A DNA stretch of 64,000 nt, from contig HG799465.1 of NCBI GenBank assembly GCA_000531095.1, positions 333,900 through 397,899 of the forward strand, read 5' to 3'. Origin of the DNA: Gemmata massiliana (GTDB taxonomy: Bacteria > Planctomycetota > Planctomycetia > Gemmatales > Gemmataceae). This document shows, piece by piece, positions 1-64,000 of the stretch (position 1 is its first letter; each line of letters begins with the position of its first letter). Under the pieces are notes generated by a model. The model ran no database searches. It was given only the letters and a program-made list of their open reading frames with translations, and was not told the origin of the DNA. The translations under genes were made by a program, and so were the position numbers.

Positions 1-7
1 TCTCGCA

Positions 8-27
8 CGGCCGGTGTCAGCCGGCCG
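8..27. terminator. small GC hairpin downstream of the first gene
   Basis: A perfect 7-bp inverted repeat (8-14 against 21-27) with a 6-base loop lies about 90 bases beyond the stop of the minus-strand gene that ends at 118. There is no T-run, so calling it a terminator is an inference from position only. Confidence 0.3.
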
Positions 28-117
28 GTGAGATTCCCCGGCTCGTCTCCGAGAAGCACCTGTCAACGAACGAGTGAATTTTTACCCGCTCCTCGGGTCG
101 GGGCCGGTAACAACGAC

Positions 118-1251
118 CTACTTCTTTTTGCAATAGCTGATTGAAAGAACTGCGAACGCGGTGGCGAGTTCGGGCAGGTTTTCCAGGAACGCGCCGTTGG
201 AGTTGACCCAGCTCCCGTTTTCCTTCTGGCGCTTCTTGAGTTCGTCGAACAGCTCCTGGCGCCAGTCGTGCTTGGTCCCCTTGGCGTCGGCGAACTCGTC
301 CTCGCCGAGCGCGTCCATCGCCTTGGCGAACGTGTGGTAGTAGTAGTACAGGCCCGAGTCCTTCTGCCCCGGGTTCTCGGTCACGGTGTAGTGCTGGCGC
401 ACCCAGTTCACTGCGGCCTGGACGCGCTTGTCGTCCTTGCCCACGCCCGCGTACAGGAAGCTCTTGAGGCCCGCGTAGGTCATCCCGCCCTCGCTCCGCA
501 GCCCGCCCTCGGCGGTCAGCTTGGGGCTCTTCGGGTTGTCCGCGTCGGACAGGTTGTAGACGAACCCGCCCTTGTCGGCCTCGCCCGCCTTCTTCGCGAA
601 CGGAAGGTTGTTGAACTCGTCGCTCGCCAGGTTCTGGCTCCGGCTGATGTAAACGAGCGCCCGCTTGATGGACGGGTCGTCCTTGCTCACGCCGGACGCC
701 AGCAGCGCCTCGACCATGAAGTGCGTGTTCGACATGTCCGGCCGTGCCCGCCCGCCCGGTTTGTCGTACCCGGCCCCGCCGAAGTTCGCGTCCTTCTCGG
801 TCAGCCCCTCGGCGAACTGGAGCGACTTCACGTACTTCCCAGCGCTCTCGATCACCTTGTCGTACTTGCCCCCGGCGTTCGCCTCCTTGAACGTCATGAT
901 GGCGAGTGACGTCATGTAGTTGGACAGTCCCTGATCGTACACGCCGCCGTCTTTTTGAACCTTCGATTCGAGATACTTGAGCCCCTTGGCAATGGTCGGG
1001 TCTTCGGCCGAGACGCCGTTCTTGATGAGTGCGGAGACGATGAGCGCGGTCAGCCCCGGCTCGCCGGACCGTGGGGTTCCGAAACTGCCGTTCTCCTTCT
1101 GAGCCGTCTTGAAGAACGTGAGGGCCTTGTCGACAACGGCCTTCACGTCGTCGGCGCTCGGCGCCGCGAACACGGTCCGCGGGAAGGCGACCAGCGCCGC
1201 GGGCGCAACGGCAGCAACTTTGAGCCAGTCGCGACGGTTCAGATGGGACAT
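118..1251 (-). CDS. exported prenyltransferase/squalene-cyclase-fold repeat protein
   Basis: About 377 residues. The N-terminus has NRRDWLKVAAVAPAALVAF, a twin-arginine-like signal (here two arginines, then a hydrophobic stretch) ending near a VFAAPS cleavage site, so the protein is probably exported folded. The body holds alpha-helical repeats of the prenyltransferase/squalene-oxidase type, each with a GSFG, GGVY, GGMTY or GSWV turn followed by a TALIVSALI-like helix; at least five are visible. The acidic DxDD motif of true squalene-hopene cyclases is not seen, so a cyclase activity is not supported; planctomycetes have many such exported alpha/alpha-barrel proteins of unknown role. The ATG at 1251 is preferred because GAGG precedes it by 6 bases; a TTG lies two codons upstream. 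Confidence 0.8.
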   Translation of the reverse strand: MSHLNRRDWLKVAAVAPAALVAFPRTVFAAPSADDVKAVVDKALTFFKTAQKENGSFGTPRSGEPGLTALIVSALIKNGVSAEDPTIAKGLKYLESKVQKDGGVYDQGLSNYMTSLAIMTFKEANAGGKYDKVIESAGKYVKSLQFAEGLTEKDANFGGAGYDKPGGRARPDMSNTHFMVEALLASGVSKDDPSIKRALVYISRSQNLASDEFNNLPFAKKAGEADKGGFVYNLSDADNPKSPKLTAEGGLRSEGGMTYAGLKSFLYAGVGKDDKRVQAAVNWVRQHYTVTENPGQKDSGLYYYYHTFAKAMDALGEDEFADAKGTKHDWRQELFDELKKRQKENGSWVNSNGAFLENLPELATAFAVLSISYCKKK

Positions 1252-1415
1252 TCGCAACCTCGAATTTTAGGGGGTCGGGGCAAAGGCGAAGTGTAACCGG
1301 TGCGCCGACCCGACAGTGGGCGCGCACAGGCCCAACGCCAGATTACGCGGGAATCCCAGTGGGGGGAATGGATAATCGTTGACCAGGCGCGGGCGAGAAA
1401 TGACCAGGGGAAATG

Positions 1416-1453
1416 AAACGAAGGCACGGGGTTTTGCCCCCGTGCCTTCGTTT
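1416..1453 (-). terminator. strong hairpin terminator of the PVC dehydrogenase gene
   Basis: A 16-bp perfect stem (1416-1431 against 1438-1453) with a 6-base loop starts 6 bases past the stop codon at 1460. The stem is GC-rich at the loop end and A/T-rich at its base. It separates this gene from the next minus-strand gene starting at 1251. Confidence 0.7.
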
Positions 1454-1459
1454 GTGTTG

Positions 1460-4400
1460 TTATTTCAGCACTTCTAGTTTGATGTCCTTGAAGCGCACTT
1501 CGAGCGGGCCACCACTGTGCAACTGCAACCCGACTACGCCCCGTCGGGCGAGCTTATCGTCCGTGTAGTCCGTACACAGGTTGCCGTTGATCCAGATCTT
1601 CACGTGTCCGCCCACGGCCTCCACGACGTAGTCGTTCCACTCGTCGGGCTTCACGAACCGCTCGCCGCCCTCCTTCGCGAGCAGCCCGCGCCCGCTCTCC
1701 TCGTAGAGCTTGCCCCACCACCCGGCGCCGATGTCGGCCTGCGGGCCGCGCATCTCACCGTCGGGGAGCGGAACGCTGCGGAACTGAATCCCGCTGTTCT
1801 CCTTGTTCGGCGCGAGCTTCACCTTGAGCGAGAGCTTGAAGTTCTCGACCGCCGCGTGCGATTTCAGGAACGTGTTCTTCTTCAATCCTGTGGTGGACTT
1901 ACCGACGATCTCGCCGTTGTCGACCGCCCACAACCCGTCGTCGCCGTCCCAACCGGTCAGATCCTTGCTGTTGAAGAAGTCCTTCGCGTTGTCGGCCGTG
2001 GCCAGGAGCGGCACCTGCCCGTTGGTTTGCAGGTACGCGATCAGCGAGCGGAACTCGTACTCGCTCGTCTGTTTCAGAATGTCCTCGGGCATCATCGAGA
2101 GTTCCGACGCCTTGCTGCTCGCGATGTCCTTCGAGGAGATGGTCAGCGTCTCGCGCTCGGTCTGCACGGTCAGCACGCCGTTCACCTCGCTCTTCACGAT
2201 CCCGGTCACCACGCGGTCGTCGGACAGCACGATGCGCGTGGCCGCGTACTCTTTCGGAATGACCGCGCTGGGGTCGAGGATGTTTTCGAGCAGGTAGTCG
2301 ATGTTCGAGCGGTTCGCCCCGGTGATCTCCGGGCCGACCTTCCCGCCCACCGCATAGAGCGTGTGGCACTGCATGCACGTTTTTGCGAACACGGTGCGTC
2401 CCAGGTTTACGTCCGGCGCCGGCATCGCGGCGTTCGTGAGCTTGGCCTTCCACGACGCGATCAGCTTCTTGCGCTCCTCCGGGGACTCGCGCACGACGCC
2501 CCACAGGTCCGCGATGCGCTTGTCAATGGCCGCGTCCTGGTACCCGCGCAACTGGCGGACGATTTCCGCGGGCACGTCGGTGGCGGGGATCTTCTTGTCG
2601 GCGATCGCGTTCATCAGCTCCTTCGCGAAGCCGGCGCGGGCGGCGAGCGTCGCCACCGCGTCGCGCTTTTCCGCGAGGTTGAAGTTCGCGTATTGAGCCA
2701 GGATCGCGGCCGGGGTCTTCGCGTCGTCAAACGCGGCCAATCCTCGCAGGGCGGCCGTCCGGAGATTCTTGTCCGCGAGCGCGGCCTGGAGGAGCGGCGC
2801 GGTTTCGGCATCCTTCGCGTCGACCAGCGCGGTCAGAGCCGCGAGTCGTGCGGCGGAATCGGCTCTCGCGTCGGTCAGTACCTTGCGCAGCGTGCCGAGC
2901 GCGTTCTTGTCGCCGAATACGACTGCGAGCCCGAGCGACTGCTGGCGAACGCCCGCGTCCGGGGACTTCATGAGCGCCTCGAACGCGGCGCCCCACCCCT
3001 TCGGCATCGGGAGCGAACGCTTGCCCTTCGCGCCCTCTTGCAGCCCGTGAAGGTACGCGACCCGCTGTTCTTCCGTCTTCGACTCGGCGAGCGCCTTAGT
3101 GAGTAGATCGAACGCTTCCGGCGATCCGAGCGCCCCGATGCGCCGCGTTGTACACTGGAACACAAACGGAATCTTACCTTCACTCGCAAGAGCTAGCGCC
3201 TTCACAGGATCTGCTGCGCACAGCGGTTCGAGCGCGTACCAGTAGAGGTACGGGAGGTTGTGGTCGGTCGCGTCTTCGGTGTGGGCGAGCAGGGCCGCAA
3301 TGATCGGTGTTCGGTTCTCGGTCCGCATCCGTTGTAGGGCGGAAGCGATCGCGCCGCGCACCACCGGGGACGGTCCCTTTTCGGCAAGAATCCGAATCGA
3401 TTGGTGCAACTCGGCCGAGTCCGGCGTTTTCTCCGTGCCGAGCCGAACGCACCAGGCCGCCACCTGCGGGCTCGCGTCGCGCAGCATCCGCGTCGCGTAA
3501 CTGCTGTCGCCCAGCCCTCCCACCGCTTCCAGCGTCCACAACAAGCGGAGCCGGACCGCCTCGTCCGGCGTGGAGATCGACCGCCGGATCAAATCGCCGT
3601 ACCATTCGAGGACTTCCGGCTTGGGCTTCTCGCCTTCTTTCCAGGCGCCGTTCGGGTACCGCTCCTGTAGGATGCGCCGCGCCGTTCGCGCGTACCAGTC
3701 GTTCGCGTGCGTCTGATACCCGTACAGCTCCTTGTCGCTGCACTTCGACAGATCGAGGTTCTTGACCGGCTTCGCGTCCTTGTGCGAGATCTTGTAGATG
3801 CGGCCGTTGATGCGGTCCCACTTCTCCGGTTGGTTCAGGTGACAGATTTGTTGGTCGTACCAGTCGATGAGGTAGGCGTTGCCGTCCGGACCGGATCTTA
3901 GCGCGAGCGGGATCGCCCACTTGTCGTTGGTCAGCAGGAAGTCCGGGTTGCGGTCCGCCACGTACCCGCTGCCCTTCGGGGTGACCACGTCCACGTTGAT
4001 GCGGTGGCCGTGCAGGTTCCCCATGAACAGCTTGCCGTGGTACTCCTTCGGCCACGCGCCGCCCTGGTAGCACATCAGGCCCGCGTGCGCGTGTCCGCCA
4101 CCGACGCTGTCGCTGCGCCCGTTGCCGCCGTGCGGGTTGGCCCCGGCGTAGTGCCGGTGGACCGCGATCGTCTTGATGTCGTCGTAGGTGTACGGGTTGA
4201 AGTCGGTCCCCGCCTGGCGCATGTAGCGCCCGCCCTGGATGATGTGCCACATGTGAGGGATCACACAGGCTTCGATGAAGAAGTCGCCGGTCGCGTTGTA
4301 GTCCAGACCCCACGGGTTCGACGTGCCCCGCGCGAACACCTCGAAGACGTGCTTCGTAGGATGGTACCGCCAGATGCCCGCGTTGATGGGTGTCCGCTGA

Positions 4401-5544
4401 TTGTCCGGCGTGCCCGGCTTACCGACGCGGCTGTGCGTAAACACGCCGTGGCACCCGTACAGCCAGCCGTCCGGCCCCAGATGAAACTGTTCAGCGTCTC
4501 GTGCGTGTCCTGGTAGCCCCAGCCGTCGAGCAGGATTTTCGGTTCGCCCGCGGGCTTGTCGGTCTTCTCGTCGTGCGGGACGAACAGGAAGTACGGCGCG
4601 GCCCCGATCCACACGCCGCCGAACCCGACCTCGATGCCCGAAACGAGATTCAGTCCCTCCATGAACACCGTGCGCTTGTCGAACTTCCCGTCGCCGTCGG
4701 TGTCCTCGAAGATCAGGATCTTGTCGCCCAGCGCCTTGTCCTTCTCGGGGAGCATAGGCCCCTTCGCCGGGTTGCGCCGCGGGTACACATACGCCTCGAC
4801 CACCCACAACCGCCCGCGGTGATCGATGCAGAACGCGACCGGTTGGTGAACGTCCGGCTCGCCCGCGAACAGCGTGACCGAGAACCCGTCCGGTACGGTC
4901 ATCGCTTGGGCCGCGTCGAGCGGCTTTAGCCCCGCGTGCTTGTAGGCGTCCGCGATGCCGGGTAGTTCCGCCTTCGGGCGCTCGGGGAACGAGGGCTTCT
5001 TCTCGTGGAACCGGAAGTCGTCGAAGTTGATGTGCCCCCACCCGCCCGCGTCCTTATCGACCACGCGGACGAAGATCACTTTGTCCTTGAACTTCGTCAG
5101 GTCGACGGACACCCGGCGCATGTCCTCTTCGTCCGTCCCCGTGGCGCGGAAGATCACGTCCTTCCCGCTCACGATCTCGACGCACGTGTCGAGCGTGTGC
5201 GACCCGCCCCCGACGAGGAAACTGGCCCACGGGTGCGTCACCTTGAACGGCGCGCTCGTGAGCGTACCGGTCGGCTTGTCGCCGAACTTCTCGTAGCCGC
5301 CGATCCAGAACTGACCCTGGTGCCGGCTGCGGTTGTCGTTGCGCCGCGCGAACACCGTGTCGCCCTTGATCGGTTGGCCCTTGAAGGCTTCGCCCTCCGC
5401 GGTCCAGTCCTTCAGGTCGCCGGTTTCAAAGTCGAGATTCAGCGCTTTGCCGTCTGTGCTGACCGGCAGCACACCGATGTCGTTCGGGTCGGGCTTCGGC
5501 TGCGCCGGCGCGAGTAATGCGAGAGAAAATATCAACGAATTCAT
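1460..5544 (-). CDS. PVC-type membrane-bound dehydrogenase with HEAT-like repeats, haem site and DUF1080; carries a frameshift
   Basis: With the frame repaired the product is about 1361 residues. Order: short signal peptide (MNSLIFSLALLAPAQ), an N-terminal beta-sandwich-like segment, a six-bladed sorbosone/glucose-dehydrogenase-like propeller (TIGR02604-type; EDTDGDGKFDKRTVF, GPDGWLYGCHG, GTSNPWGLDYN), helical HEAT-like repeats, a cytochrome c site CMQCH near residue 1054, and a C-terminal DUF1080 (3-keto-disaccharide hydrolase-like) domain from about residue 1180. Such proteins are periplasmic and thought to act on sugars, but substrates are unknown. Reading passes from one frame to another at the C4 run at 4475-4478: restoring one base rejoins HETLNSFIWG to PDGWLYGCHG. 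The ATG at 5544 has GGAG 8 bases upstream. Either an inactivating deletion or a homopolymer sequencing error; the intact reading on both sides favours an error or a very recent mutation. Confidence 0.85.
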
Positions 5545-5783
5545 GCGGTCGCTCCGGAGGGAGAGTCACGGTACTAACGTGATACCCGGAGCCGCACATC
5601 CGAACAAGTATGTAACCGGTATGTGCGATGGCGCGCTTTGGGCAGTGATCCGAGACGTCGGACGCAACCGCGGACGCGCCGCGACGTGTGGCGGCTTCAA
5701 CGCCGCTTGCTTTTCCCACGAACCTCGGTTTAACTGCGCCGGTCGGGTATCATGGCTGACGTACCCTCGCACGAGAGCCGCCC

Positions 5784-6125
5784 ATGCCAATCACATTCAA
5801 TTGCCCTTGTGGGAAGACGTTGCGCGTTCCCGACGAATCCGCGGGGAAGCGCGCGAAGTGCCCCGTGTGCCACGCGATTGCAGCCATACCCGAAGCCGAA
5901 CCCATATTCGAGATCGTGGAAACGCCGCCCGAACCGGTCGAGGTTCCGCCGCTAATTCCGCCAAAGCCTTACGGCAAGCCACGTTACGATGACGACGAGG
6001 ACGACAAGACGCCTTACGGTCTGATCCAGCCAGCGCCGTCCAGTTCCACACTCGACCGCCACGGCCAACCGCGGAAGAAGGACGGGCTGCCGAACTTCAA
6101 CAAGGGGCGCAAGAACTACGGCTAA
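5784..6125 (+). CDS. short zinc-ribbon protein
   Basis: 113 residues. Cysteines at 7, 9, 26 and 29 (CPCGKTL ... CPVC) form a CxC-x16-CxxC ribbon that probably binds one zinc. The rest is acidic and proline-rich with no membrane segment, ending in a basic tail. The next gene starts with the same layout (MPI-F-C-CG), so the two look like diverged tandem paralogues. Planctomycete genomes carry many such one-ribbon proteins, often fused to membrane or kinase parts; no function is known. No clear ribosome-binding site was found before the ATG. Confidence 0.7.
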   Translation: MPITFNCPCGKTLRVPDESAGKRAKCPVCHAIAAIPEAEPIFEIVETPPEPVEVPPLIPPKPYGKPRYDDDEDDKTPYGLIQPAPSSSTLDRHGQPRKKDGLPNFNKGRKNYG

Positions 6126-6165
6126 CGCCCGCGCCCGTTATCCCCTCACACGCCCACGGTACCCC

Positions 6166-6726
6166 ATGCCCATTGCGTTCGATTGTGCTTGCGGACGGCA
6201 CTTTAGTGTCGGCGATGCATTCGCCGGCAAGCGGACCAAGTGCCCGTCGTGTAGTGCCCCGCTCACCGTTCCCGTACCCGAAACAACGTCGGAACCGAGT
6301 CACGCGGAAGACGAGGCGTACCGCGCACTACTGGAAAGCCCCGATCCGGAACCGGTGGCGACCGACTATTCGGCCCGAACCACCCCGCAAACCGACGAGG
6401 ACGGGCGCCCTAAAAACGTCTCGGCGATTGGGAAGCCCCTTTCGTCCAAAAAAGCTGCCAAATTCACCAAACCATCGGCCGAAGAATGCGCGGAGCGGAA
6501 GGAACGCAAGCGGCGCGAGGGTCGCCCATACGACCCGGAACGTCCGCGGAAGGTTCTGTACATGATCGGTGGCGTACTGATGATTGTCGGTGGCGGGGCG
6601 TTTTGTTTTTTCTCGATCAACGAAGGTATTTCGATTCGCGGGGGTGTTTTCGGTTTCATGCTCGCGTTCGGGGGTGTTGGCACGTTCTTCCAGGGCGTTA
6701 CTGGTGATTTCAGCGATGATGCGTGA
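6166..6726 (+). CDS. zinc-ribbon protein with two C-terminal membrane segments
   Basis: 186 residues. The N-terminal ribbon has cysteines at 7, 9, 26 and 29, the same spacing as in the upstream gene. A charged linker rich in E, K and R follows (residues 35-125), then two hydrophobic segments (about 128-150 and 155-176). The likely arrangement is a cytoplasmic zinc domain tethered to the inner membrane. It starts 40 bases after the upstream stop on the same strand, so the two are probably co-transcribed. Function unknown. Confidence 0.75.
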   Translation: MPIAFDCACGRHFSVGDAFAGKRTKCPSCSAPLTVPVPETTSEPSHAEDEAYRALLESPDPEPVATDYSARTTPQTDEDGRPKNVSAIGKPLSSKKAAKFTKPSAEECAERKERKRREGRPYDPERPRKVLYMIGGVLMIVGGGAFCFFSINEGISIRGGVFGFMLAFGGVGTFFQGVTGDFSDDA

Positions 6727-6929
6727 CCGCGCTTTGAGCGCGGCTCGCGTGGGCCACGCGACCTGTCGTTCTTGTTGTCACCAAAGGCTCGTGTTCTGAA
6801 ACGATTGGACCGGGAACGGGCAGGAATAGCCCACTCGCGCGGTCGACCTCCGCGTATACAATTCCATCAAGGCGAGCGGGGGGCGAAAGCCCCCTGTTTC
6901 TGTTGGTGCTCGCACTCACGGAGAATCCC

Positions 6930-8354
6930 ATGTCCGACGTTCGCGAAACGCAGCTCCTCGTCATCGGTGGCGGCCCCGGCGGGTACCCGGCCGCGCTCCA
7001 CGCCGCCGACCACGGGATCAAGGTCACGCTGGTGGACGAGGGGGCCAAGCTCGGCGGCGTGTGTCTCAACCGGGGGTGCATCCCGAGCAAGGCACTGCTG
7101 CACACCGCGAAGATCATTCGCGAAGCACACGAGATGGCGAATTTCGGCGTCACGTTCGGCGAGCCGACGCTCGATCTCGCGAAACTGCGCGATTTCGTGC
7201 AGGCGAAGGTGGTTGGCAAGCTGACGGGCGGTATCGGCCAGCTCACGAAGGGGCGCGGGGTCGACGTGGTGAAGGGGCGCGCGGTGTTCACGTCGCCCAA
7301 CACGGTCGAGGTGACCGGCGACGCGCCGCAAACGATCAAGTTCCAGAACTGCATCATCGCGACCGGGTCGCTCCCGGTGGTGCCGAAGCCGTGGCAGATC
7401 AACGACGACCGCGTGATGGACAGCACCGGCGCGCTCCTGCTGCCGGACGTGCCAAAGCGCTTCCTCGTGATCGGTGGCGGGTACATCGGGCTGGAGATCG
7501 GCAGCGTGTACGCCGCGCTCGGCAGCAAGGTGACGGTGGTCGAAGCGCTCGATCGCATCCTGTTCATGGCCGATAAGGACCTGGTTGATCCGCTCGAACG
7601 GAAGCTGAAATCCGAGTTCGAGGCGATCTACACGAGTACGAAGGTGATGGGGCTGGAAGCGACGAAGGACGGCATCGTCGTGAAGCTCGAAGGCGCGGGG
7701 GCGCCGGCGTCGCTGACGTTCGACCGCGTGCTCATCTCCGTCGGGCGCCGGCCGAACTCGGCGGGGCTCGGACTCGACAAGGCCGGCGTGAACGTGACCG
7801 AGAAGGGCTTCATCCCCATCGACAAACAGCGCCGCACGAACGTCCCGCACATCTTCGCGATCGGCGACGTGGGCGAGGAACCGGGCCTGGCGCACAAGGC
7901 CACGGCGGAGGCCCGCGTCGTGGTGGAAGTGATCCACGGCGAACCGGCGGAGTGGAACCCGCGCGCGATCCCGGCCGTGATCTTCACCGACCCCGAAATC
8001 GCATGGGCCGGCATCACGCAGAAGGAAGCCGACGAGAAGAAGATCCCCTACGAGGCGCTGAACTTCCCGTGGGCCGCGAGCGGCCGGGCCGTGAGCATCG
8101 CGCGCACGGAGGGGCGCACGAAGATGCTCGTCGACCCCGAAACCAAGCGCATTCTGGGGGTGGGGATTGTGGGTGCGGGTGCCGGCGAGATGATCGCGGA
8201 GAGTGTCCTGGCGATCGAAATGGGCGCGGTGGCGCGCGACGTGTTGGAGAGCATCCATCCGCACCCGACGCTGAGCGAAACCGTGATGGAGAGCGCCGAA
8301 CTCGCTTACGGCGCCGCCACGCACGTCGGCCGGCCGCGCAAGGTCGCGCGGTAG
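6930..8354 (+). CDS. lpdA: dihydrolipoyl dehydrogenase-like flavoprotein
   Basis: 474 residues, the usual length for class I pyridine nucleotide-disulfide oxidoreductases. An FAD-binding GGGPGG motif lies at about 13-18, the redox pair is in GGVCLNRGCIPSK (Cys45 and Cys50), the NAD-binding motif is VIGGGYIGLEIG, the second FAD motif is FAIGDVGEEPGLAHKA, and the C-terminal His-Glu dyad is in HPHPTLSE. These match E3 components that reoxidise dihydrolipoamide in 2-oxoacid dehydrogenase or glycine-cleavage complexes. No E1/E2 genes are nearby. The ATG at 6930 begins the conserved domain; GGAG lies about 6 bases upstream. A hairpin terminator follows at 8377. Confidence 0.9.
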   Translation: MSDVRETQLLVIGGGPGGYPAALHAADHGIKVTLVDEGAKLGGVCLNRGCIPSKALLHTAKIIREAHEMANFGVTFGEPTLDLAKLRDFVQAKVVGKLTGGIGQLTKGRGVDVVKGRAVFTSPNTVEVTGDAPQTIKFQNCIIATGSLPVVPKPWQINDDRVMDSTGALLLPDVPKRFLVIGGGYIGLEIGSVYAALGSKVTVVEALDRILFMADKDLVDPLERKLKSEFEAIYTSTKVMGLEATKDGIVVKLEGAGAPASLTFDRVLISVGRRPNSAGLGLDKAGVNVTEKGFIPIDKQRRTNVPHIFAIGDVGEEPGLAHKATAEARVVVEVIHGEPAEWNPRAIPAVIFTDPEIAWAGITQKEADEKKIPYEALNFPWAASGRAVSIARTEGRTKMLVDPETKRILGVGIVGAGAGEMIAESVLAIEMGAVARDVLESIHPHPTLSETVMESAELAYGAATHVGRPRKVAR

Positions 8355-8376
8355 TACACGCGGCCCGTCGGTAACT

Positions 8377-8407
8377 CGAAACCCGGGGCCAATTGTCCCG
8401 GGTTTCG
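8377..8407 (+). terminator. hairpin terminator after lpdA
   Basis: An 11-bp perfect stem (8377-8387 against 8397-8407) with a 9-base loop lies 23 bases after the lpdA stop. No long T-run follows. Confidence 0.55.
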
Positions 8408-8455
8408 GGGTAGAATGCTCCCCATCTCCCCGAACGAGAACAGGAGCGCTCCGTC

Positions 8456-9889
8456 GTGCCGACCCCGACCCCGCTGACCGGGTACACATCGTACAAGGGT
8501 TTACCACCACTCGCCGGGCTTTGCACGCTCGAAGAGGCCGCGCGCCCGGGCCTGTCCGTCGAAGAATGCGTCCGGCGACTGAAGCGCTTCCACTACTGCT
8601 TCAAGCGACTGCACCAGATCCTCACGGCCCGCATCACCGCGGAACCGATCTACGAACTGAAAACCGCCTTCGCGCACCACGCTTATTTGTGTGCAGAACA
8701 CGTCACCGCGCTGCGCACGCGCATCGGTGAGATGCGCGAGCCGCCGTTGGGACTGGAAGACGTCCCGCACCCGGCGCTGGAAGCGTATTTCGACGAGATC
8801 CAGTGCGCGCCGACGACGGAAGACCTGATTTGGAGCGTTTATCAGCGCGCGGTCCATTACCTGATTACGGAGATCGAGTTATACCAGCGCGAGACAAACC
8901 CTCTGACGGATGCTCCAAGTCGCCGTGTGCTTAAATTCACTTTGTTGGAACTCAACGAGGTGAATGACTTCGGGCAGGGGGCAATTAAGAACTTCCGTGC
9001 GCCTTCTGGGGGTTCGACTTGGTTGAACATTCTTGAAGCGCTCTACGAGGCGGGTGATGGCGTTTACGATTCGGAGCTTGATGTCGGGCAGTACATCGCG
9101 CGGTTGCGCCAGTACTCCAAAACGCCCTACCAGTATGACCCGCTCCCCAAGCGCGACGAGCGGTTCTCGGACCCGTGGAACCAGGGTGTGAATGCCGAAT
9201 CGTTCCTGTACGACCCAGCAAAACCGGCGCGCGCAAAGGCGCTCATGATGCTCTACAAGCGCCTGCGCGAGATCGACGTGCCCGAAATGATGGCGTCGAT
9301 CATCACGCAGACGCCGGGCAAGCCGTGGGGCTATTACCGCGACATGACCCGCCAACTGTGGGACGAGGCCCGGCACGCGATGATGGGCGAGGTCGGCTTC
9401 GTCGCGCTCGGCGTGGACTGGACGAAGGCGAAGATCACGTTCAACTGGTCGTACCGGCTCAACACCGAGTGTACCCCGATGGAGCGGCACGGTGTGCTGT
9501 ACTTCATTGAGCAGGGGCTCATGCCGCGCACCGGCAAGCGCTACGAGTTCGAGGTCGCGCGGGACTCCGGGCTGCCGCTCATGGCGACGCTGCAGGACTT
9601 CGACTGGGCCGACGAGGTGCTCCATTCGCAGATCGGGCGGGCGTGGTACGTGCCGCAGTTCGGCAGTCTGAAGGAATCGCTCGACTACGGCGACGCGGCG
9701 TGGTCGAAGGTGCTGAGCAACTGGGCGACCGTGAAGGAGCGGGGGCTTACGCAGCACGAGAACTGGTGGCCCGCGGTGTACGCGATGGCCTGCGCCGCGG
9801 AAGGCGTGCAGCCGGACGCGGTCGTGCTCGCGTTCGATGAAACCTACGAGGGCAAGCGCGCGGACCTCCAGCGCATCGCGGCGGAGTAG
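8456..9889 (+). CDS. putative ferritin-like di-iron protein of unknown function
   Basis: 477 residues from a GTG preceded by AGGAG. The protein is helical, has no signal peptide and belongs to no family I can name. Two ExxH motifs stand out: DEARHAMMGE near residue 303 and DEVLHSQIG near 386. With glutamates in the helix EIELYQRE near 140, this is the ligand pattern expected of a ferritin-like four-helix di-iron site (E ... ExxH ... E ... ExxH). The domain assignment is therefore an inference from motif spacing. It lies downstream of the lpdA terminator and has its own start, so it is probably a separate unit, perhaps shared with the next small gene. Confidence 0.6.
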   Translation: MPTPTPLTGYTSYKGLPPLAGLCTLEEAARPGLSVEECVRRLKRFHYCFKRLHQILTARITAEPIYELKTAFAHHAYLCAEHVTALRTRIGEMREPPLGLEDVPHPALEAYFDEIQCAPTTEDLIWSVYQRAVHYLITEIELYQRETNPLTDAPSRRVLKFTLLELNEVNDFGQGAIKNFRAPSGGSTWLNILEALYEAGDGVYDSELDVGQYIARLRQYSKTPYQYDPLPKRDERFSDPWNQGVNAESFLYDPAKPARAKALMMLYKRLREIDVPEMMASIITQTPGKPWGYYRDMTRQLWDEARHAMMGEVGFVALGVDWTKAKITFNWSYRLNTECTPMERHGVLYFIEQGLMPRTGKRYEFEVARDSGLPLMATLQDFDWADEVLHSQIGRAWYVPQFGSLKESLDYGDAAWSKVLSNWATVKERGLTQHENWWPAVYAMACAAEGVQPDAVVLAFDETYEGKRADLQRIAAE

Positions 9890-9926
9890 GGGCTGCTTAT
9901 AGGGTGTCGACCCGTGGGAGCATCAA

Positions 9927-10721
9927 GTGGGGTGGTTCAGCAACGCTTTCGTGTTCGCTCAGGAGCCTCGCTGGAAGGCGCTCGCCAGGTCCGGTGTTCG
10001 GTGCGCGGGGATCTGGGGGTACAAGCACCACACGCGGGACATCTGGCTAGCGGCCCTTCCCGCAACGACCGACGAGAAACTCTCCCCGTTCGCGATGGAC
10101 GTTCCGACGGACTTTCGCACCGACGGCGCGGTCGCGCCGCATGCTCTGGACCGGTTCGACAAAGTCGCCCGGGCGCTGATTACCGAGTACCTGGATCTGT
10201 GTGTCGGGTACGTTCACTTGACGCTGGCCGTGGCACAGCGGGCGGGGGTGCCAACTTTCTTCTTCGCTGCCGACGACGAGTTCCGTGACGTCGGGTGCCG
10301 AGCAAATCCCAACGGGCTGGAGCAGTTCGCTGGCAAGTTTCCCGATTTCCTGGTGCGGTACGGGGACCGGCGGATGACCGTTCTGGTTCCTCATGTGGAG
10401 GGCCTACAGTCCTTTCCGGCGACCCGGCTCGAACGCTGTCGGCGGCTCAAGGACGTAACCGTGATCGCACACGACTCGCCGCCACCTCCTCTTCCATCGG
10501 CCCCGCCTCGGTCGCGGCGACGCATCCGGGCTACGAGTTCCGCTGGTGCAGACGACCTGGCCCGGTGGGGAACGTTCTACCGCTTCCCGGTGGAACTCTG
10601 GCCTACGGCGGCGGGCGCCCCCGGCGAAATCCTCGGGCTCGGCACGTGGGACGTGTGGGACAGGTTCGACGACAACTTTGAGGTCGTGTTTCGTGGGCCG
10701 GGCAAGCCGCCCAAGCGCTAG
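9927..10721 (+). CDS. hypothetical protein, 264 residues
   Basis: Starts at a GTG with GGGAG about 8 bases upstream and ends shortly before the convergent MFS gene. No signal peptide, membrane segment or known motif was recognised. The N-terminal third is aromatic-rich (GWFSNAFVFAQEPRW, GIWGYKHHTRDIWLAAL); a proline/serine-rich linker sits near residues 180-200; the C-terminal part (LARWGTFYRFPVELWP onward) looks like a separate small domain. It begins 37 bases after the ferritin-like gene on the same strand and may be co-expressed with it. A real gene judging by coherent composition, but of unknown function. Confidence 0.55.
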   Translation: MGWFSNAFVFAQEPRWKALARSGVRCAGIWGYKHHTRDIWLAALPATTDEKLSPFAMDVPTDFRTDGAVAPHALDRFDKVARALITEYLDLCVGYVHLTLAVAQRAGVPTFFFAADDEFRDVGCRANPNGLEQFAGKFPDFLVRYGDRRMTVLVPHVEGLQSFPATRLERCRRLKDVTVIAHDSPPPPLPSAPPRSRRRIRATSSAGADDLARWGTFYRFPVELWPTAAGAPGEILGLGTWDVWDRFDDNFEVVFRGPGKPPKR

Positions 10722-10753
10722 ATCCGTCGAGCCGACCGCTGCACCCGTGGGCA

Positions 10754-12049
10754 TTAACCCGAAGGTGGGGACTGGGGAGTAGCTCTGGGCATGCGTCGTA
10801 CTGCTAGGATTCCCGCGAGCAGCACGGTCACCGCTCCGATTCCCGTGGCCATTCCGAACAGCACCGGACCGACGCCGACTTCCGTAATCATGTGCCCCGC
10901 GATCAAGTGCCCGAGCGGGGCGCTCGCACTCAGGGTCATGGCCCAAATCGCCATCACGCGCCCGCGCACTTCGTCCGGCACTGCGAGCTGGAGTGCGGAT
11001 TGTGCCGTGGCGAGGAACAGAATCATCCCGAAGCCGATCGCGGCGCAGCACCCGTCCGCGGTCCACGCCCGGTCCGCGAACCCCAACCCGGCCATTCCCC
11101 CCGCGCACACCGCAACACCCATCAGCATGAATGCCCCGCGGCGCGACACGCTCCCGAAGGTCGCGGTCATGAGTGCGGCCCCGAGCGCGCCTGCGCCGAG
11201 CGAACTCAGCAGGAAACTGTACGCCTCTTCTTTCAGCCCGAGCCGGAGTTTCGTGTACGCGGGGAGCACCGTGATGATGGGCCAGCCGAACACGCACAGT
11301 GCGAACGTGAGCAGCACGACGGCCCCCATCGCGGGGTGGGCACGCAGATAACCTACACCGGCCCACGCGGAGGTGACGGGTTTTTCGTGTACCTGGGGTT
11401 CGGGAATGCCGCGCAGCGCCCGGAGTACGGCGAGAAAACTCAGCGCGTTCAGCGCGAAGCACGCGGTCGCGCCGATGGTGACCGCGTTCGCGCCGTCGGG
11501 CAGGTAGGGTACCAGCGCGCCCGCGCCGACGAACAGTACGCCCGCCAGTGCTGGGCCGACGGCACGCGCGGAATTGAAGACGAGCGAGTTCAGCCCGACC
11601 GCGTTGATGAGGTCTTCTTTGGGCACGAGGTCCGGCACGAACGCGAGCCGTGTGGGGAAATCCACGGCCTGAATCACGCCGTTGAGTGCGATGAGAGCCA
11701 GTACGAGGATAGGCGTCGCGAACCCGCACCCGACCACCGCGGCAAGCGCGAGCGCGTTCAGGAGAAAAGCCGTCTGCGTAGTGGAAACGAGCTGCCGCTT
11801 GGGGTACCGGTCGGCGAGCGCGCCGCCCCACGCTCCGAGTAAGAGCGTCGGCCCGATCTGGGCGACGAGCAACCACGACGGCCAGCGCGGGTCGTTGGTG
11901 CGCTCGTACATCAGCCACATGAGCGCGGCCGACTGCATCCACGTGCCGACAAACGAAACAATCTGCCCCGCGAAGTACCGCCGGTAGTTCGGGTGCCGCA
12001 GCGAGCGGAAGGTCGTTTCCTTCAACGCGACCCACAATCTGCCGTCCAT
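10754..12049 (-). CDS. MFS transporter, EntS/MFS_3-like exporter
   Basis: 431 residues with about twelve hydrophobic segments. The N-terminus (RHPNYRRYFAGQIVSFVGTWMQ) and the loop ADRYPKRQLV after TM3 are typical of the MFS_3 family, which includes the enterobactin exporter EntS and macrolide exporters. It probably exports a small molecule by proton antiport; the substrate cannot be told. The ATG at 12049 is preferred; an in-frame GTG 42 bases upstream would add a polar stretch with no homology-like features. It is convergent with the hypothetical gene ending at 10721, only 32 bases away. Confidence 0.8.
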   Translation of the reverse strand: MDGRLWVALKETTFRSLRHPNYRRYFAGQIVSFVGTWMQSAALMWLMYERTNDPRWPSWLLVAQIGPTLLLGAWGGALADRYPKRQLVSTTQTAFLLNALALAAVVGCGFATPILVLALIALNGVIQAVDFPTRLAFVPDLVPKEDLINAVGLNSLVFNSARAVGPALAGVLFVGAGALVPYLPDGANAVTIGATACFALNALSFLAVLRALRGIPEPQVHEKPVTSAWAGVGYLRAHPAMGAVVLLTFALCVFGWPIITVLPAYTKLRLGLKEEAYSFLLSSLGAGALGAALMTATFGSVSRRGAFMLMGVAVCAGGMAGLGFADRAWTADGCCAAIGFGMILFLATAQSALQLAVPDEVRGRVMAIWAMTLSASAPLGHLIAGHMITEVGVGPVLFGMATGIGAVTVLLAGILAVRRMPRATPQSPPSG

Positions 12050-12282
12050 AGTCGTGAGTCCACAGTCTGCGATCCGCCATCGTTCCTTCACATTCGGCCG
12101 GCGCCGGTAGCAAAGAACGACGGGCTATGAACTCATGACTATGAACCGGTCCTCAATCGGGAGTTCGGAGGTGGTGAATGCGGGATGAGAGCCACCGCAG
12201 CGGTGCGCAACGTCGGGTCGCAGATGCGCTCTTCTCACAGAAAGGATGAACGAAACACCCACTCAACATGAGGAGCACGACC

Positions 12283-12549
12283 ATGATCCGCAAGATAATC
12301 CTGTCTGCTGTGATCGCCACCGCGACTGTCGCCGGCCTGACCGCGACGCCGAGCACAGTTGAAGCTGCGTCGCCGGGTACATTCGACCGCGACCGTCACC
12401 GGGTCCGGTTCGAGGTGCAAGTGCGACACCGGGGACACTGGGACACCTACGGCACGTACCGTGACCGTGACGAAGCTCGTCGCGTAGTTCGGATGCTCGA
12501 ACGTCAGGGGAAAGACGCGCGGATCGAAGTGGAACGGGACCGCTGGTAA
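12283..12549 (+). CDS. small secreted basic protein
   Basis: 88 residues. A Sec signal peptide (MIRKIILSAVIATATVAGL, cleavage likely after VEAA) leads to a short mature part rich in R, D and H with a beta-alpha-beta look (RVRFEVQVRHRGHWDTYGTY ... RRVVRMLERQGKDARIEV), reminiscent of a single SPOR-like fold, which I infer only from pattern. The ATG at 12283 is chosen because AGGAG at 12271 lies 7 bases before it; an upstream in-frame ATG at 12268 would place that site inside the gene. Isolated between minus-strand genes. Function unknown. Confidence 0.65.
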   Translation: MIRKIILSAVIATATVAGLTATPSTVEAASPGTFDRDRHRVRFEVQVRHRGHWDTYGTYRDRDEARRVVRMLERQGKDARIEVERDRW

Positions 12550-12798
12550 GCAGATGTGAGTGCAAAAAAGGACCGGTCGCGGACTTCGGAGCGTCGCCCA
12601 TTCACTCCGATGTACCACGACCGGTCTGAAGGCAGAATACCTGCGCGACACAGTTGTGCATACCCGAAGTGGGCGGAAATTCCTCGGACACCAAAAGCTA
12701 GCGTCCGAATTTCAGACAGGGCGCGAACGGAAGTGACCCGCATCGAGTAACTTTGCATATTCCTGCAATAAAGTTCGCGCCAAAAAATATACCAGCAG

Positions 12799-13641
12799 TC
12801 ACTCAGAAACGTACTTCGAGGCCCAAGTGCCTAACAGCTTGCACAGGTCCGCAGTGCCCAGATCCGTCCCGATGTAGCCGTCGAAGTTTTCGACCTGCTT
12901 GCCGAGCGCAAAGTCCGCGACGTAGCGGTCGATAGTCTTCTTCGCAACGCCGGTCGTCGCGTGGATCGCGTTGGTGTCGTGCCCGGCACGGTGCAGCGCG
13001 AGGATGAGGTGCGGGCGCCCCTTGGAAATCTCCGTCGGCTCCGTCAGGAACCGGTACGCGCGCCCCACGAATTTCGGCGCGTCCGGTTTGCCCTTCGATT
13101 TCTTCAGTGACAGCCCCACGCGCGAGCACGAGAACACGGGCGCGGTGCGCGGAGTTGCGGCTTCGACGATGTGAATGGGAGATGTGGTGTCCCAGATTTT
13201 CCGCTGATTAATGGCGCCGTCCAGCACCGCGACACTCGCGGTTTTCGTCTGCGCCAGCAAGTGATCGACCATCACGCACGGCCCGTCGAGCATTGTGCCG
13301 TTGTCCGCAACAACGGTGCGGATCAGGATGCCGAAGTACGAAGTGCCATCACCAAGCGCGATGTCGAGTCCCTTGAACGACCCACCGCGGTACTCGCCGC
13401 GAGTACGGTGGAAGTACCAGCGCCCGTCTTCGAGCTGAACCGGGTCGCGGTGGGCGAACAGGTCCGGATGTGCGCCGCCGGAATAGTACACTTCGAGTTC
13501 CGCGAACCGGTACCGCCCGCCCGCTACGATGAAATCGCAGTTATTCATCAGGCGCCCGACGATCTCCGCGAACCACGGCGCGAAGTGCTCGTCGGTAGTG
13601 ACGTGCGCCGGCTTGTGACCCAACTCAGCGAGAGGAGGCAT
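12799..13641 (-). CDS. conserved-looking hypothetical protein with C-terminal HTH-like segment
   Basis: 280 residues, no signal or membrane segment. The N-terminal two thirds form a mixed alpha/beta domain with many aromatic and His/Asp residues (YYSGGAHPDLFAHRDPVQ, GGSFKGLDIALGDGTSYFG). The last 80 residues contain HDTNAIHATTGVAKKTIDRY, which resembles a small helix-turn-helix. I do not recognise the family. The ATG at 13641 has AGGAGG-like sequence directly upstream (GAGAGGAGG on the plus-strand reading is not a ribosome-binding site for this strand, so the start is by length only). It is transcribed in the same direction as the Hsp70 gene 74 bases upstream and may be in its operon. Confidence 0.6.
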   Translation of the reverse strand: MPPLAELGHKPAHVTTDEHFAPWFAEIVGRLMNNCDFIVAGGRYRFAELEVYYSGGAHPDLFAHRDPVQLEDGRWYFHRTRGEYRGGSFKGLDIALGDGTSYFGILIRTVVADNGTMLDGPCVMVDHLLAQTKTASVAVLDGAINQRKIWDTTSPIHIVEAATPRTAPVFSCSRVGLSLKKSKGKPDAPKFVGRAYRFLTEPTEISKGRPHLILALHRAGHDTNAIHATTGVAKKTIDRYVADFALGKQVENFDGYIGTDLGTADLCKLLGTWASKYVSE

Positions 13642-13714
13642 AGGCAGTCCAAGTTATGTGTGGAGCAGAAGTAAATTCGGGTTCGCAGATTCTGTTTCGT
13701 GGAGCGAAGCACGT

Positions 13715-15244
13715 TCACTGCACCTTCAGCGCCCGTACCCACTCCGCGGCGCGGGCCAGTTCGTCGTCGGAGAGGCCGCCGGGGCGGTGGATCGCCGCAG
13801 TCACGGCCCGGCCGCTCGTTTCGTCGGTCGCGGTCACCTCGATCCGGCCGTTGGATGCAACTCCGCACTTCACTCGCACCGGCGCGCCCTTCGGCAAATT
13901 GGGCGGCAGCCCCTCGATCCAACACTCCCCGACCGGAATACACGCCTCGGCCTGGTGCGCTTCCCCCTGCAAAATGCGCACGCGCACGCGGGTCTGGTTC
14001 TCTGCGGCGGTGAAGTACATGCGCGACACGGACGCCGGCAACTGCGTGTTCTTCAGAATGAGTTTGTCGTTCACGCGCTCGGCCCCCGAACGCACCTCCA
14101 CCCCGAGGCTGTGCGCGTTCACGCTGATCTCAACCACATCAGCCAAATCAGGTATGGCGGGCAGCGCGGCTCCCACGTCCATCGCCGCGGACGCGATCCC
14201 CGCGTGAACGGCCGCACCGCGAGCCACCACCTCACTGACCGCGAGGCTCCGGTCCGGCGACTTGCCGGTCAGGTCCGTGAGCATCTGCGTGCAGGCCGGC
14301 ATGTGCGTGCTGCCGCCGACCATGAGCACCTTGTCCACCGCGTCCCAGGTCAGTTTGGACTGCTTCAGAACCTGTTGCGCGGTGAGGCGCGTGCGAACGA
14401 GTAAGTCGCGCGTGAGCGCTTCAAAGTCCGCGCGGGCGAGCGGGAACGTGAACTTGTGCCCGCCGTGGTTCACGGTGAAACTGGCCTGTTCGATCTTACT
14501 CAGCGTCCGCTTCACACGCTCCGCGGTAGAGAACAGGTGAACGAGCGCCTGCGGATCGGTCCGCGGGTCGGCCCCGCCCTGGCGCACGAACTGATCGGCG
14601 GCCCAGTTCACGAGGCGCTCGTCCCAGTCGCGCCCGCCGAGCCGCACGTCGCCCTCGATGGCGAGCACCTGGAACCGCTTGCGCCCGAGCTTCACGAGCG
14701 TGACGTCGAACGTCCCGCCGCCGAGGTCGTACACCAGCACCGTTCGCGGCTGCGTGACGTCCTCGCCCTGCTGCGCCGAGTACGCGAGCGCCGCGGCCGA
14801 AGGTTCGTCGATGATGTCGATGACGTTCAGCCCCGCGATCTTACCCGCGTCCATCGTCGCCTTGCGGCGCGTGTCGTCGAAGTACGCGGGCACGGTGATG
14901 ACGCACCCGGTCACCGGCCCGAGCTGCAGCGCCGCGTCTTGCGCGAGTTTCTTCAAAATGACGGCCGAAAGCGCCTCCGGGCGGAACTCGCGCCCGGCCA
15001 CCTGGGGGCCGTAATCGGGCAGCCCCATGCGCCGCTTAATGAGCGTCGCGACGCGGTCGGGCTGTTCGAGGGCCATATCGAGCGCGGCCTGCCCGACCAC
15101 CGCGGACCCGTCCGGCGCGAGGTACACCGCCGAGGGCGTGAGTATCTCGCCGTCACGATTGGGCACGGTGAACGGGCGCCCGCGATCATCGAGCGCTGCG
15201 ACGGCACAGAACGTGGTGCCGAGGTCGATACCGATCAGCGACAT
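13715..15244 (-). CDS. Hsp70-family ATPase without full C-terminal lid
   Basis: 509 residues against about 640 for DnaK. The actin-like ATPase domain is complete: phosphate-1 motif GIDLGTTFCAV at 4-14, connect motifs with IIDEPSAAALAY, phosphate-2 motif VYDLGGGTFDV, adenosine motif MVGGSTHMP. A substrate-binding beta-domain follows (SLGVEVRSGAERV onward), then only a short tail with DDELARAAEWV in place of the helical lid. Such shortened Hsp70s (HscC-like) occur as extra paralogues; the role is probably a specialised cytoplasmic chaperone. No DnaJ or GrpE gene is adjacent. Divergent from the ureohydrolase gene. Confidence 0.88.
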   Translation of the reverse strand: MSLIGIDLGTTFCAVAALDDRGRPFTVPNRDGEILTPSAVYLAPDGSAVVGQAALDMALEQPDRVATLIKRRMGLPDYGPQVAGREFRPEALSAVILKKLAQDAALQLGPVTGCVITVPAYFDDTRRKATMDAGKIAGLNVIDIIDEPSAAALAYSAQQGEDVTQPRTVLVYDLGGGTFDVTLVKLGRKRFQVLAIEGDVRLGGRDWDERLVNWAADQFVRQGGADPRTDPQALVHLFSTAERVKRTLSKIEQASFTVNHGGHKFTFPLARADFEALTRDLLVRTRLTAQQVLKQSKLTWDAVDKVLMVGGSTHMPACTQMLTDLTGKSPDRSLAVSEVVARGAAVHAGIASAAMDVGAALPAIPDLADVVEISVNAHSLGVEVRSGAERVNDKLILKNTQLPASVSRMYFTAAENQTRVRVRILQGEAHQAEACIPVGECWIEGLPPNLPKGAPVRVKCGVASNGRIEVTATDETSGRAVTAAIHRPGGLSDDELARAAEWVRALKVQ

Positions 15245-15387
15245 GGGAAAATCTGAGTGCGGAAAGAAGAACGGAAGACCACCTCGATTCTAACGCAAAT
15301 CGGCCCACGATGTGAGTGAAGCCCTTCCTTGTCGCGTGACAAAGAACGAGGGCGCTATTGCGATCGTCCCCGCCCTCCGAGTTTTCG

Positions 15388-16209
15388 ATGAACGCGACCG
15401 TTACCATTTTCCCGTTCGACCTGTTCGGTAGTGCCGGCACCGGCGCGGGGGCGCGGCTCCTCGGCGACGCGGTTCACGAGATCCTCGACGACACGGACCG
15501 CGAAACGCGCCCGTGCCGGGCCGACGTGCTGCGCGGAGCGGTCCGGGTGAAGGAGTTCGCGTTCGAGACGCTCGCGGAGGTCACCAACTGGCGCAAGCAC
15601 GGGCGGCAGGCCGCACGACAGGCACTGAAGGCCAAAGAGTTCCTCCTGTGGCTCGGCGGCAACCACCTCGCCGCGCTCCCAGTTCTTGAAGAATTGGGGA
15701 AAGACACACTCGTGGTGCAGTTCGACGCGCACCTCGACGTGTACGCCTTCCACGACACCACCTCCGAACTCTCGCACGGCAACTTCCTGACGCACTTCGA
15801 GACGCCACGCCCGCGTCTCGTGAACGTCGGGCACCGCGACCTGTTCCTCACGCCGGAAGAGATCAGCGAAACGTTCGAGGCGGTCTACCCGGCGCGGGAC
15901 GTCGCGGGAGATGTGACTCGCGTGGCTGCTGAACTGCGCACCAAAGTAAAAGCGGCAAAGCGCGTGTGGATCGACATCGATTGCGACGCACTCGACCCGA
16001 CCGCGCTGCCGGCCGTTCACGAACCGCTCCCGTTCGGGCTGGCGCCGCCCGCGTTCCTCGCGCTGTTTGAAGCGGTGTGGGAGGGGAATGTTGCGGGGGT
16101 ATCGATCACCGAGTTCGATCCCGGTCGGGACGTGCGTGACACGAGCCTAAATTTACTCGGCTGGCTCGTCGAATACGTGCTGCTCAAAGCCGCAGCGCGT
16201 GCGTCCTGA
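15388..16209 (+). CDS. ureohydrolase (arginase/agmatinase/formiminoglutamase) family protein
   Basis: 273 residues. Binuclear manganese motifs are recognisable in order: GGNH near 89 (usually GGDH), FDAHLD near 112, DIDCDALDP near 195 and EFDPGRD near 242. The His of the first motif and the Asp/His ligands of the others are kept, so a metal site is likely, but the Asp-to-Asn change in the first motif means substrate prediction is unsafe. The family hydrolyses guanidino or formimino groups to release urea or formamide. The ATG at 15388 begins the conserved strand; no strong ribosome-binding site is seen. Divergently transcribed from the Hsp70 gene across 143 bases. Confidence 0.82.
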   Translation: MNATVTIFPFDLFGSAGTGAGARLLGDAVHEILDDTDRETRPCRADVLRGAVRVKEFAFETLAEVTNWRKHGRQAARQALKAKEFLLWLGGNHLAALPVLEELGKDTLVVQFDAHLDVYAFHDTTSELSHGNFLTHFETPRPRLVNVGHRDLFLTPEEISETFEAVYPARDVAGDVTRVAAELRTKVKAAKRVWIDIDCDALDPTALPAVHEPLPFGLAPPAFLALFEAVWEGNVAGVSITEFDPGRDVRDTSLNLLGWLVEYVLLKAAARAS

Positions 16210-16263
16210 CCAATTGCGGCCAAAACGCACGCGCCGAGTTGCTTTCGCGAAGTGGCTCCGAAC

Positions 16264-16980
16264 TCACTCCCAAGAATCGGTATCGCGAGCCACCCTCAGC
16301 ACCTTGTGCTTCACGGGCGTTGCGGACGATTTCGCGACCGCAATACCGATCGCCGCTAACCCGCCGGCCAACAACAGGCCCCCGATCACGATCCCGACTA
16401 CCAGGAGAGCGCGCGAGCGCCCGTTGGATTTGACGGCGTGATCGTCTGCGGAATTTTCGGCCTTGGAATCGGTCGGAGCGGGGGTAGCCGGCGCGCTCGG
16501 GGCGGGCGAACTGGGGGCACCCGCCGCGGGGTTCGTCGGAAGAATCGGAATCATTTCCTGCGCCGCGTCCGGTTCGGAGGGTGCCGGGTTGGTCCCGGCC
16601 GGCGGGCGGACCGGAGGAGCGGACGGTGGGAAGGACGGCGGCAGAGCCGGAGGCCCCAACGGTGCGTGTCCGAAATCGTGCGGGGTCATCCCGTTGGAAA
16701 ACCGCGCGCCGCAACTCGGGCACTGCGGAACTAACGGTTTGATCGGCCCCCTTCTCACTACGTACTTACAGCCCGAGCAGCGCCACTCGTCGGACAGTCC
16801 GCCTAGGTCCATACCCGGCGGGCGCGGGATGGTGGGTGGGCGGAACGGCGCAATGGGCGGGCGGCTCCCGGGCAGGCGCCCGGGTTGTGCGGAAGCGGGT
16901 GACAGTAAGAAGCCCAGCCCCAACGCGGAAAAGATGCCGACGATGGCAAAGCGCACGCGAAAAGGTGATGGCCTGGGCAC
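16264..16980 (-). CDS. exported or membrane-anchored zinc-ribbon protein
   Basis: 238 residues from a GTG. A hydrophobic N-terminal segment (about 10-30, ending PASAQPG) looks like a signal peptide or anchor. Cysteines 68, 71, 87 and 90 (CSGC ... CPSC) form a zinc ribbon. A long Pro/Ala-rich linker (about 110-165) leads to a C-terminal membrane segment (about 190-215, ALLVVGIVIGGLLLAGG). Whether the ribbon is outside or inside depends on cleavage. No known function; third zinc-ribbon protein in this window. Confidence 0.65.
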   Translation of the reverse strand: MPRPSPFRVRFAIVGIFSALGLGFLLSPASAQPGRLPGSRPPIAPFRPPTIPRPPGMDLGGLSDEWRCSGCKYVVRRGPIKPLVPQCPSCGARFSNGMTPHDFGHAPLGPPALPPSFPPSAPPVRPPAGTNPAPSEPDAAQEMIPILPTNPAAGAPSSPAPSAPATPAPTDSKAENSADDHAVKSNGRSRALLVVGIVIGGLLLAGGLAAIGIAVAKSSATPVKHKVLRVARDTDSWE

Positions 16981-17084
16981 GGCAGTAGGTCCGGAGGTTT
17001 AATAGAAGGGGACCGGCTGATGTTGAAAATAATGTACCCCCTACCGAACCACCACACAATCCGGAAGTCGGTCGCGATTTCGTT

Positions 17085-19031
17085 TTAACGGTTCCCGGAA
17101 CCGACTTCCCGGGCGCGCCCGCGCCGGTCGAGTACCTCGCGAATCCGGTTCGCCAAACTGAACGTGGTGAACGGTTTAGGAACCAGGGCGTCGGAAACCG
17201 CGGTCAAGTGTTCGCGCGGCCCCTCGGCGGTGTACCCGGACATGAGCACCACGCACGCGGTCGGGTACAACCGGCGGAAGTGCTGGGCCAGCGCGGACCC
17301 GGTCATCCGCGGCATCTGGACGTCGGACAGCAGCAGGTCGATCGAGCCGCCCCGGGCCGCGGTCAGCGCCTCTTCGCCGTCGGTCGCCGGGATCACCGTG
17401 TAGCCAAGGTCCGTCAGCGCGCGGTGGAGCAGCCCGCGCACCTGGGCATCATCCTCGGCCAACAGGATCACTTCGGAGCCGCCCCGGAGCGCCGGCACAA
17501 CCGGGGGGGCGTCGCAGTGCGCCTTTAAGCCACCGACCCGCGGGAACAGGATATCGAACCGGGTGCCGGTCCCCGGGGCGCTCTGCACCTGGATGTGCCC
17601 CTCGGCCTGCTTCACGATACCGTACACGGTCGCCAGCCCCAGCCCGGTCCCCTTCCCGACTTCTTTTGTGGTGAAGAACGGCTCGAAGATCCGGGCCACC
17701 ACGTCCGGGGTCATCCCGCACCCGGTGTCCTCGACGGTGAGTTGGACGTAGGCCCCCGGCGGCACCGCGGCGCCGCCGAACCCCTCGCCCGGGAGGAGGT
17801 CCGTGTGGGCCGTCGCGACCGTGACCCGCCCGCCCCCGGGCATGGCGTCCCGGGCGTTCACCACCAGGTTCATGGCGACCTGTTCCATCTGGCCCACATC
17901 GCCGCGCACCTCGCTCGCCTCCGGACCCAGCCGGTACACCAGTTCGGCGCCCGACCCGAGCATCCGCGCGAGCATCCGGTGCAGGTTCGTGAGCACCTGG
18001 TTCAGGTCCAGGCGGACCGGGGCGATGATCTGGTTGCGGCTGAACGCGAGCAACTGGCGCGTCAGCCCCGCGGCGCGCTCGCCAGCACTGTGGATCTCCC
18101 CCGCGTACTGGACCACCGTTTCGTCCCCGCGGCGCAGCTCCATGAGCACCGCCGCATACCCGTTGATGACCCCGAGCATGTTGTTGAAGTCGTGGGCGAT
18201 GCCCCCCGCGAGGCGCCCGAGCGCGTCCAGGCGCTGGGCGTGCTGGAGCGCCGCTTCGAGGGTGCGCCGGGCGGTCACGTCGGTGGCCAGGCCCGCGACC
18301 CGATGGGCGCCCCCGTCCGGTCCCAGGATCGGGAACGTGCGCTCCTCGATCCACCGCACCAGCCCACCGGGGGTGACGATCCGGTAGCTGGCGGACCGCG
18401 GGCGGTCCGGGTCCGGGGTGCCGAGGTGCTGGTCGAACTCGGCCCGGTCGTCCGGGTGGACCCGGGCGCGCCGGGCGCCCGGGTCGGCCAGCGCCTCGGC
18501 GACCGGCGCCCCGAACACCCGCTCCCAGGCCGCGCTCGCGTAAATGAGCCGCTCCCCCGCGACCTCGTACAACCAGAACACCGCGTCGATGTGGTCGGCC
18601 AGTTGGCGGAACCGCTCCTCGCTCTCGCGCAGGGACGCCTCGGCCGCGAGCCGGTCCCGGACGTGCCGCGCGCTCCGGAGCGCGCGGGCGATGATCTCGG
18701 GCAGGGACCGGAACATTTCCGGCGACTTGACCACGTAATCGAGTACCCCGGCCCGCATCGCCGCGACCGCCCGGTCCTGGTCCCCCTGGCTCGTCATCAC
18801 CACCACCGGCAGTGCCGGCCCCGCGCGCTCCAGCAGCTCGGTCGCGGACCCGTCGGGCACCCGGAGGTCGGCCAGGATCAGGTCCGGCGCGTGCGCGCCC
18901 AGCCACAGGCGCGCGGCCGCGAGGCTGTCGACCACGCTCACCCGGTACTCGTCGGGGCGCCGGTCCAGAACGCGCCGGCACAACTCGACGTGGGCCGGGT
19001 CGTCTTCGAGCAGCAGCAGTTCCAGTGGCAT
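17085..19031 (-). CDS. hybrid histidine kinase: REC-PAS-HisKA-HATPase-REC
   Basis: 648 residues, cytoplasmic (no membrane segments). Receiver 1 occupies about 1-120 (acidic LEDD, phospho-Asp in LILADLRVPDG). A PAS domain lies at about 145-260. The kinase core has phospho-His in GGIAHDFNNMLG, the form typical of histidine kinases that feed receiver domains in phosphorelays, then the ATPase boxes NLVVNARDAM, DTGCGM and GTGLGLATVYG. Receiver 2 at the end has AEDD and phospho-Asp in LLLSDVQMPRMTG. The start ATG lies 16 bases after the stop of the response-regulator gene upstream, so the two are one operon. It probably takes phosphate in from a partner and passes it on. Confidence 0.92.
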   Translation of the reverse strand: MPLELLLLEDDPAHVELCRRVLDRRPDEYRVSVVDSLAAARLWLGAHAPDLILADLRVPDGSATELLERAGPALPVVVMTSQGDQDRAVAAMRAGVLDYVVKSPEMFRSLPEIIARALRSARHVRDRLAAEASLRESEERFRQLADHIDAVFWLYEVAGERLIYASAAWERVFGAPVAEALADPGARRARVHPDDRAEFDQHLGTPDPDRPRSASYRIVTPGGLVRWIEERTFPILGPDGGAHRVAGLATDVTARRTLEAALQHAQRLDALGRLAGGIAHDFNNMLGVINGYAAVLMELRRGDETVVQYAGEIHSAGERAAGLTRQLLAFSRNQIIAPVRLDLNQVLTNLHRMLARMLGSGAELVYRLGPEASEVRGDVGQMEQVAMNLVVNARDAMPGGGRVTVATAHTDLLPGEGFGGAAVPPGAYVQLTVEDTGCGMTPDVVARIFEPFFTTKEVGKGTGLGLATVYGIVKQAEGHIQVQSAPGTGTRFDILFPRVGGLKAHCDAPPVVPALRGGSEVILLAEDDAQVRGLLHRALTDLGYTVIPATDGEEALTAARGGSIDLLLSDVQMPRMTGSALAQHFRRLYPTACVVLMSGYTAEGPREHLTAVSDALVPKPFTTFSLANRIREVLDRRGRAREVGSGNR

Positions 19032-19047
19032 GGTCGGGCCTTGTGCG

Positions 19048-19509
19048 TCACGGGGCCGCCCGGCGCTCGTGGGCGGGCGGGTGGTTCCGTTGTCCCCAGT
19101 AGACCACGAAGTCGGCGAGGAGCTGGTCCAGCGCGGTCAGCTCGATCGGTTTCGTGAGGTAACTGTTCGCGTGCAGGTCGTAGGCCCCGCGCACGTCCGC
19201 GTCCCGCGAACTGGTGCTCAGGATCACGACCGGGATGTGTGCCGTGTCCGGGTGCGTTTTGAGCGACCGCAGCACCTCCAGCCCGTCGGCCTTGGGCAGC
19301 CGCAAATCGAGGAGGATCACGTCGGGCCGCACGGCGGTCGCGAACGCGCCGCGCCGGAACACGTAATCGAGTACGGCCTCGCCGTCCTCGACGAGAACCA
19401 GGCTCTTGACCACCGGGTGCCGCTGAAGGCACCGGCGCACCAATTCGGCGTGATCGGTGTTGTCTTCGGCGTGCAGGACCAGCAAGGTCCGGTTCGTGTG
19501 GTCCGACAT
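19048..19509 (-). CDS. single-domain CheY/Rcp1-like response regulator
   Basis: 153 residues. A complete receiver: acidic pair in HAEDNTDH, phospho-Asp in VILLDLRLPKADG, Thr/Ser in VVILSTSSRD, Lys in YLTKPIEL. The insert around FRRGAFATAVRPD after helix 2 is the mark of the Rcp1 subclass, which works with phytochrome-like and other soluble kinases. No output domain. The ATG at 19509 begins the domain; longer in-frame readings upstream have no coding look. It precedes the hybrid kinase gene by 16 bases and is probably its partner. Confidence 0.92.
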   Translation of the reverse strand: MSDHTNRTLLVLHAEDNTDHAELVRRCLQRHPVVKSLVLVEDGEAVLDYVFRRGAFATAVRPDVILLDLRLPKADGLEVLRSLKTHPDTAHIPVVILSTSSRDADVRGAYDLHANSYLTKPIELTALDQLLADFVVYWGQRNHPPAHERRAAP

Positions 19510-19896
19510 GATCGGACTCTGTTGGGCGCGTATTCCGAACCGGTGTGACCGGGCACATCCGGTGGGCGTTCGCTGGGTACGGGAGTGAGCGTTTTCAATA
19601 TAGGCTACATTTTGACACGCGCCAATGAATAACCCAAACGGCTCCCGCCCGCGCCCGAAATTTATGAGAGCCGACACCACACGGAATTACTGCGCGCCAC
19701 GAGCAGAATACGTTGCCATCACGGGGGCTTGTGCGCGAACCGGGAACCGATTCCGTATCCCTCACGGCGAACACAATTTAAGAAACAGAACTCGTGGCAT
19801 GATGGTCCGCTCCGTCACCTCCGCATACGTCTGCACGCTCACACGTGAACACGAGAAAAATGATAAATGAGGCGACCGTTCCGCCCACGTGCCCGC
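19510..19896. other. 387-base intergenic region with the regulator promoter
   Basis: No convincing gene is present; short open frames here have no start signal or coherent composition. It is A/T-richer than its surroundings and holds the promoter candidate at 19597-19625. Confidence 0.5.
19597..19625 (-). promoter_or_regulatory. candidate sigma-70 promoter of the regulator/hybrid-kinase operon
   Basis: On the minus strand TTGGCG and TATATT are separated by exactly 17 bases, close to the TTGACA/TATAAT consensus. The site lies about 88 bases upstream of the response-regulator ATG. Prediction from sequence only. Confidence 0.45.
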
Positions 19897-22083
19897 TCAG
19901 AGCGTGTATTCGGTGCGGGTGTCGTGCCCGGGCAGGTCCACCACGAACGTCGAACCCGTACCCGGACCCGCCGACTCCACCCACACACGCCCACCGTGGA
20001 ACTCCACCACCTTCTTCACCAACGCCAGACCCACACCCGTACCCGGGGACTTCGGGTCCAGCTTCTCGAACAGACCAAAAATACGCTCCCGGTGACGGGG
20101 CTCGATCCCGATACCCCAATCCCGAACCGACACCACCACGCGACCCGACGCCACCACACCCGACACCTCCACCACACCACCACCACCGTACTTCACACCG
20201 TTCTCCAGCACGTTCTGGAACACCTCCACCAAACGACCACGGTCACCCAACACCACACCACACACCCTACCCGACACGCGCAACAACACACCCGCCGCGC
20301 GAGCCGGACCCGACACCCGCTCCAGCGCCTCACCCAACACCTCCGACAACACCACCGGCACCAGTGGACCACCCACGCGACCCACGCGCGACAGGTCCAA
20401 CAAGTCATCCAACAGCGCCATCATCCGGTCCGCCGCCGTCGTGATCCGCAACAAATCACCACCCGCACTACCCAACTCACCCGACGCCAAATCCTGACTC
20501 AGAGCGTCCGCGAACCCCTTGATGGTGACCAGGGGGCTCTTCAAATCGTGCGACACCGTGTACGTGAACTGCTCCATCTCCGCGTTCCGGCGCTCCAATT
20601 CGCGCACCAGTTCGCCCTGGCGCACCTCCCACTCCTTCCGCTCCGTCACGTCGATGTGGCACCCGAGCACGCGATACGGCGCGCCGGTCGCGTCCCGGAG
20701 CACCGCGCCGACCGAGTTGAGCCACCGGTACGAACCGTTCTTGTGGCGCACCCGGAACTCCACGGAGAAATCGGCCCGGTGCCCGTCCAGGTGCCCCCGG
20801 ATCTCGCCCTGCACGCGGTCCCGGTCGTCCGGGTGGAGCAGTTCGATCCAGCGCGCGTACTCCCGCGGAACCTCGGCCCCCGTGTACCCGAGCTGGTCCT
20901 CGAACTCGAGGGACACCAGCGCGTCCGTGCGCAGATCCCAGTCCCACGGGGTAAGCCGGGCCGCCGCGATCGCCGTGCGCAGGCGCTCCCGCCCGTCCGC
21001 CAGTTCCGCCTGCGCGCACTTCAGGTCCTCGATGTCGGTGCTGGTTCCGTACCACCGCACGATCGCGCCGGCCGCGTCCCGGGACGGCACCTGCCGGTTG
21101 ATGTGCCACCGGTACGCGCCGTCCGCGCGCCGGATCCGGAATTCGTTCACCTGGGGCACCCCGGTGCGCAAGACCTCGGTCCACGTGTCGAGCACCCGGG
21201 GCAGGTCGTCCGGGTGAATCACGCGCGCCCACGCCCTGCCCCTCAATTCGCCCGTACCGATTCCGGTGTACTCGGATGCTTTGACATTCAAGTGGGTCAC
21301 CGCCCCGTCCGGGTCCGCGATCCAGACGATCTGCGGGATCGCGTCGGCCAGTTCCCGGTACCGCCTGTCACTGGCGGCGAGCGCGTCCGTCGCGTAATGC
21401 CGGTCGCGCGCCATCAGCAGTGCCAGTAACGGCACCCAGAACCCGCCGGCCAGTGCCCCGGGGATGACCGGGACGGGGACCGCGAACCACACCCGCAACC
21501 CCTCACCCACCGTGGCCGAAAGTGTGACGCAGGTTGCAAACGTAATAAGCGCGCCGTCCACCCGACTACGGCGCGCGTGCAGAATCGCACAGTAAAAGCC
21601 GAACACATTTGAAACGTACAGGGGGATCATAAACATGAGGAACCCCCAACCGGCCGGCACAGTTCGCGGCACGATAACAGGCCCCCACCCGCCCAATTCA
21701 CTCCGCTCCACACTCGTGACGGTGGGGTTCATGGGTGCAACCAAAACGTGCCAGGCGAACACCGCGATCAGCGCCGTACTCAGTGCCCCCAGGAACCGCC
21801 AGTTCCGCGCCCCGGTGAACAGCGCCACCGTCCAGTTGTTCGTGAAGTACATCACGCTCCCGACGGCGTACCGGGCGCGGTACGCGCTCTCGGCCTCCGC
21901 CGCGCTCTCGCTTGTAAAGAGTGCGACGAAGATCACACACATCGCGGCCCGGATCGCGCACTCCGCACCGAACACGGCGAGCAGCGTCTCCCGGCGCCAC
22001 AGGAGCCAGAGAATCAGGTAGTACAGCGCGGCGAACGCGAAGAAGCCCACGAGACCCGTGAGCATCAGTACGAACGGAGACAC
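19897..22083 (-). CDS. membrane sensor histidine kinase with multi-TM sensor and two PAS domains
   Basis: 728 residues from a GTG with GAGG 7 bases upstream; an ATG six codons later is the alternative. Residues 1-240 contain about seven hydrophobic segments, an integral-membrane sensor of unrecognised type. PAS domains lie at about 255-370 (RRYRELADAIPQIVWIADPDG) and 380-500. The kinase core has phospho-His in SHDLKSPLV near 511, then NVLENGVKY, DWGIGIEP, FGLFEKLD and GTGVGLAL. The core is nearly the same at DNA level as that of the next kinase upstream. It starts 72 bases after the upstream kinase stop, so both are likely co-transcribed. No receiver domain; its partner is unknown. Confidence 0.9.
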   Translation of the reverse strand: MSPFVLMLTGLVGFFAFAALYYLILWLLWRRETLLAVFGAECAIRAAMCVIFVALFTSESAAEAESAYRARYAVGSVMYFTNNWTVALFTGARNWRFLGALSTALIAVFAWHVLVAPMNPTVTSVERSELGGWGPVIVPRTVPAGWGFLMFMIPLYVSNVFGFYCAILHARRSRVDGALITFATCVTLSATVGEGLRVWFAVPVPVIPGALAGGFWVPLLALLMARDRHYATDALAASDRRYRELADAIPQIVWIADPDGAVTHLNVKASEYTGIGTGELRGRAWARVIHPDDLPRVLDTWTEVLRTGVPQVNEFRIRRADGAYRWHINRQVPSRDAAGAIVRWYGTSTDIEDLKCAQAELADGRERLRTAIAAARLTPWDWDLRTDALVSLEFEDQLGYTGAEVPREYARWIELLHPDDRDRVQGEIRGHLDGHRADFSVEFRVRHKNGSYRWLNSVGAVLRDATGAPYRVLGCHIDVTERKEWEVRQGELVRELERRNAEMEQFTYTVSHDLKSPLVTIKGFADALSQDLASGELGSAGGDLLRITTAADRMMALLDDLLDLSRVGRVGGPLVPVVLSEVLGEALERVSGPARAAGVLLRVSGRVCGVVLGDRGRLVEVFQNVLENGVKYGGGGVVEVSGVVASGRVVVSVRDWGIGIEPRHRERIFGLFEKLDPKSPGTGVGLALVKKVVEFHGGRVWVESAGPGTGSTFVVDLPGHDTRTEYTL
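19911..20653. repeat. kinase-core repeat, copy 1
   Basis: About 740 bases covering the phosphoacceptor and ATPase domains are repeated at 22169-22908 in the same orientation, with blocks of more than 40 identical bases (for example the H-box region) and a few small indels. Sequence outside this block is unrelated between the two genes. Confidence 0.85.
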
Positions 22084-22154
22084 CGAAAGCCTCGTCAGTT
22101 GGTGAGGCCCCGAACCCTTGTGGGTGGGGCGGTGGTAAGAGCCGCGTGATCCGC

Positions 22155-24389
22155 TCAGTGTTGTTGTTCGGTGCGTGTGTCGTACCCGGGCAGGTCCACC
22201 ACGAACGTCGAACCCGTACCCGGACCCGCCGACTCCACCCACACACGCCCACCGTGGAACTCCACCACCTTCTTCACCAACGCCAGGCCCACACCCGTAC
22301 CCGGGGACTTCGGGTCCAGCTTCTCGAACAGACCGAAGATCCGCTCCCGGTGACGCGACTCGATCCCCAGCCCCCAGTCCCGCACCGACACCAACACGCG
22401 ACCCGACACCTCCACACCCGACACCTCCACACACCCGCCACCGTACTTCACACCGTTCTCCAGCACGTTCTGGAACACCTCCACCAAACGACCACGGTCA
22501 CCCAGCACCACACCCGGAACCGCACCCGGCGAACGAACCACCGCGCCCGCCACGCGCGCCGGACCCGACACGCGCTCCAGAGCCTCACACAGCACCTCCG
22601 ACAACAACACCGGTACCAGCGGACCGCCCACGCGACCCACGCGCGACAGGTCCAGCAGATCGTCCAACAGCGCCATCATCCGGTCCGCCGCCGTCGTGAT
22701 CCGCAACAAATCACCAACCGCGCCACCCAACTCACCCACCGCCAAGCTCTGCCCCAGCACACCAGCGAACCCCTTGATGGTGACCAGGGGGCTCTTCAGA
22801 TCGTGCGACACCGTGTACGTGAACTGCTCCATCTCCGCGTTCCGGCGCTCCAGCTCCCGCACCAGGTTCCCCTGGCGCACCTCCCACTCCTTCCGCTCCG
22901 TCACATCGGTCAGGTACCCGTGCCACTGGGTGCTCCCGTCCGGAAGTGCTTCCGGAACCGCGCGGCTCTCGCGCCAGCGAACGCCCTGATCGGGCAGTAC
23001 GACCCGGTACTCGACGTGCAGCGTGGTTAGCGCCGCGGCCGACTGTTCGACGGCCGCGCGAACCGCGCCGTGGTCGCCCGGGTGTACGTACCGGCCCCAG
23101 TCGGCCGACTCCCGCCCCTCTTCCGGGGCGACCCCCAGCATCGCGCGCAAGCCCACGCTGGCGAACGGAAAGTACCTGTGCCCGTCCGGGCACTCGCGGT
23201 ACTGGTAGAGCGCCCCGGGAACCTGGTCGGTCAACTTCTGGAGCAACTCGTCCCGCTCCCGGAGCCGCGCCTCGGCCGCGCGCCGGGCGGTGACGTCGCG
23301 AACGTTCGCCACGATCGCCCGAACGGACGGGTCGTCGAGCTGGTTGGTGCAGACCAGTTCCGCCCACCGGTAGGTGTCGTCCCGGTGCCGGAGCCGCGCT
23401 TCGACCCGGAACGCCTGGCGCGGGCTGCGGAGCGCGGCGCCCAGGGCACCGGAGGCCGCGCCCGCGTCGTCCGGGTGAACCAGGTCCAGCACCCGCCGCC
23501 CCCGCAACTCGTCCGGCCGGTACCCGAGCATATGTTCGACCGCGGCGGAGTGGTACAGCGCCGCGGCGCTCCGGTCGAGCAGGGCGACCGCTTCCGAACT
23601 GTTCTCGATCATCGCCCGGAATTGGGTCGCCCGGCGGCGCACCGCGACCGCGACCCACAAAGCCAATGCGGTCGTGGACGCGAGAAACGCCCCGGTCAGC
23701 CCGAGTTGCACGCGCTGCCGGGTGTCGACCAGGTGGGCCACCTCGGTTTCGTCCGCGTGCGCGGTGTCGATCGCCAGTGCCACAGCCCGGTCGACCGCGG
23801 CCCGGTGCGCAGCGAAAAGCGGGTCCAGTTCGATTTCGAGCACGCGGATCGCGGTCGCACGGTCCCCGCGCCGTAGCGCGGGAATCAACTTTTGGTCCAC
23901 GGCGTCGAAGATCGCGAGCGCGGACTCCCGGGACGTTTCGGCCACCTGAACCTTAAGCGGGCCGTCTTCAAGGGTGCCCTTCCAGTGCTCGAGGCTCTCG
24001 AAATAATTGGCCTTGAGGCGCCCGTACTGATCGATCTGGCGTTCGCGGTCGTCCGGAACGGTCGCGCGCGTCATCAAATGAGCACACAAGTACACTTCGA
24101 TTGCGCAGAGCGGCGGCGGCATGACATCGGCGAGCAGCCGGTTGTTCGCGTCGATCCGCTGGTAGTACGGTCCGTTGACTTTAACGACAGAAAGCGTGTG
24201 CGCCGTGTACGTACCGTACCCGATGGTCGCGACGAATACGAAGCCGGTGAGGAACAGCAGGCGCGCTTCGGTAGTTGCCACGGTGTCCGTGAGTGTGCGA
24301 TTGTGGTGCCCGCACCGCGCGGGCCGAGATCGCTCCCGATCGGGAGTACCCGACTGAGGGGAATCCGGCCCGGACCCGCGACCGGGCAC
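22155..24389 (-). CDS. membrane sensor histidine kinase with periplasmic helical sensor and two PAS domains
   Basis: 744 residues from a GTG with GGGAGG 7 bases upstream. After a polar leader, TM1 (about 43-62) and TM2 (about 225-247) flank a 160-residue periplasmic helical domain similar in pattern to four-helix-bundle (CHASE3/4HB) sensors. PAS domains at about 255-370 and 380-500 follow. The kinase core has phospho-His in SHDLKSPLV near 528, NVLENGVKY, DWGLGIES, FGLFEKLD and GTGVGLAL. The core matches that of the downstream kinase almost base for base, while the sensors differ. Upstream, 448 bases separate it from the divergent sigma-factor gene. Confidence 0.9.
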   Translation of the reverse strand: MPGRGSGPDSPQSGTPDRERSRPARCGHHNRTLTDTVATTEARLLFLTGFVFVATIGYGTYTAHTLSVVKVNGPYYQRIDANNRLLADVMPPPLCAIEVYLCAHLMTRATVPDDRERQIDQYGRLKANYFESLEHWKGTLEDGPLKVQVAETSRESALAIFDAVDQKLIPALRRGDRATAIRVLEIELDPLFAAHRAAVDRAVALAIDTAHADETEVAHLVDTRQRVQLGLTGAFLASTTALALWVAVAVRRRATQFRAMIENSSEAVALLDRSAAALYHSAAVEHMLGYRPDELRGRRVLDLVHPDDAGAASGALGAALRSPRQAFRVEARLRHRDDTYRWAELVCTNQLDDPSVRAIVANVRDVTARRAAEARLRERDELLQKLTDQVPGALYQYRECPDGHRYFPFASVGLRAMLGVAPEEGRESADWGRYVHPGDHGAVRAAVEQSAAALTTLHVEYRVVLPDQGVRWRESRAVPEALPDGSTQWHGYLTDVTERKEWEVRQGNLVRELERRNAEMEQFTYTVSHDLKSPLVTIKGFAGVLGQSLAVGELGGAVGDLLRITTAADRMMALLDDLLDLSRVGRVGGPLVPVLLSEVLCEALERVSGPARVAGAVVRSPGAVPGVVLGDRGRLVEVFQNVLENGVKYGGGCVEVSGVEVSGRVLVSVRDWGLGIESRHRERIFGLFEKLDPKSPGTGVGLALVKKVVEFHGGRVWVESAGPGTGSTFVVDLPGYDTRTEQQH
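22169..22908. repeat. kinase-core repeat, copy 2
   Basis: Second copy of the block at 19911-20653, direct orientation, start-to-start distance 2258 bases. The match ends just after the shared sequence encoding VTERKEWEVRQG. Confidence 0.85.
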
Positions 24390-24837
24390 GACAGTGCCTC
24401 CCGGTCGTCAGTCCCGCGAGTTCGAGCGGGTTAGGGATGGTCTTGACCGAAATTTAACGTGTGGCGCGGGGACTGCCAAACGCAATGTAACCACTTTGGC
24501 CACCGGGCCAGCGCCCCGAAGCGGTCCGAGTTCTCAACGAATGGGTTTCATAGACCGCCCGCTCGGACGAATCGAATGCGCAGTACCCGCGCCCCCGTTT
24601 TGCTTGAAGGCAATTGCGTGCAGTCACTTATGCCAAAGTAAAAGGCCGAGTTCGGCTCCCCGGTATCCATTTTGGGGCACGAGATCCACGTCCCCAACGT
24701 TTGCAATAGAGGAGTGTGTCCCATGCTCTATTCAGTACCAGTGCCGCATGAACGACGCGGATACCGGGCCGGCGAAAAATTGTGAACCGCCGCGCTTCAT
24801 ACAGGTGCGTTCGGCGTCTCAACCGTGGGGAACCGTG
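24390..24837. other. 448-base divergent intergenic region
   Basis: Lies between the minus-strand sensor kinase and the plus-strand sigma factor, so it should hold promoters for both. An in-frame extension of the sigma gene runs through it but has no coding look. I saw no clear palindrome or consensus promoter. Confidence 0.4.
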
Positions 24838-25413
24838 ATGGAGGGGAGCACCGAGTTCCGGCCGGTAGAAGCGTATACTGAATATCTTCGCCTTCTTGCA
24901 CGCCTCCAATTGGCCCCGCAACTCCGGGCGAAACTGAACCCCTCCGACGTGGTTCAACAAACGGTCCTCCAGGCCCACACGCACCGGGACCAGTTCCGGG
25001 GGCGCACCGAGGACGAATGGGTCGGGTGGCTCCGGACGATTCTCACGAACGTTCTTACGACCGCGCTCCGGGCCTACGGTCGGAAGGCCCGCGACGTCGG
25101 GCGCGAGTGGTCGATCGACGCGAACCTGGAAGCGTCCGCGTCGCGGATCGAGCAGTGGCTCGCGGCCGCGCAATCGTCCCCGAGTCAGCGGGCGTCACGG
25201 CACGAGCAACTGGTTCGCCTGGCCACCGCGCTGAGCCAGTTGCCGACCGATCAGCGCGAGGCCGTCGAGTTGCACCACCTGGGCGGGTACACAGTCGCCG
25301 AAGTGGGCGAACTCATGGGGCGCACACGGGCCGCGGCGATGGGGCTGATTTTCCGCGGGCTGCAACACCTGCGCGAGTTGCTCGGTGAGGAGGGAGAAGA
25401 TGGTGAGCAGTGA
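24838..25413 (+). CDS. ECF-type sigma-70 factor
   Basis: 191 residues. Region 2 spans about 15-90 (LNPSDVVQQTVLQAHTHRDQF, EDEWVGWLRTILTNVL) and region 4 about 130-185 (LPTDQREAVELHHLGGYTVAEVGELMGRT). The layout matches planctomycete ECF factors that sit next to Ser/Thr kinases. The ATG at 24838 has GGGGA about 6 bases upstream; longer readings have no domain content. Its last 14 bases overlap the start of the kinase gene, so the two proteins are translationally coupled, and the kinase probably controls this factor. No classical membrane anti-sigma factor is encoded nearby. Confidence 0.9.
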   Translation: MEGSTEFRPVEAYTEYLRLLARLQLAPQLRAKLNPSDVVQQTVLQAHTHRDQFRGRTEDEWVGWLRTILTNVLTTALRAYGRKARDVGREWSIDANLEASASRIEQWLAAAQSSPSQRASRHEQLVRLATALSQLPTDQREAVELHHLGGYTVAEVGELMGRTRAAAMGLIFRGLQHLRELLGEEGEDGEQ

Positions 25414-27598
25414 CCTCGGGGCCGATCCCAACGACCGGCTGAATTCCATACTGGTCGATTACGTCGAGGCACTCGAACGCGGGGAGCGCCCGGACCGTCG
25501 GCGCCTGCTCGACTCGTTCCCGGAATACGCCCGGGAACTCGCCGCGTTTTTCGCGACGCGCGACCGGCTCGACCGCATCGTTGCGCCGATCCGCACGCTC
25601 GCCGGGAGTGGCATCCGCCGCGGGCTGCAATCGACCCAGGTGGACACGCGAACCGACACTTCGCCCCCATCCGAGATCGGGCAAATCGGTGATTTCCTGC
25701 TGCTCCGAGAGGTGGGGCGCGGGGGCATGGGGGTCGTGTACGAAGCGGAACAAGTATCCCTGCGGCGCCGAGTCGCCTTGAAGGTACTGTCGTTCGCCTC
25801 GGCACTCGATCCACGGCACCTCCAGCGGTTCCGCAACGAAGCTCAAGCCGCGGCTCAACTCCACCACACGCACATCGTGCCCGTGTTCGCGGTCGGGGTC
25901 GAGCGCGGGGTTCACTATTACGCGATGCAGTTCATCGAGGGTCAGAGCCTCGCCCAACTCATCGCCGACTTGCGCACCGCGAACAGCCGATCGAGCGCCA
26001 CCGCGCTGTCCTCGAACCACGACACGCCGATCGTGACCGCGAACTCGGCGGAACGCGGATCGCGCGGTCGGGCGTACTTCCGCCGGATCGCCGAGCTGGT
26101 GAAACAAGCGGCCGAGGCACTCGAATACGCGCACCAAGTCGGGGTCGTTCACCGGGACATCAAGCCCGCGAATCTGATGATCGACGACGCCGGGCGCCTC
26201 TGGGTCACGGACTTCGGGCTGGCGCAGATGCGCAACGACACCGGACTGACCGCGACCGGCGAGGTGGTGGGCACGGCCCTGTACATGAGTCCGGAACAGG
26301 CCGTCGGCCAGCGCGGGGTGGTGGACCACCGCACAGACATTTACTCGCTCGGGGCCACGCTGTACGAGCTACTCACGCTCACCCCCGTATTCGATGTCGA
26401 AGACGGCCGCGCGCTGCTCTACCAGCTCGTCCACCGCGACCCGCGCCCGCCCCGCACGGTCGACCGCTCGATCCCCCCGGAACTGGAAACGATCGTCCTG
26501 AAGGCGATCGCCAAAGCCCCGACCGATCGGTACGCCACTGCCCAGGAATTCGCTGCCGACCTCCAGCGGTTCCTGGACGACCGCCCGGTGCTGGCGCGCC
26601 GACCCACGCTCCGGGACCGTGCGGCCAAGTGGGTCCGGCGGCACCGCCTGTTAGTGGCGGTCGCGGCCGGGTGCTTCCTGCTGACGACCGTCGGTCTGGC
26701 GATCAGCACCGCACTCATCGCGCGCGAGAAAATCGCCGCGGAAGACGCCTACCAACGAGAGTGCCAGGCCAAAGAACAGGAACGTCAGCGCGCGGAAGAG
26801 GCCGAGGCCCGGCGCCTGGAAGCCGACCAAAACTACCTGCGCACCCGTCGGGCGGTCGATTTGTTCGTCGAACTGAGTAACGAGGAGCTGTTCGATTTCC
26901 TCCCGCTCACCGGTCTACGAGTGCGGCTGCTTGAAGCGGCCATCGCGTACTACCAGGAACTCAGCGAGAGCCGCGCGGACCCGCTGGTCCGTGCCAATCT
27001 CGAAACGATTCGGGGCCGAGTCGCCCGACTACACGAAGACCTGGGCGCGCTCAACGTGGTGAGCACGCTCTTGCTCCTTGAACAACCGGTGGTTCGCGCG
27101 GACATCGGGCTGACCTCGGACGCGATCGACCAGCTCACCCCGACCCTCGATCGGCTCCGCGCGTACCGACAGAGTTCGCCATCGCAGCCCGAATCGCCGA
27201 AGTCACAGATCGGAGAGATCGCCGCGGAAGCGCTCAAAGAGGTCCAGAAGGTGCTCCGCGTGGACCAGTATCTGCGACTCCACCAGATCTTCCGCCAGAT
27301 CCCCGGACCGCACGTTTTCGGGCGCCCCTCACTGGAAGCGCTCGGGTTGTCCGACGCCCAGCGGGTCCAGATCCGGCGCATCCGCTCCGAAGCGCTTTAC
27401 GCCTCGCTTCGGTTGTGGAGTACGGCTGAAACGCGGAGCGCGAGCCAGCCGGAGTTTGAAGGGATGTGGGCGCGAACGAACGAACGCATTATCGAGGTAC
27501 TGACTCCCGCCCAACGCACCAAGTGGGCGGAGATGGTCGGCACGCCGGTTCAGGGGGAAGTCAAGTTCCCGTTGCACTCGTCCACACGCCCGCGCTAA
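25400..27598 (+). CDS. transmembrane Ser/Thr protein kinase (PknB-like)
   Basis: 732 residues. A short N-terminal helical region precedes the kinase domain at about 95-385: glycine loop GRGGMGVVYEAEQ near 106, VALK lysine, catalytic loop HRDIKPANLM near 250, DFGLAQM, and a sensible APE-like segment (YMSPEQAVG). One membrane segment lies at about 417-440 (LLVAVAAGCFLLTTVGLAI), followed by a charged coiled coil (REKIAAEDAY ... RRLEADQNY) and a 280-residue helical exterior part without WD40, TPR or PASTA repeats. The start ATG has GAGGAGGG 5 bases upstream, inside the sigma gene. Probably senses an envelope signal and regulates the sigma factor by phosphorylation. A hairpin follows the stop. Confidence 0.93.
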   Translation: MVSSDLGADPNDRLNSILVDYVEALERGERPDRRRLLDSFPEYARELAAFFATRDRLDRIVAPIRTLAGSGIRRGLQSTQVDTRTDTSPPSEIGQIGDFLLLREVGRGGMGVVYEAEQVSLRRRVALKVLSFASALDPRHLQRFRNEAQAAAQLHHTHIVPVFAVGVERGVHYYAMQFIEGQSLAQLIADLRTANSRSSATALSSNHDTPIVTANSAERGSRGRAYFRRIAELVKQAAEALEYAHQVGVVHRDIKPANLMIDDAGRLWVTDFGLAQMRNDTGLTATGEVVGTALYMSPEQAVGQRGVVDHRTDIYSLGATLYELLTLTPVFDVEDGRALLYQLVHRDPRPPRTVDRSIPPELETIVLKAIAKAPTDRYATAQEFAADLQRFLDDRPVLARRPTLRDRAAKWVRRHRLLVAVAAGCFLLTTVGLAISTALIAREKIAAEDAYQRECQAKEQERQRAEEAEARRLEADQNYLRTRRAVDLFVELSNEELFDFLPLTGLRVRLLEAAIAYYQELSESRADPLVRANLETIRGRVARLHEDLGALNVVSTLLLLEQPVVRADIGLTSDAIDQLTPTLDRLRAYRQSSPSQPESPKSQIGEIAAEALKEVQKVLRVDQYLRLHQIFRQIPGPHVFGRPSLEALGLSDAQRVQIRRIRSEALYASLRLWSTAETRSASQPEFEGMWARTNERIIEVLTPAQRTKWAEMVGTPVQGEVKFPLHSSTRPR

Positions 27599-27605
27599 CG
27601 CCTTC

Positions 27606-27637
27606 CCGGGCGGTCGATTAAAAAATCGATCGCCCGG
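27606..27637 (+). terminator. hairpin after the Ser/Thr kinase gene
   Basis: A 14-bp stem with one G-T pair (27606-27619 against 27624-27637) and a 4-base A loop starts 7 bases past the kinase stop. It probably ends the sigma-kinase transcript, so the RND genes downstream may have their own promoter. Confidence 0.6.
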
Positions 27638-27758
27638 CGCGCTTCACTCATCTCGCACCGGCGTCTCCCCTCCCAGACCGACACGCTCCGCCCCACCCAA
27701 CGGCACCGCGGCTGACCGCGTGCGCACGGCCGGCTCGTTTCGCATCAAGGAGAGAATT

Positions 27759-29084
27759 GTGCAATTCCTTTCACGGCCAATCTTTGTGATTGCGCTGTTC
27801 CTGTCAGGCACCGGGTGCGCGAAGCCGGGCGGCGGGCCACCCGGTGGCGGACCGCCCAGCGGTCCCGTTGATGTCGAGGTAAGCACGCCGGTCCGCGGTA
27901 CCGTCACCGACGCGGAGGTGTTCACCGGTCGCACCCAAGCGGTCATGTCCGCCGACCTCCGCTGTCGGGTGTCCGGCTACCTGGAGAAAGTGCTCTTTCG
28001 CGAGGGCGAGGACGTGGAACTCGGCGCGCCGCTGTTCCAGCTCGAACTCAAGCCGTTTGAACTCGCGGTGCGCCAGGCGCGGGGAACGCTCGAACAGCAG
28101 AAGGCACAGTTGAAGTTCAACGAGGCGAACTACACGCGGATGAACGACACCTACAAGCAGGGTGTCGGCAGCGTAAGCGACCTCCAACAAGCACTCTCGT
28201 CCCGGGACGCTTCCGCCGCGGCTGTAGAAACCGCGACCGCAGCGCTGGAAACGGCCCAACAAAATCTCGCCTGGGCAACTGTCCGCGCGCCGTTCGCCGG
28301 GCGCATCAGCCGGCGCCAGGTGGACCCGGGGAACACGGTCGCGGCCGACACCACGATTCTCGCGTCGCTCGTCCAACTCGATCCCCTGTACGCCTACTTC
28401 GACATTGATGAGCGGACCGTTCTGCGCGTGCGCTCCCGGTTGGCTCCGAACGGCGCAACCAAGTCCGATCAGGCGCTGCCCGTTTCGCTCGGTCTGTCCG
28501 ACGAGCGCCCGGAAGAGTTCTCACGTTCCGGAGAGCTGAAGTTCACGGACAACAAGGTGGACCCGAACACCGGAACGCTCCGCGTGTGGGGCACGTTCGC
28601 GAACCCGAAGCGGGATCTGCACCCCGGGCTGTTCGTCCGCGTGCGGCTCCAGGTCGGCGCCCCGCGATCGGTGCTGATGGTAGCCGAGGCCGCACTCGGT
28701 TCGGACCAGGGTCGCAGGTACGTCTACGCCGTTGATGCCGAGAACCGCGCGGCCCGGGTGCCGATCGAAGTCGGTCCGCGTGCGAACGGGCTGATCGCGA
28801 TCGAAAAGGGGCTGACGGGCGACGAGCGCGTGATCGTCCGTGGGTTGCAGAACGTGCGCCCGAAATCAGAAGTGGTGGCGAAGGCGGTCGAGATGCCGCG
28901 AGTCAAATCGCCTCCTACCGGCGCGGGGCCGTCGGCGGCGGGTCCGGGAGGTGGGCCAGCGGGCGCGAGTGGCCCCACAACCGGGGCGCCTGCTCCGGCC
29001 CCATCCGAAGGACCGACGTCTCGCCCGCCCGCGGGTTCGGGTGGCCCGCCGGGTGGCCCCAAGAGCGGCAAGTCGGGTCGGTAA
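27759..29084 (+). CDS. RND efflux periplasmic adaptor (AcrA/MexA family), probable lipoprotein
   Basis: 441 residues from a GTG with AAGGAGAG 4 bases upstream. The N-terminus VQFLSRPIFVIALFLSGTGC is a lipoprotein-type signal with Cys20 as the likely lipidated residue. Barrel-sandwich and hairpin parts follow (SADLRCRVSGYLEKVLFREG, coiled-coil LEQQKAQLKFNEANYTRMN, ATVRAPFAGRISRRQVDPG), then beta-barrel and membrane-proximal domains. The last 75 residues are a Gly/Pro/Ser-rich tail. It links an inner-membrane RND pump to an outer-membrane channel; no TolC-like gene is in the window. Followed 30 bases later by the first pump. Confidence 0.92.
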   Translation: MQFLSRPIFVIALFLSGTGCAKPGGGPPGGGPPSGPVDVEVSTPVRGTVTDAEVFTGRTQAVMSADLRCRVSGYLEKVLFREGEDVELGAPLFQLELKPFELAVRQARGTLEQQKAQLKFNEANYTRMNDTYKQGVGSVSDLQQALSSRDASAAAVETATAALETAQQNLAWATVRAPFAGRISRRQVDPGNTVAADTTILASLVQLDPLYAYFDIDERTVLRVRSRLAPNGATKSDQALPVSLGLSDERPEEFSRSGELKFTDNKVDPNTGTLRVWGTFANPKRDLHPGLFVRVRLQVGAPRSVLMVAEAALGSDQGRRYVYAVDAENRAARVPIEVGPRANGLIAIEKGLTGDERVIVRGLQNVRPKSEVVAKAVEMPRVKSPPTGAGPSAAGPGGGPAGASGPTTGAPAPAPSEGPTSRPPAGSGGPPGGPKSGKSGR

Positions 29085-29114
29085 CCGCTCCGATCCACCA
29101 CATGAGACACCCAC

Positions 29115-32100
29115 ATGCTGAGTTACTTCTTCATCGATCGACCGGTGTTCGCCACCGTCCTGTCGCTCGTCGTGACGCTCGCCGGCGCGGTCGCGTTGGT
29201 GAATCTGCCGATGACGCAGTACCCGCCGATCACTCCGCCGAACATCACCGTTTCCGCTAGCTACCCCGGCGCCAGCGCGAAAGTCGTGGCCGACGCCGTG
29301 GCAGCGCCGATCGAGCAGGAGGTGAACGGGGTCGAGAACATGCTCTACATGTCCTCGAACTCGGCCAACGACGGCTCGTACAGCCTGAGCGTCACGTTCA
29401 AACCAGGGACCAACCTGGATTTCGCCCAGGTGCTCGTACAGAACCGGGTGAACCTGGCCCTTCCGCTGCTGCCCGACGTGGTCCGCCAGGCCGGAGTCAC
29501 GACCCGCAAGCGGAACCCGGACATGCTCATGGTCATCAACCTGTATTCCCCCACCGGGGAGTACGACCAGCTCCACCTCAGCAACTACACCGCCATCAAC
29601 ATTCGCGAAGAACTGGCGCGAGTGAAAGGGGTGGGCGACGTCGGGCTGTTCGGGAGCCTCGACTACAGCATGCGGGTCTGGGTCGATCCCGATCGACTGA
29701 CCTCAATGGGGATCACCGCCGGCGACGTACTCACCGCGATCCGCGAACAGAACCAGCAGGTCGCGGCGGGACAGGTCGGGCAGTCTCCGGTTCCCGATGG
29801 GCAGGCGTTCGAGTTCCCGATCCACGTCCTCGGCCGTCTGACCGCGCCGGAGGAGTTCGCCGACATCGTGATCCGCCGCACGGCCGACGGCCGACAGGTG
29901 CGCATTCGCGACGTCGGCCGCGTCGAACTCGGAGCCAAGAGCGTCGATACCTCGGACAAACTCGACGGCAAGCCGACAGCAAACATTGGCGTGTTCCAAC
30001 TGTCCGACGCGAACGCCCTGGAAGTGGCCGACCGCGTGCGGGCGAAGATGGAAGAACTGAAGGAAGCGTTCCCACCCGGGATCGAGTACACGATCGCCAA
30101 TGACAGCACACCGTTCATACGCGAGTCCGTCCAGGGGGTAGTCAAAACCCTCATCGAAGCCGTGGCACTGGTCGCGGTCGTGGTGCTGCTGTTCTTACAG
30201 TCGTGGCGCGCGGCCGTCATTCCGCTCGCCGCAGTCCCGGTCGCGGTCGTCGGCACGTTCGCAGCAATGGCCGCACTCGGTTTCACTCTGAACACGCTGA
30301 CGCTGTTCGGATTGGTGCTGGCGATCGGGATCGTGGTTGATGACGCCATCGTTGTGGTCGAAGCCGTTCAGCACAAGATCGAGCACGGGCTATCGCCGCG
30401 CGAAGCCACCCGCCGCGCGATGGAGGAAGTAAGCGGTCCTGTAATCGCAACCGGATTGGTGCTCGTTGCGGTGTTCGTTCCGTGTGCGTTCCTCGGGGGT
30501 ATTACCGGACTGTTCTTCCGCCAGTTCGCCGTAACCATCGCCGTCTCCACCGCCCTTTCTGCTCTCAACTCGCTGACACTCAGTCCCGCTTTGTGCGCGA
30601 TTCTACTGAAGCCCGCGGGCGTCCGAAAAGACCTACCGGGGCGGGTGCTCGATTTCCTCTTTGGGTGGTTCTTCCGGTTGTTCAATGCCGGAGTCGGGCG
30701 GTCTACGAGCCTGTACGCCCGGTGCGTCGGGTTAACCGTGCGCGTCACGCCGCTGGTGCTGATCGCGTACCTGGGTCTGCTGGGGCTGACATGGTGGGGA
30801 TTCGGCAAGCTCCCGACGGGGTACATCCCGAGCCAGGACCAGGGCCGGTTAATGTGCTCGATCCAGTTGCCCGACGCGGCCTCGCTGGAGCGTACCCAGG
30901 AAGTGGTGGACGAAGTGTCCCGGATCGCACGCGAAACTCCCGGGGTAGCTCACACGGTCGCTGTTTCGGGCCGGTCGCTCCCACTTGGCGCGAACGGATC
31001 GAACTACGGGACGATGCTCATCACCCTCGACCCGATCGAACAGCGCACGCACCCTTCACGTTCCGCGAACGCGATCAGCGCCGGTCTGCGGAAGGCGTTC
31101 ACCACTCGTCTGCCGGACGCTCTTGTCACGGTCATGGCTCCGCCCGCAGTGCCCGGTTTGGGATCGGCCGGCGGGTTCAAAGTGATGGTCGAAGATCGAA
31201 GCGGAGAAAATGACATCCTGCGCCTTCAAAGGAGCACCGAGCGCCTGATCGTTGAGGGGCGGAAAGACCCGCGGTTGGCCGGGCTGTTTACGGGGTTCCG
31301 GGCCGATGCGCCGCAACTGTTCGTGGACGTGAACCGGCAGCAGTGCCAAACGATGGGCGTACCCGTTGGGGACGTGTTCGCCGCGCAACAGGCGTTCCTC
31401 GGTTCGCGCTACGTGAACGACTTCAACCGGTTCGGTCGGACGTGGCAAGTAATCGTCCAGGCTGAAGGGCCGTTCCGCCACACCGTCGAGGACGCGAAGC
31501 GGATTCGAGTGCGGAACGACCAGGGCGGGATGGTCCCGCTGGGGGCCGTGCTCGACATCCGGGAGGTGGCCGGGCCGCTCGTGATTACCCGGTACAACAT
31601 GCACCCGGCCGCTGCGGTCATGGGTTCAACGGCCCCCAGGGTCAGTTCCGGGGACGGGATCGTGGCGATCGACCAACTCGCCGCCCGCGTGTTCCCGGAA
31701 GGGACGGCTCACGAATGGACGGAGATCAACTACATCCAGATCGACGCCGGGAAAAATATCTGGAACAAGCTCATCTTCCCGCTGTCGGTGCTGTTCGTGT
31801 TCCTCGTCCTGGCTGCCCAATACGAGAGTTGGGCGCTCCCGCTGGCCGTCATTCCGATCGTCCCGCTGTGCGTCCTGAGTTCGATCGCGGGCGTGGCGGT
31901 GGCCGGCTCGGACATCAACGTGTTCACGCAGATCGGGTTCGTGGTACTCATCGGGCTGGCGTGCAAGAACGCGGTGCTCATCGTCGAGTTCGCACGGGCG
32001 CTGCGAGCCGCCGGGCGCTCGGCCCGGGACGCGGTGGTCGAGGCCAGTCGACTGCGGTTGCGGCCGATCGTGATGACGTCGGTCGCATTCATTCTCGGGG

Positions 32101-32330
32101 TCATCCCGCTGGTTTTCGCGACCGGCTCCGGTGCCGAAATGCGACGCGCACTGGGTACAGCCGTATTTGCCGGGATGATCGGCGTCACAGTGTTCGGTTT
32201 GCTCCTCACGCCCGTGTTCTTCTTCGTCATCGAATGGGCGCTGAGGGGCGGTTGGGCCGCACCCGCTGGGTGCGCCGAATCGGGCAAGGCGGGTTGGATC
32301 TCGTTCGCCTGCGCCCGCTGTGGAGCCTGA
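29115..32330 (+). CDS. RND (HAE1) multidrug efflux pump 1, AcrB-like
   Basis: 1071 residues, the usual length. The N-terminus (LSYFFIDRPVFATVLSLVVT) is the classical first helix. The proton-relay pair is in GIVVDDAI (Asp-Asp near 407), the TM10 lysine in GLACKNAVLIVEFA and the TM11 arginine in LRLRPIVMTS. Periplasmic porter sequence such as FVLVQNRV-like and YVNDFNRFGRTWQV is present. Inner-membrane drug/proton antiporter; substrate unknown. The last 30 residues are a tail with three cysteines not seen in AcrB. Second gene of an adaptor-pump-pump set. Confidence 0.95.
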   Translation: MLSYFFIDRPVFATVLSLVVTLAGAVALVNLPMTQYPPITPPNITVSASYPGASAKVVADAVAAPIEQEVNGVENMLYMSSNSANDGSYSLSVTFKPGTNLDFAQVLVQNRVNLALPLLPDVVRQAGVTTRKRNPDMLMVINLYSPTGEYDQLHLSNYTAINIREELARVKGVGDVGLFGSLDYSMRVWVDPDRLTSMGITAGDVLTAIREQNQQVAAGQVGQSPVPDGQAFEFPIHVLGRLTAPEEFADIVIRRTADGRQVRIRDVGRVELGAKSVDTSDKLDGKPTANIGVFQLSDANALEVADRVRAKMEELKEAFPPGIEYTIANDSTPFIRESVQGVVKTLIEAVALVAVVVLLFLQSWRAAVIPLAAVPVAVVGTFAAMAALGFTLNTLTLFGLVLAIGIVVDDAIVVVEAVQHKIEHGLSPREATRRAMEEVSGPVIATGLVLVAVFVPCAFLGGITGLFFRQFAVTIAVSTALSALNSLTLSPALCAILLKPAGVRKDLPGRVLDFLFGWFFRLFNAGVGRSTSLYARCVGLTVRVTPLVLIAYLGLLGLTWWGFGKLPTGYIPSQDQGRLMCSIQLPDAASLERTQEVVDEVSRIARETPGVAHTVAVSGRSLPLGANGSNYGTMLITLDPIEQRTHPSRSANAISAGLRKAFTTRLPDALVTVMAPPAVPGLGSAGGFKVMVEDRSGENDILRLQRSTERLIVEGRKDPRLAGLFTGFRADAPQLFVDVNRQQCQTMGVPVGDVFAAQQAFLGSRYVNDFNRFGRTWQVIVQAEGPFRHTVEDAKRIRVRNDQGGMVPLGAVLDIREVAGPLVITRYNMHPAAAVMGSTAPRVSSGDGIVAIDQLAARVFPEGTAHEWTEINYIQIDAGKNIWNKLIFPLSVLFVFLVLAAQYESWALPLAVIPIVPLCVLSSIAGVAVAGSDINVFTQIGFVVLIGLACKNAVLIVEFARALRAAGRSARDAVVEASRLRLRPIVMTSVAFILGVIPLVFATGSGAEMRRALGTAVFAGMIGVTVFGLLLTPVFFFVIEWALRGGWAAPAGCAESGKAGWISFACARCGA

Positions 32331-32479
32331 CTCGCACGGTCGTCGGCGCAACCCGGGAGCGATTCCGCGTCGCCCGCTCAACTCCGATCAACGCGCGCAC
32401 GTCCGCGATCACTTTACAACCCGAACCAATCGCGACCCGCAGCGCGGTCCTGTCCAATCATTCTGAGGTGGTCCCTTAA

Positions 32480-35400
32480 ATGTCCCATTTCTTCATCGGC
32501 CGGCCGATCTTCGCGGCCGTGCTGTCGATCGCGATCGTACTGACCGGCGGGATCGCGCTGTCGACGTTGCCGGTCGCGCAGTACCCGGAGATCGCCCCGC
32601 CGACGGTGGAAGTCTCCGCAGTGTACCCGGGGGCGAACGCGCGGGTGGTCGCGGACACCGTGGCCTCGCCGATCGAGCAGCAGGTGAACGGCGTCGAGAA
32701 GATGCTGTACATGTCGTCGCAATGCACGAACGACGGGGTATACACCCTAACTGCCACGTTCGAGCCGGGAGCGGATCTGAACATCGCGCAGGTGCTGGTC
32801 CAGAACCGGGTGTCGATGGCCGAACCGGTGCTCCCGGATTTGGTTCGGCGGCGCGGGATCTCGGTGAAGAAGAAGTCGCCGAACATCCTAATGATGGTCA
32901 ACCTGTTCACGACCGAACAGAGCGGCGACCAGGCCGCGACCAACCTGTTCCTGAGTAACTACGCGACCATCCAGATCGCCGACGGGCTGAAGCGGATTCC
33001 CGGGGTCGGCGACGTGACCTACCTGGGCCAGCGCGACTACAGCATGCGGCTGTGGCTCGACCCGCAGAAGCTCCAGGCGGTCGGGCTGACGCCCCAAGAC
33101 GTGATCGCGGCAGTCAACGAGCAAAACATCCAGGTGGCGGCCGGGCAGATCGGCCAGCAGCCAACTCCGTCCGGGCAGGTGTTCCAGTACACCATGACCA
33201 CTTTGGGGCGGCTGGAAACTCCCGAACAGTTCGGGGAAATCGTGCTCAAGCGCGGGCTGGATGGCACGCTCGTTTACATGCGAGATGTGGCCCGGATCGA
33301 ACTGGGGGCACTCTCCTACGACCAGAGCTGCACCCTAAACGGGCGCCCGTCGGTGGCCCTGTCGGTGTACCAACTTCCCGGGTCGAATGCACTGGAAGTA
33401 TCCGGCCGCGTGAAGGCGAAAATGGAGGAACTGCGAGAGCATTTTCCGGCCGGGATCGATTACGCGATCGTGTACGACACCACCCCGTTCATCAACGAAT
33501 CGATCCGCGAAGTGTTCCGCACCTTGATCGAAGCCGTGGTGCTGGTCGCGGCGGTCGTGCTGCTGTTCCTGCAGTCGTGGCGTGCGGCCATCATTCCGCT
33601 CGCCGCGGTCCCGGTCGCGGTCGTTGGCACGTTCGCGGCCCTGACCTGTGCGGGGTTCAGTTTGAACACGCTGACGCTGTTCGGGCTGGTACTCGCGATC
33701 GGAATCGTCGTCGACGACGCCATCGTCGTGGTCGAGGCCGTCCAACACCACGTGGACCACGGCATGACGCCACGCGACGCGGCCGCGCGAGCCATGAACG
33801 AAGTGAGCGGCCCCGTCGTGGCGGTCGGGTTGGTGCTGTCCGCAGTGTTCATCCCGTGTGCGTTCCTCGGGGGCGTGACCGGGCAGTTCTTCCGCCAGTT
33901 CGCGGTCACCATCGCGGTCAGTACACTGCTGTCCGCGTTCAACTCGCTCACGCTCAGCCCGGCACTCGCCGCGCTCCTGCTCCGCCCCCAACGTGGCCAC
34001 CGCGCGGAAGCTTTACCGCGAATCGGATATCTGGCCCTGGGAGCCGGGCTTGGGGCCGCGGCCGCCATGCGGTGGCCCGTTGCGGTTGGCGAATTGGTCG
34101 GGATGGCGGTCCCCGCATGGAGCTGGATCGCGATCGGCGCACTGGCTGGTGCGGTCGTGGGCCGGCTCCTGGCTCGTCCGGTGGATGCGCTGTTGGGCTG
34201 GTCGTTCGGCGCGTTCAATCACTGGTTCGACCGCGGTACGAATTGGTACACGCGGATCGTGGCCGGGTTACTGCGTGTTACTCCGATCGTGCTACTCGTT
34301 TACGGCGGTCTACTCGGGCTGACGTACACGACCTTCACCCGCACTCCAACCGGGTTCATCCCGGCTCAGGACAAAGGGTACCTACTGGTCGACATCCGGC
34401 TCCCGGATGCGTCCTCCGCACAACGAACGGCCGAAGTGGTCCGCCGCGTCGAATCAGCTGCACGCAGCGCGCCTGGAGTGAAGGACGCGATCGCGGTGTC
34501 CGGGCAATCCCTTCTTCAGAACGCGGCTGCACCGAACTTCGGCTCGCTGTACTTGATGCTCGACCCTTTCGACCAACGGCGCACACCCGACCTATCGGCC
34601 GACGCGATCGTGTCCGCGCTCCAGGAGCGGCTCCGGGCCGAAGTGCCGGACGCGGTGGTGGCCGTGTTCGGGGCGCCGCCGGTCGAAGGGCTGGGCACAG
34701 CGGGCGGCTTCAAGATCATCGTCGAGGACCGATCGGCCGGCGATCTGGTCAACCTTCAGACCGCGGCCGACCGGGTCGTCGCTACCGCAACCAACGACCC
34801 GGCACTCCAGCGCGTATCCACGAGCTTCCGGGCCGATGTTCCGTGGCTGGAACTGGTGATCGACCGGGCGCAGGCCAAGGACCGCGGGGTGTCCATCGAC
34901 TCCATCCGGACCACGATCGAAGCGAGCCTCGGGCCGTACTACGTGAACGACTTCAACCGGTTCGGGCGCACGTGGAAGGTGAACGTGCAGGCGCGAGACG
35001 TGTACCGCCAGGACGCCGCGGCGGTCGGTCAGTTGAAGGTGCGCGGAGCGGGCGGCGGAATGGTACCGCTCGGGTCACTGGCATCCGTTCGACCGACGAG
35101 CGGTCCGGTCCTGGTGATGCGGTACAACATGTACCAGTCGGCAGCCATTAACGCGGACACGGCCCCAGGAAGCAGTTCCGGCGAAGCACTCGCGCGACTC
35201 AGCGGAACCGCACGAAGCGGACTACCGCCAACGATGCGCGCCGAGTGGACCGAACTGGCACTGCTCCAACTTCAGGCCGGCGACACGGCCATGTGGGTGT
35301 TCCTGCTCGCGGTCGTTCTCGTGTTCCTGGTGTTGGCGGCTCAGTATGAGAGTTGGGCGCTGCCGCTGGCTGTCATCCTGGTCGTGCCGATGTGTTTACT

Positions 35401-35842
35401 GTGTGCCCTCGTCGGCGTGCTCATGGCCCGGCTGGACATGAACATCTTCACGCAGATCGGGTTCGTGGTGCTCATCGGGCTGGCGTGCAAGAATGCGATC
35501 CTCATCGTCGAGTTCGCCAAGCAAAAGCGCGAAGAAGGCCTGGACCGCCGGGCCGCGACTCTGGCCGCGTGCCAACTGCGGTTGCGGCCGATTGTGATGA
35601 CTTCGATCGCGTTCATCCTGGGGGTGGCCCCGCTGCTGGTGGCCGAGGGCGCGGGTGCCGAAATGCGGCGCGCACTGGGCACCGCGGTGTTCGCGGGAAT
35701 GATCGGAGTGACCGCGTTCGGCATCTTCCTCACGCCCGTGTTCTACTTCGCCATCCAGTGGTTCGTCGATCAGCGGTCCGCACCTGTCCTGGCGCCGCAA
35801 GGCGCCGAAGTTGAGTCGTCGCACGACCTCCAATCCGTTTAG
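32480..35842 (+). CDS. RND (HAE1) multidrug efflux pump 2, AcrB-like with extra membrane hairpin
   Basis: 1120 residues, about 50-70 longer than AcrB. All proton-relay residues are present (GIVVDDAI near 408, GLACKNAILIVEFA, LRLRPIVMTS). GAGGTGG lies 8 bases before the ATG. Its distinctive part is an insertion at about residues 505-570, between TM6 and TM7, with two hydrophobic stretches (YLALGAGLGAAAAMRWPVAV and AWSWIAIGALAGAVVGRLL) that pump 1 lacks. It is 150 bases downstream of pump 1 and shares its single adaptor gene. By analogy with MdtBC the two pumps might assemble together, but that is an inference. Confidence 0.95.
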   Translation: MSHFFIGRPIFAAVLSIAIVLTGGIALSTLPVAQYPEIAPPTVEVSAVYPGANARVVADTVASPIEQQVNGVEKMLYMSSQCTNDGVYTLTATFEPGADLNIAQVLVQNRVSMAEPVLPDLVRRRGISVKKKSPNILMMVNLFTTEQSGDQAATNLFLSNYATIQIADGLKRIPGVGDVTYLGQRDYSMRLWLDPQKLQAVGLTPQDVIAAVNEQNIQVAAGQIGQQPTPSGQVFQYTMTTLGRLETPEQFGEIVLKRGLDGTLVYMRDVARIELGALSYDQSCTLNGRPSVALSVYQLPGSNALEVSGRVKAKMEELREHFPAGIDYAIVYDTTPFINESIREVFRTLIEAVVLVAAVVLLFLQSWRAAIIPLAAVPVAVVGTFAALTCAGFSLNTLTLFGLVLAIGIVVDDAIVVVEAVQHHVDHGMTPRDAAARAMNEVSGPVVAVGLVLSAVFIPCAFLGGVTGQFFRQFAVTIAVSTLLSAFNSLTLSPALAALLLRPQRGHRAEALPRIGYLALGAGLGAAAAMRWPVAVGELVGMAVPAWSWIAIGALAGAVVGRLLARPVDALLGWSFGAFNHWFDRGTNWYTRIVAGLLRVTPIVLLVYGGLLGLTYTTFTRTPTGFIPAQDKGYLLVDIRLPDASSAQRTAEVVRRVESAARSAPGVKDAIAVSGQSLLQNAAAPNFGSLYLMLDPFDQRRTPDLSADAIVSALQERLRAEVPDAVVAVFGAPPVEGLGTAGGFKIIVEDRSAGDLVNLQTAADRVVATATNDPALQRVSTSFRADVPWLELVIDRAQAKDRGVSIDSIRTTIEASLGPYYVNDFNRFGRTWKVNVQARDVYRQDAAAVGQLKVRGAGGGMVPLGSLASVRPTSGPVLVMRYNMYQSAAINADTAPGSSSGEALARLSGTARSGLPPTMRAEWTELALLQLQAGDTAMWVFLLAVVLVFLVLAAQYESWALPLAVILVVPMCLLCALVGVLMARLDMNIFTQIGFVVLIGLACKNAILIVEFAKQKREEGLDRRAATLAACQLRLRPIVMTSIAFILGVAPLLVAEGAGAEMRRALGTAVFAGMIGVTAFGIFLTPVFYFAIQWFVDQRSAPVLAPQGAEVESSHDLQSV

Positions 35843-35911
35843 AGATGATGCGCTGCGCCACCGCGTTTAGAATGTGCCGAGGTTCGGGTTCACCCTCAAC
35901 AGGAGTAGCCA

Positions 35912-37024
35912 ATGAACGGCTCGATCCGGACGATTCCGCCTTCGACCGGGCGCAGCGGCGTGAAGTTGCTCGCAGTGTGCAGTGCAGCGCTGCTCATCGG
36001 ACTGACGCTCTACGCCTCGCGCGATTCCCTCCCGCCGGTGCCGGACTTAGCGGCCGAAGAATCGCGCGACCAAAAGCCCGCAGCGCCCGCTCCGCGTGCG
36101 GTCGAGGCGGCGAATGCGTTCCTCGACGCTCTCGACGCCAAACTGCGGGAAAAGGTGCAGCTCGAATACAGTAGCGACAAGAAGCCCAACTGGTCCAATC
36201 TCCCGGTGAGCTTCGTCCCGCGGAACGGCGTTCCGCTCGGCGACCTGACGAAAGAACAGCGGAACAAGGCGATGAGCGTGGTCGCATCGGTTCTCAGCAA
36301 AGACGGGTATCAGAAGGTGATCGACATTATGGACGGCGACCAGAAATTGGTCGGCAACGCGGGCAAGGGAGGCGGAAAGGGGCCGCTATTCGGAAAGGAT
36401 CTGTACTACCTGGCGATCTTCGGCACGCCGTCCGAAACGAAGCCGTGGATGGTGCAGTTCGGCGGGCACCACCTGGGCATCAACGTGACCGTGATCGGTA
36501 AACACTTCGTTCTCACCCCGACGCACACGGGGGCACAACCGGCCCTATTTAAGCGAGACGACAAAGAGGTGCGACCGCTCGGCGCCGAAAGCGACGCGGC
36601 GTTCAAACTGATAGCGGCCCTGAACGAGAAACAGCGCGCGGAAGCAATTATCGGCGCGCGGTCCCAACAGGAACTCCTCCTGGGACCGGGGCGCGACGGC
36701 AAAACGATCGAGCCGAAGGGGATTAAAGGCTCCGCGCTCACCGCCGACCAGCAAGTGCTGCTCCTGGACGTGATCGGCGCGTGGGTCAACATCGTGGAAC
36801 CCGACGCGGCCGCGGTGCGAATGGCGGCGATCAAGGAGAAGATCGGCGACACGCACTTCGCGTGGAGCGGCCCGACCGAGAAGGGCAAGGCCGCCTATTT
36901 CCGGGTTCAGGGACCGAACGTGGTGATCGAGTACGCCCCGCAGGGCGGCACCGACCACATCCACACCGTCATCCGCAACCCGGAAGACGACTACGGAGTG
37001 GGAACCGCGAAAACGCTGAAGTAA
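35912..37024 (+). CDS. DUF3500 domain protein
   Basis: 370 residues. A single N-terminal hydrophobic segment (LLAVCSAALLIGLTLYAS, about 19-36) after a basic start anchors or exports the protein. The rest matches the DUF3500 pattern: NAFLDALDAKLREKVQLEY, WSNLPVSFVPRNGVPLGDLT, and WMVQFGGHHLGINVTV. DUF3500 function is unknown. AGGAG precedes the ATG by 7 bases. It starts 69 bases after the RND pump 2 stop on the same strand but need not belong to the operon; it ends 24 bases from the convergent alkyltransferase gene. Confidence 0.85.
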   Translation: MNGSIRTIPPSTGRSGVKLLAVCSAALLIGLTLYASRDSLPPVPDLAAEESRDQKPAAPAPRAVEAANAFLDALDAKLREKVQLEYSSDKKPNWSNLPVSFVPRNGVPLGDLTKEQRNKAMSVVASVLSKDGYQKVIDIMDGDQKLVGNAGKGGGKGPLFGKDLYYLAIFGTPSETKPWMVQFGGHHLGINVTVIGKHFVLTPTHTGAQPALFKRDDKEVRPLGAESDAAFKLIAALNEKQRAEAIIGARSQQELLLGPGRDGKTIEPKGIKGSALTADQQVLLLDVIGAWVNIVEPDAAAVRMAAIKEKIGDTHFAWSGPTEKGKAAYFRVQGPNVVIEYAPQGGTDHIHTVIRNPEDDYGVGTAKTLK

Positions 37025-37048
37025 CGCGGCTTGCGGCCCCAGAGGTGC

Positions 37049-37885
37049 TCAGCTCTTCTGCTCGGTCGCGAGCAGTTTCTTCTTGCGGTGGACACCGCCG
37101 GCGTAGCCGTGGAGCTTGCCGTCGGTGCCGATGACGCGGTGGCACGGCACGATCACCGCGACCGGGTTGGTCGCACACGCCCGGGCCACGGCCCGCGCCG
37201 CGGTCGGGGCGCCGATCGCTTCGGCCACTTCGCGGTAGCTCCGCGTTTCGCCGTAGGGGATCGCGAGCAGTGCGTCCCACACGCGCCGCTGGAACGCGGT
37301 CGCGCGCACGTCGAGCGGGAGTTCGATGTGCGGTTGGTCGCCGGCGAGGTGCCGTTGCAGTTCCGTGAGCCACGGCTCCAGCTCGCCGTCATTGCGAGCA
37401 ACGGCCGCGGCGGGGAACTCGGCCCGGAGCGCGGTTTCGGCCTGCGTGACGCTGTCCGCGAAACTCAGCCAGCAGATCCCCTTCTCCGTTGCGGCCAGAA
37501 GCACCCAACCCAGGTCGCACTTCGCCGTGGTGAACCGGATCGCGACCGGGCCGCCCTTCTGGTACTGGCCCGGGGTCATGCCGAGTTGGTCCGCAGCGCG
37601 CTCGTAGAGCCGGCTACTGGACCCGTACCCGGCCGCGGTCATGGCGGTCGTCACGGTATCCCCTCCCCTAAGTTTCGTTTTGAGCCGGTCGAGCCGGCAG
37701 GCGTCCGCGAACCGGCGCGGGCTAAGGCCGACGACCCGTTTGAACACCCGCTGGAGGTGCGCGGGGCTGAGACCGGCTTGCTTCCCCAGATGAGAGAGCG
37801 TTAGCGGCGTTTCGAGATTGGCACGAATGTAGTCGCACAGATCGGCGACGAGCGAAACGGTATCGGGATCAGCGACGGTCGGCAT
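37049..37885 (-). CDS. AraC-HTH fused to O6-alkylguanine-DNA alkyltransferase (Ada-like, lacking the N-terminal Ada domain)
   Basis: 278 residues. Residues 10-100 are an AraC-type double HTH (LSHLGKQAGLSPAHLQRVFKRVVGLSPRRFAD). Residues 105-275 are the alkyltransferase: ATAFQRRVWDALLAIPYGETRSY and the acceptor PCHRV with Cys248. The enzyme removes O6-methyl groups from guanine in a suicide transfer. Compared with E. coli Ada, the ~90-residue phosphotriester-sensing domain with its zinc-bound Cys is absent, so the usual methylation switch cannot work. GGAGGT lies 6 bases before the ATG at 37885. Confidence 0.9.
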   Translation of the reverse strand: MPTVADPDTVSLVADLCDYIRANLETPLTLSHLGKQAGLSPAHLQRVFKRVVGLSPRRFADACRLDRLKTKLRGGDTVTTAMTAAGYGSSSRLYERAADQLGMTPGQYQKGGPVAIRFTTAKCDLGWVLLAATEKGICWLSFADSVTQAETALRAEFPAAAVARNDGELEPWLTELQRHLAGDQPHIELPLDVRATAFQRRVWDALLAIPYGETRSYREVAEAIGAPTAARAVARACATNPVAVIVPCHRVIGTDGKLHGYAGGVHRKKKLLATEQKS

Positions 37886-38028
37886 CGCGGTACCTCCGTG
37901 CTCACGATACCGCGGTGTGCGAGCGCGGGACTATCCGGTTCTTGCGCCCGACGAGAAATATGTGGCGCGATCGAGGTGAAGCTCGAGTACCAGTGGCACG
38001 AGGCAAATACGCCTTCACGGGAAAAACA

Positions 38029-38098
38029 CACCCGCTCGTTAGCACTTGCGGTTCGCCAAGAACCTTCCGAGCGAACCGCAAGTGCTAACGAGCGGGTG
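38029..38098. repeat. large palindromic repeat, copy A
   Basis: Two 28-base arms (38029-38056 and 38071-38098) are perfect reverse complements around a 14-base loop. The arms begin CACCCGCTCGTTAGCACT and close with GCGGTTCGC. Similar elements lie at 52031-52098 and, decayed, at 52281-52336. It lies between the divergent alkyltransferase upstream region and the 3' end of the propeller gene. Possibly a REP-like or terminator element. Confidence 0.9.
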
Positions 38099-38116
38099 GA
38101 GGAATGCGCCCGACTG

Positions 38117-39904
38117 TTACGGCTTCTTCGGCTCCGAATCACTATTGGCCCCGGGATCTTTCTTCGGTTCCGGGTTCTTCTTCGGCTCCGGATCTTTCTT
38201 CGGCTCGCTCTCCGCACCCTTGCCGGATTGCGTGCCCACACCGGTCACGTTGGCCCGGTTCACGTCGGGCGGCGGCCAGATGGTCACCGGCTTGGCGTAC
38301 TTGGCGGCCGCGTCCCGGAGGCACACGATCAGCCCGTTATCGGCCGCGAGGTACACACGGTCCGACGCTGTGTTCACGATGTTGATGTTGAAATCGCTGA
38401 AGTTGGCCGACCCGAGCGGTACCGATTTCTGGCGCGCCGGGTCGGTGGGGCGCTTCGCGTCGTACACCAGGAACCGGCCCTGACGGTCGCGGATGTAAAC
38501 GAGTTCCTCGTTCGCCCCGATGACCCGGTCCGCGCCGTTGTCCGAGCGCCAAACGATGTCGCCGGTGGCGCGATCCAGGCACACGACACCGGTGTTGTCG
38601 CCGGCCGCGTAGAGGTGCGTTTTCGTGACGAACGGGGAGTGGTTGTTGAGGCCCCCGGGGTTGGCGCGCCACTTGGGCGAGATCCCGCTGGCCAGGTTCC
38701 CGCCCGTCGCGTCGAGCGCGATCAGGGTGCCGTTGGAGAACGGCACGTAGTGGGTCGTTCCGCTCGCGACGGGCGCGGCCGGGATCGAAGACATGAGCCG
38801 CTCGCTCACCGCCGGCCGCTCCACCTTCTCCACCTTCTCGTCCTGGCGCGGCTTCCCGAGCGCGAAGATCACGTTATCGTCGGTCACCCCCCACACCCGC
38901 GTTTGCGTGAGCGTCAGCGGGTACAGGACCCGGGTGCTCAGCCCGTACTCCATCTGCAGAGCGGGCCCAACCGCCTTCGGGCGCAGGTCGCTCAGGAGCA
39001 GCGCACCGGCAACAGACGACGGGATGGTGCTCAGCGACGCCGATTGCTGAATGTACCGCCCCGACTCGCTCTGGATGCGGTACGGCTGCCGCAGCGACGG
39101 GACCACGCTGAGCGACGGGGCCGGCGCCCGGTTGTCGAGCGAGTACGGCGGGGTGATGCTCGGGAGCGCGCTCAGCGACGGGGTCTTCGACCCGCCCCCC
39201 CCGCCCACGGTCGCCCCGTTGGGGCGACCCACGGTCCGGGGCTCGAACGTATCACTCGGCACCGGATTCGTACCGGGGGCGTATCGGCCGAGCAGGTCGT
39301 CGACCGGGTTCGTACCCGCCCTCGTCGCGCCCTGTTTGAGCGGGTCGTTCTCGACCCGGGTCGGGCCGCTCGGGGTAATCGGCGGGGGCGTTTTGAACAC
39401 CGCGATGCGGTGCGCGCCCACGTTCCCGGATCGCACGCCCAGAACGCAGTACACGGCCCAGTTGTCCGCGACCAGCCCGGTGGTCGGCGTGCTCCCGAGT
39501 TCCGCCACGAACTCCGTGACCCCGGTGTAACGGTAAAAAGCGTACAGCTTGGTGACGTGGGCGCAGAACACGAAGTTCTCATTGGCCGCGACCGGGAACG
39601 CGGTCCAGGGCGTGCCGTTGCCCAGTTGCGCGGTCCACTGCACGCGCCCGGTGCGCGCGTCGATGGCGGCGAGCGTCCCGGCCCGCGTCTGCACGAACAC
39701 CTGGTCGCCGATCGTCTGGACCTGCGAGAGCGTGTCGCGGTTGCCCTCGACCGGGACCACCACGCTCCACTCGGTGCGGAGGTTCAGCCGGTCGAGCGCC
39801 GCCTTCTCCGGCGGGACCGCCTTCGAGTACACGCTGTTCTGTTGGGCCGGGGCGGAGCCGGCCGCGAGTGCGAGGCCGACGACCGCGGCGAAACGATGCC
39901 ACAT
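38117..39904 (-). CDS. exported PQQ-like beta-propeller protein with Lys-Pro-Glu tail
   Basis: 595 residues. Signal peptide MWHRFAAVVGLALAAGSAPAQQ. Repeats of the PQQ-enzyme type (ALDATGGNLASGISPKW, CLDRATGDIVWRSD, AIDARTGRVQWTAQLG) build a propeller like BamB; a 120-residue Pro/Ser linker interrupts it (about 160-290). The C-terminus is a run of EPKK-D/N-P repeats, encoded by a short tandem DNA repeat at about 38126-38210. No PQQ-ligand set or haem motif is evident, so it is probably a non-enzymatic propeller. GGAG precedes the ATG by about 8 bases. Confidence 0.82.
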   Translation of the reverse strand: MWHRFAAVVGLALAAGSAPAQQNSVYSKAVPPEKAALDRLNLRTEWSVVVPVEGNRDTLSQVQTIGDQVFVQTRAGTLAAIDARTGRVQWTAQLGNGTPWTAFPVAANENFVFCAHVTKLYAFYRYTGVTEFVAELGSTPTTGLVADNWAVYCVLGVRSGNVGAHRIAVFKTPPPITPSGPTRVENDPLKQGATRAGTNPVDDLLGRYAPGTNPVPSDTFEPRTVGRPNGATVGGGGGSKTPSLSALPSITPPYSLDNRAPAPSLSVVPSLRQPYRIQSESGRYIQQSASLSTIPSSVAGALLLSDLRPKAVGPALQMEYGLSTRVLYPLTLTQTRVWGVTDDNVIFALGKPRQDEKVEKVERPAVSERLMSSIPAAPVASGTTHYVPFSNGTLIALDATGGNLASGISPKWRANPGGLNNHSPFVTKTHLYAAGDNTGVVCLDRATGDIVWRSDNGADRVIGANEELVYIRDRQGRFLVYDAKRPTDPARQKSVPLGSANFSDFNINIVNTASDRVYLAADNGLIVCLRDAAAKYAKPVTIWPPPDVNRANVTGVGTQSGKGAESEPKKDPEPKKNPEPKKDPGANSDSEPKKP

Positions 39905-40043
39905 AGATGCGACTCCGGTGCGGCGGGCACGAAACTTAACTTTTAGTCTAACAGCGCCCGGCCGCGAACGTGAGCGCCGAACCGCGCGAACGGCCGACGA
40001 AGAATCCGAAGTTGGTGCGGGTGGCGCCGGTTGTGCGGGCCGG

Positions 40044-40556
40044 TCACTTCTTGCCCAACTCGCGTTTCCGGCGGAAGAAGTCGGTGAGGAGCGCGGAGCA
40101 CCGGTCGGCGAGTACGCCGCCGACGACCTCGGCCCGGTGGTTCAACCGCGGGTCACTCGCGATCTGGTAGAGCGTGTGGCAGGCTCCGGCCTTCGGGTCG
40201 GTGCAACCGTACACCACCATCGGCACCCGGGCCTGAACGATCCCCCCGGCGCACATCGGGCACGGTTCGAGTGTGACGTACAGGATGCACTTCTCCAGCC
40301 GCCACGACTTGAGCGCGGTGGCGGCCTGCGTGAGCGCGATCATCTCCGCGTGCGCGGTCGGGTCTTTGAGTTGCTCGCGCATGTTGTGCGCCTGCCCGAT
40401 CGCCCCCAACTCCGGGTGAATGATGACCGCCCCGACCGGCACCTCGTCCTCCTGGGCGGCGGTGCCGGCCTCGGCGAGCGCGGTTTCCATGTGGTGAACG
40501 TGGAACGGGTGCGCCGGGTCGGTGAACGCGAGGTCGAACGGGTTGAGTGAGTTCAT
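40044..40556 (-). CDS. tadA: nucleoside/tRNA adenosine deaminase family protein (TadA-like)
   Basis: 170 residues. The zinc-deaminase motifs are present: HAE at 69-71 (TAHAEMIAL) and PCPMC with Cys99 and Cys102, plus the VPVGAVII strand. These fit TadA, which converts A34 to inosine in tRNA-Arg, though guanine deaminase relatives share the motifs. The ATG at 40556 is the first before the conserved helix. Same strand as the dehydrogenase gene, 101 bases downstream of its stop. Confidence 0.85.
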
Positions 40557-40657
40557 GCGGTAACGAGCTGCGATAACTAAACGGTGTCGGGCACGGCCAA
40601 CGCGGTTCGTTGGCTGTGCTCCGAACCTGTGAATGCCTTTGTAGGCGCGAAGTGGGG

Positions 40658-42832
40658 CTACTTCACCAGTTCGTTGAGCGTGTAGTACGCCTCCGGGTGG
40701 AGTACGGGTTCGCCGGCGCGGGACTTCGGACCGTCGAGACGGAACTCGTACACGCGACCCTTCTTCAGCCCGCCCACCGGAACGGTGAGTGTCTTGCCGT
40801 CCTTCGAGAGCACCGCGGCACCGACCTTCTCGGCGCGGGTGTCCACTTCCGGACCGCCGTAGTCGCTCTTGTAGGCGTAGGTGTACGAACTCACCGACAC
40901 GGGCTGTTGCCCGAGCGTCTTCGGGTCTAGCGGCTTGGTGAACGTGAGCGCGAAGCCGTTTTTCGTCAGGTTGATGTGGTGGATGTCGCACGGTTCGACG
41001 CCCGTGTACGCGATCCGCTGGAGGCCGTAGGGCTTGCCGCCGAGCGAGCCCCACCCGCGGTTCGTCTGCCCCGCGAACAGGCTCCCGTCCGGCGCGAAGC
41101 ACAGCCGGTTCACCCCGCACTGTAAGCCGCTCCGGAACGGGAAGCACGCGCCCTGGTACACGCCGTTCACTTGTTCCAGCGCCACGCGCATTACGACGGC
41201 GTTCGTCTGGTCCCCGACGAAGCACTGGCCCGCGTAGGGACCGAACTTACCCTCCGTGGTGTCCCAGATCGGTTCGCTGACGGACTTCCCCATGCGCCCG
41301 TAGGGGAACCAGATGCACGGCGGGTCCAGGTCCGGGTACACCGGCGACGGGCGCACCCACGGGATCGTGCGCCCGAGGTCGTTCCACTTCTTCTGCGAAG
41401 GCTGCGTCCCGTCGTACCACATCCCGCTCGCGACCTTCTCCGGCATCTTCCCTGCAAACGGCGAGTCCTTCACCCACCGCAACCCGGCCGGGTGCCCGTA
41501 GAACGCGCCCTTTCTGAGGTGGTGCATCTTGTTCGTCACCGACCACTCGCCCTGGTTGTCGCAATAAAAGAGTTCGCCGTCCGGCGCGAAGTTGATGCCG
41601 TTGGGCGAGCGCAGGCCGCAAGCAAAGGGCTCCATTTTGCCCTCGGGCGAGACCTTCACACACCACCCGCGCCACGGGGCCTTCGACTGGTGCCCGCCGC
41701 CGAACCCGACGTTGAGCGTGATGAAGAAATTCCCCTGTTTGTCGCGCGCGGGGCCGAAGGCGTACTCGTGGTAGTCCCCCGATACGCCCCACTTGTCGCA
41801 CACGGTCTGGTACTCGTCCGCGCGCCCGTCGCCGTCCGCGTCGATGAGCTTCGTCAGTTCGGGGCGCTGGATCACGAACACCGTGTTGTTGGACTCGACG
41901 AACATCCCGAGCGCTTCGTGCATCCCGGTCGCGAACTTCGTCATTTTGATGTCGGCGAGGTTCGGCGCGGTCGGGTTGTGGATCAGGTACACGTCCCCAC
42001 GCCGCGTGCAAGCGAGTAGCTTCCCGTCCGGCCGGAACGCCAGCCCGCCCACTTCCAGCACGCAGTCGTTCGCGAGGGGAACCGTGTCGATCCGGTACGA
42101 TGCGGCTTCGTTCTTCGCGGCCGCCTGCGCGGACTCGACGACGCTCTTGGACGGGAAGTCGCGGTCGAGGCGCTTGCGGATCGTTTCCGGCACGATGTCG
42201 GGCAGTTCCGGGTTCACGTACACGGCCCACCCGCCCGCCTCCTGGCACACCTTGATGAGCAGTTCGTTGGTACCGGCCTTGATCTCGGCCACCGCCAAGT
42301 CCTGGTCCGGAGCGGCCCCGCGGAAGTGGGCCTCGTGCAGCACGCGCTTGCCGTTCACGAACACGCTGATGGTGTCGTCGCTCCCGAGCGAGACGGGGAG
42401 CTTGAACGCCTTGGGCGACTCGAACGTGTGGTAGAGGTAAACCACCGCGTCCGTCGTCACGTCCGGGAACAGTTTCTGGAGGTTGATGACCTTGCCCAAC
42501 CGGAACGTGTCGTACTCCTTCCAGGTCACTTTTGCGTCGGACTTGCCCACGTAGGTCGCCTTCAGATCGACCTTCTTTTCGGGCGGGAACGCGAAGTCGA
42601 ACCCGGTCTTGTTGGTGTTGTCGAACGGTCCCGCGAAATACCACTTGCCTTCGAGTGTTGGTAACTTGTGCGCCGCGAGCGTGGCGCGCACGCTGTCCGG
42701 GCGGTTACCCTTATTCACGTACTCGCCCGCGGGTTCCTTTGCCGGTTGTGCCGCGGGAACGAGCGCCTGGGAGGGAACGAGAGCGACACCGGCCACTAGC
42801 GCGGCCGTGAGGAACGAATACAGGCGCGTCAT
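40658..42832 (-). CDS. exported sorbosone/glucose dehydrogenase-like propeller protein without haem domain
   Basis: 724 residues. Signal peptide ([21 protein letters not shown]). Residues 60-210 resemble a carbohydrate-binding jelly roll ([47 protein letters not shown]). Residues 260-720 are the PVC dehydrogenase propeller type ([57 protein letters not shown]). No CxxCH is present, unlike the protein at 1460-5544. Likely a periplasmic sugar-related protein. ATG at 42832 has GGAG 6 bases upstream. Confidence 0.82.
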
Positions 42833-42891
42833 CGCGGCTCCGGGACGTGTGCGCGTGGCGGGATGCTTGAGGTGAAACCGAGTGTACCCGG

Positions 42892-43617
42892 TTAGAACCG
42901 GCTCCACAACCGAGCGAATTCGGCGGTGAACGCAGCAATCAGGCTCGCGTCGGCGGTATCGACGATGTTCTCGAAGTTCAGATCGGCCGCGCCGCGGGTC
43001 CAGTTGTAGCTGCCGTTCAGGAGTCGCGCGCCGTCGAAGATCGCGAACTTGTGGTGCATGTGCCCGTTGAGCCCGGTGTCCGCGCGCCCGTGCATGTCAT
43101 CGGTCTTCACGGCGATACCGGCTTCGCGGAACTTCTGAATATCCGAGCCGGCGTCGTGCTGTTTCTCATTGTCCGTGATGACGCGCACGACCACTTTGCG
43201 CCGGTGCGCGTCGAGGATCGCGCGCGAAATGCGGTCGTCTGTGATCGTGAACACGCACACGTCCGCGGTCCGGCGGCACTGGCTGAAGCGGTGAACGATT
43301 TGCTGGAGGCACTGTTCGCCCGGCGCGAAGAACACCTCATCTTGCCCGGCCGCGGGCACACCAGACGCTTGAACGGCCGGAGCGAGCGGCGCGAGCACCT
43401 TCATCACGTCTTCGAGCCACTCCACCAGTTCGGCCGACGCGGGATCGGCGATCGCCCGGCGCACGACCTCGAACGCAGCGTGCCGAACCAGTCCGCGGTG
43501 CTGGTCAGTCTTCACGTTCTTCGCGAGCCAGTCCGTGAGCGCGGATTTCTCACCGCCGGAGAGCTTGCGGTCGGCGAGCGATTGCGTGAAGAAGCGGTCG
43601 AGGTCTTCGGGGTTCAT
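42892..43617 (-). CDS. phospholipase D-like nuclease domain protein
   Basis: 241 residues. One HKD motif (H188-x-K190-x4-D195, followed by NGSYNWT) lies in the C-terminal half, so the protein probably works as a dimer, as Nuc-type endonucleases do. The N-terminal 90 residues are helical and unassigned. No signal peptide. The ATG at 43617 is the first before the helical part; a TTG 42 bases upstream is an alternative and neither has a good ribosome-binding site. It might act on nucleic acid or phospholipid; the small single-HKD form favours nuclease. Confidence 0.78.
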   Translation of the reverse strand: MNPEDLDRFFTQSLADRKLSGGEKSALTDWLAKNVKTDQHRGLVRHAAFEVVRRAIADPASAELVEWLEDVMKVLAPLAPAVQASGVPAAGQDEVFFAPGEQCLQQIVHRFSQCRRTADVCVFTITDDRISRAILDAHRRKVVVRVITDNEKQHDAGSDIQKFREAGIAVKTDDMHGRADTGLNGHMHHKFAIFDGARLLNGSYNWTRGAADLNFENIVDTADASLIAAFTAEFARLWSRF

Positions 43618-43665
43618 ACGGGTACGGTTGTTCTTCGCGGGTTTGGTCCGCCGGGTCAATTTAGC

Positions 43666-44127
43666 TCAGATAACCGATGAATCCGTGTTACGACATATTT
43701 CAAAAGAGGCCCAACGACGCGGTACACATTTGAGCCAAACGTGAAGCCCAAGATAGTCATCTTCGTGCGCCACGCCGGGTCTTGGTAGCTCCAGGCACCT
43801 GCACATCACGCCGATCAGAAACAAATCCGGATCACGGTAAGCAGTGTACGACTCACCACCAATGTAGTATGTCCCGGTCAAACGACCGAGGTGCGGAAAG
43901 CCATCCTCTTCACCATCAAAAACTAACCGCGGATCGTTTAGATATGATTCGATTTCGCGATGGACCGCCCGAAGCATTTTGCTCCGGTGCCGCTGAATCG
44001 CCGCGAACTCGGCGACCGTGACAACAGAGATGTGAAGGCCGGGTTGCGCCGCCCACTCCGGAGGCGCAACCCGGCTCAGTCGAAACTTTGCCACTCGTGC
44101 GTCCTCCGTTGCACCACGAACCGCCAC
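43666..44127 (-). CDS. hypothetical protein coupled to polyprenyl synthase
   Basis: 153 residues from a GTG lying 4 bases after the polyprenyl synthase stop, with GGGAG inside the end of that gene acting as ribosome-binding site. Soluble, no signal; an RLSRVAPPEW start, a charged middle (AIQRHRSKMLRAVHREIESYL) and an acidic/aromatic end (GVAHEDDYLGLHVWL). Family not recognised. The close spacing suggests it is made with the synthase. Confidence 0.6.
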   Translation of the reverse strand: MAVRGATEDARVAKFRLSRVAPPEWAAQPGLHISVVTVAEFAAIQRHRSKMLRAVHREIESYLNDPRLVFDGEEDGFPHLGRLTGTYYIGGESYTAYRDPDLFLIGVMCRCLELPRPGVAHEDDYLGLHVWLKCVPRRWASFEICRNTDSSVI

Positions 44128-44131
44128 ATTT

Positions 44132-45181
44132 TTACTTCTCCCGGCGGATGCTCCACTCGGCGATCGCTTCCAGGATCGCGCGGCACTCGTTGCGCGGGAG
44201 GCACTCCAATTCTTGCTTCGCGGCGCGGGCGAGTTCCTCAGCCCGTCGCTTGGCAAATGCAATGGATTGCGTCTTCTCTAGAGCTTGCAGGACACGAACT
44301 CCAAGCCCCTCCGCATTGGTACGGATCGCGTCGCGGAGCTTCGCGGACTCGGTCGGCGCGAGGCGGTTCAGGCAGTGGATGACCGGGAGCGTGAGTTTCT
44401 GCTGTTCGAGGTCGGTACCGAGGGTCTTGCCCGCCGCGTCCTCGGTGCCCACGAGGTCGAGCAGGTCGTCCGCGATCTGGAACGCCAGCCCCAGCGACCG
44501 CCCGTAGTTCCCGAGCTTTGCTGCCACGTCCTCGGACGCGCCCGCGTAGAGCGCCCCGAGCCGCCCGCAGCACTCGGTCAGGGCCGCGGTCTTGCCATCG
44601 ATGATGGCGAAGTAGTCGGTCTCGGTCAGTTCGAGGTTCCCGCGCTCGGTGACCTGCCGGAGTTCCCCGGCGCACACGCGGTTGGTCACTTCGCCCGTAA
44701 TCTGGCACGCGCGCCCGTCGACCGTGCTGGTCAGGTGGAAGGCGTGCGTGAACAGCATGTCACCGAGCAGAATGCTGACCTTGTTGCCCCACCCGAAGTT
44801 GACCGTGGGGGCGTGCCGGCGCATGTCGGCCTCGTCGAGCACGTCGTCGTGAACGAGGGTCGCGGTGTGGATCATCTCCATCGCCGCGGCGAGCGTGTGG
44901 TGCGCGGGCGCGATCTTCCCGACCGCTTTGGCCGTGAGGAGCAATAGCGCCGGGCGGAGCCGCTTCCCGCGGTAGTGTTTGAGGTGCTCGATGAGTGGCC
45001 CGAACGGGCCGCGGTGGGGCGCCAGCGTGCTGTCGAAGATGCGTTCGGCTTCTGCAATATCAGCCGCGACCGGGGCGAACGCCAAACCCGCGGCCTTCGA
45101 GCCGGATCGGTGAGTGGGATCGATCCCCGGAGCGGTTCCGCCAGTAGTAGCGGGCGAAACGGTTGCCATTGCGGTCCCCAT
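44132..45181 (-). CDS. polyprenyl diphosphate synthase (IspB/hepS type)
   Basis: 349 residues. Both aspartate-rich motifs for Mg-diphosphate binding are present: HDDVLDEAD near 112 and QIADDLLD near 236, together with GKRLRPALLLLT and the conserved GEVTNRVCAGELRQ segment. The enzyme extends FPP/GGPP with IPP to make the quinone side chain. The ATG at 45181 has GGGAGGG 7 bases upstream; longer readings overlap toward moaC without coding sense. Its gene lies 107 bases downstream of moaC on the same strand. Confidence 0.93.
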   Translation of the reverse strand: MGTAMATVSPATTGGTAPGIDPTHRSGSKAAGLAFAPVAADIAEAERIFDSTLAPHRGPFGPLIEHLKHYRGKRLRPALLLLTAKAVGKIAPAHHTLAAAMEMIHTATLVHDDVLDEADMRRHAPTVNFGWGNKVSILLGDMLFTHAFHLTSTVDGRACQITGEVTNRVCAGELRQVTERGNLELTETDYFAIIDGKTAALTECCGRLGALYAGASEDVAAKLGNYGRSLGLAFQIADDLLDLVGTEDAAGKTLGTDLEQQKLTLPVIHCLNRLAPTESAKLRDAIRTNAEGLGVRVLQALEKTQSIAFAKRRAEELARAAKQELECLPRNECRAILEAIAEWSIRREK

Positions 45182-45288
45182 CGCGCGGCCCTCCCGCATT
45201 TCCGGTGCGTGCCGCAACCCGGAAAGCATACGCCCGTGATGCCGACCGTCAATTGCAACCGCGGGCACGACTCCCGGGTCGCACGGAG

Positions 45289-45768
45289 TTACGCCGGGTC
45301 GCGAACGAAGTGTCCGCTCTTCCCGCCGTCCTTCTCTTCCAGCCGGACCGCCTCGATCACCATCGCGCGGTCGGCGGCTTTGCACATGTCGTACACCGTC
45401 AGGGCTGCTACGGTAACCGCAGTCAGGGCCTCCATTTCAACACCCGTTCGGGCGAAAACCGTGACCGCGGACTCGATCCGCAGCGAATCCCCAGTCGGGA
45501 ACGTGAAATCGAGTTTCACGGACGTCAGCGGGAGCGGGTGGCACAGCGGGATCAGGTCGGCGGTCTTCTTCGCCGCCATGATCCCCGCGAGCCGGGCCAC
45601 TTCGAGCACGTCACCCTTGGAAACTTGCTTGTCCCGAATGAGGGCGAGCGTGGTCGGCAGCATGCGCACGACCGCCGACGCCCGGGCCACGCGGTGCGTT
45701 TCGGCCTTCGCACCGACATCGACCATACGGGACGCGCCGGACTCGTCGAAATGCGACAGTGTGGACAT
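45289..45768 (-). CDS. moaC: cyclic pyranopterin monophosphate synthase MoaC
   Basis: 159 residues, full length. Conserved blocks [58 protein letters not shown] and the terminal KSG are all there. It converts the cyclised GTP intermediate to cPMP in molybdopterin synthesis, working after MoaA, which is not in the window. ATG at 45768 begins the family's usual N-terminus. Confidence 0.96.
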
Positions 45769-45828
45769 GGCACCACTTGTAACGCGAGACATCCGCAAAT
45801 GCGCCAACTGAACCGAACCCGTGCCATT

Positions 45829-46728
45829 TTATGGTTTTACGGGCGGTAGCAGCCGCGCGCCGCGTTCGCCACTGGACGGCGCGGGGGTGGGAAGTTCTTC
45901 CGCGCCGGGTGGAATCGCGGGCGGTACGCCGGGGGGGGGCATTTCCGGGAAGACCGGCTGGCGCCCCCCTCCTCCACTTCCGGGCGGGGTCGGAATCGTG
46001 GGCACGCGCGGCCCCTCGGGACCAGACGGGTGCGGGTACGGTAGCACGTTTCCTCCACCGCCCCCCGCACGTGGCGGAGCGGGTGGTTTCACGGTAATAT
46101 CGCGATCCGCCTCGAACGTGCGACCGTCCGTGGTCACCAAGCGCACAGCGACCCGCACGCGGTCCGAACTCGGGAGCGTCTGCCACGGCACTGCGACGAA
46201 GTACCCCGTACTAATAAGGCCGCTTTTCCACGTCGGGCGGAGTTTGTCGGCCGAGATGTTCCACGACCCGATGGGGTTCTTCAGCCCCGCAGGGGTGATT
46301 TCCCACGCCGCGATCAGAGCCCGCGCCGGAACCTTCACCGCGGACCCGTCCTCGTCCCGCGGCACGATCACAACGAGTAGTCCCTCGTCACCGGGAACGC
46401 CGTCGTCATCGACGCCGCCGGTTCCGCGTGCGATCGCGAGTTCCTTCACCGGGAAGTACGCACTTCCCCCGGTGACCGCTCCGGGTTGCGGACCGGACGC
46501 AGGGGCGGGGCGCTGAGAGGCTTCATAAGCGCGAAGCAGGTTGCGTGACTGATCGAGAGCGGCCCGCGTGTCCGCGAGTTCTTTCTCGCGCGTGCGGATT
46601 TCCGCTTCGAGCAGGTCGTACCGGTTGTTGGTTTTGCAACCCGTGAGAAATGCGAACGTGATGCAGACGACCCCACCGGCCGCAACGCGGTGCGTGAACC
46701 AGCGCGGGTTCCGCCAGTGGTGTCGCAT
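45829..46728 (-). CDS. probable lipoprotein with coiled coil and Pro/Gly-rich tail
   Basis: 299 residues. After a basic start a hydrophobic stretch ends in FLTGC, a lipobox, with the Cys as the likely anchor. A coiled coil follows (LLEAEIRTREKELADTRAAL), then a beta-rich domain of about 110 residues (VVIVPRDEDGSAVKVPARAL, VRVAVRLVTTDGRTFEAD) and an 80-residue Pro/Gly tail. The ATG at 46728 has GGGAAG near. It follows clpP1 by 104 bases on the same strand. Similar planctomycete envelope lipoproteins have no known role. Confidence 0.68.
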   Translation of the reverse strand: MRHHWRNPRWFTHRVAAGGVVCITFAFLTGCKTNNRYDLLEAEIRTREKELADTRAALDQSRNLLRAYEASQRPAPASGPQPGAVTGGSAYFPVKELAIARGTGGVDDDGVPGDEGLLVVIVPRDEDGSAVKVPARALIAAWEITPAGLKNPIGSWNISADKLRPTWKSGLISTGYFVAVPWQTLPSSDRVRVAVRLVTTDGRTFEADRDITVKPPAPPRAGGGGGNVLPYPHPSGPEGPRVPTIPTPPGSGGGGRQPVFPEMPPPGVPPAIPPGAEELPTPAPSSGERGARLLPPVKP

Positions 46729-46832
46729 CCTGCTTCCCAAGAACCTAACCCCCTCCCCCTCCCGTTCTTCGAGAGGGGGCAGAACCAATTTTCTGTGCTC
46801 GCGCCGGTTCGGAACGAGGGGGGCGGTTCTCC

Positions 46833-47453
46833 TTACTCCCCCGTCGGGCGGCTGGCAGCGAGCGCCTCCGCCGGCATCCGCTCCAGAACCTTGTCGACCA
46901 GACCGAAGTCGCGGGCCTCTTGCGCGGACATGAAGTTGTCGCGGTCGGTGCCCTTCGCGATCGCCTCGACCGGCTGACCGCTGTGCTTGGCCATCAGCTT
47001 GTTCAGCGTGTCCTTCGTGCGGAGGAACTCCTTCGCGTGGATGAGGATCTCTTCCGCGGTGCCCTCGCTCCCGGCGCTGGGCTGGTGGATCATCACGCGG
47101 GCGTGCGGCAGGGCGTACCGCTTACCCTTCGTCCCGGCCGTCAGGAGCATCGCGCCCATGCTGGCGGCCTGGCCCATGCAGTACGTCGCCACGTCGCACG
47201 TGATGAACTGCATGGTGTCGTAGATCGCCATGCCCGCGGTGACGCTCCCGCCGGGGCTGTTGATGTAAAGGCTGATGTCGCGCTTCGGGTCTTCAAACTG
47301 GAGGTACAGCATCTGCGCGACGATCAGGTTCGCCATGTCGTCCTGGACCACGCCCTGAAGGAAGATGATCCGGTCCTTCAAGAGGCGGCTGTAGATGTCG
47401 TAGGCGCGTTCTTCGCGGCCCCGGCTCTCCACGACGATCGGTACGAGCGGCAT
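46833..47453 (-). CDS. clpP1: ATP-dependent Clp protease proteolytic subunit, ClpP1
   Basis: 206 residues. Catalytic triad Ser98 (in AASMGA), His123 (VMIHQP) and Asp173 (TDRDNF) is intact. GGAGGA lies 7 bases before the ATG. ClpP forms a tetradecameric serine protease fed by ClpX or ClpA. Lies 238 bases downstream of clpP2, and upstream of the lipoprotein gene. The pair may form a mixed two-ring protease, an idea from ClpP1P2 systems elsewhere. Confidence 0.96.
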
Positions 47454-47691
47454 GTTCGGTCCTCCGAGCGAAGCGCCGCGCCCTCAGTATCGGGCGGGCG
47501 GGTCGCGGGTGATGAGCGGTGTCTCTGAGTGTTAGTCGCGCGCGCCCGTGGCGTGGCGGACTTGCGGTAGAAGCGCGGGAAGCGGGGTGCGGGGTGCGGA
47601 GCGAAAGCAACGGGCAGCGGGCGGTGGCTCGTTCCCGTTTTTTGCTTTTCGCTTCAGTTCCGCGCCCCACGATCCGGGTCCCGCGTCGGAT

Positions 47692-48339
47692 TTACTTCTT
47701 GGGTTCGGGGCGCGAGAGCACCTCGTCCACGAGACCGAACGCCTTGGCCTCGTCCGCGTGGTAGTACTTGTCCCGGTCGGTTTCCTTGGCGATGACCTCG
47801 AGCGGCTGGCCGGTGTGCTTGGCCAGGATCTCGTTGAGCCGCTGGCGCTCCTTGATGATCTCGTTGGCCTGGATCTCGATGTCCGAGACCTGCCCGCCGA
47901 CCTGCCCGTAGGGCTGGTGGATCATCACCTTGGAGTTCGGCAGCGCGTAGCGCTTGCCCTTGCTCCCGGCCGCGAGCAGCACGGCCGCACCGCTGGCCGC
48001 CAGGCCCATGCAGTACGTGTGGATCGGGGCCTCAATGAACTGCATCGTGTCGTAGATCGCGAGCGTGGCGGAGACGGACCCGCCGGGGCTGTTGATGTAC
48101 ATGTGGATGTCCGCGGTCTTGTTCTCGTACTGGAGGAACAAGAGGCGCTGGATCACGAAGCTCGCCATCAGGTCGGTGATGACCGGGCTGCCCAGATCCT
48201 GACCGGCCCCGAGGAAGATGATCCGGTTGTCCATGAGCAGGTCGGCGATGCCGACCGTGCGCTGGCGCGAGGTCTGGCCGCGCTGGAGCGTCGGCTCGAA
48301 GGTGCGGGCCGCGGCCATCGGTTCAAACGGTGAGAACAT
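47692..48339 (-). CDS. clpP2: ATP-dependent Clp protease proteolytic subunit, ClpP2
   Basis: 215 residues. Catalytic Ser116 (AASGAA), His141 (VMIHQP) and Asp190 (TDRDKY) are present. The N-terminal 30 residues are longer than in ClpP1 and may be a propeptide (MFSPFEPMAAARTFEPT). GGAAGG lies 8 bases upstream. Directly follows tig by 114 bases in the same direction, the standard tig-clpP order. Confidence 0.96.
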   Translation of the reverse strand: MFSPFEPMAAARTFEPTLQRGQTSRQRTVGIADLLMDNRIIFLGAGQDLGSPVITDLMASFVIQRLLFLQYENKTADIHMYINSPGGSVSATLAIYDTMQFIEAPIHTYCMGLAASGAAVLLAAGSKGKRYALPNSKVMIHQPYGQVGGQVSDIEIQANEIIKERQRLNEILAKHTGQPLEVIAKETDRDKYYHADEAKAFGLVDEVLSRPEPKK

Positions 48340-48453
48340 GATTTTGGCCTTCCGAGCTGAGCCGTTCGACCGCGACCCGGCGCGGAGCCATTACGCTCTC
48401 GCGCCGGGTCGCGGCGAAACAAGAATGGGGTCACTAACACTGTACGCAGGAGG

Positions 48454-49983
48454 TCAACTGGCGCTGTCGGCCTTCGGTTCGCCCTCGGCCGGGGCGGGCG
48501 TCTCGGGCTCGGGGAGCACGGCCTGTTCGACGGTCGCGACCTCGCCCGGCTGCTCGTCCGCCTTCAGATCGTAGTCTTCGTAGGTCGCGTTGGTGATAAT
48601 CAGGTCCAGCGCCTTGCGCTCGAGCAGGTCCGCCGCGACCGCTTCCAGCAAGTCTTCTTTTTCGAGCCGGGCCTTCACCTTGCGGAAGCTCTCGCCCGAC
48701 TGCTCCGCGATGCGGTCGATTTCGACGTCGATGTCCTCTTCCTCGATCTCGATCTTCTCGACCTCGGCGATCTTCTGAAGCACGAAGTGCTCCTTGAGCG
48801 CGTCGGCCGTGCTCTTGAGCACGTCCTGTTCGAGCACCCGGCGCCGGCCCTGGATCTGCTCGTCGGTCATGCCCGCGTTCCGCATCTCCATGACCTTGCG
48901 GGCGAGCGTCTTACGGGCCTGCTTGCGCAGCATGTCTTGCGGCAGATCCCACGCCGCGGCCGACGCGATCGTTTGCAGAACCTGTTCGCGGGCCGAGCGG
49001 CGCTGGCTGTACTCGAGGCGCCGGTCCAGAACCGCTTGCACGAGTTCGGTGAAGGCGTCCGGCGTGCTGACGCCGAAGGAGCCTTCCAGAAGCTCCTGCG
49101 TCACTTCCGGCTGGCGCGTGGTCTTCACGTCCTTCACGGTAAAGGTCGCTTGCACCGTCGCCCCGCGGAGTTGCTCCGAGGCCGTTTCCTTGGAGAGCAT
49201 AATATCGACCACGCGCACGTCGCCGGGCTTGGCGCCCTTCATCTTCGCGCCGAAGCTCGTGGCGACGCCGTCGGAGAGAGCGAGTTGCGGCTCGACCTTA
49301 ACCTGGACCTCGTCGAGCTTGTTGATGTCCTTGCCGTTGAAGGCAATCGTGACGTCCGCGGTCACCGTGTCGAACAGGTCAACGACCGCCGGCTCCTTCG
49401 GAACGATCTGGCCGTAGGGCTCGAGCAGCCGCTTCTTTTCGGCCTCGACCTCGTCCGCGGTGTAGGTGTGGACCGGGCGGCGGAGCTTGATGCCCTTGTA
49501 CTCGGGCAGGTCGAACTCGGGCCGCACTTCGATGTCGAACTCGTAAACGAACGGCCCTTCCTTCGGGATGTTCACGAGCGTCGGATCGAATTCCGGCGGG
49601 CTGAGCGGCGCGATCGCCTGGTCTTCCGCGAGCTGCTCAAGGCTCGCCATGAGAACCTGCGACTTGATCTCTTCCGCGACGCTCTCGTAGTACTGCTTCT
49701 CGATCATCTTGCGCGGCGCTTTGCCGGGCCGGAACCCGCGCACCTGCGGCTGGTCGCTCCGCGTCAGCTCGGTGAACTTCTCATCGAACCGCTTGTCGAT
49801 GGCCCCGCGATCGACGGTGACCTTCACGTGCTTCTTGCACGGCCCCACGTCCTTGATCTCGACCGCCTGCTGGAGCTTAACGTCCGCCTCGGCAGCGACT
49901 TCGGCACCGGCGATCTCGGCGAGCGCGGTCGCCGTGACGTCGTCCTTTGGGGCCTCGGTGGTTGGGGTTGTTTCGTCGGCCAT
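48454..49983 (-). CDS. tig: trigger factor
   Basis: 509 residues, longer than the usual 430-450 owing to an extended N-terminus (about 45 residues before the ribosome-binding part) and an acidic, Pro/Glu-rich tail. The ribosome-docking motif GFRPGKAPRKMI (here GFRPGKAPRK), the peptidyl-prolyl isomerase domain (about 195-280) and the helical chaperone arms (EEEDIDVEIDRIAEQSGE) are all recognisable. Ribosome-bound chaperone for nascent chains. GGAGGA lies 7 bases before the ATG. Heads a tig-clpP2-clpP1 unit, 151 bases downstream of tRNA-Gly. Confidence 0.95.
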   Translation of the reverse strand: MADETTPTTEAPKDDVTATALAEIAGAEVAAEADVKLQQAVEIKDVGPCKKHVKVTVDRGAIDKRFDEKFTELTRSDQPQVRGFRPGKAPRKMIEKQYYESVAEEIKSQVLMASLEQLAEDQAIAPLSPPEFDPTLVNIPKEGPFVYEFDIEVRPEFDLPEYKGIKLRRPVHTYTADEVEAEKKRLLEPYGQIVPKEPAVVDLFDTVTADVTIAFNGKDINKLDEVQVKVEPQLALSDGVATSFGAKMKGAKPGDVRVVDIMLSKETASEQLRGATVQATFTVKDVKTTRQPEVTQELLEGSFGVSTPDAFTELVQAVLDRRLEYSQRRSAREQVLQTIASAAAWDLPQDMLRKQARKTLARKVMEMRNAGMTDEQIQGRRRVLEQDVLKSTADALKEHFVLQKIAEVEKIEIEEEDIDVEIDRIAEQSGESFRKVKARLEKEDLLEAVAADLLERKALDLIITNATYEDYDLKADEQPGEVATVEQAVLPEPETPAPAEGEPKADSAS

Positions 49984-50067
49984 CGCAATATCCTCCGTCG
50001 GTGAAGCCGAACTCGTGCCGTATATGAGTCGCCTTAAAACGACAAACCGGGAAGTTGGGGCAGCGGG

Positions 50068-50073
50068 ATTATA
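50068..50073 (-). promoter_or_regulatory. candidate -10 box upstream of tig
   Basis: A perfect TATAAT on the minus strand lies about 85 bases before the tig ATG and inside a small palindrome (GCGGG ... CCCGC). No good -35 is seen 16-18 bases upstream, so this is weak. Confidence 0.3.
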
Positions 50074-50133
50074 TACCCGCCGTAAGCCCGCGACTTCCCG
50101 GCCCTTGCGCGCTCGCGCGCCACGTTAAATCAG

Positions 50134-50205
50134 AGCGGGTGATGGGACTTGAACCCACGACAACCTCGTTGGCAACGAGGTACTCTACCACTGAGTTACA
50201 CCCGC
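50134..50205 (-). tRNA. tRNA-Gly (anticodon GCC)
   Basis: A 72-base cloverleaf on the minus strand. The acceptor stem pairs GCGGGTG with CACCCGC, the anticodon arm is CCTCG-TTGCCAA-CGAGG giving anticodon GCC, and the T-loop reads TTCAAGT. CCA is not encoded. Confidence 0.95.
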
Positions 50206-50417
50206 ACTTGTCATCCCGGCACTCCCATTTCTAGGTACGTGCCATCGCGGTTTCAAGTGGAGAATATTTGAAGTAGGTGAGGTGGACAGTGGGCACTCTG
50301 GAGAAAACTTGCAGGGTAATCCGGCGGGTACGGTATTTGAAGTGAAAATGTGTGCCGAATTGTTGACCTCGCCTCCGGCAAATAATGACGTTACGCTCGG
50401 TGTTTGAGGAGGCTCCC

Positions 50418-50999
50418 GTGACGACCAAACCACCCGCAATTCCCGTTCGCTCATTTCGGTTCAGTCGCGAACAGTACCACCACCTCGGTGAGCTGGGATT
50501 CTTCGACGGAAAACGGGTCGAACTCATCCGCGGCGAGATTCTCGAAATGAGCCCGATCAACTGGCCCCACCAGCTCGGGAAAATCAAACTCGCCCGGGCG
50601 CTGAGTTCGGCCTTCACAGGAATCGGTTGGGTGAACGAACAGGGGCCGCTCGCGACGGGCGATTCCGAACCGCAGCCGGACGTGGCCATAATTCCCGGCC
50701 ACCCCGAAGACTACGCCGAGCACCCTCGAACCGCGTTACTCGTTGTCGAAGTCGCGGACACCACTCTGGCCGACGACACCACAACGAAAGCGGAACTGTA
50801 CGCGACGGCCGGGATCGCGGACTATTGGGTGCTCGACCTCAACGGGCGCCAGCTTCACGTGTTCCGCGATCCGCAACTACTACCGCACGCACTCGACGCC
50901 ACCGCATACCGCACGCACGACGTCCTGCAACCGACGGACTCCGTTTCCCCACTCGCGGCGCCGACCGTGTCGATTCTGGTAGCCGATCTGCTGCCATAA
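50418..50999 (+). CDS. Uma2-family putative restriction endonuclease (DUF820)
   Basis: 193 residues from a GTG with GAGGAGG 5 bases upstream. The PD-(D/E)xK-type pattern of the family is visible: EPQPDVAII, LLVVEVADTTLADD, then the Lys in TTKAELYATAGIADYWVLD. Very common in planctomycetes and cyanobacteria, often many copies per genome; true target unknown. No methylase partner nearby. Ends before a bidirectional terminator. Confidence 0.88.
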   Translation: MTTKPPAIPVRSFRFSREQYHHLGELGFFDGKRVELIRGEILEMSPINWPHQLGKIKLARALSSAFTGIGWVNEQGPLATGDSEPQPDVAIIPGHPEDYAEHPRTALLVVEVADTTLADDTTTKAELYATAGIADYWVLDLNGRQLHVFRDPQLLPHALDATAYRTHDVLQPTDSVSPLAAPTVSILVADLLP

Positions 51000-51007
51000 A
51001 ACGAAAA

Positions 51008-51028
51008 CGGCCGGCTTTCGGCCGGCCG
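51008..51028. terminator. bidirectional hairpin terminator
   Basis: An 8-bp GC stem (51008-51015 against 51021-51028) with a 5-base loop, flanked by AAAA and GTTT, lies between two convergent genes (stops at 50999 and 51053). Confidence 0.65.
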
Positions 51029-51052
51029 CTGTTTCCATTCACTCACATCGCG

Positions 51053-51901
51053 TTACTTGTCGATCGAATCTTCGGCGTAGGTGCTCTCGTACACGAACTT
51101 GGTGCCCTCGCCCTGGTGGTTCGCAAGTTCGGCCTTCGCGGAGAGGCGCGACGCCTGGTACTTGCCCGCGACCGTGTTAAAGTACACGTCACCGGTCCAC
51201 AGCATCGGCACCAGCGGAACTTGCTCGCTGGTCGCCTTCGGCGGGGCCTTCAGCGCCGTTTCCACGCCCACGATGAGGTAGCCGTCCTTCAAGCCCTTGC
51301 TCGTGTACTTCTGGGTGAAGTCGTAGTTCTCACCGGTGCCGTTCGGCGGATCGATCTTCAGCCCGAACGGGCGGTCCCACGACTTGCCCGCGTCCGGCAG
51401 CGCGTCCGGCAACACGAGGCGGAACGGCAGTTCCGCTTGCAGGCGCGACGCGGAGCCGGTCTTCGCGTCCTTCACCTCAATGAGCTTGCCCTGCGCGTCC
51501 ACGCGCACAGTGACAATCGGCTTGTTCAGGAACGCTTCCATGTTCTTCGCGTCTTCGGGCTTGGCCGAATCGGTCGTCAACGTCATGCCGTCGGGCTGAC
51601 GGATCACGCTCTTCATCTCGCTGATGCTCATTTCGAGTGTCGCGACGCCCTCTTTGTCCACGTCCTTCACGGTCCACTTGCGGACGAGCGTGAGGTTCGT
51701 GCCGGACTCGCTCGTAACCGGTTTCTCAGTCTTCTCGTCGAGAACCGTTTCCTTCACTGTCGTGGACTGAACGACGCGGTACGCGAGCACCTTCCCCGGC
51801 TCCCACTTGAACCGCGGCGCGGCCGGCGCGGGTGCCGGGGGTTGTCCGAGCGCCGGGAGGGCAGTCGAGAACGCGAGTGCCAAAACCGTAAATCGCAACA
51901 T
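51053..51901 (-). CDS. exported DUF6263-like protein
   Basis: 282 residues. Signal peptide MLRFTVLALAFSTALPALGQ. The mature part begins APRFKWEPGKVLAYRVVQST, the start seen in DUF6263-type proteins, and is beta-rich throughout (KWTVKDVDKEGVATLEMSI, FGLKIDPPNGTGENYDFTQ). Family assignment is from memory of the pattern and not certain. GGGAGG lies 6 bases before the ATG. Upstream is a repeat-rich intergenic region. Confidence 0.65.
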   Translation of the reverse strand: MLRFTVLALAFSTALPALGQPPAPAPAAPRFKWEPGKVLAYRVVQSTTVKETVLDEKTEKPVTSESGTNLTLVRKWTVKDVDKEGVATLEMSISEMKSVIRQPDGMTLTTDSAKPEDAKNMEAFLNKPIVTVRVDAQGKLIEVKDAKTGSASRLQAELPFRLVLPDALPDAGKSWDRPFGLKIDPPNGTGENYDFTQKYTSKGLKDGYLIVGVETALKAPPKATSEQVPLVPMLWTGDVYFNTVAGKYQASRLSAKAELANHQGEGTKFVYESTYAEDSIDK

Positions 51902-51959
51902 GATGGGCCTCCCGCACGAAACAACGTGCACAGTTTGGGAAGCGGCATAGCGAGAAGCG

Positions 51960-51995
51960 GCACCGGCGCGAAGGCCAACCGCCGCTGACGGGCAG
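51960..51995. repeat. 36-base direct repeat, copy 1
   Basis: Begins GCACCGGCGCGAAGG and is repeated exactly at 52106-52141. The pair flanks hairpin copy B. Confidence 0.9.
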
Positions 51996-52030
51996 GGCTG
52001 TTTAAGTGGAAGTGGGCAGGTATTGCCGCC

Positions 52031-52098
52031 CACCCGCTCGTTAACACTCGCGGTTCGCCTGAGTCTCTGGGCGAACCGCGAGCGTTAACGAGCGGGTG
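52031..52098. repeat. large palindromic repeat, copy B
   Basis: Arms 52031-52059 and 52070-52098 match as reverse complements with one G-T pair around a 10-base loop. The arms are close to those of copy A at 38029: CACCCGCTCGTTA is shared and GCGGTTCGCC ends both. Confidence 0.9.
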
Positions 52099-52105
52099 GA
52101 ACTAC

Positions 52106-52141
52106 GCACCGGCGCGAAGGCCAACCGCCGCTGACGGGCAG
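52106..52141. repeat. 36-base direct repeat, copy 2
   Basis: Exact copy of 51960-51995, same orientation, start-to-start distance 146 bases. Confidence 0.9.
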
Positions 52142-52231
52142 AAGAGTTTTGACAGGATTAACAGGATTGACAGGATTCAAAAAGCAACGTCGCATTCGGT
52201 CTTGATCCGGTTAATCCTGTCAAAGCTCTTC
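52141..52231. repeat. GACAGGATT palindrome
   Basis: Arms 52141-52162 and 52210-52231 are 22 bases and complementary but for one G-T pair. The left arm runs into the direct repeats GACAGGATTA, ACAGGATTG and ACAGGATT. Such elements occur widely in bacterial intergenic DNA. Confidence 0.85.
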
Positions 52232-52280
52232 TTGTTTTCGCACCTCACCCGAGCCATCCGGTGACAGCCGGAGAAACCTC

Positions 52281-52336
52281 GCACTGGCCGTTTGCCAAGA
52301 AGACCGAGCGCGCCGCGAGTGTTGACGAGCGAGTGG
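52281..52336. repeat. decayed palindromic repeat, copy C
   Basis: Matches copy A over the end of the left arm, loop (GCCAAGAA, CCGAGCG) and right arm (GCGAGTGTTGACGAGCGAGTGG-like) but with several mismatches and the outer left arm missing. Confidence 0.6.
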
Positions 52337-52501
52337 TGCTTCCCGTACCGGCCCACTTCTCCCACTCAACGGCCCTACCACGTGCGTTTTTCGCCCGCGC
52401 GAGGTGCTCCCCGGGCGCGTCAGGAAACAGACCTCGCGGCGATCGACTATCATGCCCTCTGGGACCACTTGTGCCACTTCCGCTAACCCACGCGACCGCT
52501 C

Positions 52502-53107
52502 ATGCAGATCGACCCGACGACCGCGCCCGTTCCGGACGTGTACCAGTACCTCGTGGGGCTCGTCACCCCGCGGCCCATCGCGTGGGTGACAACGCTCTCA
52601 CCGGCCGGGGTGGTGAACCTCGCGCCGTTCAGCTTCTTCAATGCGTTTGGTGCGAACCCACCCATCGTCGTGTTCTCCCCCACGCTCCGGCGCGACGGCA
52701 CGAAAAAGGACACGCTGCTCAACCTCGAAAAGCTCGGCGAGTTTGTTATTCACGCCGCGACCGCGCCGCTCGCGGAGAAAGTGAACCTCTCTTCTAAAGA
52801 GATCGCCCCCGACGAGAGCGAAGTCGCGCTCACTGGCCTGAGCACGCTCCCGAGCGCCAAAGTGAAGCCCCCGCGACTCGCCGAAGCTCCTGTCGCGCTG
52901 GAGTGCGTCGTCCGCCAGATCGTTCCGTGCGGAACCGGTCCGATCGCGGCGAACTTGGTGATCGGCGAAGTCGTGATGATTCACGTCGCGGACGAAGTGC
53001 TCGACGGCAAAGGCGGTGTCGACCCGCGCAAGCTCAAAACGGTCGCGCGCCTCGGCGGGGCGTTCTGGTGCCACACGTCGGATTTGTTCGAGCTGAAGCG
53101 GCCGTAA
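52502..53107 (+). CDS. flavin reductase family protein (FMN-binding split barrel)
   Basis: 201 residues, typical length. The pattern YLVGLVTPRPIAWVTTLS, VVNLAPFSFFNAFGANPP and GEFVIHAATAPLAEK is that of the flavin-reductase-like FMN-binding domain found in enzymes that supply reduced flavin or bind FMN. No partner monooxygenase nearby. Ends 12 bases from the convergent metalloprotease-like gene. Confidence 0.85.
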   Translation: MQIDPTTAPVPDVYQYLVGLVTPRPIAWVTTLSPAGVVNLAPFSFFNAFGANPPIVVFSPTLRRDGTKKDTLLNLEKLGEFVIHAATAPLAEKVNLSSKEIAPDESEVALTGLSTLPSAKVKPPRLAEAPVALECVVRQIVPCGTGPIAANLVIGEVVMIHVADEVLDGKGGVDPRKLKTVARLGGAFWCHTSDLFELKRP

Positions 53108-53119
53108 CAGTGCTCGCGT

Positions 53120-53734
53120 TCACTCTGGGAACCCGAACTCCGCGAAGTAGCGTTCCAGAACTTCGCGCTCCAGATCGAACGCATAATCCTCCGCGAACCC
53201 CTCTCCGCGTGGCGCGTTGTCCTTCTTCATGTGAGTGTGCATGCGGTCCGCGTGGTGGCCGAGTTCGTGCAGAAAGACGTGGCAGAGCTGGTAGGCGCGG
53301 GCGGTGGCGTCCGTCCAGTGAATGACGATGCCTCTCCCAGCCCCGCCGTCTTCAACCCGAGCACCAATGCGTTCAAGGAACCAGCGGTGCTCGGCGAACC
53401 ACACCGTATCGAGCGCGTAACTCATCTCTTTGGGCCACGCACAGATGCCGAGTGCGCCGCGATTGTACCACCCGTCGCACCCGCGGCGCCCGCGATCGAG
53501 GCTGAACAGGTCCAAACCGACCGCGAGCGTATCCCAGCCCGGGATCAGTGCAATGAATCGCTCAATGTCGCGTTTCAAAAGAAGGTGCCGGTACCCTTCC
53601 CCGGGTTTGCGCCGGTCGATCACCAAGCGCGCCTGCGTATTGCGATACGCGCTCGGTGAAAGCGCCCAATTGTTCTGTTTCTGCACGCACCCGTTGCGAA
53701 CGCCCGGCGCGGTCTTGCGATAGAAGTGCGACAT
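53120..53734 (-). CDS. hypothetical protein with HExxH zinc motif
   Basis: 204 residues from the ATG at 53734. An HELGHHAD segment (near residue 160) is a zincin-type HExxH, with AEDYAFDLE further on as a possible third-ligand region. The N-terminal half is basic with many Arg/Trp residues and no signal peptide. Probably a cytoplasmic metallopeptidase-like protein, but the family is not recognised. Earlier in-frame starts add a glycine-rich stretch. Confidence 0.65.
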   Translation of the reverse strand: MSHFYRKTAPGVRNGCVQKQNNWALSPSAYRNTQARLVIDRRKPGEGYRHLLLKRDIERFIALIPGWDTLAVGLDLFSLDRGRRGCDGWYNRGALGICAWPKEMSYALDTVWFAEHRWFLERIGARVEDGGAGRGIVIHWTDATARAYQLCHVFLHELGHHADRMHTHMKKDNAPRGEGFAEDYAFDLEREVLERYFAEFGFPE

Positions 53735-53774
53735 GCGTACCCCCCCTCCTCCTCCAGCAGAGGGATACACGCAG

Positions 53775-54481
53775 TCACAGGTTCACCATTACGGCTGCGA
53801 TTTGCGAAGGGCCACCGACACGACGAGCCGATCTTGCCGCGGACCGACGTGCTGAACGGCTCGCTAGTTCATGCCCTTCGACTGCTGTGTGGCAGTGGTA
53901 GCCCGACCCGTACACCGCGTCGGCCGCCATCCACTTAGTCGGCACCCCGGCCTCCACTGCCCGGTTGATAATGTGCCGCGCCAGCACGACCTTGGCGGCG
54001 AACTTGATCTTCTCGGGAAGACCGGCCCCCATCGCGCCGATCCGCGTCGTTGATCTACTCATTGGGTAGGTACAGTGTGCGGTCGAGTAGCGCTCGCCCC
54101 TTCTTTGTTGCGTACCCGAGGAACACCCTGATTTGGCCGTTCTCGATGCGCTGGCGGTGTCTGAATATTGGCGAGCAAAGCCACCGAACTTCGTACCCTT
54201 CTTGAGGAACCCGGTCCGTCGATCACTCGCACGCCGTTAGGATGGCCCAGATGTTCCCGTAGGTAGCCGATGTGAGCGTCGCGGACCGCATTGGCGATCC
54301 AGTCGGCCCCGTCGAGCGCCGGGGCGCTCAGGTGCTCGGCCAGTTGCCACCCGTGCTTCCGCTCAGTCCCGCTCAGCGGGTCGCGAACATACCCAACGGC
54401 TCGTCGCCGCGGCTGGTGGTGGGTGAAGTGGCCACCGATTCGCTCGTTGACCGCACCTATTTCGTGCGCCCTGGCCGTCAT
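53775..54481 (-). pseudogene. IS701-family transposase remnant
   Basis: Reading on the minus strand recovers IS701 blocks in changing frames: GTERKHGWQLAEH then GHPNGVRVIDG, next frame GFLKKGTKFGGFARQYS, then RVFLGYATKKGRALLDR with LYLPNE ending in a TAG where the family has Trp, and finally FAAKVVLARHIINRAVEAG with AADAVYG. At least two frameshifts, one stop and a missing C-terminal third show it is dead. Inverted repeats were not found. Confidence 0.85.
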
Positions 54482-54692
54482 CTGCTGCGCGTTGGTCGTC
54501 CCGACATCTCTCGCTTCCGCCGGAAAACCGGGCAAGGCCGTGACTGTTTTATAAACATCATGATTAATGCAATTTCGCGTTGCTACTCGATATTCCTGGC
54601 GTTTTCTTTCGCACACATCGAACATGCGCTGAGGAGTAGCATTGGCACCTGAAGCTTGGGTGCAACCCATTCTGACTGAGAGAACATGCTTT

Positions 54693-55235
54693 ATGGACCG
54701 GGCCGACAAGATGGAGTTGCTACACGCCGCGTTGCGAAACGATAATGCGACCGAGTTCGCCCGACTGCTGAAGCGTTTCCCGGACTGCCGGTACGACGGA
54801 GCCGGGGACGACTACTGGATGAGTGCGGTGGCCATGCGGGGCAAGCTGTGGGCAATTGAGCTACTGGTGGCCCGGGGAGCTGACGTGAACCGGCCATCGA
54901 ACTCGACCGACTCGGTACCTAGCCCCGAGGGACCGATCGTGTACGCCGCCAACAACGGTCACATGGATGTGGTCCGGTACATGCTTGATCGGGGAGCAGA
55001 GATCAACCACATGATTGAGGGGCGGGTCCGGTGCCAAGCCCTGGTGGGTGCGGCCATCTGGGGGCACCTGGACGTGGTCAAGCTGTTGGTCGAACGGGGA
55101 GCGGCCGTCAACGCGGTGTGGGCCGAAATGACGCCATTGGATCAGTCCGAGTTACACGGTCGGGATGAGGTGGCCGCGTACCTTCGGTCGATCGGCTGGA
55201 AGACCGCGGCCGAACTGGGCGAGTCCGCCAGTTGA
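54693..55235 (+). CDS. ankyrin-repeat protein
   Basis: 180 residues. Three to four ankyrin repeats: GKLWAIELLVARGADVNRP, GPIVYAANNGHMDVVRYML with DRGAEINH, and AAIWGHLDVVKLLVERGAAV. No signal peptide. Likely binds another protein; partner unknown. The ATG at 54693 has little ribosome-binding signal; a TTG at 54642 has GAGGAG 5 bases upstream and would add 17 residues. Directly downstream of the IS701 remnant. Confidence 0.85.
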   Translation: MDRADKMELLHAALRNDNATEFARLLKRFPDCRYDGAGDDYWMSAVAMRGKLWAIELLVARGADVNRPSNSTDSVPSPEGPIVYAANNGHMDVVRYMLDRGAEINHMIEGRVRCQALVGAAIWGHLDVVKLLVERGAAVNAVWAEMTPLDQSELHGRDEVAAYLRSIGWKTAAELGESAS

Positions 55236-55544
55236 CTCGGTCAACACGAAACGTTAGTTGCGTCCAGAAATATACATTGTAGATTTATGATTATTTGTAT
55301 ACTATTTTCCTAGCCTCGTGTATGATGTAGGGAGCTGCTCGGTGCTGTGGCGTTGTTGGGGAAGTTTGGCCTCACGGAATTGGTGACGGATGTTAGCCTT
55401 CTCGCCCGTTTCTTGGAGTGACGAAGAACAAAATGCCCGGAAAATTCCGCGTTCGGTGCGCGTTTCGCTCGCCGGGAGGGGCCGGGGGCCAAGTTGTTAG
55501 CATTTGTTAGCCGTCGGAGTCGTTGAGTTCGGGAGGGCCGATCC
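55236..55544. other. 309-base intergenic region with an A/T-rich patch
   Basis: Bases 55255-55320 are strongly A/T-rich for this genome. A short open stretch afterwards (55340-55420, reading ALLGKFGLTELVTDVSL) looks protein-like but has no start and no match I recognise; it may be a decayed gene end. Confidence 0.4.
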
Positions 55545-55991
55545 GTGGCAGATTCGATCCGACTCCGCGCGAGCGATCCCCACAACTTGGATCGCTTCGT
55601 GCAGGTGCAAGAGGACGACTACGAACAGGCGCTCGCCGAGATCAAAAGCGGCCGGAAGCGTTCGCACTGGATGTGGTACATCTTTCCGCAATTCGACGGG
55701 CTAGGGTTCAGTTCCATTTCCAAGCAGTACGCGATCAAGAGCCGCGCGGAGGCCGAAGCGTACTTGGCGCACCCCGTACTCGGTCCGCGCCTCATTGCGT
55801 GTACCGAGGCCGCGCTTCGCGTTGACGGGCGGTCCGCGCTGGAGATCTTTGGATCTCCGGACGACCTGAAGTTGCGATCGTGCGCCACGCTGTTCGCCCG
55901 TGTGTCACTGACGGGTTCGGTCTTCGACCAACTGCTCGACAAGTACTACTCCGGCGAGCGTGACACCAAGATACTACATCAGTTTGATTGA
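55545..55991 (+). CDS. DUF1810 family protein
   Basis: 148 residues from a GTG with GGAGGG 8 bases upstream. The family signature is clear: LDRFVQVQEDDYEQALAEI, HWMWYIFPQFDGLG and YAIKSRAEAEAYLAHPVLG. DUF1810 proteins are small, soluble and of unknown function. Ends before a strong bidirectional terminator. Confidence 0.93.
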   Translation: MADSIRLRASDPHNLDRFVQVQEDDYEQALAEIKSGRKRSHWMWYIFPQFDGLGFSSISKQYAIKSRAEAEAYLAHPVLGPRLIACTEAALRVDGRSALEIFGSPDDLKLRSCATLFARVSLTGSVFDQLLDKYYSGERDTKILHQFD

Positions 55992-56035
55992 TCGCCTGAA
56001 TGATTGTAATTTTTTAAGCGGGTGCTCCGAAATGC

Positions 56036-56073
56036 GAACGGGTTCCGCTCACAGCCATGAGTGGAACCCGTTC
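56036..56073. terminator. bidirectional terminator hairpin
   Basis: A 16-bp stem with one G-T pair (56036-56051 against 56058-56073) and a 6-base loop lies between the convergent DUF1810 and pgi genes. Confidence 0.75.
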
Positions 56074-56093
56074 ACTGAGAATTCGTACTTTCT

Positions 56094-57599
56094 TTACACG
56101 CCTTTAGCGGCGTCGCGGACCTCGCCCTTCGGCAAATTCGGGGTCGCCTTTAGAGCACGCATCATGTTTGCCTTGTACGCCTCCACGCCGGGCTGACCGT
56201 AGGGGTTCGTGCCGTTGAGCCGGCCCTCTACCACCGTCGCCAGCATGAGCATCTGGAGCAGTTGCCCGATGGTGTGCTCGGAGATCATCGGTAGGGTGAT
56301 GTCCGCAGTCGGGCGAGCGGCCTGTGCGTAAGCCTCGTTCGTGCCCTTGATGGCCGCGTCGAGGATGTCGGGCAACCCCTTGCGGCTGAACTGGTTCAGA
56401 TCGTCCTCGTTCCGCTCGGACATACCCAGCGTCACCGGCGGGTGCTTGATTTGCCGCACGATCAGATTGTTGATGAGCTTGTCGCGTGTGCCGTCCTGGT
56501 GCTGTTGCCCGCGGCTGTGCAGGTCGCGCGTGCCGACCATCGTGATCGGGGTCGCGCCGCGGCCGTTCTTGCCCAGCGATTCTGCGAGCAACTGGTCGTA
56601 CCACCAGCCCACCGCTTCGAGCTTGCGCGACCACGCGGACAGCACACGGGTGGTCTTCCCGCGCTCGGTCATCAGGTGGTTTACCGCGGCGAATTGCAGC
56701 ACTGGGTTGCGGTCGAACGGTTCTTCGATGAACCGCCGCGTCATCGTCGCGGCGCCCAGCAGCATGGCTCGCACATCGAGGCCCATCACCGCCGCCGGGA
56801 GCAACCCGACCGCGGTGAAGACGCTGAACCGCCCGCCGACCTCTTCGGGAATGGTGAGAATGTCGTCTTCGGGGAACCCGTCGGCTCGACACAAGTCGCG
56901 GAGCTTACTGCCCTTCGTTCCGGTGATGGGCACGATCACCTTGCGGAGCATTTCGGACTTCGGTCCGTAGAACTTCGCGGCTTCGCCCTTCACGGCGCGG
57001 TACGCGGCGGCCGTTTCGAGCGTACCCCCGGACTTGCTGATGACGACGACGCCCCACCGTTCTTCGATGATGTCGGGGTCGACGCAGGTGTTTTCGAGTA
57101 GCTCGAAGAGGTCTTGCAGCGAATCGTTATCGAGGTCTTTGCCCTCGAAGTAGATGCGCGGTTTGCCCATGCGCAACTTCGCGGGCAGTTCGTTGTGGTG
57201 CGAGTGGCAGAGCGCGTCGAAAATGGCCTTCGACGCGAGGTAGCTCCCGCCGATACCGAGGATCACCACACGGTCCACGGTGTCGCGCAACTGCTGTGCG
57301 AGGCGCAGCACCTTACCGAGTTCGCTCGCGTCCTGTTTGCGCTTGTAGCCGTCGAGCAGTTTTTGGGGCAGGTCGATGAAGCCCGGTTGCAGCGGGCGCA
57401 TCTTCGGAGGTGGGTTCTGCAACTCGCGCTCCGCAACTACCTGTCCGCGAACGGACGTGACCCATTGCTTCACTTCGTCCACTTTCTCGGGCGGGAGGAA
57501 GTGCTGCTGTTGAAGCTCGGCGAGCGGGGTCCAGGTTTCGTGCGGCTGGGCCAAGAGCCGCGCGAACTGGTACTCGATGTTCTCGTCGGGCAGTTGCAT
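56094..57599 (-). CDS. pgi: glucose-6-phosphate isomerase
   Basis: 501 residues. Phosphosugar-binding motifs GIGGSYLASKAIFDAL and VVISKSGGTLETAAAY, with a catalytic-region TNPYGQPGVEAYKANM near the C-terminus, identify PGI, which interconverts glucose-6-phosphate and fructose-6-phosphate. The ATG at 57599 begins a normal N-terminus; the longer frame adds 33 non-homologous-looking residues. Divergent from the apgM gene, also glycolytic, across 162 bases. Confidence 0.95.
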   Translation of the reverse strand: MQLPDENIEYQFARLLAQPHETWTPLAELQQQHFLPPEKVDEVKQWVTSVRGQVVAERELQNPPPKMRPLQPGFIDLPQKLLDGYKRKQDASELGKVLRLAQQLRDTVDRVVILGIGGSYLASKAIFDALCHSHHNELPAKLRMGKPRIYFEGKDLDNDSLQDLFELLENTCVDPDIIEERWGVVVISKSGGTLETAAAYRAVKGEAAKFYGPKSEMLRKVIVPITGTKGSKLRDLCRADGFPEDDILTIPEEVGGRFSVFTAVGLLPAAVMGLDVRAMLLGAATMTRRFIEEPFDRNPVLQFAAVNHLMTERGKTTRVLSAWSRKLEAVGWWYDQLLAESLGKNGRGATPITMVGTRDLHSRGQQHQDGTRDKLINNLIVRQIKHPPVTLGMSERNEDDLNQFSRKGLPDILDAAIKGTNEAYAQAARPTADITLPMISEHTIGQLLQMLMLATVVEGRLNGTNPYGQPGVEAYKANMMRALKATPNLPKGEVRDAAKGV

Positions 57600-57761
57600 G
57601 AGTTGGTCCTTGGTCGGTCGTCCGCCACTGGCTCCGGTCACTGGATACGAGGTCGGTTGAAGGCCCACCCGGGGCCAACAACGAAACACTCGGACCAAGG
57701 ACCAATGCCCTCGGACTAACCGTACTGTACGTCATTATTCGCGAGGCGTAAACTCTTCCGC

Positions 57762-58967
57762 ATGAACATACACGAACTCATTCGCGACCTCCGCGAACCG
57801 GCGAAAACCAAGATCGTCCTGCTCGTGGCCGACGGTTTGGGCGGGCTTTCCCGTCAACCGGGTGGGCTGACGGAGCTGGAAACCGCGAAAACTCCGAACC
57901 TGGACGCCTGCGCCCGCGACGGCGTGACAGGTCTGAGTATTCCGGTTTTGCCGGGTATAACGCCCGGTAGCGGCCCCGGACACCTCGGGTTGTTCGGCTA
58001 CGACCCGCTCGAGTACCGCATCGGGCGCGGCATTCTGGAAGCGCTGGGCATCAACTTCGCGGTCGGCGCACGCGACGTCGCCATCCGGGGCAACTTCTGT
58101 ACCCTCGGCGCGGACGGGAAGATCACCGACCGCCGGGCCGGGCGCCCCACGAACGAAAAGAATAAGGCTGCGGTCGAAAAACTTCGCGCGATCAAAATTC
58201 CCGGCGTGGAACTGTTCGTCGAGCCGGTGAAGGAACACCGTTTCGTGCTGGTCATCCGCGGCGACGGTCTGGGCGACCGTGTGAACGACACTGACCCGCA
58301 AGCGGTTGGCGTGCCTCCGCTGAAGGCCGCGGGTGCGGACGCCGCGTCTCAGAAGACCGCGGACGTGGTGAATGCGTTCATCGCGGAAGCGACGAAGGTG
58401 CTCGCGAGCGAGGGCGCGATCAACGGCGCGACGCTCCGCGGGTTCGCGACCTACCCGAAGATCGCGACGTTCGCGGACGTGTACGGGCTGAAGGCCGCCG
58501 CGATCGCCGTGTATCCGATGTACAAGGGGCTGGCTCGGCTCGTGGGGATGGACATCCTCGACCCCGGGCAGACGCTCCAGGGCCAAGTCGAGACGCTCAC
58601 CAAAGTGTGGAACGACTACGACTTCTTCTTCCTGCACTACAAGTACACGGACAGCACCGGCGAGGACGGCAACTTCCCCGCGAAGGTGGACATGATCGAA
58701 AAGCTCGACGAGATCGTGCCCGACATTCTGAAGCTGAAGCCCGACGTGTTCATCGTGACCGGCGACCACAGCACGCCGAGCAAGATGAAGTCGCACTCGT
58801 GGCACCCGGTGCCGACGCTGCTGCTCGCGGACATGTGCCGCGCGGACGAGGTGACGGAGTTCAGTGAGCGGGCGTGCTTGCGCGGCGGGTTGGGGCAATT
58901 CCAGGCGATGCACCTGATGCTGCTCGCGATGGCTCACGCCGGGCGCCTGGGCAAGTACGGGGCGTAA
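57762..58967 (+). CDS. apgM: 2,3-bisphosphoglycerate-independent phosphoglycerate mutase, archaeal type
   Basis: 401 residues, matching ApgM rather than the ~510-residue GpmI. Metal-binding VADGLGG at 23-29, the phosphoserine region TPGSGPGHLGLFGYDP near 68-82, FFLHYKYTDSTGEDG and VTGDHSTPS near the end are all in place. It interconverts 3- and 2-phosphoglycerate. Ends one base before the next gene, so they form an operon. Confidence 0.95.
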   Translation: MNIHELIRDLREPAKTKIVLLVADGLGGLSRQPGGLTELETAKTPNLDACARDGVTGLSIPVLPGITPGSGPGHLGLFGYDPLEYRIGRGILEALGINFAVGARDVAIRGNFCTLGADGKITDRRAGRPTNEKNKAAVEKLRAIKIPGVELFVEPVKEHRFVLVIRGDGLGDRVNDTDPQAVGVPPLKAAGADAASQKTADVVNAFIAEATKVLASEGAINGATLRGFATYPKIATFADVYGLKAAAIAVYPMYKGLARLVGMDILDPGQTLQGQVETLTKVWNDYDFFFLHYKYTDSTGEDGNFPAKVDMIEKLDEIVPDILKLKPDVFIVTGDHSTPSKMKSHSWHPVPTLLLADMCRADEVTEFSERACLRGGLGQFQAMHLMLLAMAHAGRLGKYGA

Positions 58968-58968
58968 G

Positions 58969-60009
58969 ATGACGGATCGCGCCGCACTCCCCGAACCGGC
59001 CGCGGTACTTCCGGGCGAAGCGTCCATCCTCGCACAGGTCGTTTCGGACCTGTCCGACGAGACGACGAAGCTCGTCTATGCTGACTGGTTGCAGGAGCAC
59101 GACGACCCGCGCGGGCCGTTCCTGCGCGAGTTCTTGGCAGCCGTTCGCACCGATGAACCGCTGCCACTGTCGGAAGGGTTGTCGAAACCGTGGCGCGATC
59201 TTGTCGGCGTAACGATCACGGAAGCGGCACGCACGCACGGCTTCGCCGATCGGATCGAGACGTTCCTGAAAGTCGCGCTCCCAACGATCCGTGTCACCCC
59301 GTCCGATGCTCCGGTGGTCGCTCCACCGATTGCGCGGAGTCGCTACGGCGGGCGACCGGATCTCCCGGCCGACGTCGAGTGGCCGCGCTGGACGAACGGC
59401 AAGCCGCTCACCTTTCTCGGGCAAATCGACCTCGCGGACCTCACGGGAAGTGTCGTCGCGCGCGAGCTACCTCCTGCGGGCCTGCTATCCGCGTTCTACT
59501 ACCTCAACGAGAATGACGACGACCTCTACGGCGGTCCGAGGCGCGACGGCGACGGGAACGAGACTGGAAGTGAGGGCTGGCGGCTCTTTTACTTCCCGCC
59601 CGGTGCGGTGCTGCGGTTGCACGACGACTCGGATGCACCGACGTGGAGCCGGTTCCAATCGCACCCGCTGACCTTCGACGAACGGATCGAACTGACTTTT
59701 GACCGGAACGGCTGGTACGGAGTGTCCGAACTAGAGGGCGCGGAATGGGATCGCTACGTTGATTTGGTTAGCTCCGTAAACGCCCACGACGAGTGCGGCG
59801 ACCGACTGTTGGGCCACTTCCAGTCCGACGAATGGGCGACCAGGTTCGGCCGCACCGGGCGGTCGCTGTGGAGCATCGGTCTGACCGGCAATCGCCCCGG
59901 GCTGTGGGGCGATTTTCTGACGCGCCTTCACATTCTGATCGCCAGCGGCGACCTACACACCCGTCGGTTCGACCGCGCCGGGCTTGAAGCAGAGTGGCTC
60001 AGTTCCTGA
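58969..60009 (+). CDS. TIGR02996 domain fused to DUF1963 (YwqG-like)
   Basis: 346 residues. Residues 20-60 (KLVYADWLQEHDDPRGPFLREF) are the TIGR02996 repeat-companion domain typical of Gemmata relatives. Residues 110-345 are DUF1963: SRYGGRPDLPADVEWP, PLTFLGQIDLADL, LLGHFQSDE. Function unknown; cytoplasmic. Start is one base after the apgM stop. Convergent with the dapA remnant. Confidence 0.9.
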   Translation: MTDRAALPEPAAVLPGEASILAQVVSDLSDETTKLVYADWLQEHDDPRGPFLREFLAAVRTDEPLPLSEGLSKPWRDLVGVTITEAARTHGFADRIETFLKVALPTIRVTPSDAPVVAPPIARSRYGGRPDLPADVEWPRWTNGKPLTFLGQIDLADLTGSVVARELPPAGLLSAFYYLNENDDDLYGGPRRDGDGNETGSEGWRLFYFPPGAVLRLHDDSDAPTWSRFQSHPLTFDERIELTFDRNGWYGVSELEGAEWDRYVDLVSSVNAHDECGDRLLGHFQSDEWATRFGRTGRSLWSIGLTGNRPGLWGDFLTRLHILIASGDLHTRRFDRAGLEAEWLSS

Positions 60010-60018
60010 GCTACCGCG

Positions 60019-60402
60019 TTACTTCAGTAACCCGTAGTTCACGAGCGTCTGGCGCACCTTCGCTTCGCCGGCCGCGTCGATCAGGCACATCGGCAGGCGC
60101 ATCTCGCCGTTACCGCGCCCGAGGAGCTTCATCGCGGTCTTCAGAGGGATCGGGTTCGTCGCCACGCCGAGCATGTCGCGGCAGAGCGGGAACAGCTTCC
60201 GGTGCCACTGAAGCGCTTCGTCAAACTTACCCGCGGCGAACGCCTTCACCAGCGCCATCATGTCGCGCGGGATGATGGCGCCGACCACGCTCATCACACC
60301 CTTCCCGCCGATGCTCATGAGCGGAAGCGTGAGGCTGTCGTCGCCGCTCAGGATCGTGAGGTCGATGAGGGCCGCAACCTGCGAGGCTTGGTCGAGGGAG
60401 CC
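60019..60402 (-). pseudogene. dapA: 3' remnant of dihydrodipicolinate synthase (dapA)
   Basis: About 127 codons match the C-terminal part of DapA: GSLDQASQVAALIDLTILS, SLTLPLMSIGGKGVMSVVG, LFPLCRDMLGVATNPIPLK. The first ~165 residues, including the active-site lysine, are absent; homology stops sharply at 60402, where a transposase fragment begins. The coding sequence kept is otherwise intact, so the loss is recent. A functional dapA should exist elsewhere in the genome. Confidence 0.88.
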
Positions 60403-60483
60403 GGTGCCGCCGCTACGGGGGGCGTGTTCAATGCCTACACGGGCACCCCGCTCCAGAAAACGTACCGCTCGCCCGTTCACCTA

Positions 60484-60508
60484 CTGATCCGCAGGTAAGC
60501 AAAGTCCC
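60484..60508. repeat. IS630 left terminal inverted repeat
   Basis: Matches the reverse complement of 61554-61579 with one mismatch and one gap. Confidence 0.9.
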
Positions 60509-60540
60509 TGACGTGGCAACGTGTTTGTAACTTGTTGGGT

Positions 60541-61579
60541 ATGAGGAGTAAAGGAACAGCGGCCGAGTTGGAGGCGCGTCGTCGGTTAGCGGTTCAGCGC
60601 GTGGGCGAGGGGTGGGCACAACAGGACGTGGCCGCGTTCTTGGGCGTCCACCCGGCCACCGTCAAGAAGTGGGTCGCGCCACCGCGCCGACGGGCTGAGG
60701 GCCGGGTCCACGCCCGGGCGCCCTCGGTTCCTGACCGATGAACAGGAGCGCCAGGTGCTCGGGTGGGTTGGCGAACCGCCCACAGCCCACGGGTTCGATA
60801 CGGATCTGTGGACCGCGCGCCGGGTGGCCGAGCTGATCCACAAGACGTTCGGCGTGCGGTTCCACCCGCACTACCTGCGCGAGTGGTTGTCGATGCGCAA
60901 CTTCACCCCGCAGAAGCCGGCGCGCCAGGCGCGTCAGCGGAACCCGGCGGCCATCGCCCGGTGGGTGGCGGAGGACTGGCCGCGGATTCAAAAAAGGCGG
61001 CCGAGGGGCACGCCCACATCGTCCTGATCGACGAGTCGGGCCTGCTCATCAACCCGTTGGTGCGCCGCCGCTGGTCGGCGCGCGGGAACACGCCGGTGAT
61101 CGGCGGCGACGGCGGGCACCGGCGCAAGGTGTCGGTGATCGGGGCCATAACGGTCTCGCCCCGGACCCGCCTGTTGGGGCTGCGCTGGTCCACCCGCGCT
61201 GACGGGTATTTCGGGGCCGGTGAGGTGGTCGGATTCCTACGGTGCGTGCTCGGCGCGGTGCCGGGGAAGGTGACCGCGGTGTGGGACGGCGGGGCCAACC
61301 ACAAGAACCCGGTGATGCGCGCGCTCCTGGCGCGGAACCGGCGGGTGTGGCTCGAGCGGCGCCCCGGAGCTGAACCCGGTCGAGCACGTGTGGGGTTGGC
61401 TCAAGTACGGTCAGTTGGCGAACTTCGTTCCGGATGACTTGGTTCAGTTGAATCGCGAAATCAATAACCGACTGAAGCAATTGAGCGGCGACCGCCTGGT
61501 GCTGAGATCGCTCTGGGAAGGGGCGCAGCTGCCCTTCCCAGAGAAACTACGCCGGGAGCTTTGCTTACCTGCGGATTAG
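60541..61579 (+). pseudogene. IS630 transposase, interrupted by frameshifts
   Basis: Segments in order: HTH part (RSKGTAAELEARRRLAVQ, WAQQDVAAFLGVHPATVKKW) to about 60676; second segment (PRFLTDEQERQVLGWVGEPP) to about 60990; DDE core with VLIDESGLL and VWDGGANHKN; last part with PELNPVEHVWGWLKYGQLAN ending in a TAG at the very end of the element. The shift at about 60990 lies on CAAAAAAGG, a plausible -1 slippage site that could be natural. Those near 60675 and 61357 look like damage. DDE residues Asp, Asp and Glu are recognisable. Confidence 0.85.
61554..61579. repeat. IS630 right terminal inverted repeat
   Basis: Contains the stop codon of the transposase in its last three bases. Confidence 0.9.
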
Positions 61580-61685
61580 TAGTGCTGATCCTGCGCGGCA
61601 TCAGCCAGGGCACCCCGACCGCACAAGTGGCCCGGCAATTGGGGTGCGATCACAAGGACCTGCTGACGCTCCGGCATCGAAGAAG

Positions 61686-62133
61686 TCGGTGCCGGTAGCG
61701 CGCGGAACAGGATCGCGACCACCGAGTACAACCCCAACAGGCACGAGCCGGCGCGCAACACAGTCTTCTCGCGCCACCCGCGTGTGGTCTCCAGGGCCAA
61801 ACAACTGCGGGCCTCTTGGAACGTGGTTTCGATATTCCAGCGCCCGCAGTAGTGGCCAATGACGGCCGAAGGCGTCAGCTCGGCATCCGTGGTGAAGAAG
61901 TACTCGTCCCGATGTGTGCCGCTCGTGTCCCGGACGAACACCCACTGCACGGGCACGAGGCCCTGAACCGCCTTGTACCAGTGGCACGCGCCGTCAAGAA
62001 CCTCGACGCGCCGCTTCCCGCCGCCGTACCACCCGACCTCTAACTGCGTGAAAGCCGTGGCGTCGGTAACCGCCGCTCGGGGCTTAGGCCGACGCGGACC
62101 CTTAATCGCCCCAAACAATAGGGACACCCACAC
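61686..62133 (-). pseudogene. DDE transposase fragment (IS701/IS4-like)
   Basis: About 149 codons hold a transposase middle: WYGGGKRRVEVL, LVPVQWVFVRDTSGTHRDEY, then RWNIETTFQEARSCLALETT with the catalytic Glu. Both ends are missing: homology-like sequence stops after LFRALPA at about 61686 where the other transposase fragment begins, and the N-terminal half is absent. Not the same element as the one at 53.8 kb. Confidence 0.75.
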
Positions 62134-62204
62134 CCGTGTGAACCTTGACGGAGCAGCAAGAGTCTGTTATTACAACAATACCCTTGGAGAGTTGTGGGTG
62201 AACT

Positions 62205-62277
62205 GGGCGATTAACTCAGTGGCTAGAGTGCGTTCTTCACACGGACGAAGTCACAGGTTCAAATCCTGTATCGCCCA
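62205..62277 (+). tRNA. tRNA-Val (anticodon CAC)
   Basis: 73 bases. Acceptor GGGCGAT pairs with ATCGCCC, D-arm ACTC/GAGT, anticodon arm CGTTC-TTCACAC-GGACG (one G-T pair) giving CAC, T-arm ACAGG-TTCAAAT-CCTGT, discriminator A. CCA not encoded. Its 3' end is a likely integrase target. Confidence 0.92.
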
Positions 62278-62300
62278 CTCTACGCAAGTGTAGTCGAGTC

Positions 62301-62334
62301 AAGCACTTAGTGCTTACCTACCGACGGTCGGTAG
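62301..62334. promoter_or_regulatory. two adjacent palindromes between tRNA-Val and the integrase
   Basis: AAGCAC-TTA-GTGCTT (62301-62315) and CTACCGAC-G-GTCGGTAG (62318-62334) lie 24-57 bases past the tRNA and about 55 bases before the integrase start. They could be an operator, integrase arm sites or a tRNA terminator. Confidence 0.45.
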
Positions 62335-62387
62335 TGAGGTCTCGAAAGCCTGAAACTGCGGTAATGTACCGCAGAAGGGTTTTCAAA

Positions 62388-63701
62388 ATGCCTCGCTCCC
62401 CGTCGGTTCCTTCGTATCGTCTCCACAAACCTTCCGGTCAAGCAGTCGTCACAATCCGCACCCTCGACGGTGCCCGGCGCGACGTCTACCTCGGCACCTT
62501 CAACTCTCCAGAAAGTCGCGTCGAGTACGGTCGTATCGTCGCCGAACTCGCGACCACACCGCTCGCACCGCAGCCGTCTCGGGTCACCGGGCCGGCTGTT
62601 TCCGCGCGCCTGACGGTCGATCAACTCCTACTCGCGTTCCTCGCGCACGCCGAAAAACACTATCGCCGGGCCGACGGCACGCTCACCGACCAGTTCGACG
62701 AGTACAAGAACACTGCCAAGCCACTCCACTCGCTCTACGGACCGAGCGCCGCTGCCGATTTCGGCCCACTGGCCCTCAAAACCGTGCGCCAGGCGTTCAT
62801 CGACGCCGGGAACTGCCGCACCCTCATCAACAACCGCGTCGGGAAAATTAAGCGCGTCTTCAAGTGGGCCGTCTCGGAGCAGCTCGTCCCGGTCACCACG
62901 TACACGGCCCTGACCACCGTCACGGGGTTGCAGGCCGGTCGAACAGACGCGCGGGAGAGCGAGCCGATCGGTCCCGTCGATGACGCAATCTTGGAAGCCA
63001 CTCTACCGCACCTGAACCGGCACGTGCGCGGGCTCATCGAGTTCCAGCGACTGACCGTGTGTCGCCCGGGTGAGGCGTGCCGCATGCGCCGGTCCGACAT
63101 CGACATGAGCGAGGGCGTCTGGGTCTACAGGCCGGGTCAGCACAAGACCAAGCACAAGCGCAAGTCCCGCGCGATCCCGATCGGTCCGCGCGCCCAGGAG
63201 TTGCTTAATTCGTTCTTCACGTCCGATCCCGACGATTACGTGTTCTCGCCCACTCGCGCGATCGATGAGTACAAGGCCGCGCGTGCTGCGAACCGCAAGT
63301 TCGGGGACCAGTCCGGCCGCTCCGATCCGCGCCGCGTTGGACGGAAGCGGAAGCGCCCGCCGGCCGAGCGCTACAACCGGCGTGCGTACCTCACGGCCGT
63401 GAACCGGGGGTGCGACCGCGCGTTCCCGCCGACCGGTGAACTGTCGCGCCGCACCGGCGAGTCGCACGCGAAGTGGTGGGCGCGCCTGACGATCGAGCAG
63501 CGCGCCGCGGTCAAGAAGTGGCGCAAGGAACACCGCTGGCACCCGAACCAGTTGCGCCACTCCCTCGCCACCGAGGTGCGGAAGCGCTACGGGCTCGAGG
63601 CTGCCCAGGTCGTACTCGGCCACGCGAAAGCCGACGTTACACAGGTGTACGCCGAACGCGACCTCACACTCGCGCTCCGGGTCGCGGCCGAAATGGGTTG
63701 A
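62388..63701 (+). CDS. tyrosine recombinase/integrase
   Basis: 437 residues. Catalytic residues in order: Arg in VCRPGEACRM (near 226), HxxR in HPNQLRHS (near 386), His in LGHAKADVTQ and nucleophile Tyr421 in VYAERD. A SAM-like core-binding domain lies at about 75-180 with TVDQLLLAFLAHAEKHY. An insertion of about 75 basic residues (near 285-360, GRKRKRPPAERYNRR) separates the Arg from the HxxR, unusual for the family. The ATG at 62388 is the first before the DNA-binding part. Position 110 bases past tRNA-Val marks an integrative element. Confidence 0.93.
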   Translation: MPRSPSVPSYRLHKPSGQAVVTIRTLDGARRDVYLGTFNSPESRVEYGRIVAELATTPLAPQPSRVTGPAVSARLTVDQLLLAFLAHAEKHYRRADGTLTDQFDEYKNTAKPLHSLYGPSAAADFGPLALKTVRQAFIDAGNCRTLINNRVGKIKRVFKWAVSEQLVPVTTYTALTTVTGLQAGRTDARESEPIGPVDDAILEATLPHLNRHVRGLIEFQRLTVCRPGEACRMRRSDIDMSEGVWVYRPGQHKTKHKRKSRAIPIGPRAQELLNSFFTSDPDDYVFSPTRAIDEYKAARAANRKFGDQSGRSDPRRVGRKRKRPPAERYNRRAYLTAVNRGCDRAFPPTGELSRRTGESHAKWWARLTIEQRAAVKKWRKEHRWHPNQLRHSLATEVRKRYGLEAAQVVLGHAKADVTQVYAERDLTLALRVAAEMG

Positions 63702-63790
63702 GTATCCTCGCGCCGTCGGCGTGAAGGTGAACCCGTGTTGCAAAAAATTGGCGTTGAGGGAAGACTGGAACGGATTTAAGAGTGATGAAG

Positions 63791-63826
63791 GACCGGCGCG
63801 CCAACTTCGAGGACGACGCGCCGGCC
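63791..63826 (+). terminator. possible hairpin after the integrase
   Basis: An 8-bp GC stem (63793-63800 against 63817-63824) with a 16-base loop lies 90 bases beyond the integrase stop. No T-run. Confidence 0.35.
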
Positions 63827-63939
63827 CGCGAAACACCGTACCGACGATTCGGTCGTGTGTTGGGTGATGGTGTATCCCGTAAACAGGGCACCCGTCAACC
63901 CAAATGCGGGCGGTCCTTCGCCTCACATGGAGGTGAGCG

Positions 63940-64000
63940 ATGCGATTCGTGATTACAGGGCGCCCGTCAGTTGAAGTTGTGGACGCCGCGCTCGACCAAC
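63940..64000 (+). CDS. start of a gene cut by the window edge
   Basis: An ATG at 63940 preceded by GGAGGTGA with 3 spare bases, the strongest ribosome-binding site in this end of the window, opens a frame reading MRFVITGRPSVEVVDAALDQ to the edge. Too short to assign; it is probably the first cargo gene of the integrated element. Confidence 0.55.
   Translation, partial: MRFVITGRPSVEVVDAALDQ

Follow-up and report, generated by a model that had tools for sequence, protein, structure and literature searches.

In the Islander description of islands and prophages that reside at tRNA sites (PMC4383910), a tyrosine integrase gene is situated at the tRNA gene, the tRNA gene is regenerated, and a displaced tRNA fragment marks the far end of the element. 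Control of the integrase sets when an element leaves the chromosome; in the closest example found, intS of the KplE1 prophage, this control relies, as outlined in PMC2951348, on promoter overlap and on proteins, namely the integrase and its directionality factor. With regard to structured RNAs, the Rhodopirellula-1 motif is summarized by Weinberg 2010 (PMC2864571) as a candidate that is probably cis-regulatory and occurs in Proteobacteria and Planctomycetes, its entry there carrying no Rfam accession.

The window, i.e., the whole stretch of 64,000 nt analysed here, corresponds to G000:C4:333900-397899, where G000 denotes the genome of Gemmata massiliana itself (assembly of 9.27 Mb on 22 contigs). 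A tRNA-Val gene with the anticodon CAC is located at 62205..62278 on the + strand (ARAGORN; Rfam tRNA, 64.2 bits). By own-genome search, pattern search, and alignment, its 3' half (62230..62279, + strand) was found to be repeated as an exact 50-bp copy on the same strand at C4:429491-429540, 33.4 kb downstream and beyond the window. The 19-nt core of this direct repeat occurs at 2 sites only in the whole 9.27-Mb assembly, even with up to 2 mismatches allowed in the pattern search. From the exact tRNA repeat pair, an element of approximately 33.4 kb is therefore delimited (C4:396129-429540), with the intact tRNA gene and an adjoining integrase gene at one end and the second copy of the tRNA 3' half closing the opposite end. 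The repeat at 62230..62279 represents the attL core, and the tRNA gene, as the target of integration, was regenerated at this left end. The preliminary description had taken this tRNA-Val locus for the left end of an integrated element and had expected a direct repeat within about 200 kb; the downstream tRNA-Val copy lies well within this distance and bears out that the left edge of such an element is located at the end of the window. Insertion into tRNA-Val(CAC) was most likely carried out by the tyrosine integrase of the prophage itself. In relatives fetched in search of an empty site, conservation of the flanking genes next to the respective tRNA-Val gene was not seen. By eye, transposase-like genes flank the element on both sides (window 61500-62133 and G000:C4:430250-433079).

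The tRNA-Val query was matched in all 19 of 19 genus genomes, and extra copies of the tRNA-Val 3' half on the same contig, downstream and on the same strand, were observed in G000 (1), G009 (1), G011 (2), G026 (2), and G022 (3), the last of the three G022 copies being a full tRNA. Several of the extra copies are adjoined by integrases of the family, a pattern that is expected of tandem insertions. tRNA-Val is a recurrent integration site in the genus, sometimes in tandem.

As had been noticed before, a tyrosine integrase gene follows just past the tRNA 3' end, and a new gene begins at the window edge. The integrase of 437 aa (P0001) is encoded at 62388..63701 on the + strand, its start being located 109 nt beyond tRNA-Val(CAC), and matches Pfam PF00589 Phage_integrase (1.4e-15) and phrog_1 (5.2e-30). 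The next called gene, also on the + strand, is cut by the edge (63940..64000 in the window) and encodes 227 aa in the full contig (G000:C4:397839-398522). Its ATG is preceded by GGAGGTGAGCG, and its product has no family match in PHROGs, Pfam, or NCBIfam.

Genes of the element were called by codon use and subsequently submitted to family scans. Their order starts with the integrase, the 227-aa protein, a DUF1580 protein, a primase/helicase (phrog_239, 2e-20; AAA_25), and the terminase large subunit (phrog_979, 5e-60). Next come a fragment that resembles an anti-repressor (phrog_524, 1e-17), genes of planctomycete and stress type (TIGR03067; DUF2382, which also matches YflT weakly), a phage gene that is broken, a ParB-like protein (phrog_12047, 1.9e-20), DUF2278 and LTD proteins and then an esterase, a transposase-like stretch recognised by eye that contains 24 N, a 440-aa piece with a type ISP restriction coupler domain, and one protein each of the ECF-sigma and TIGR02996 types.

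Relatives of the integrase were observed in 54 of the 95 family genomes (E <= 1e-30) and relatives of the terminase in 13 of them (E <= 1e-5). G022, a genus relative in the Gemmataceae, harbors a fuller prophage at G022:C3:172000-211999 (L060, L061) with small and large terminase subunits, tail-fibre matches, a weak major-head match (7.6e-5), a portal match (1.1e-18) within a 1004-aa protein, and a 622-aa protein without assigned family that has relatives in the G000 and G026 elements. In case of G026, a related element located at the same tRNA-Val carries an integrase, a terminase small subunit, a terminase, and the 622-aa protein; arsenic-type genes (ArsR-like, aquaporin-like, and low-weight phosphatase-like) were seen by eye in this tRNA-Val element (G026:C1:9686004-9732308).

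Compared to the G022 prophage, the gene situated after the terminase of the G. massiliana element aligns with residues 31-93 of the 1004-aa protein that includes the portal match (8e-10) and is a truncated portal-type gene, and the next phage gene corresponds to the 622-aa protein in two pieces of 36% and 34% identity. A direct duplication of 149 bp (99.3%) at G000:C4:412837-413212 splits the latter gene into two frames; either slippage or an assembly artefact may account for it. A capsid family was not recognised among the 30 element proteins by PHROGs, a search that a weak or novel-type capsid would escape. A functional temperate phage would have its terminase, portal, capsid, and tail genes all intact; here the terminase large subunit is present and the full set is not. 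Judged by its genes, the element is a decayed prophage, in which integrase, primase/helicase, and terminase are kept and the portal gene and a tail-region gene are broken. A satellite with packaging genes only was first suggested by the missing portal and capsid, and was dropped because the fuller G022 prophage reveals that the portal-type and 622-aa-type genes are broken here. A relationship of the 203-aa protein at 415367 to a G022 tail-region protein was also considered and is unsupported.

The cargo had been supposed to be perhaps the most interesting part of the element. Annotation of the 33.4 kb did not support this, since decayed prophage, transposon, and planctomycete-type genes were found, and the cargo was set aside as main interest. 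The interest is located inside the window, where the palindromes between the tRNA and integrase genes make up a structure that is conserved, displays covariation, and goes with this integrase family. Inverted repeats had been announced for this gap and are indeed present, in the number of three rather than two: AAGCAC/GTGCTT, CTACCG/CGGTAG, and CTGCGGTA/TACCGCAG, all within 109 nt.

The conserved structured leader, comprising the stems P1 to P4, extends over 62282..62390 on the + strand as a covariance-model match that reaches the integrase start codon. Model R1, built from 13 copies (alignment A2) that all derive from other genomes, matches the window copy with 22.2 bits (E 1.8e-5 over 739 kb). 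Model R2 was built from alignment A4, which excludes the window copy and includes four other loci of the same genome, and matches with 48.8 bits (own-genome search, E 9.3e-12). The structure in the gap is far beyond chance. A three-way junction of P1-P3 (62295..62344, + strand) was placed by hand on the family consensus, based on family covariation and single-sequence folds. It consists of P1 (62295-62300 with 62338-62344, including one U bulge), P2 (62301-62306 with 62310-62315), and P3 (62318-62323 with 62329-62334). The P4 hairpin (62344..62384, + strand) is composed of an inner part (62356-62363/62367-62374) and an outer part (62344-62351/62377-62384), as assigned from folds and the family pairing test, and its 3' side carries an AAGGG ribosome-binding-like sequence (62375-62379). 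In the single-sequence minimum free energy fold of the window copy, P3 and P4 are present and the consensus P1 and P2 are absent.

Upstream regions of 30 integrases of the family, one per genome from 30 genomes, were considered in the first leader survey. The first hairpin was found by a regular expression in 31 of 32 loci, except for L049, in which the covariance model matches the P4 part only. Copies located behind different tRNAs share the arrangement GCCG-AAGC..GCUU-ACC-hairpin-UG-CGGC, followed by a hairpin that reaches the start codon, with varying stem sequences. Conservation is also pronounced at unpaired junction positions: in the first set of 85 and the second set of 41 leaders, respectively, the letters after P2 are A in 76/85 and 39/41 and C in 80/85 and 40/41, and the letter before the P1 3' strand is G in 84/85 and 41/41.

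A MAFFT alignment (A1) of 28 of the 31 extracted leaders, three cut-short ones being left out, does not take structure into account and was excluded from the counts. Alignment A4 contains 85 matches from 87 sources, with a threshold that was set to exclude partial antisense matches to the P4 hairpin; due to this stricter threshold, weak true leaders were left out as well. Considering the 84 distinct leaders and 28 pairs of A4, 93.5% of the cells hold standard pairs compared to 72.9% upon shuffling (0/500), and for 27 of the 28 pairs there are one or more rows in which both partners are changed, with 447 such cells versus 133.5 in the shuffled data. Controls with slid partners were paired in 30.7-47.1%. 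For the 55 leaders that are less than 70% alike, 93.5% versus 71.5% (shuffled) was obtained, and among the APC-corrected column pairs (75 rows) the 13 strongest are all pairs of the structure. The second set was drawn from 47 sources; 41 of them gave a match (E <= 2e-5), the six without one being dropped. Of the 47, 40 originate from integrase searches, many of them picked after leader matches had been seen, and seven were obtained via R2 itself. These 41 leaders lie outside the training set, none being identical to a training leader and one exceeding 80% identity (median best identity 0.70), and display 93.6% paired cells versus 66.5% upon shuffling and 24.6-49.1% with slid partners. Leader alignments are fitted to the model and hence biased toward it, but the slid controls on the same alignments still drop. 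Leaders of both sets are more stable than their dinucleotide shuffles (mean z -4.05 and -3.62). A common secondary structure is supported by this covariation.

R1 matches were observed in 45 of the 95 family genomes (E <= 1e-3, with filters that lose weak matches). A tRNA T-loop is situated upstream of 83 of the 85 leaders of A4 and starts 22-26 nt (75 leaders) or 34-35 nt (8 leaders) before them; one of the two exceptions lies at a contig end with the tRNA end still visible. For 51 of the 85 leaders the full tRNA was predicted by ARAGORN, covering 17 tRNA types. The downstream integrase passes a strict tblastn search in 66 of the 85, the other 19 having at most 150 nt available. In the own genome, the leader is located directly upstream of six of the seven integrases listed out of nine integrase-search matches, one of the six being a weak match (12.9 bits, E 0.016); L344 is the integrase without leader. 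Four more integrase fragments were located through their leaders. An additional leader, L347 (G000:C4:47954-48047), is situated behind a tRNA-Arg(CCT) with no integrase match and possibly represents the remnant of a lost element.

Among GTDB genomes, R2 matched (E <= 3e-6) at 61 of the best 80 integrase loci out of 435 relatives in all, some of these 80 being training loci. Leader-bearing loci include those of Limnoglobus roseus, Singulisphaera sp. GP187, Bythopirellula polymerisocia, and Botrimarina hoheduenensis, and whole-genome R2 counts (E <= 0.01) amount to 8 in L. roseus, 8 in B. polymerisocia, 2 in Singulisphaera, 1 in Botrimarina, and 0 in Rhodopirellula sallentina. Furthermore, 6 of 36 viral contigs carry R2 matches. 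In an even sample of the Planctomycetota, the leader was found in 8 of 392 genomes, the own one included (E <= 1e-5, stricter filters), and its occurrence outside the family is thus scattered. The leader accompanies one integrase family at a fixed position after tRNAs of many types.

The reading that we favour, with a probability of roughly 55%, is that of a decayed prophage at tRNA-Val(CAC) whose integrase leader would be transcribed and act in cis on the integrase mRNA, gating integrase translation by a change of fold. Within this explanation, we infer the action as RNA, the switching, the read-through from the tRNA, and the trigger. The leader may be transcribed by read-through from the tRNA gene, because the spacer of about 20 nt offers little room for another promoter; a sigma-70-like promoter was not detected on the + strand at 62000-62500, tRNA included, in a search against a consensus that planctomycete promoters may not fit. 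In one putative fold, the P1 3' strand and the linker would be paired inside the three-way junction, leaving the ribosome-binding region freer, and in the other they would pair to the pre-start region (outer P4) and close the ribosome-binding region. The change between both folds would gate integrase synthesis and, as a consequence, excision.

In agreement with such alternative pairing, pairing between the pre-start region and the stretch made up of junction, P1 3' strand, and linker amounts to -13.72 kcal/mol versus -10.27 kcal/mol for permuted partners (0/200), a signal that also occurs in the first 45 leaders, the last 40 leaders, and the non-redundant set. For the P1 3' strand alone, the signal was observed in the last 40 leaders and the non-redundant set and was absent from the first 45, where 25 of 200 permutations were as low. 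Four control tests that paired the 5' spacer, the P2 loop, or the P3 loop with the pre-start region or the linker gave no signal. These observations lend partial support to the idea that formation of P1 competes with occlusion of the ribosome-binding region. Pairing of the ribosome-binding site in single-sequence folds equals that of a control with shuffled upstream sequence (62 versus 64 of 66 above 0.5), such folding being uninformative in this respect. This equality counts against the favoured reading, as do the lack of a sigma-70-like promoter, the missing P1 and P2 in the fold of the window copy, the locus L049, and the L344 and L347 cases in the own genome. It is tempting to speculate further that the leader represents a new class of RNA switch in the Planctomycetota, a suggestion we regard as tentative and rather doubtful as it stands. 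Co-transcribed with the tRNA, the leader would be freed by tRNA 3'-end processing and then form the three-way junction, whereas the P1 strand would otherwise close the ribosome-binding region, and the state of the cell or of the tRNA junction would decide on integrase synthesis and exit of the element.

The main rivals to a cis-acting RNA are roles at the DNA level, and the composition of the stems bears on both. Folded DNA sites serve the integron integrase or Xer-using phages, and here hairpins extruded from single-stranded or supercoiled DNA beside the recombination core might likewise form part of the attachment site and be bound by the integrase or an accessory factor. The nearly fixed spacing from the tRNA core whichever tRNA is used and the tie to one recombinase family fit such a role, as do P4, which lacks a wobble bias (G-U 48 versus A-C 47), and P2, where the bias is reversed (G-U 3 versus A-C 10); moreover, the sense strand is not more stable than the antisense strand for whole leaders (31/85 and 24/41 in the two sets). 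On the other hand, G-U exceeds A-C in P1 and P3 (52 versus 12, both sets), as expected of an RNA in sense direction, and covariation links the pre-start region to the P1 3' strand and the linker, a feature for which a recombination site has no obvious need. On balance, we consider the structure unlikely to act as DNA. The symmetric covariation of P4 without strand bias would also suit an operator for a dimeric repressor (integrase, excisionase, or another regulator) that mediates autorepression at attL, with the junction as a separate entity. The tRNA gene is followed by the integrase gene in the same orientation, which is one of the arrangements classed in PMC2951348, where, as outlined there, the intS promoter overlaps attL. 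Such an operator leaves P1-P3 and the pairing of outer P4 unaccounted for, and the lack of a sigma-70-like site in the region searched speaks against it to the extent that the consensus applies to planctomycetes; we therefore judge it quite improbable.

GC-rich hairpins between a tRNA gene and an integrase gene could furthermore be taken for terminators that insulate the integrase gene by stopping transcription that comes from the tRNA gene. Since the hairpins come without a T-run, an intrinsic terminator was rejected: in 126 leaders, P3 is followed by TTTT within 10 nt in none and inner P4 in 3, and there is no terminator-like site at 62000-62500 of the window, which renders insulation very improbable. 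An explanation by common descent of the sequence upstream of the integrase, with no constraint on its structure, or by palindromes that arose by chance has to be weighed because the leaders are related, shuffling destroys this relatedness, and the alignments are fitted to the model. It is contradicted by the decrease to 30.7-47.1% and 24.6-49.1% with slid partners as well as by the persistence of covariation in the 55 leaders below 70% identity and the 41 leaders outside the training set, and we attach next to no credence to it. The short hairpins beside the integrase gene are a conserved folded element and would probably function as regulatory RNA.

For the integrated elements of the Planctomycetota, the leader provides a sharp marker, and with eight copies each, Limnoglobus roseus PX52 and Bythopirellula polymerisocia Pla144 are strains in which its function can be tested directly. 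In a comparison with the 4227 families of Rfam 15, the window at 62150-62500 yielded, at E up to 10, the tRNA and a sub-threshold antisense tRNA hit only, and other leader copies gave no match in seven loci at E up to 1 and in seven loci at the gathering threshold. A description of the leader was not found in the literature searched, a coverage in which subscription papers are largely missing.

Several known systems resemble the leader in part. Retroregulation of lambda int is exerted by sib, an RNase III-dependent element on the 3' side of int. An RNA structure controls integrase expression there, as it would here, but this leader is located 5' and overlaps the ribosome-binding region. The R and L box core of integron attC is contained in the folded strand, whereas here the repeat core is situated in the tRNA, outside the folded part. 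The int-alpA RNA motif (RF02996) is likewise a structured RNA and is linked by name to integrase genes, and it does not match the leader in the loci scanned; a sub-threshold int-alpA hit (32.9 bits, cut-off 35.8) was noted beside an integrase 3' end, outside the leader, at L059:1421-1487 on the - strand. The leader could be related to the Rhodopirellula-1 motif, going by the table description in PMC2864571, and the absence of R2 matches from Rhodopirellula sallentina speaks neither for nor against such a relationship. With Islander-type elements (PMC4383910) the locus shares this layout of integrase, regenerated tRNA, and displaced fragment, and it differs by the conserved structured integrase leader, a feature that goes unmentioned in that outline. 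The leader suggests an additional layer of control by RNA, or by folded DNA, that is distributed over many tRNAs and several families of the Planctomycetota and was not found described in the sources searched. Finally, KplE1 intS, as portrayed in PMC2951348, has the tRNA-adjacent integrase in common with this locus; regulation takes place in the attL region there, whereas here a covarying folded leader precedes the integrase gene.
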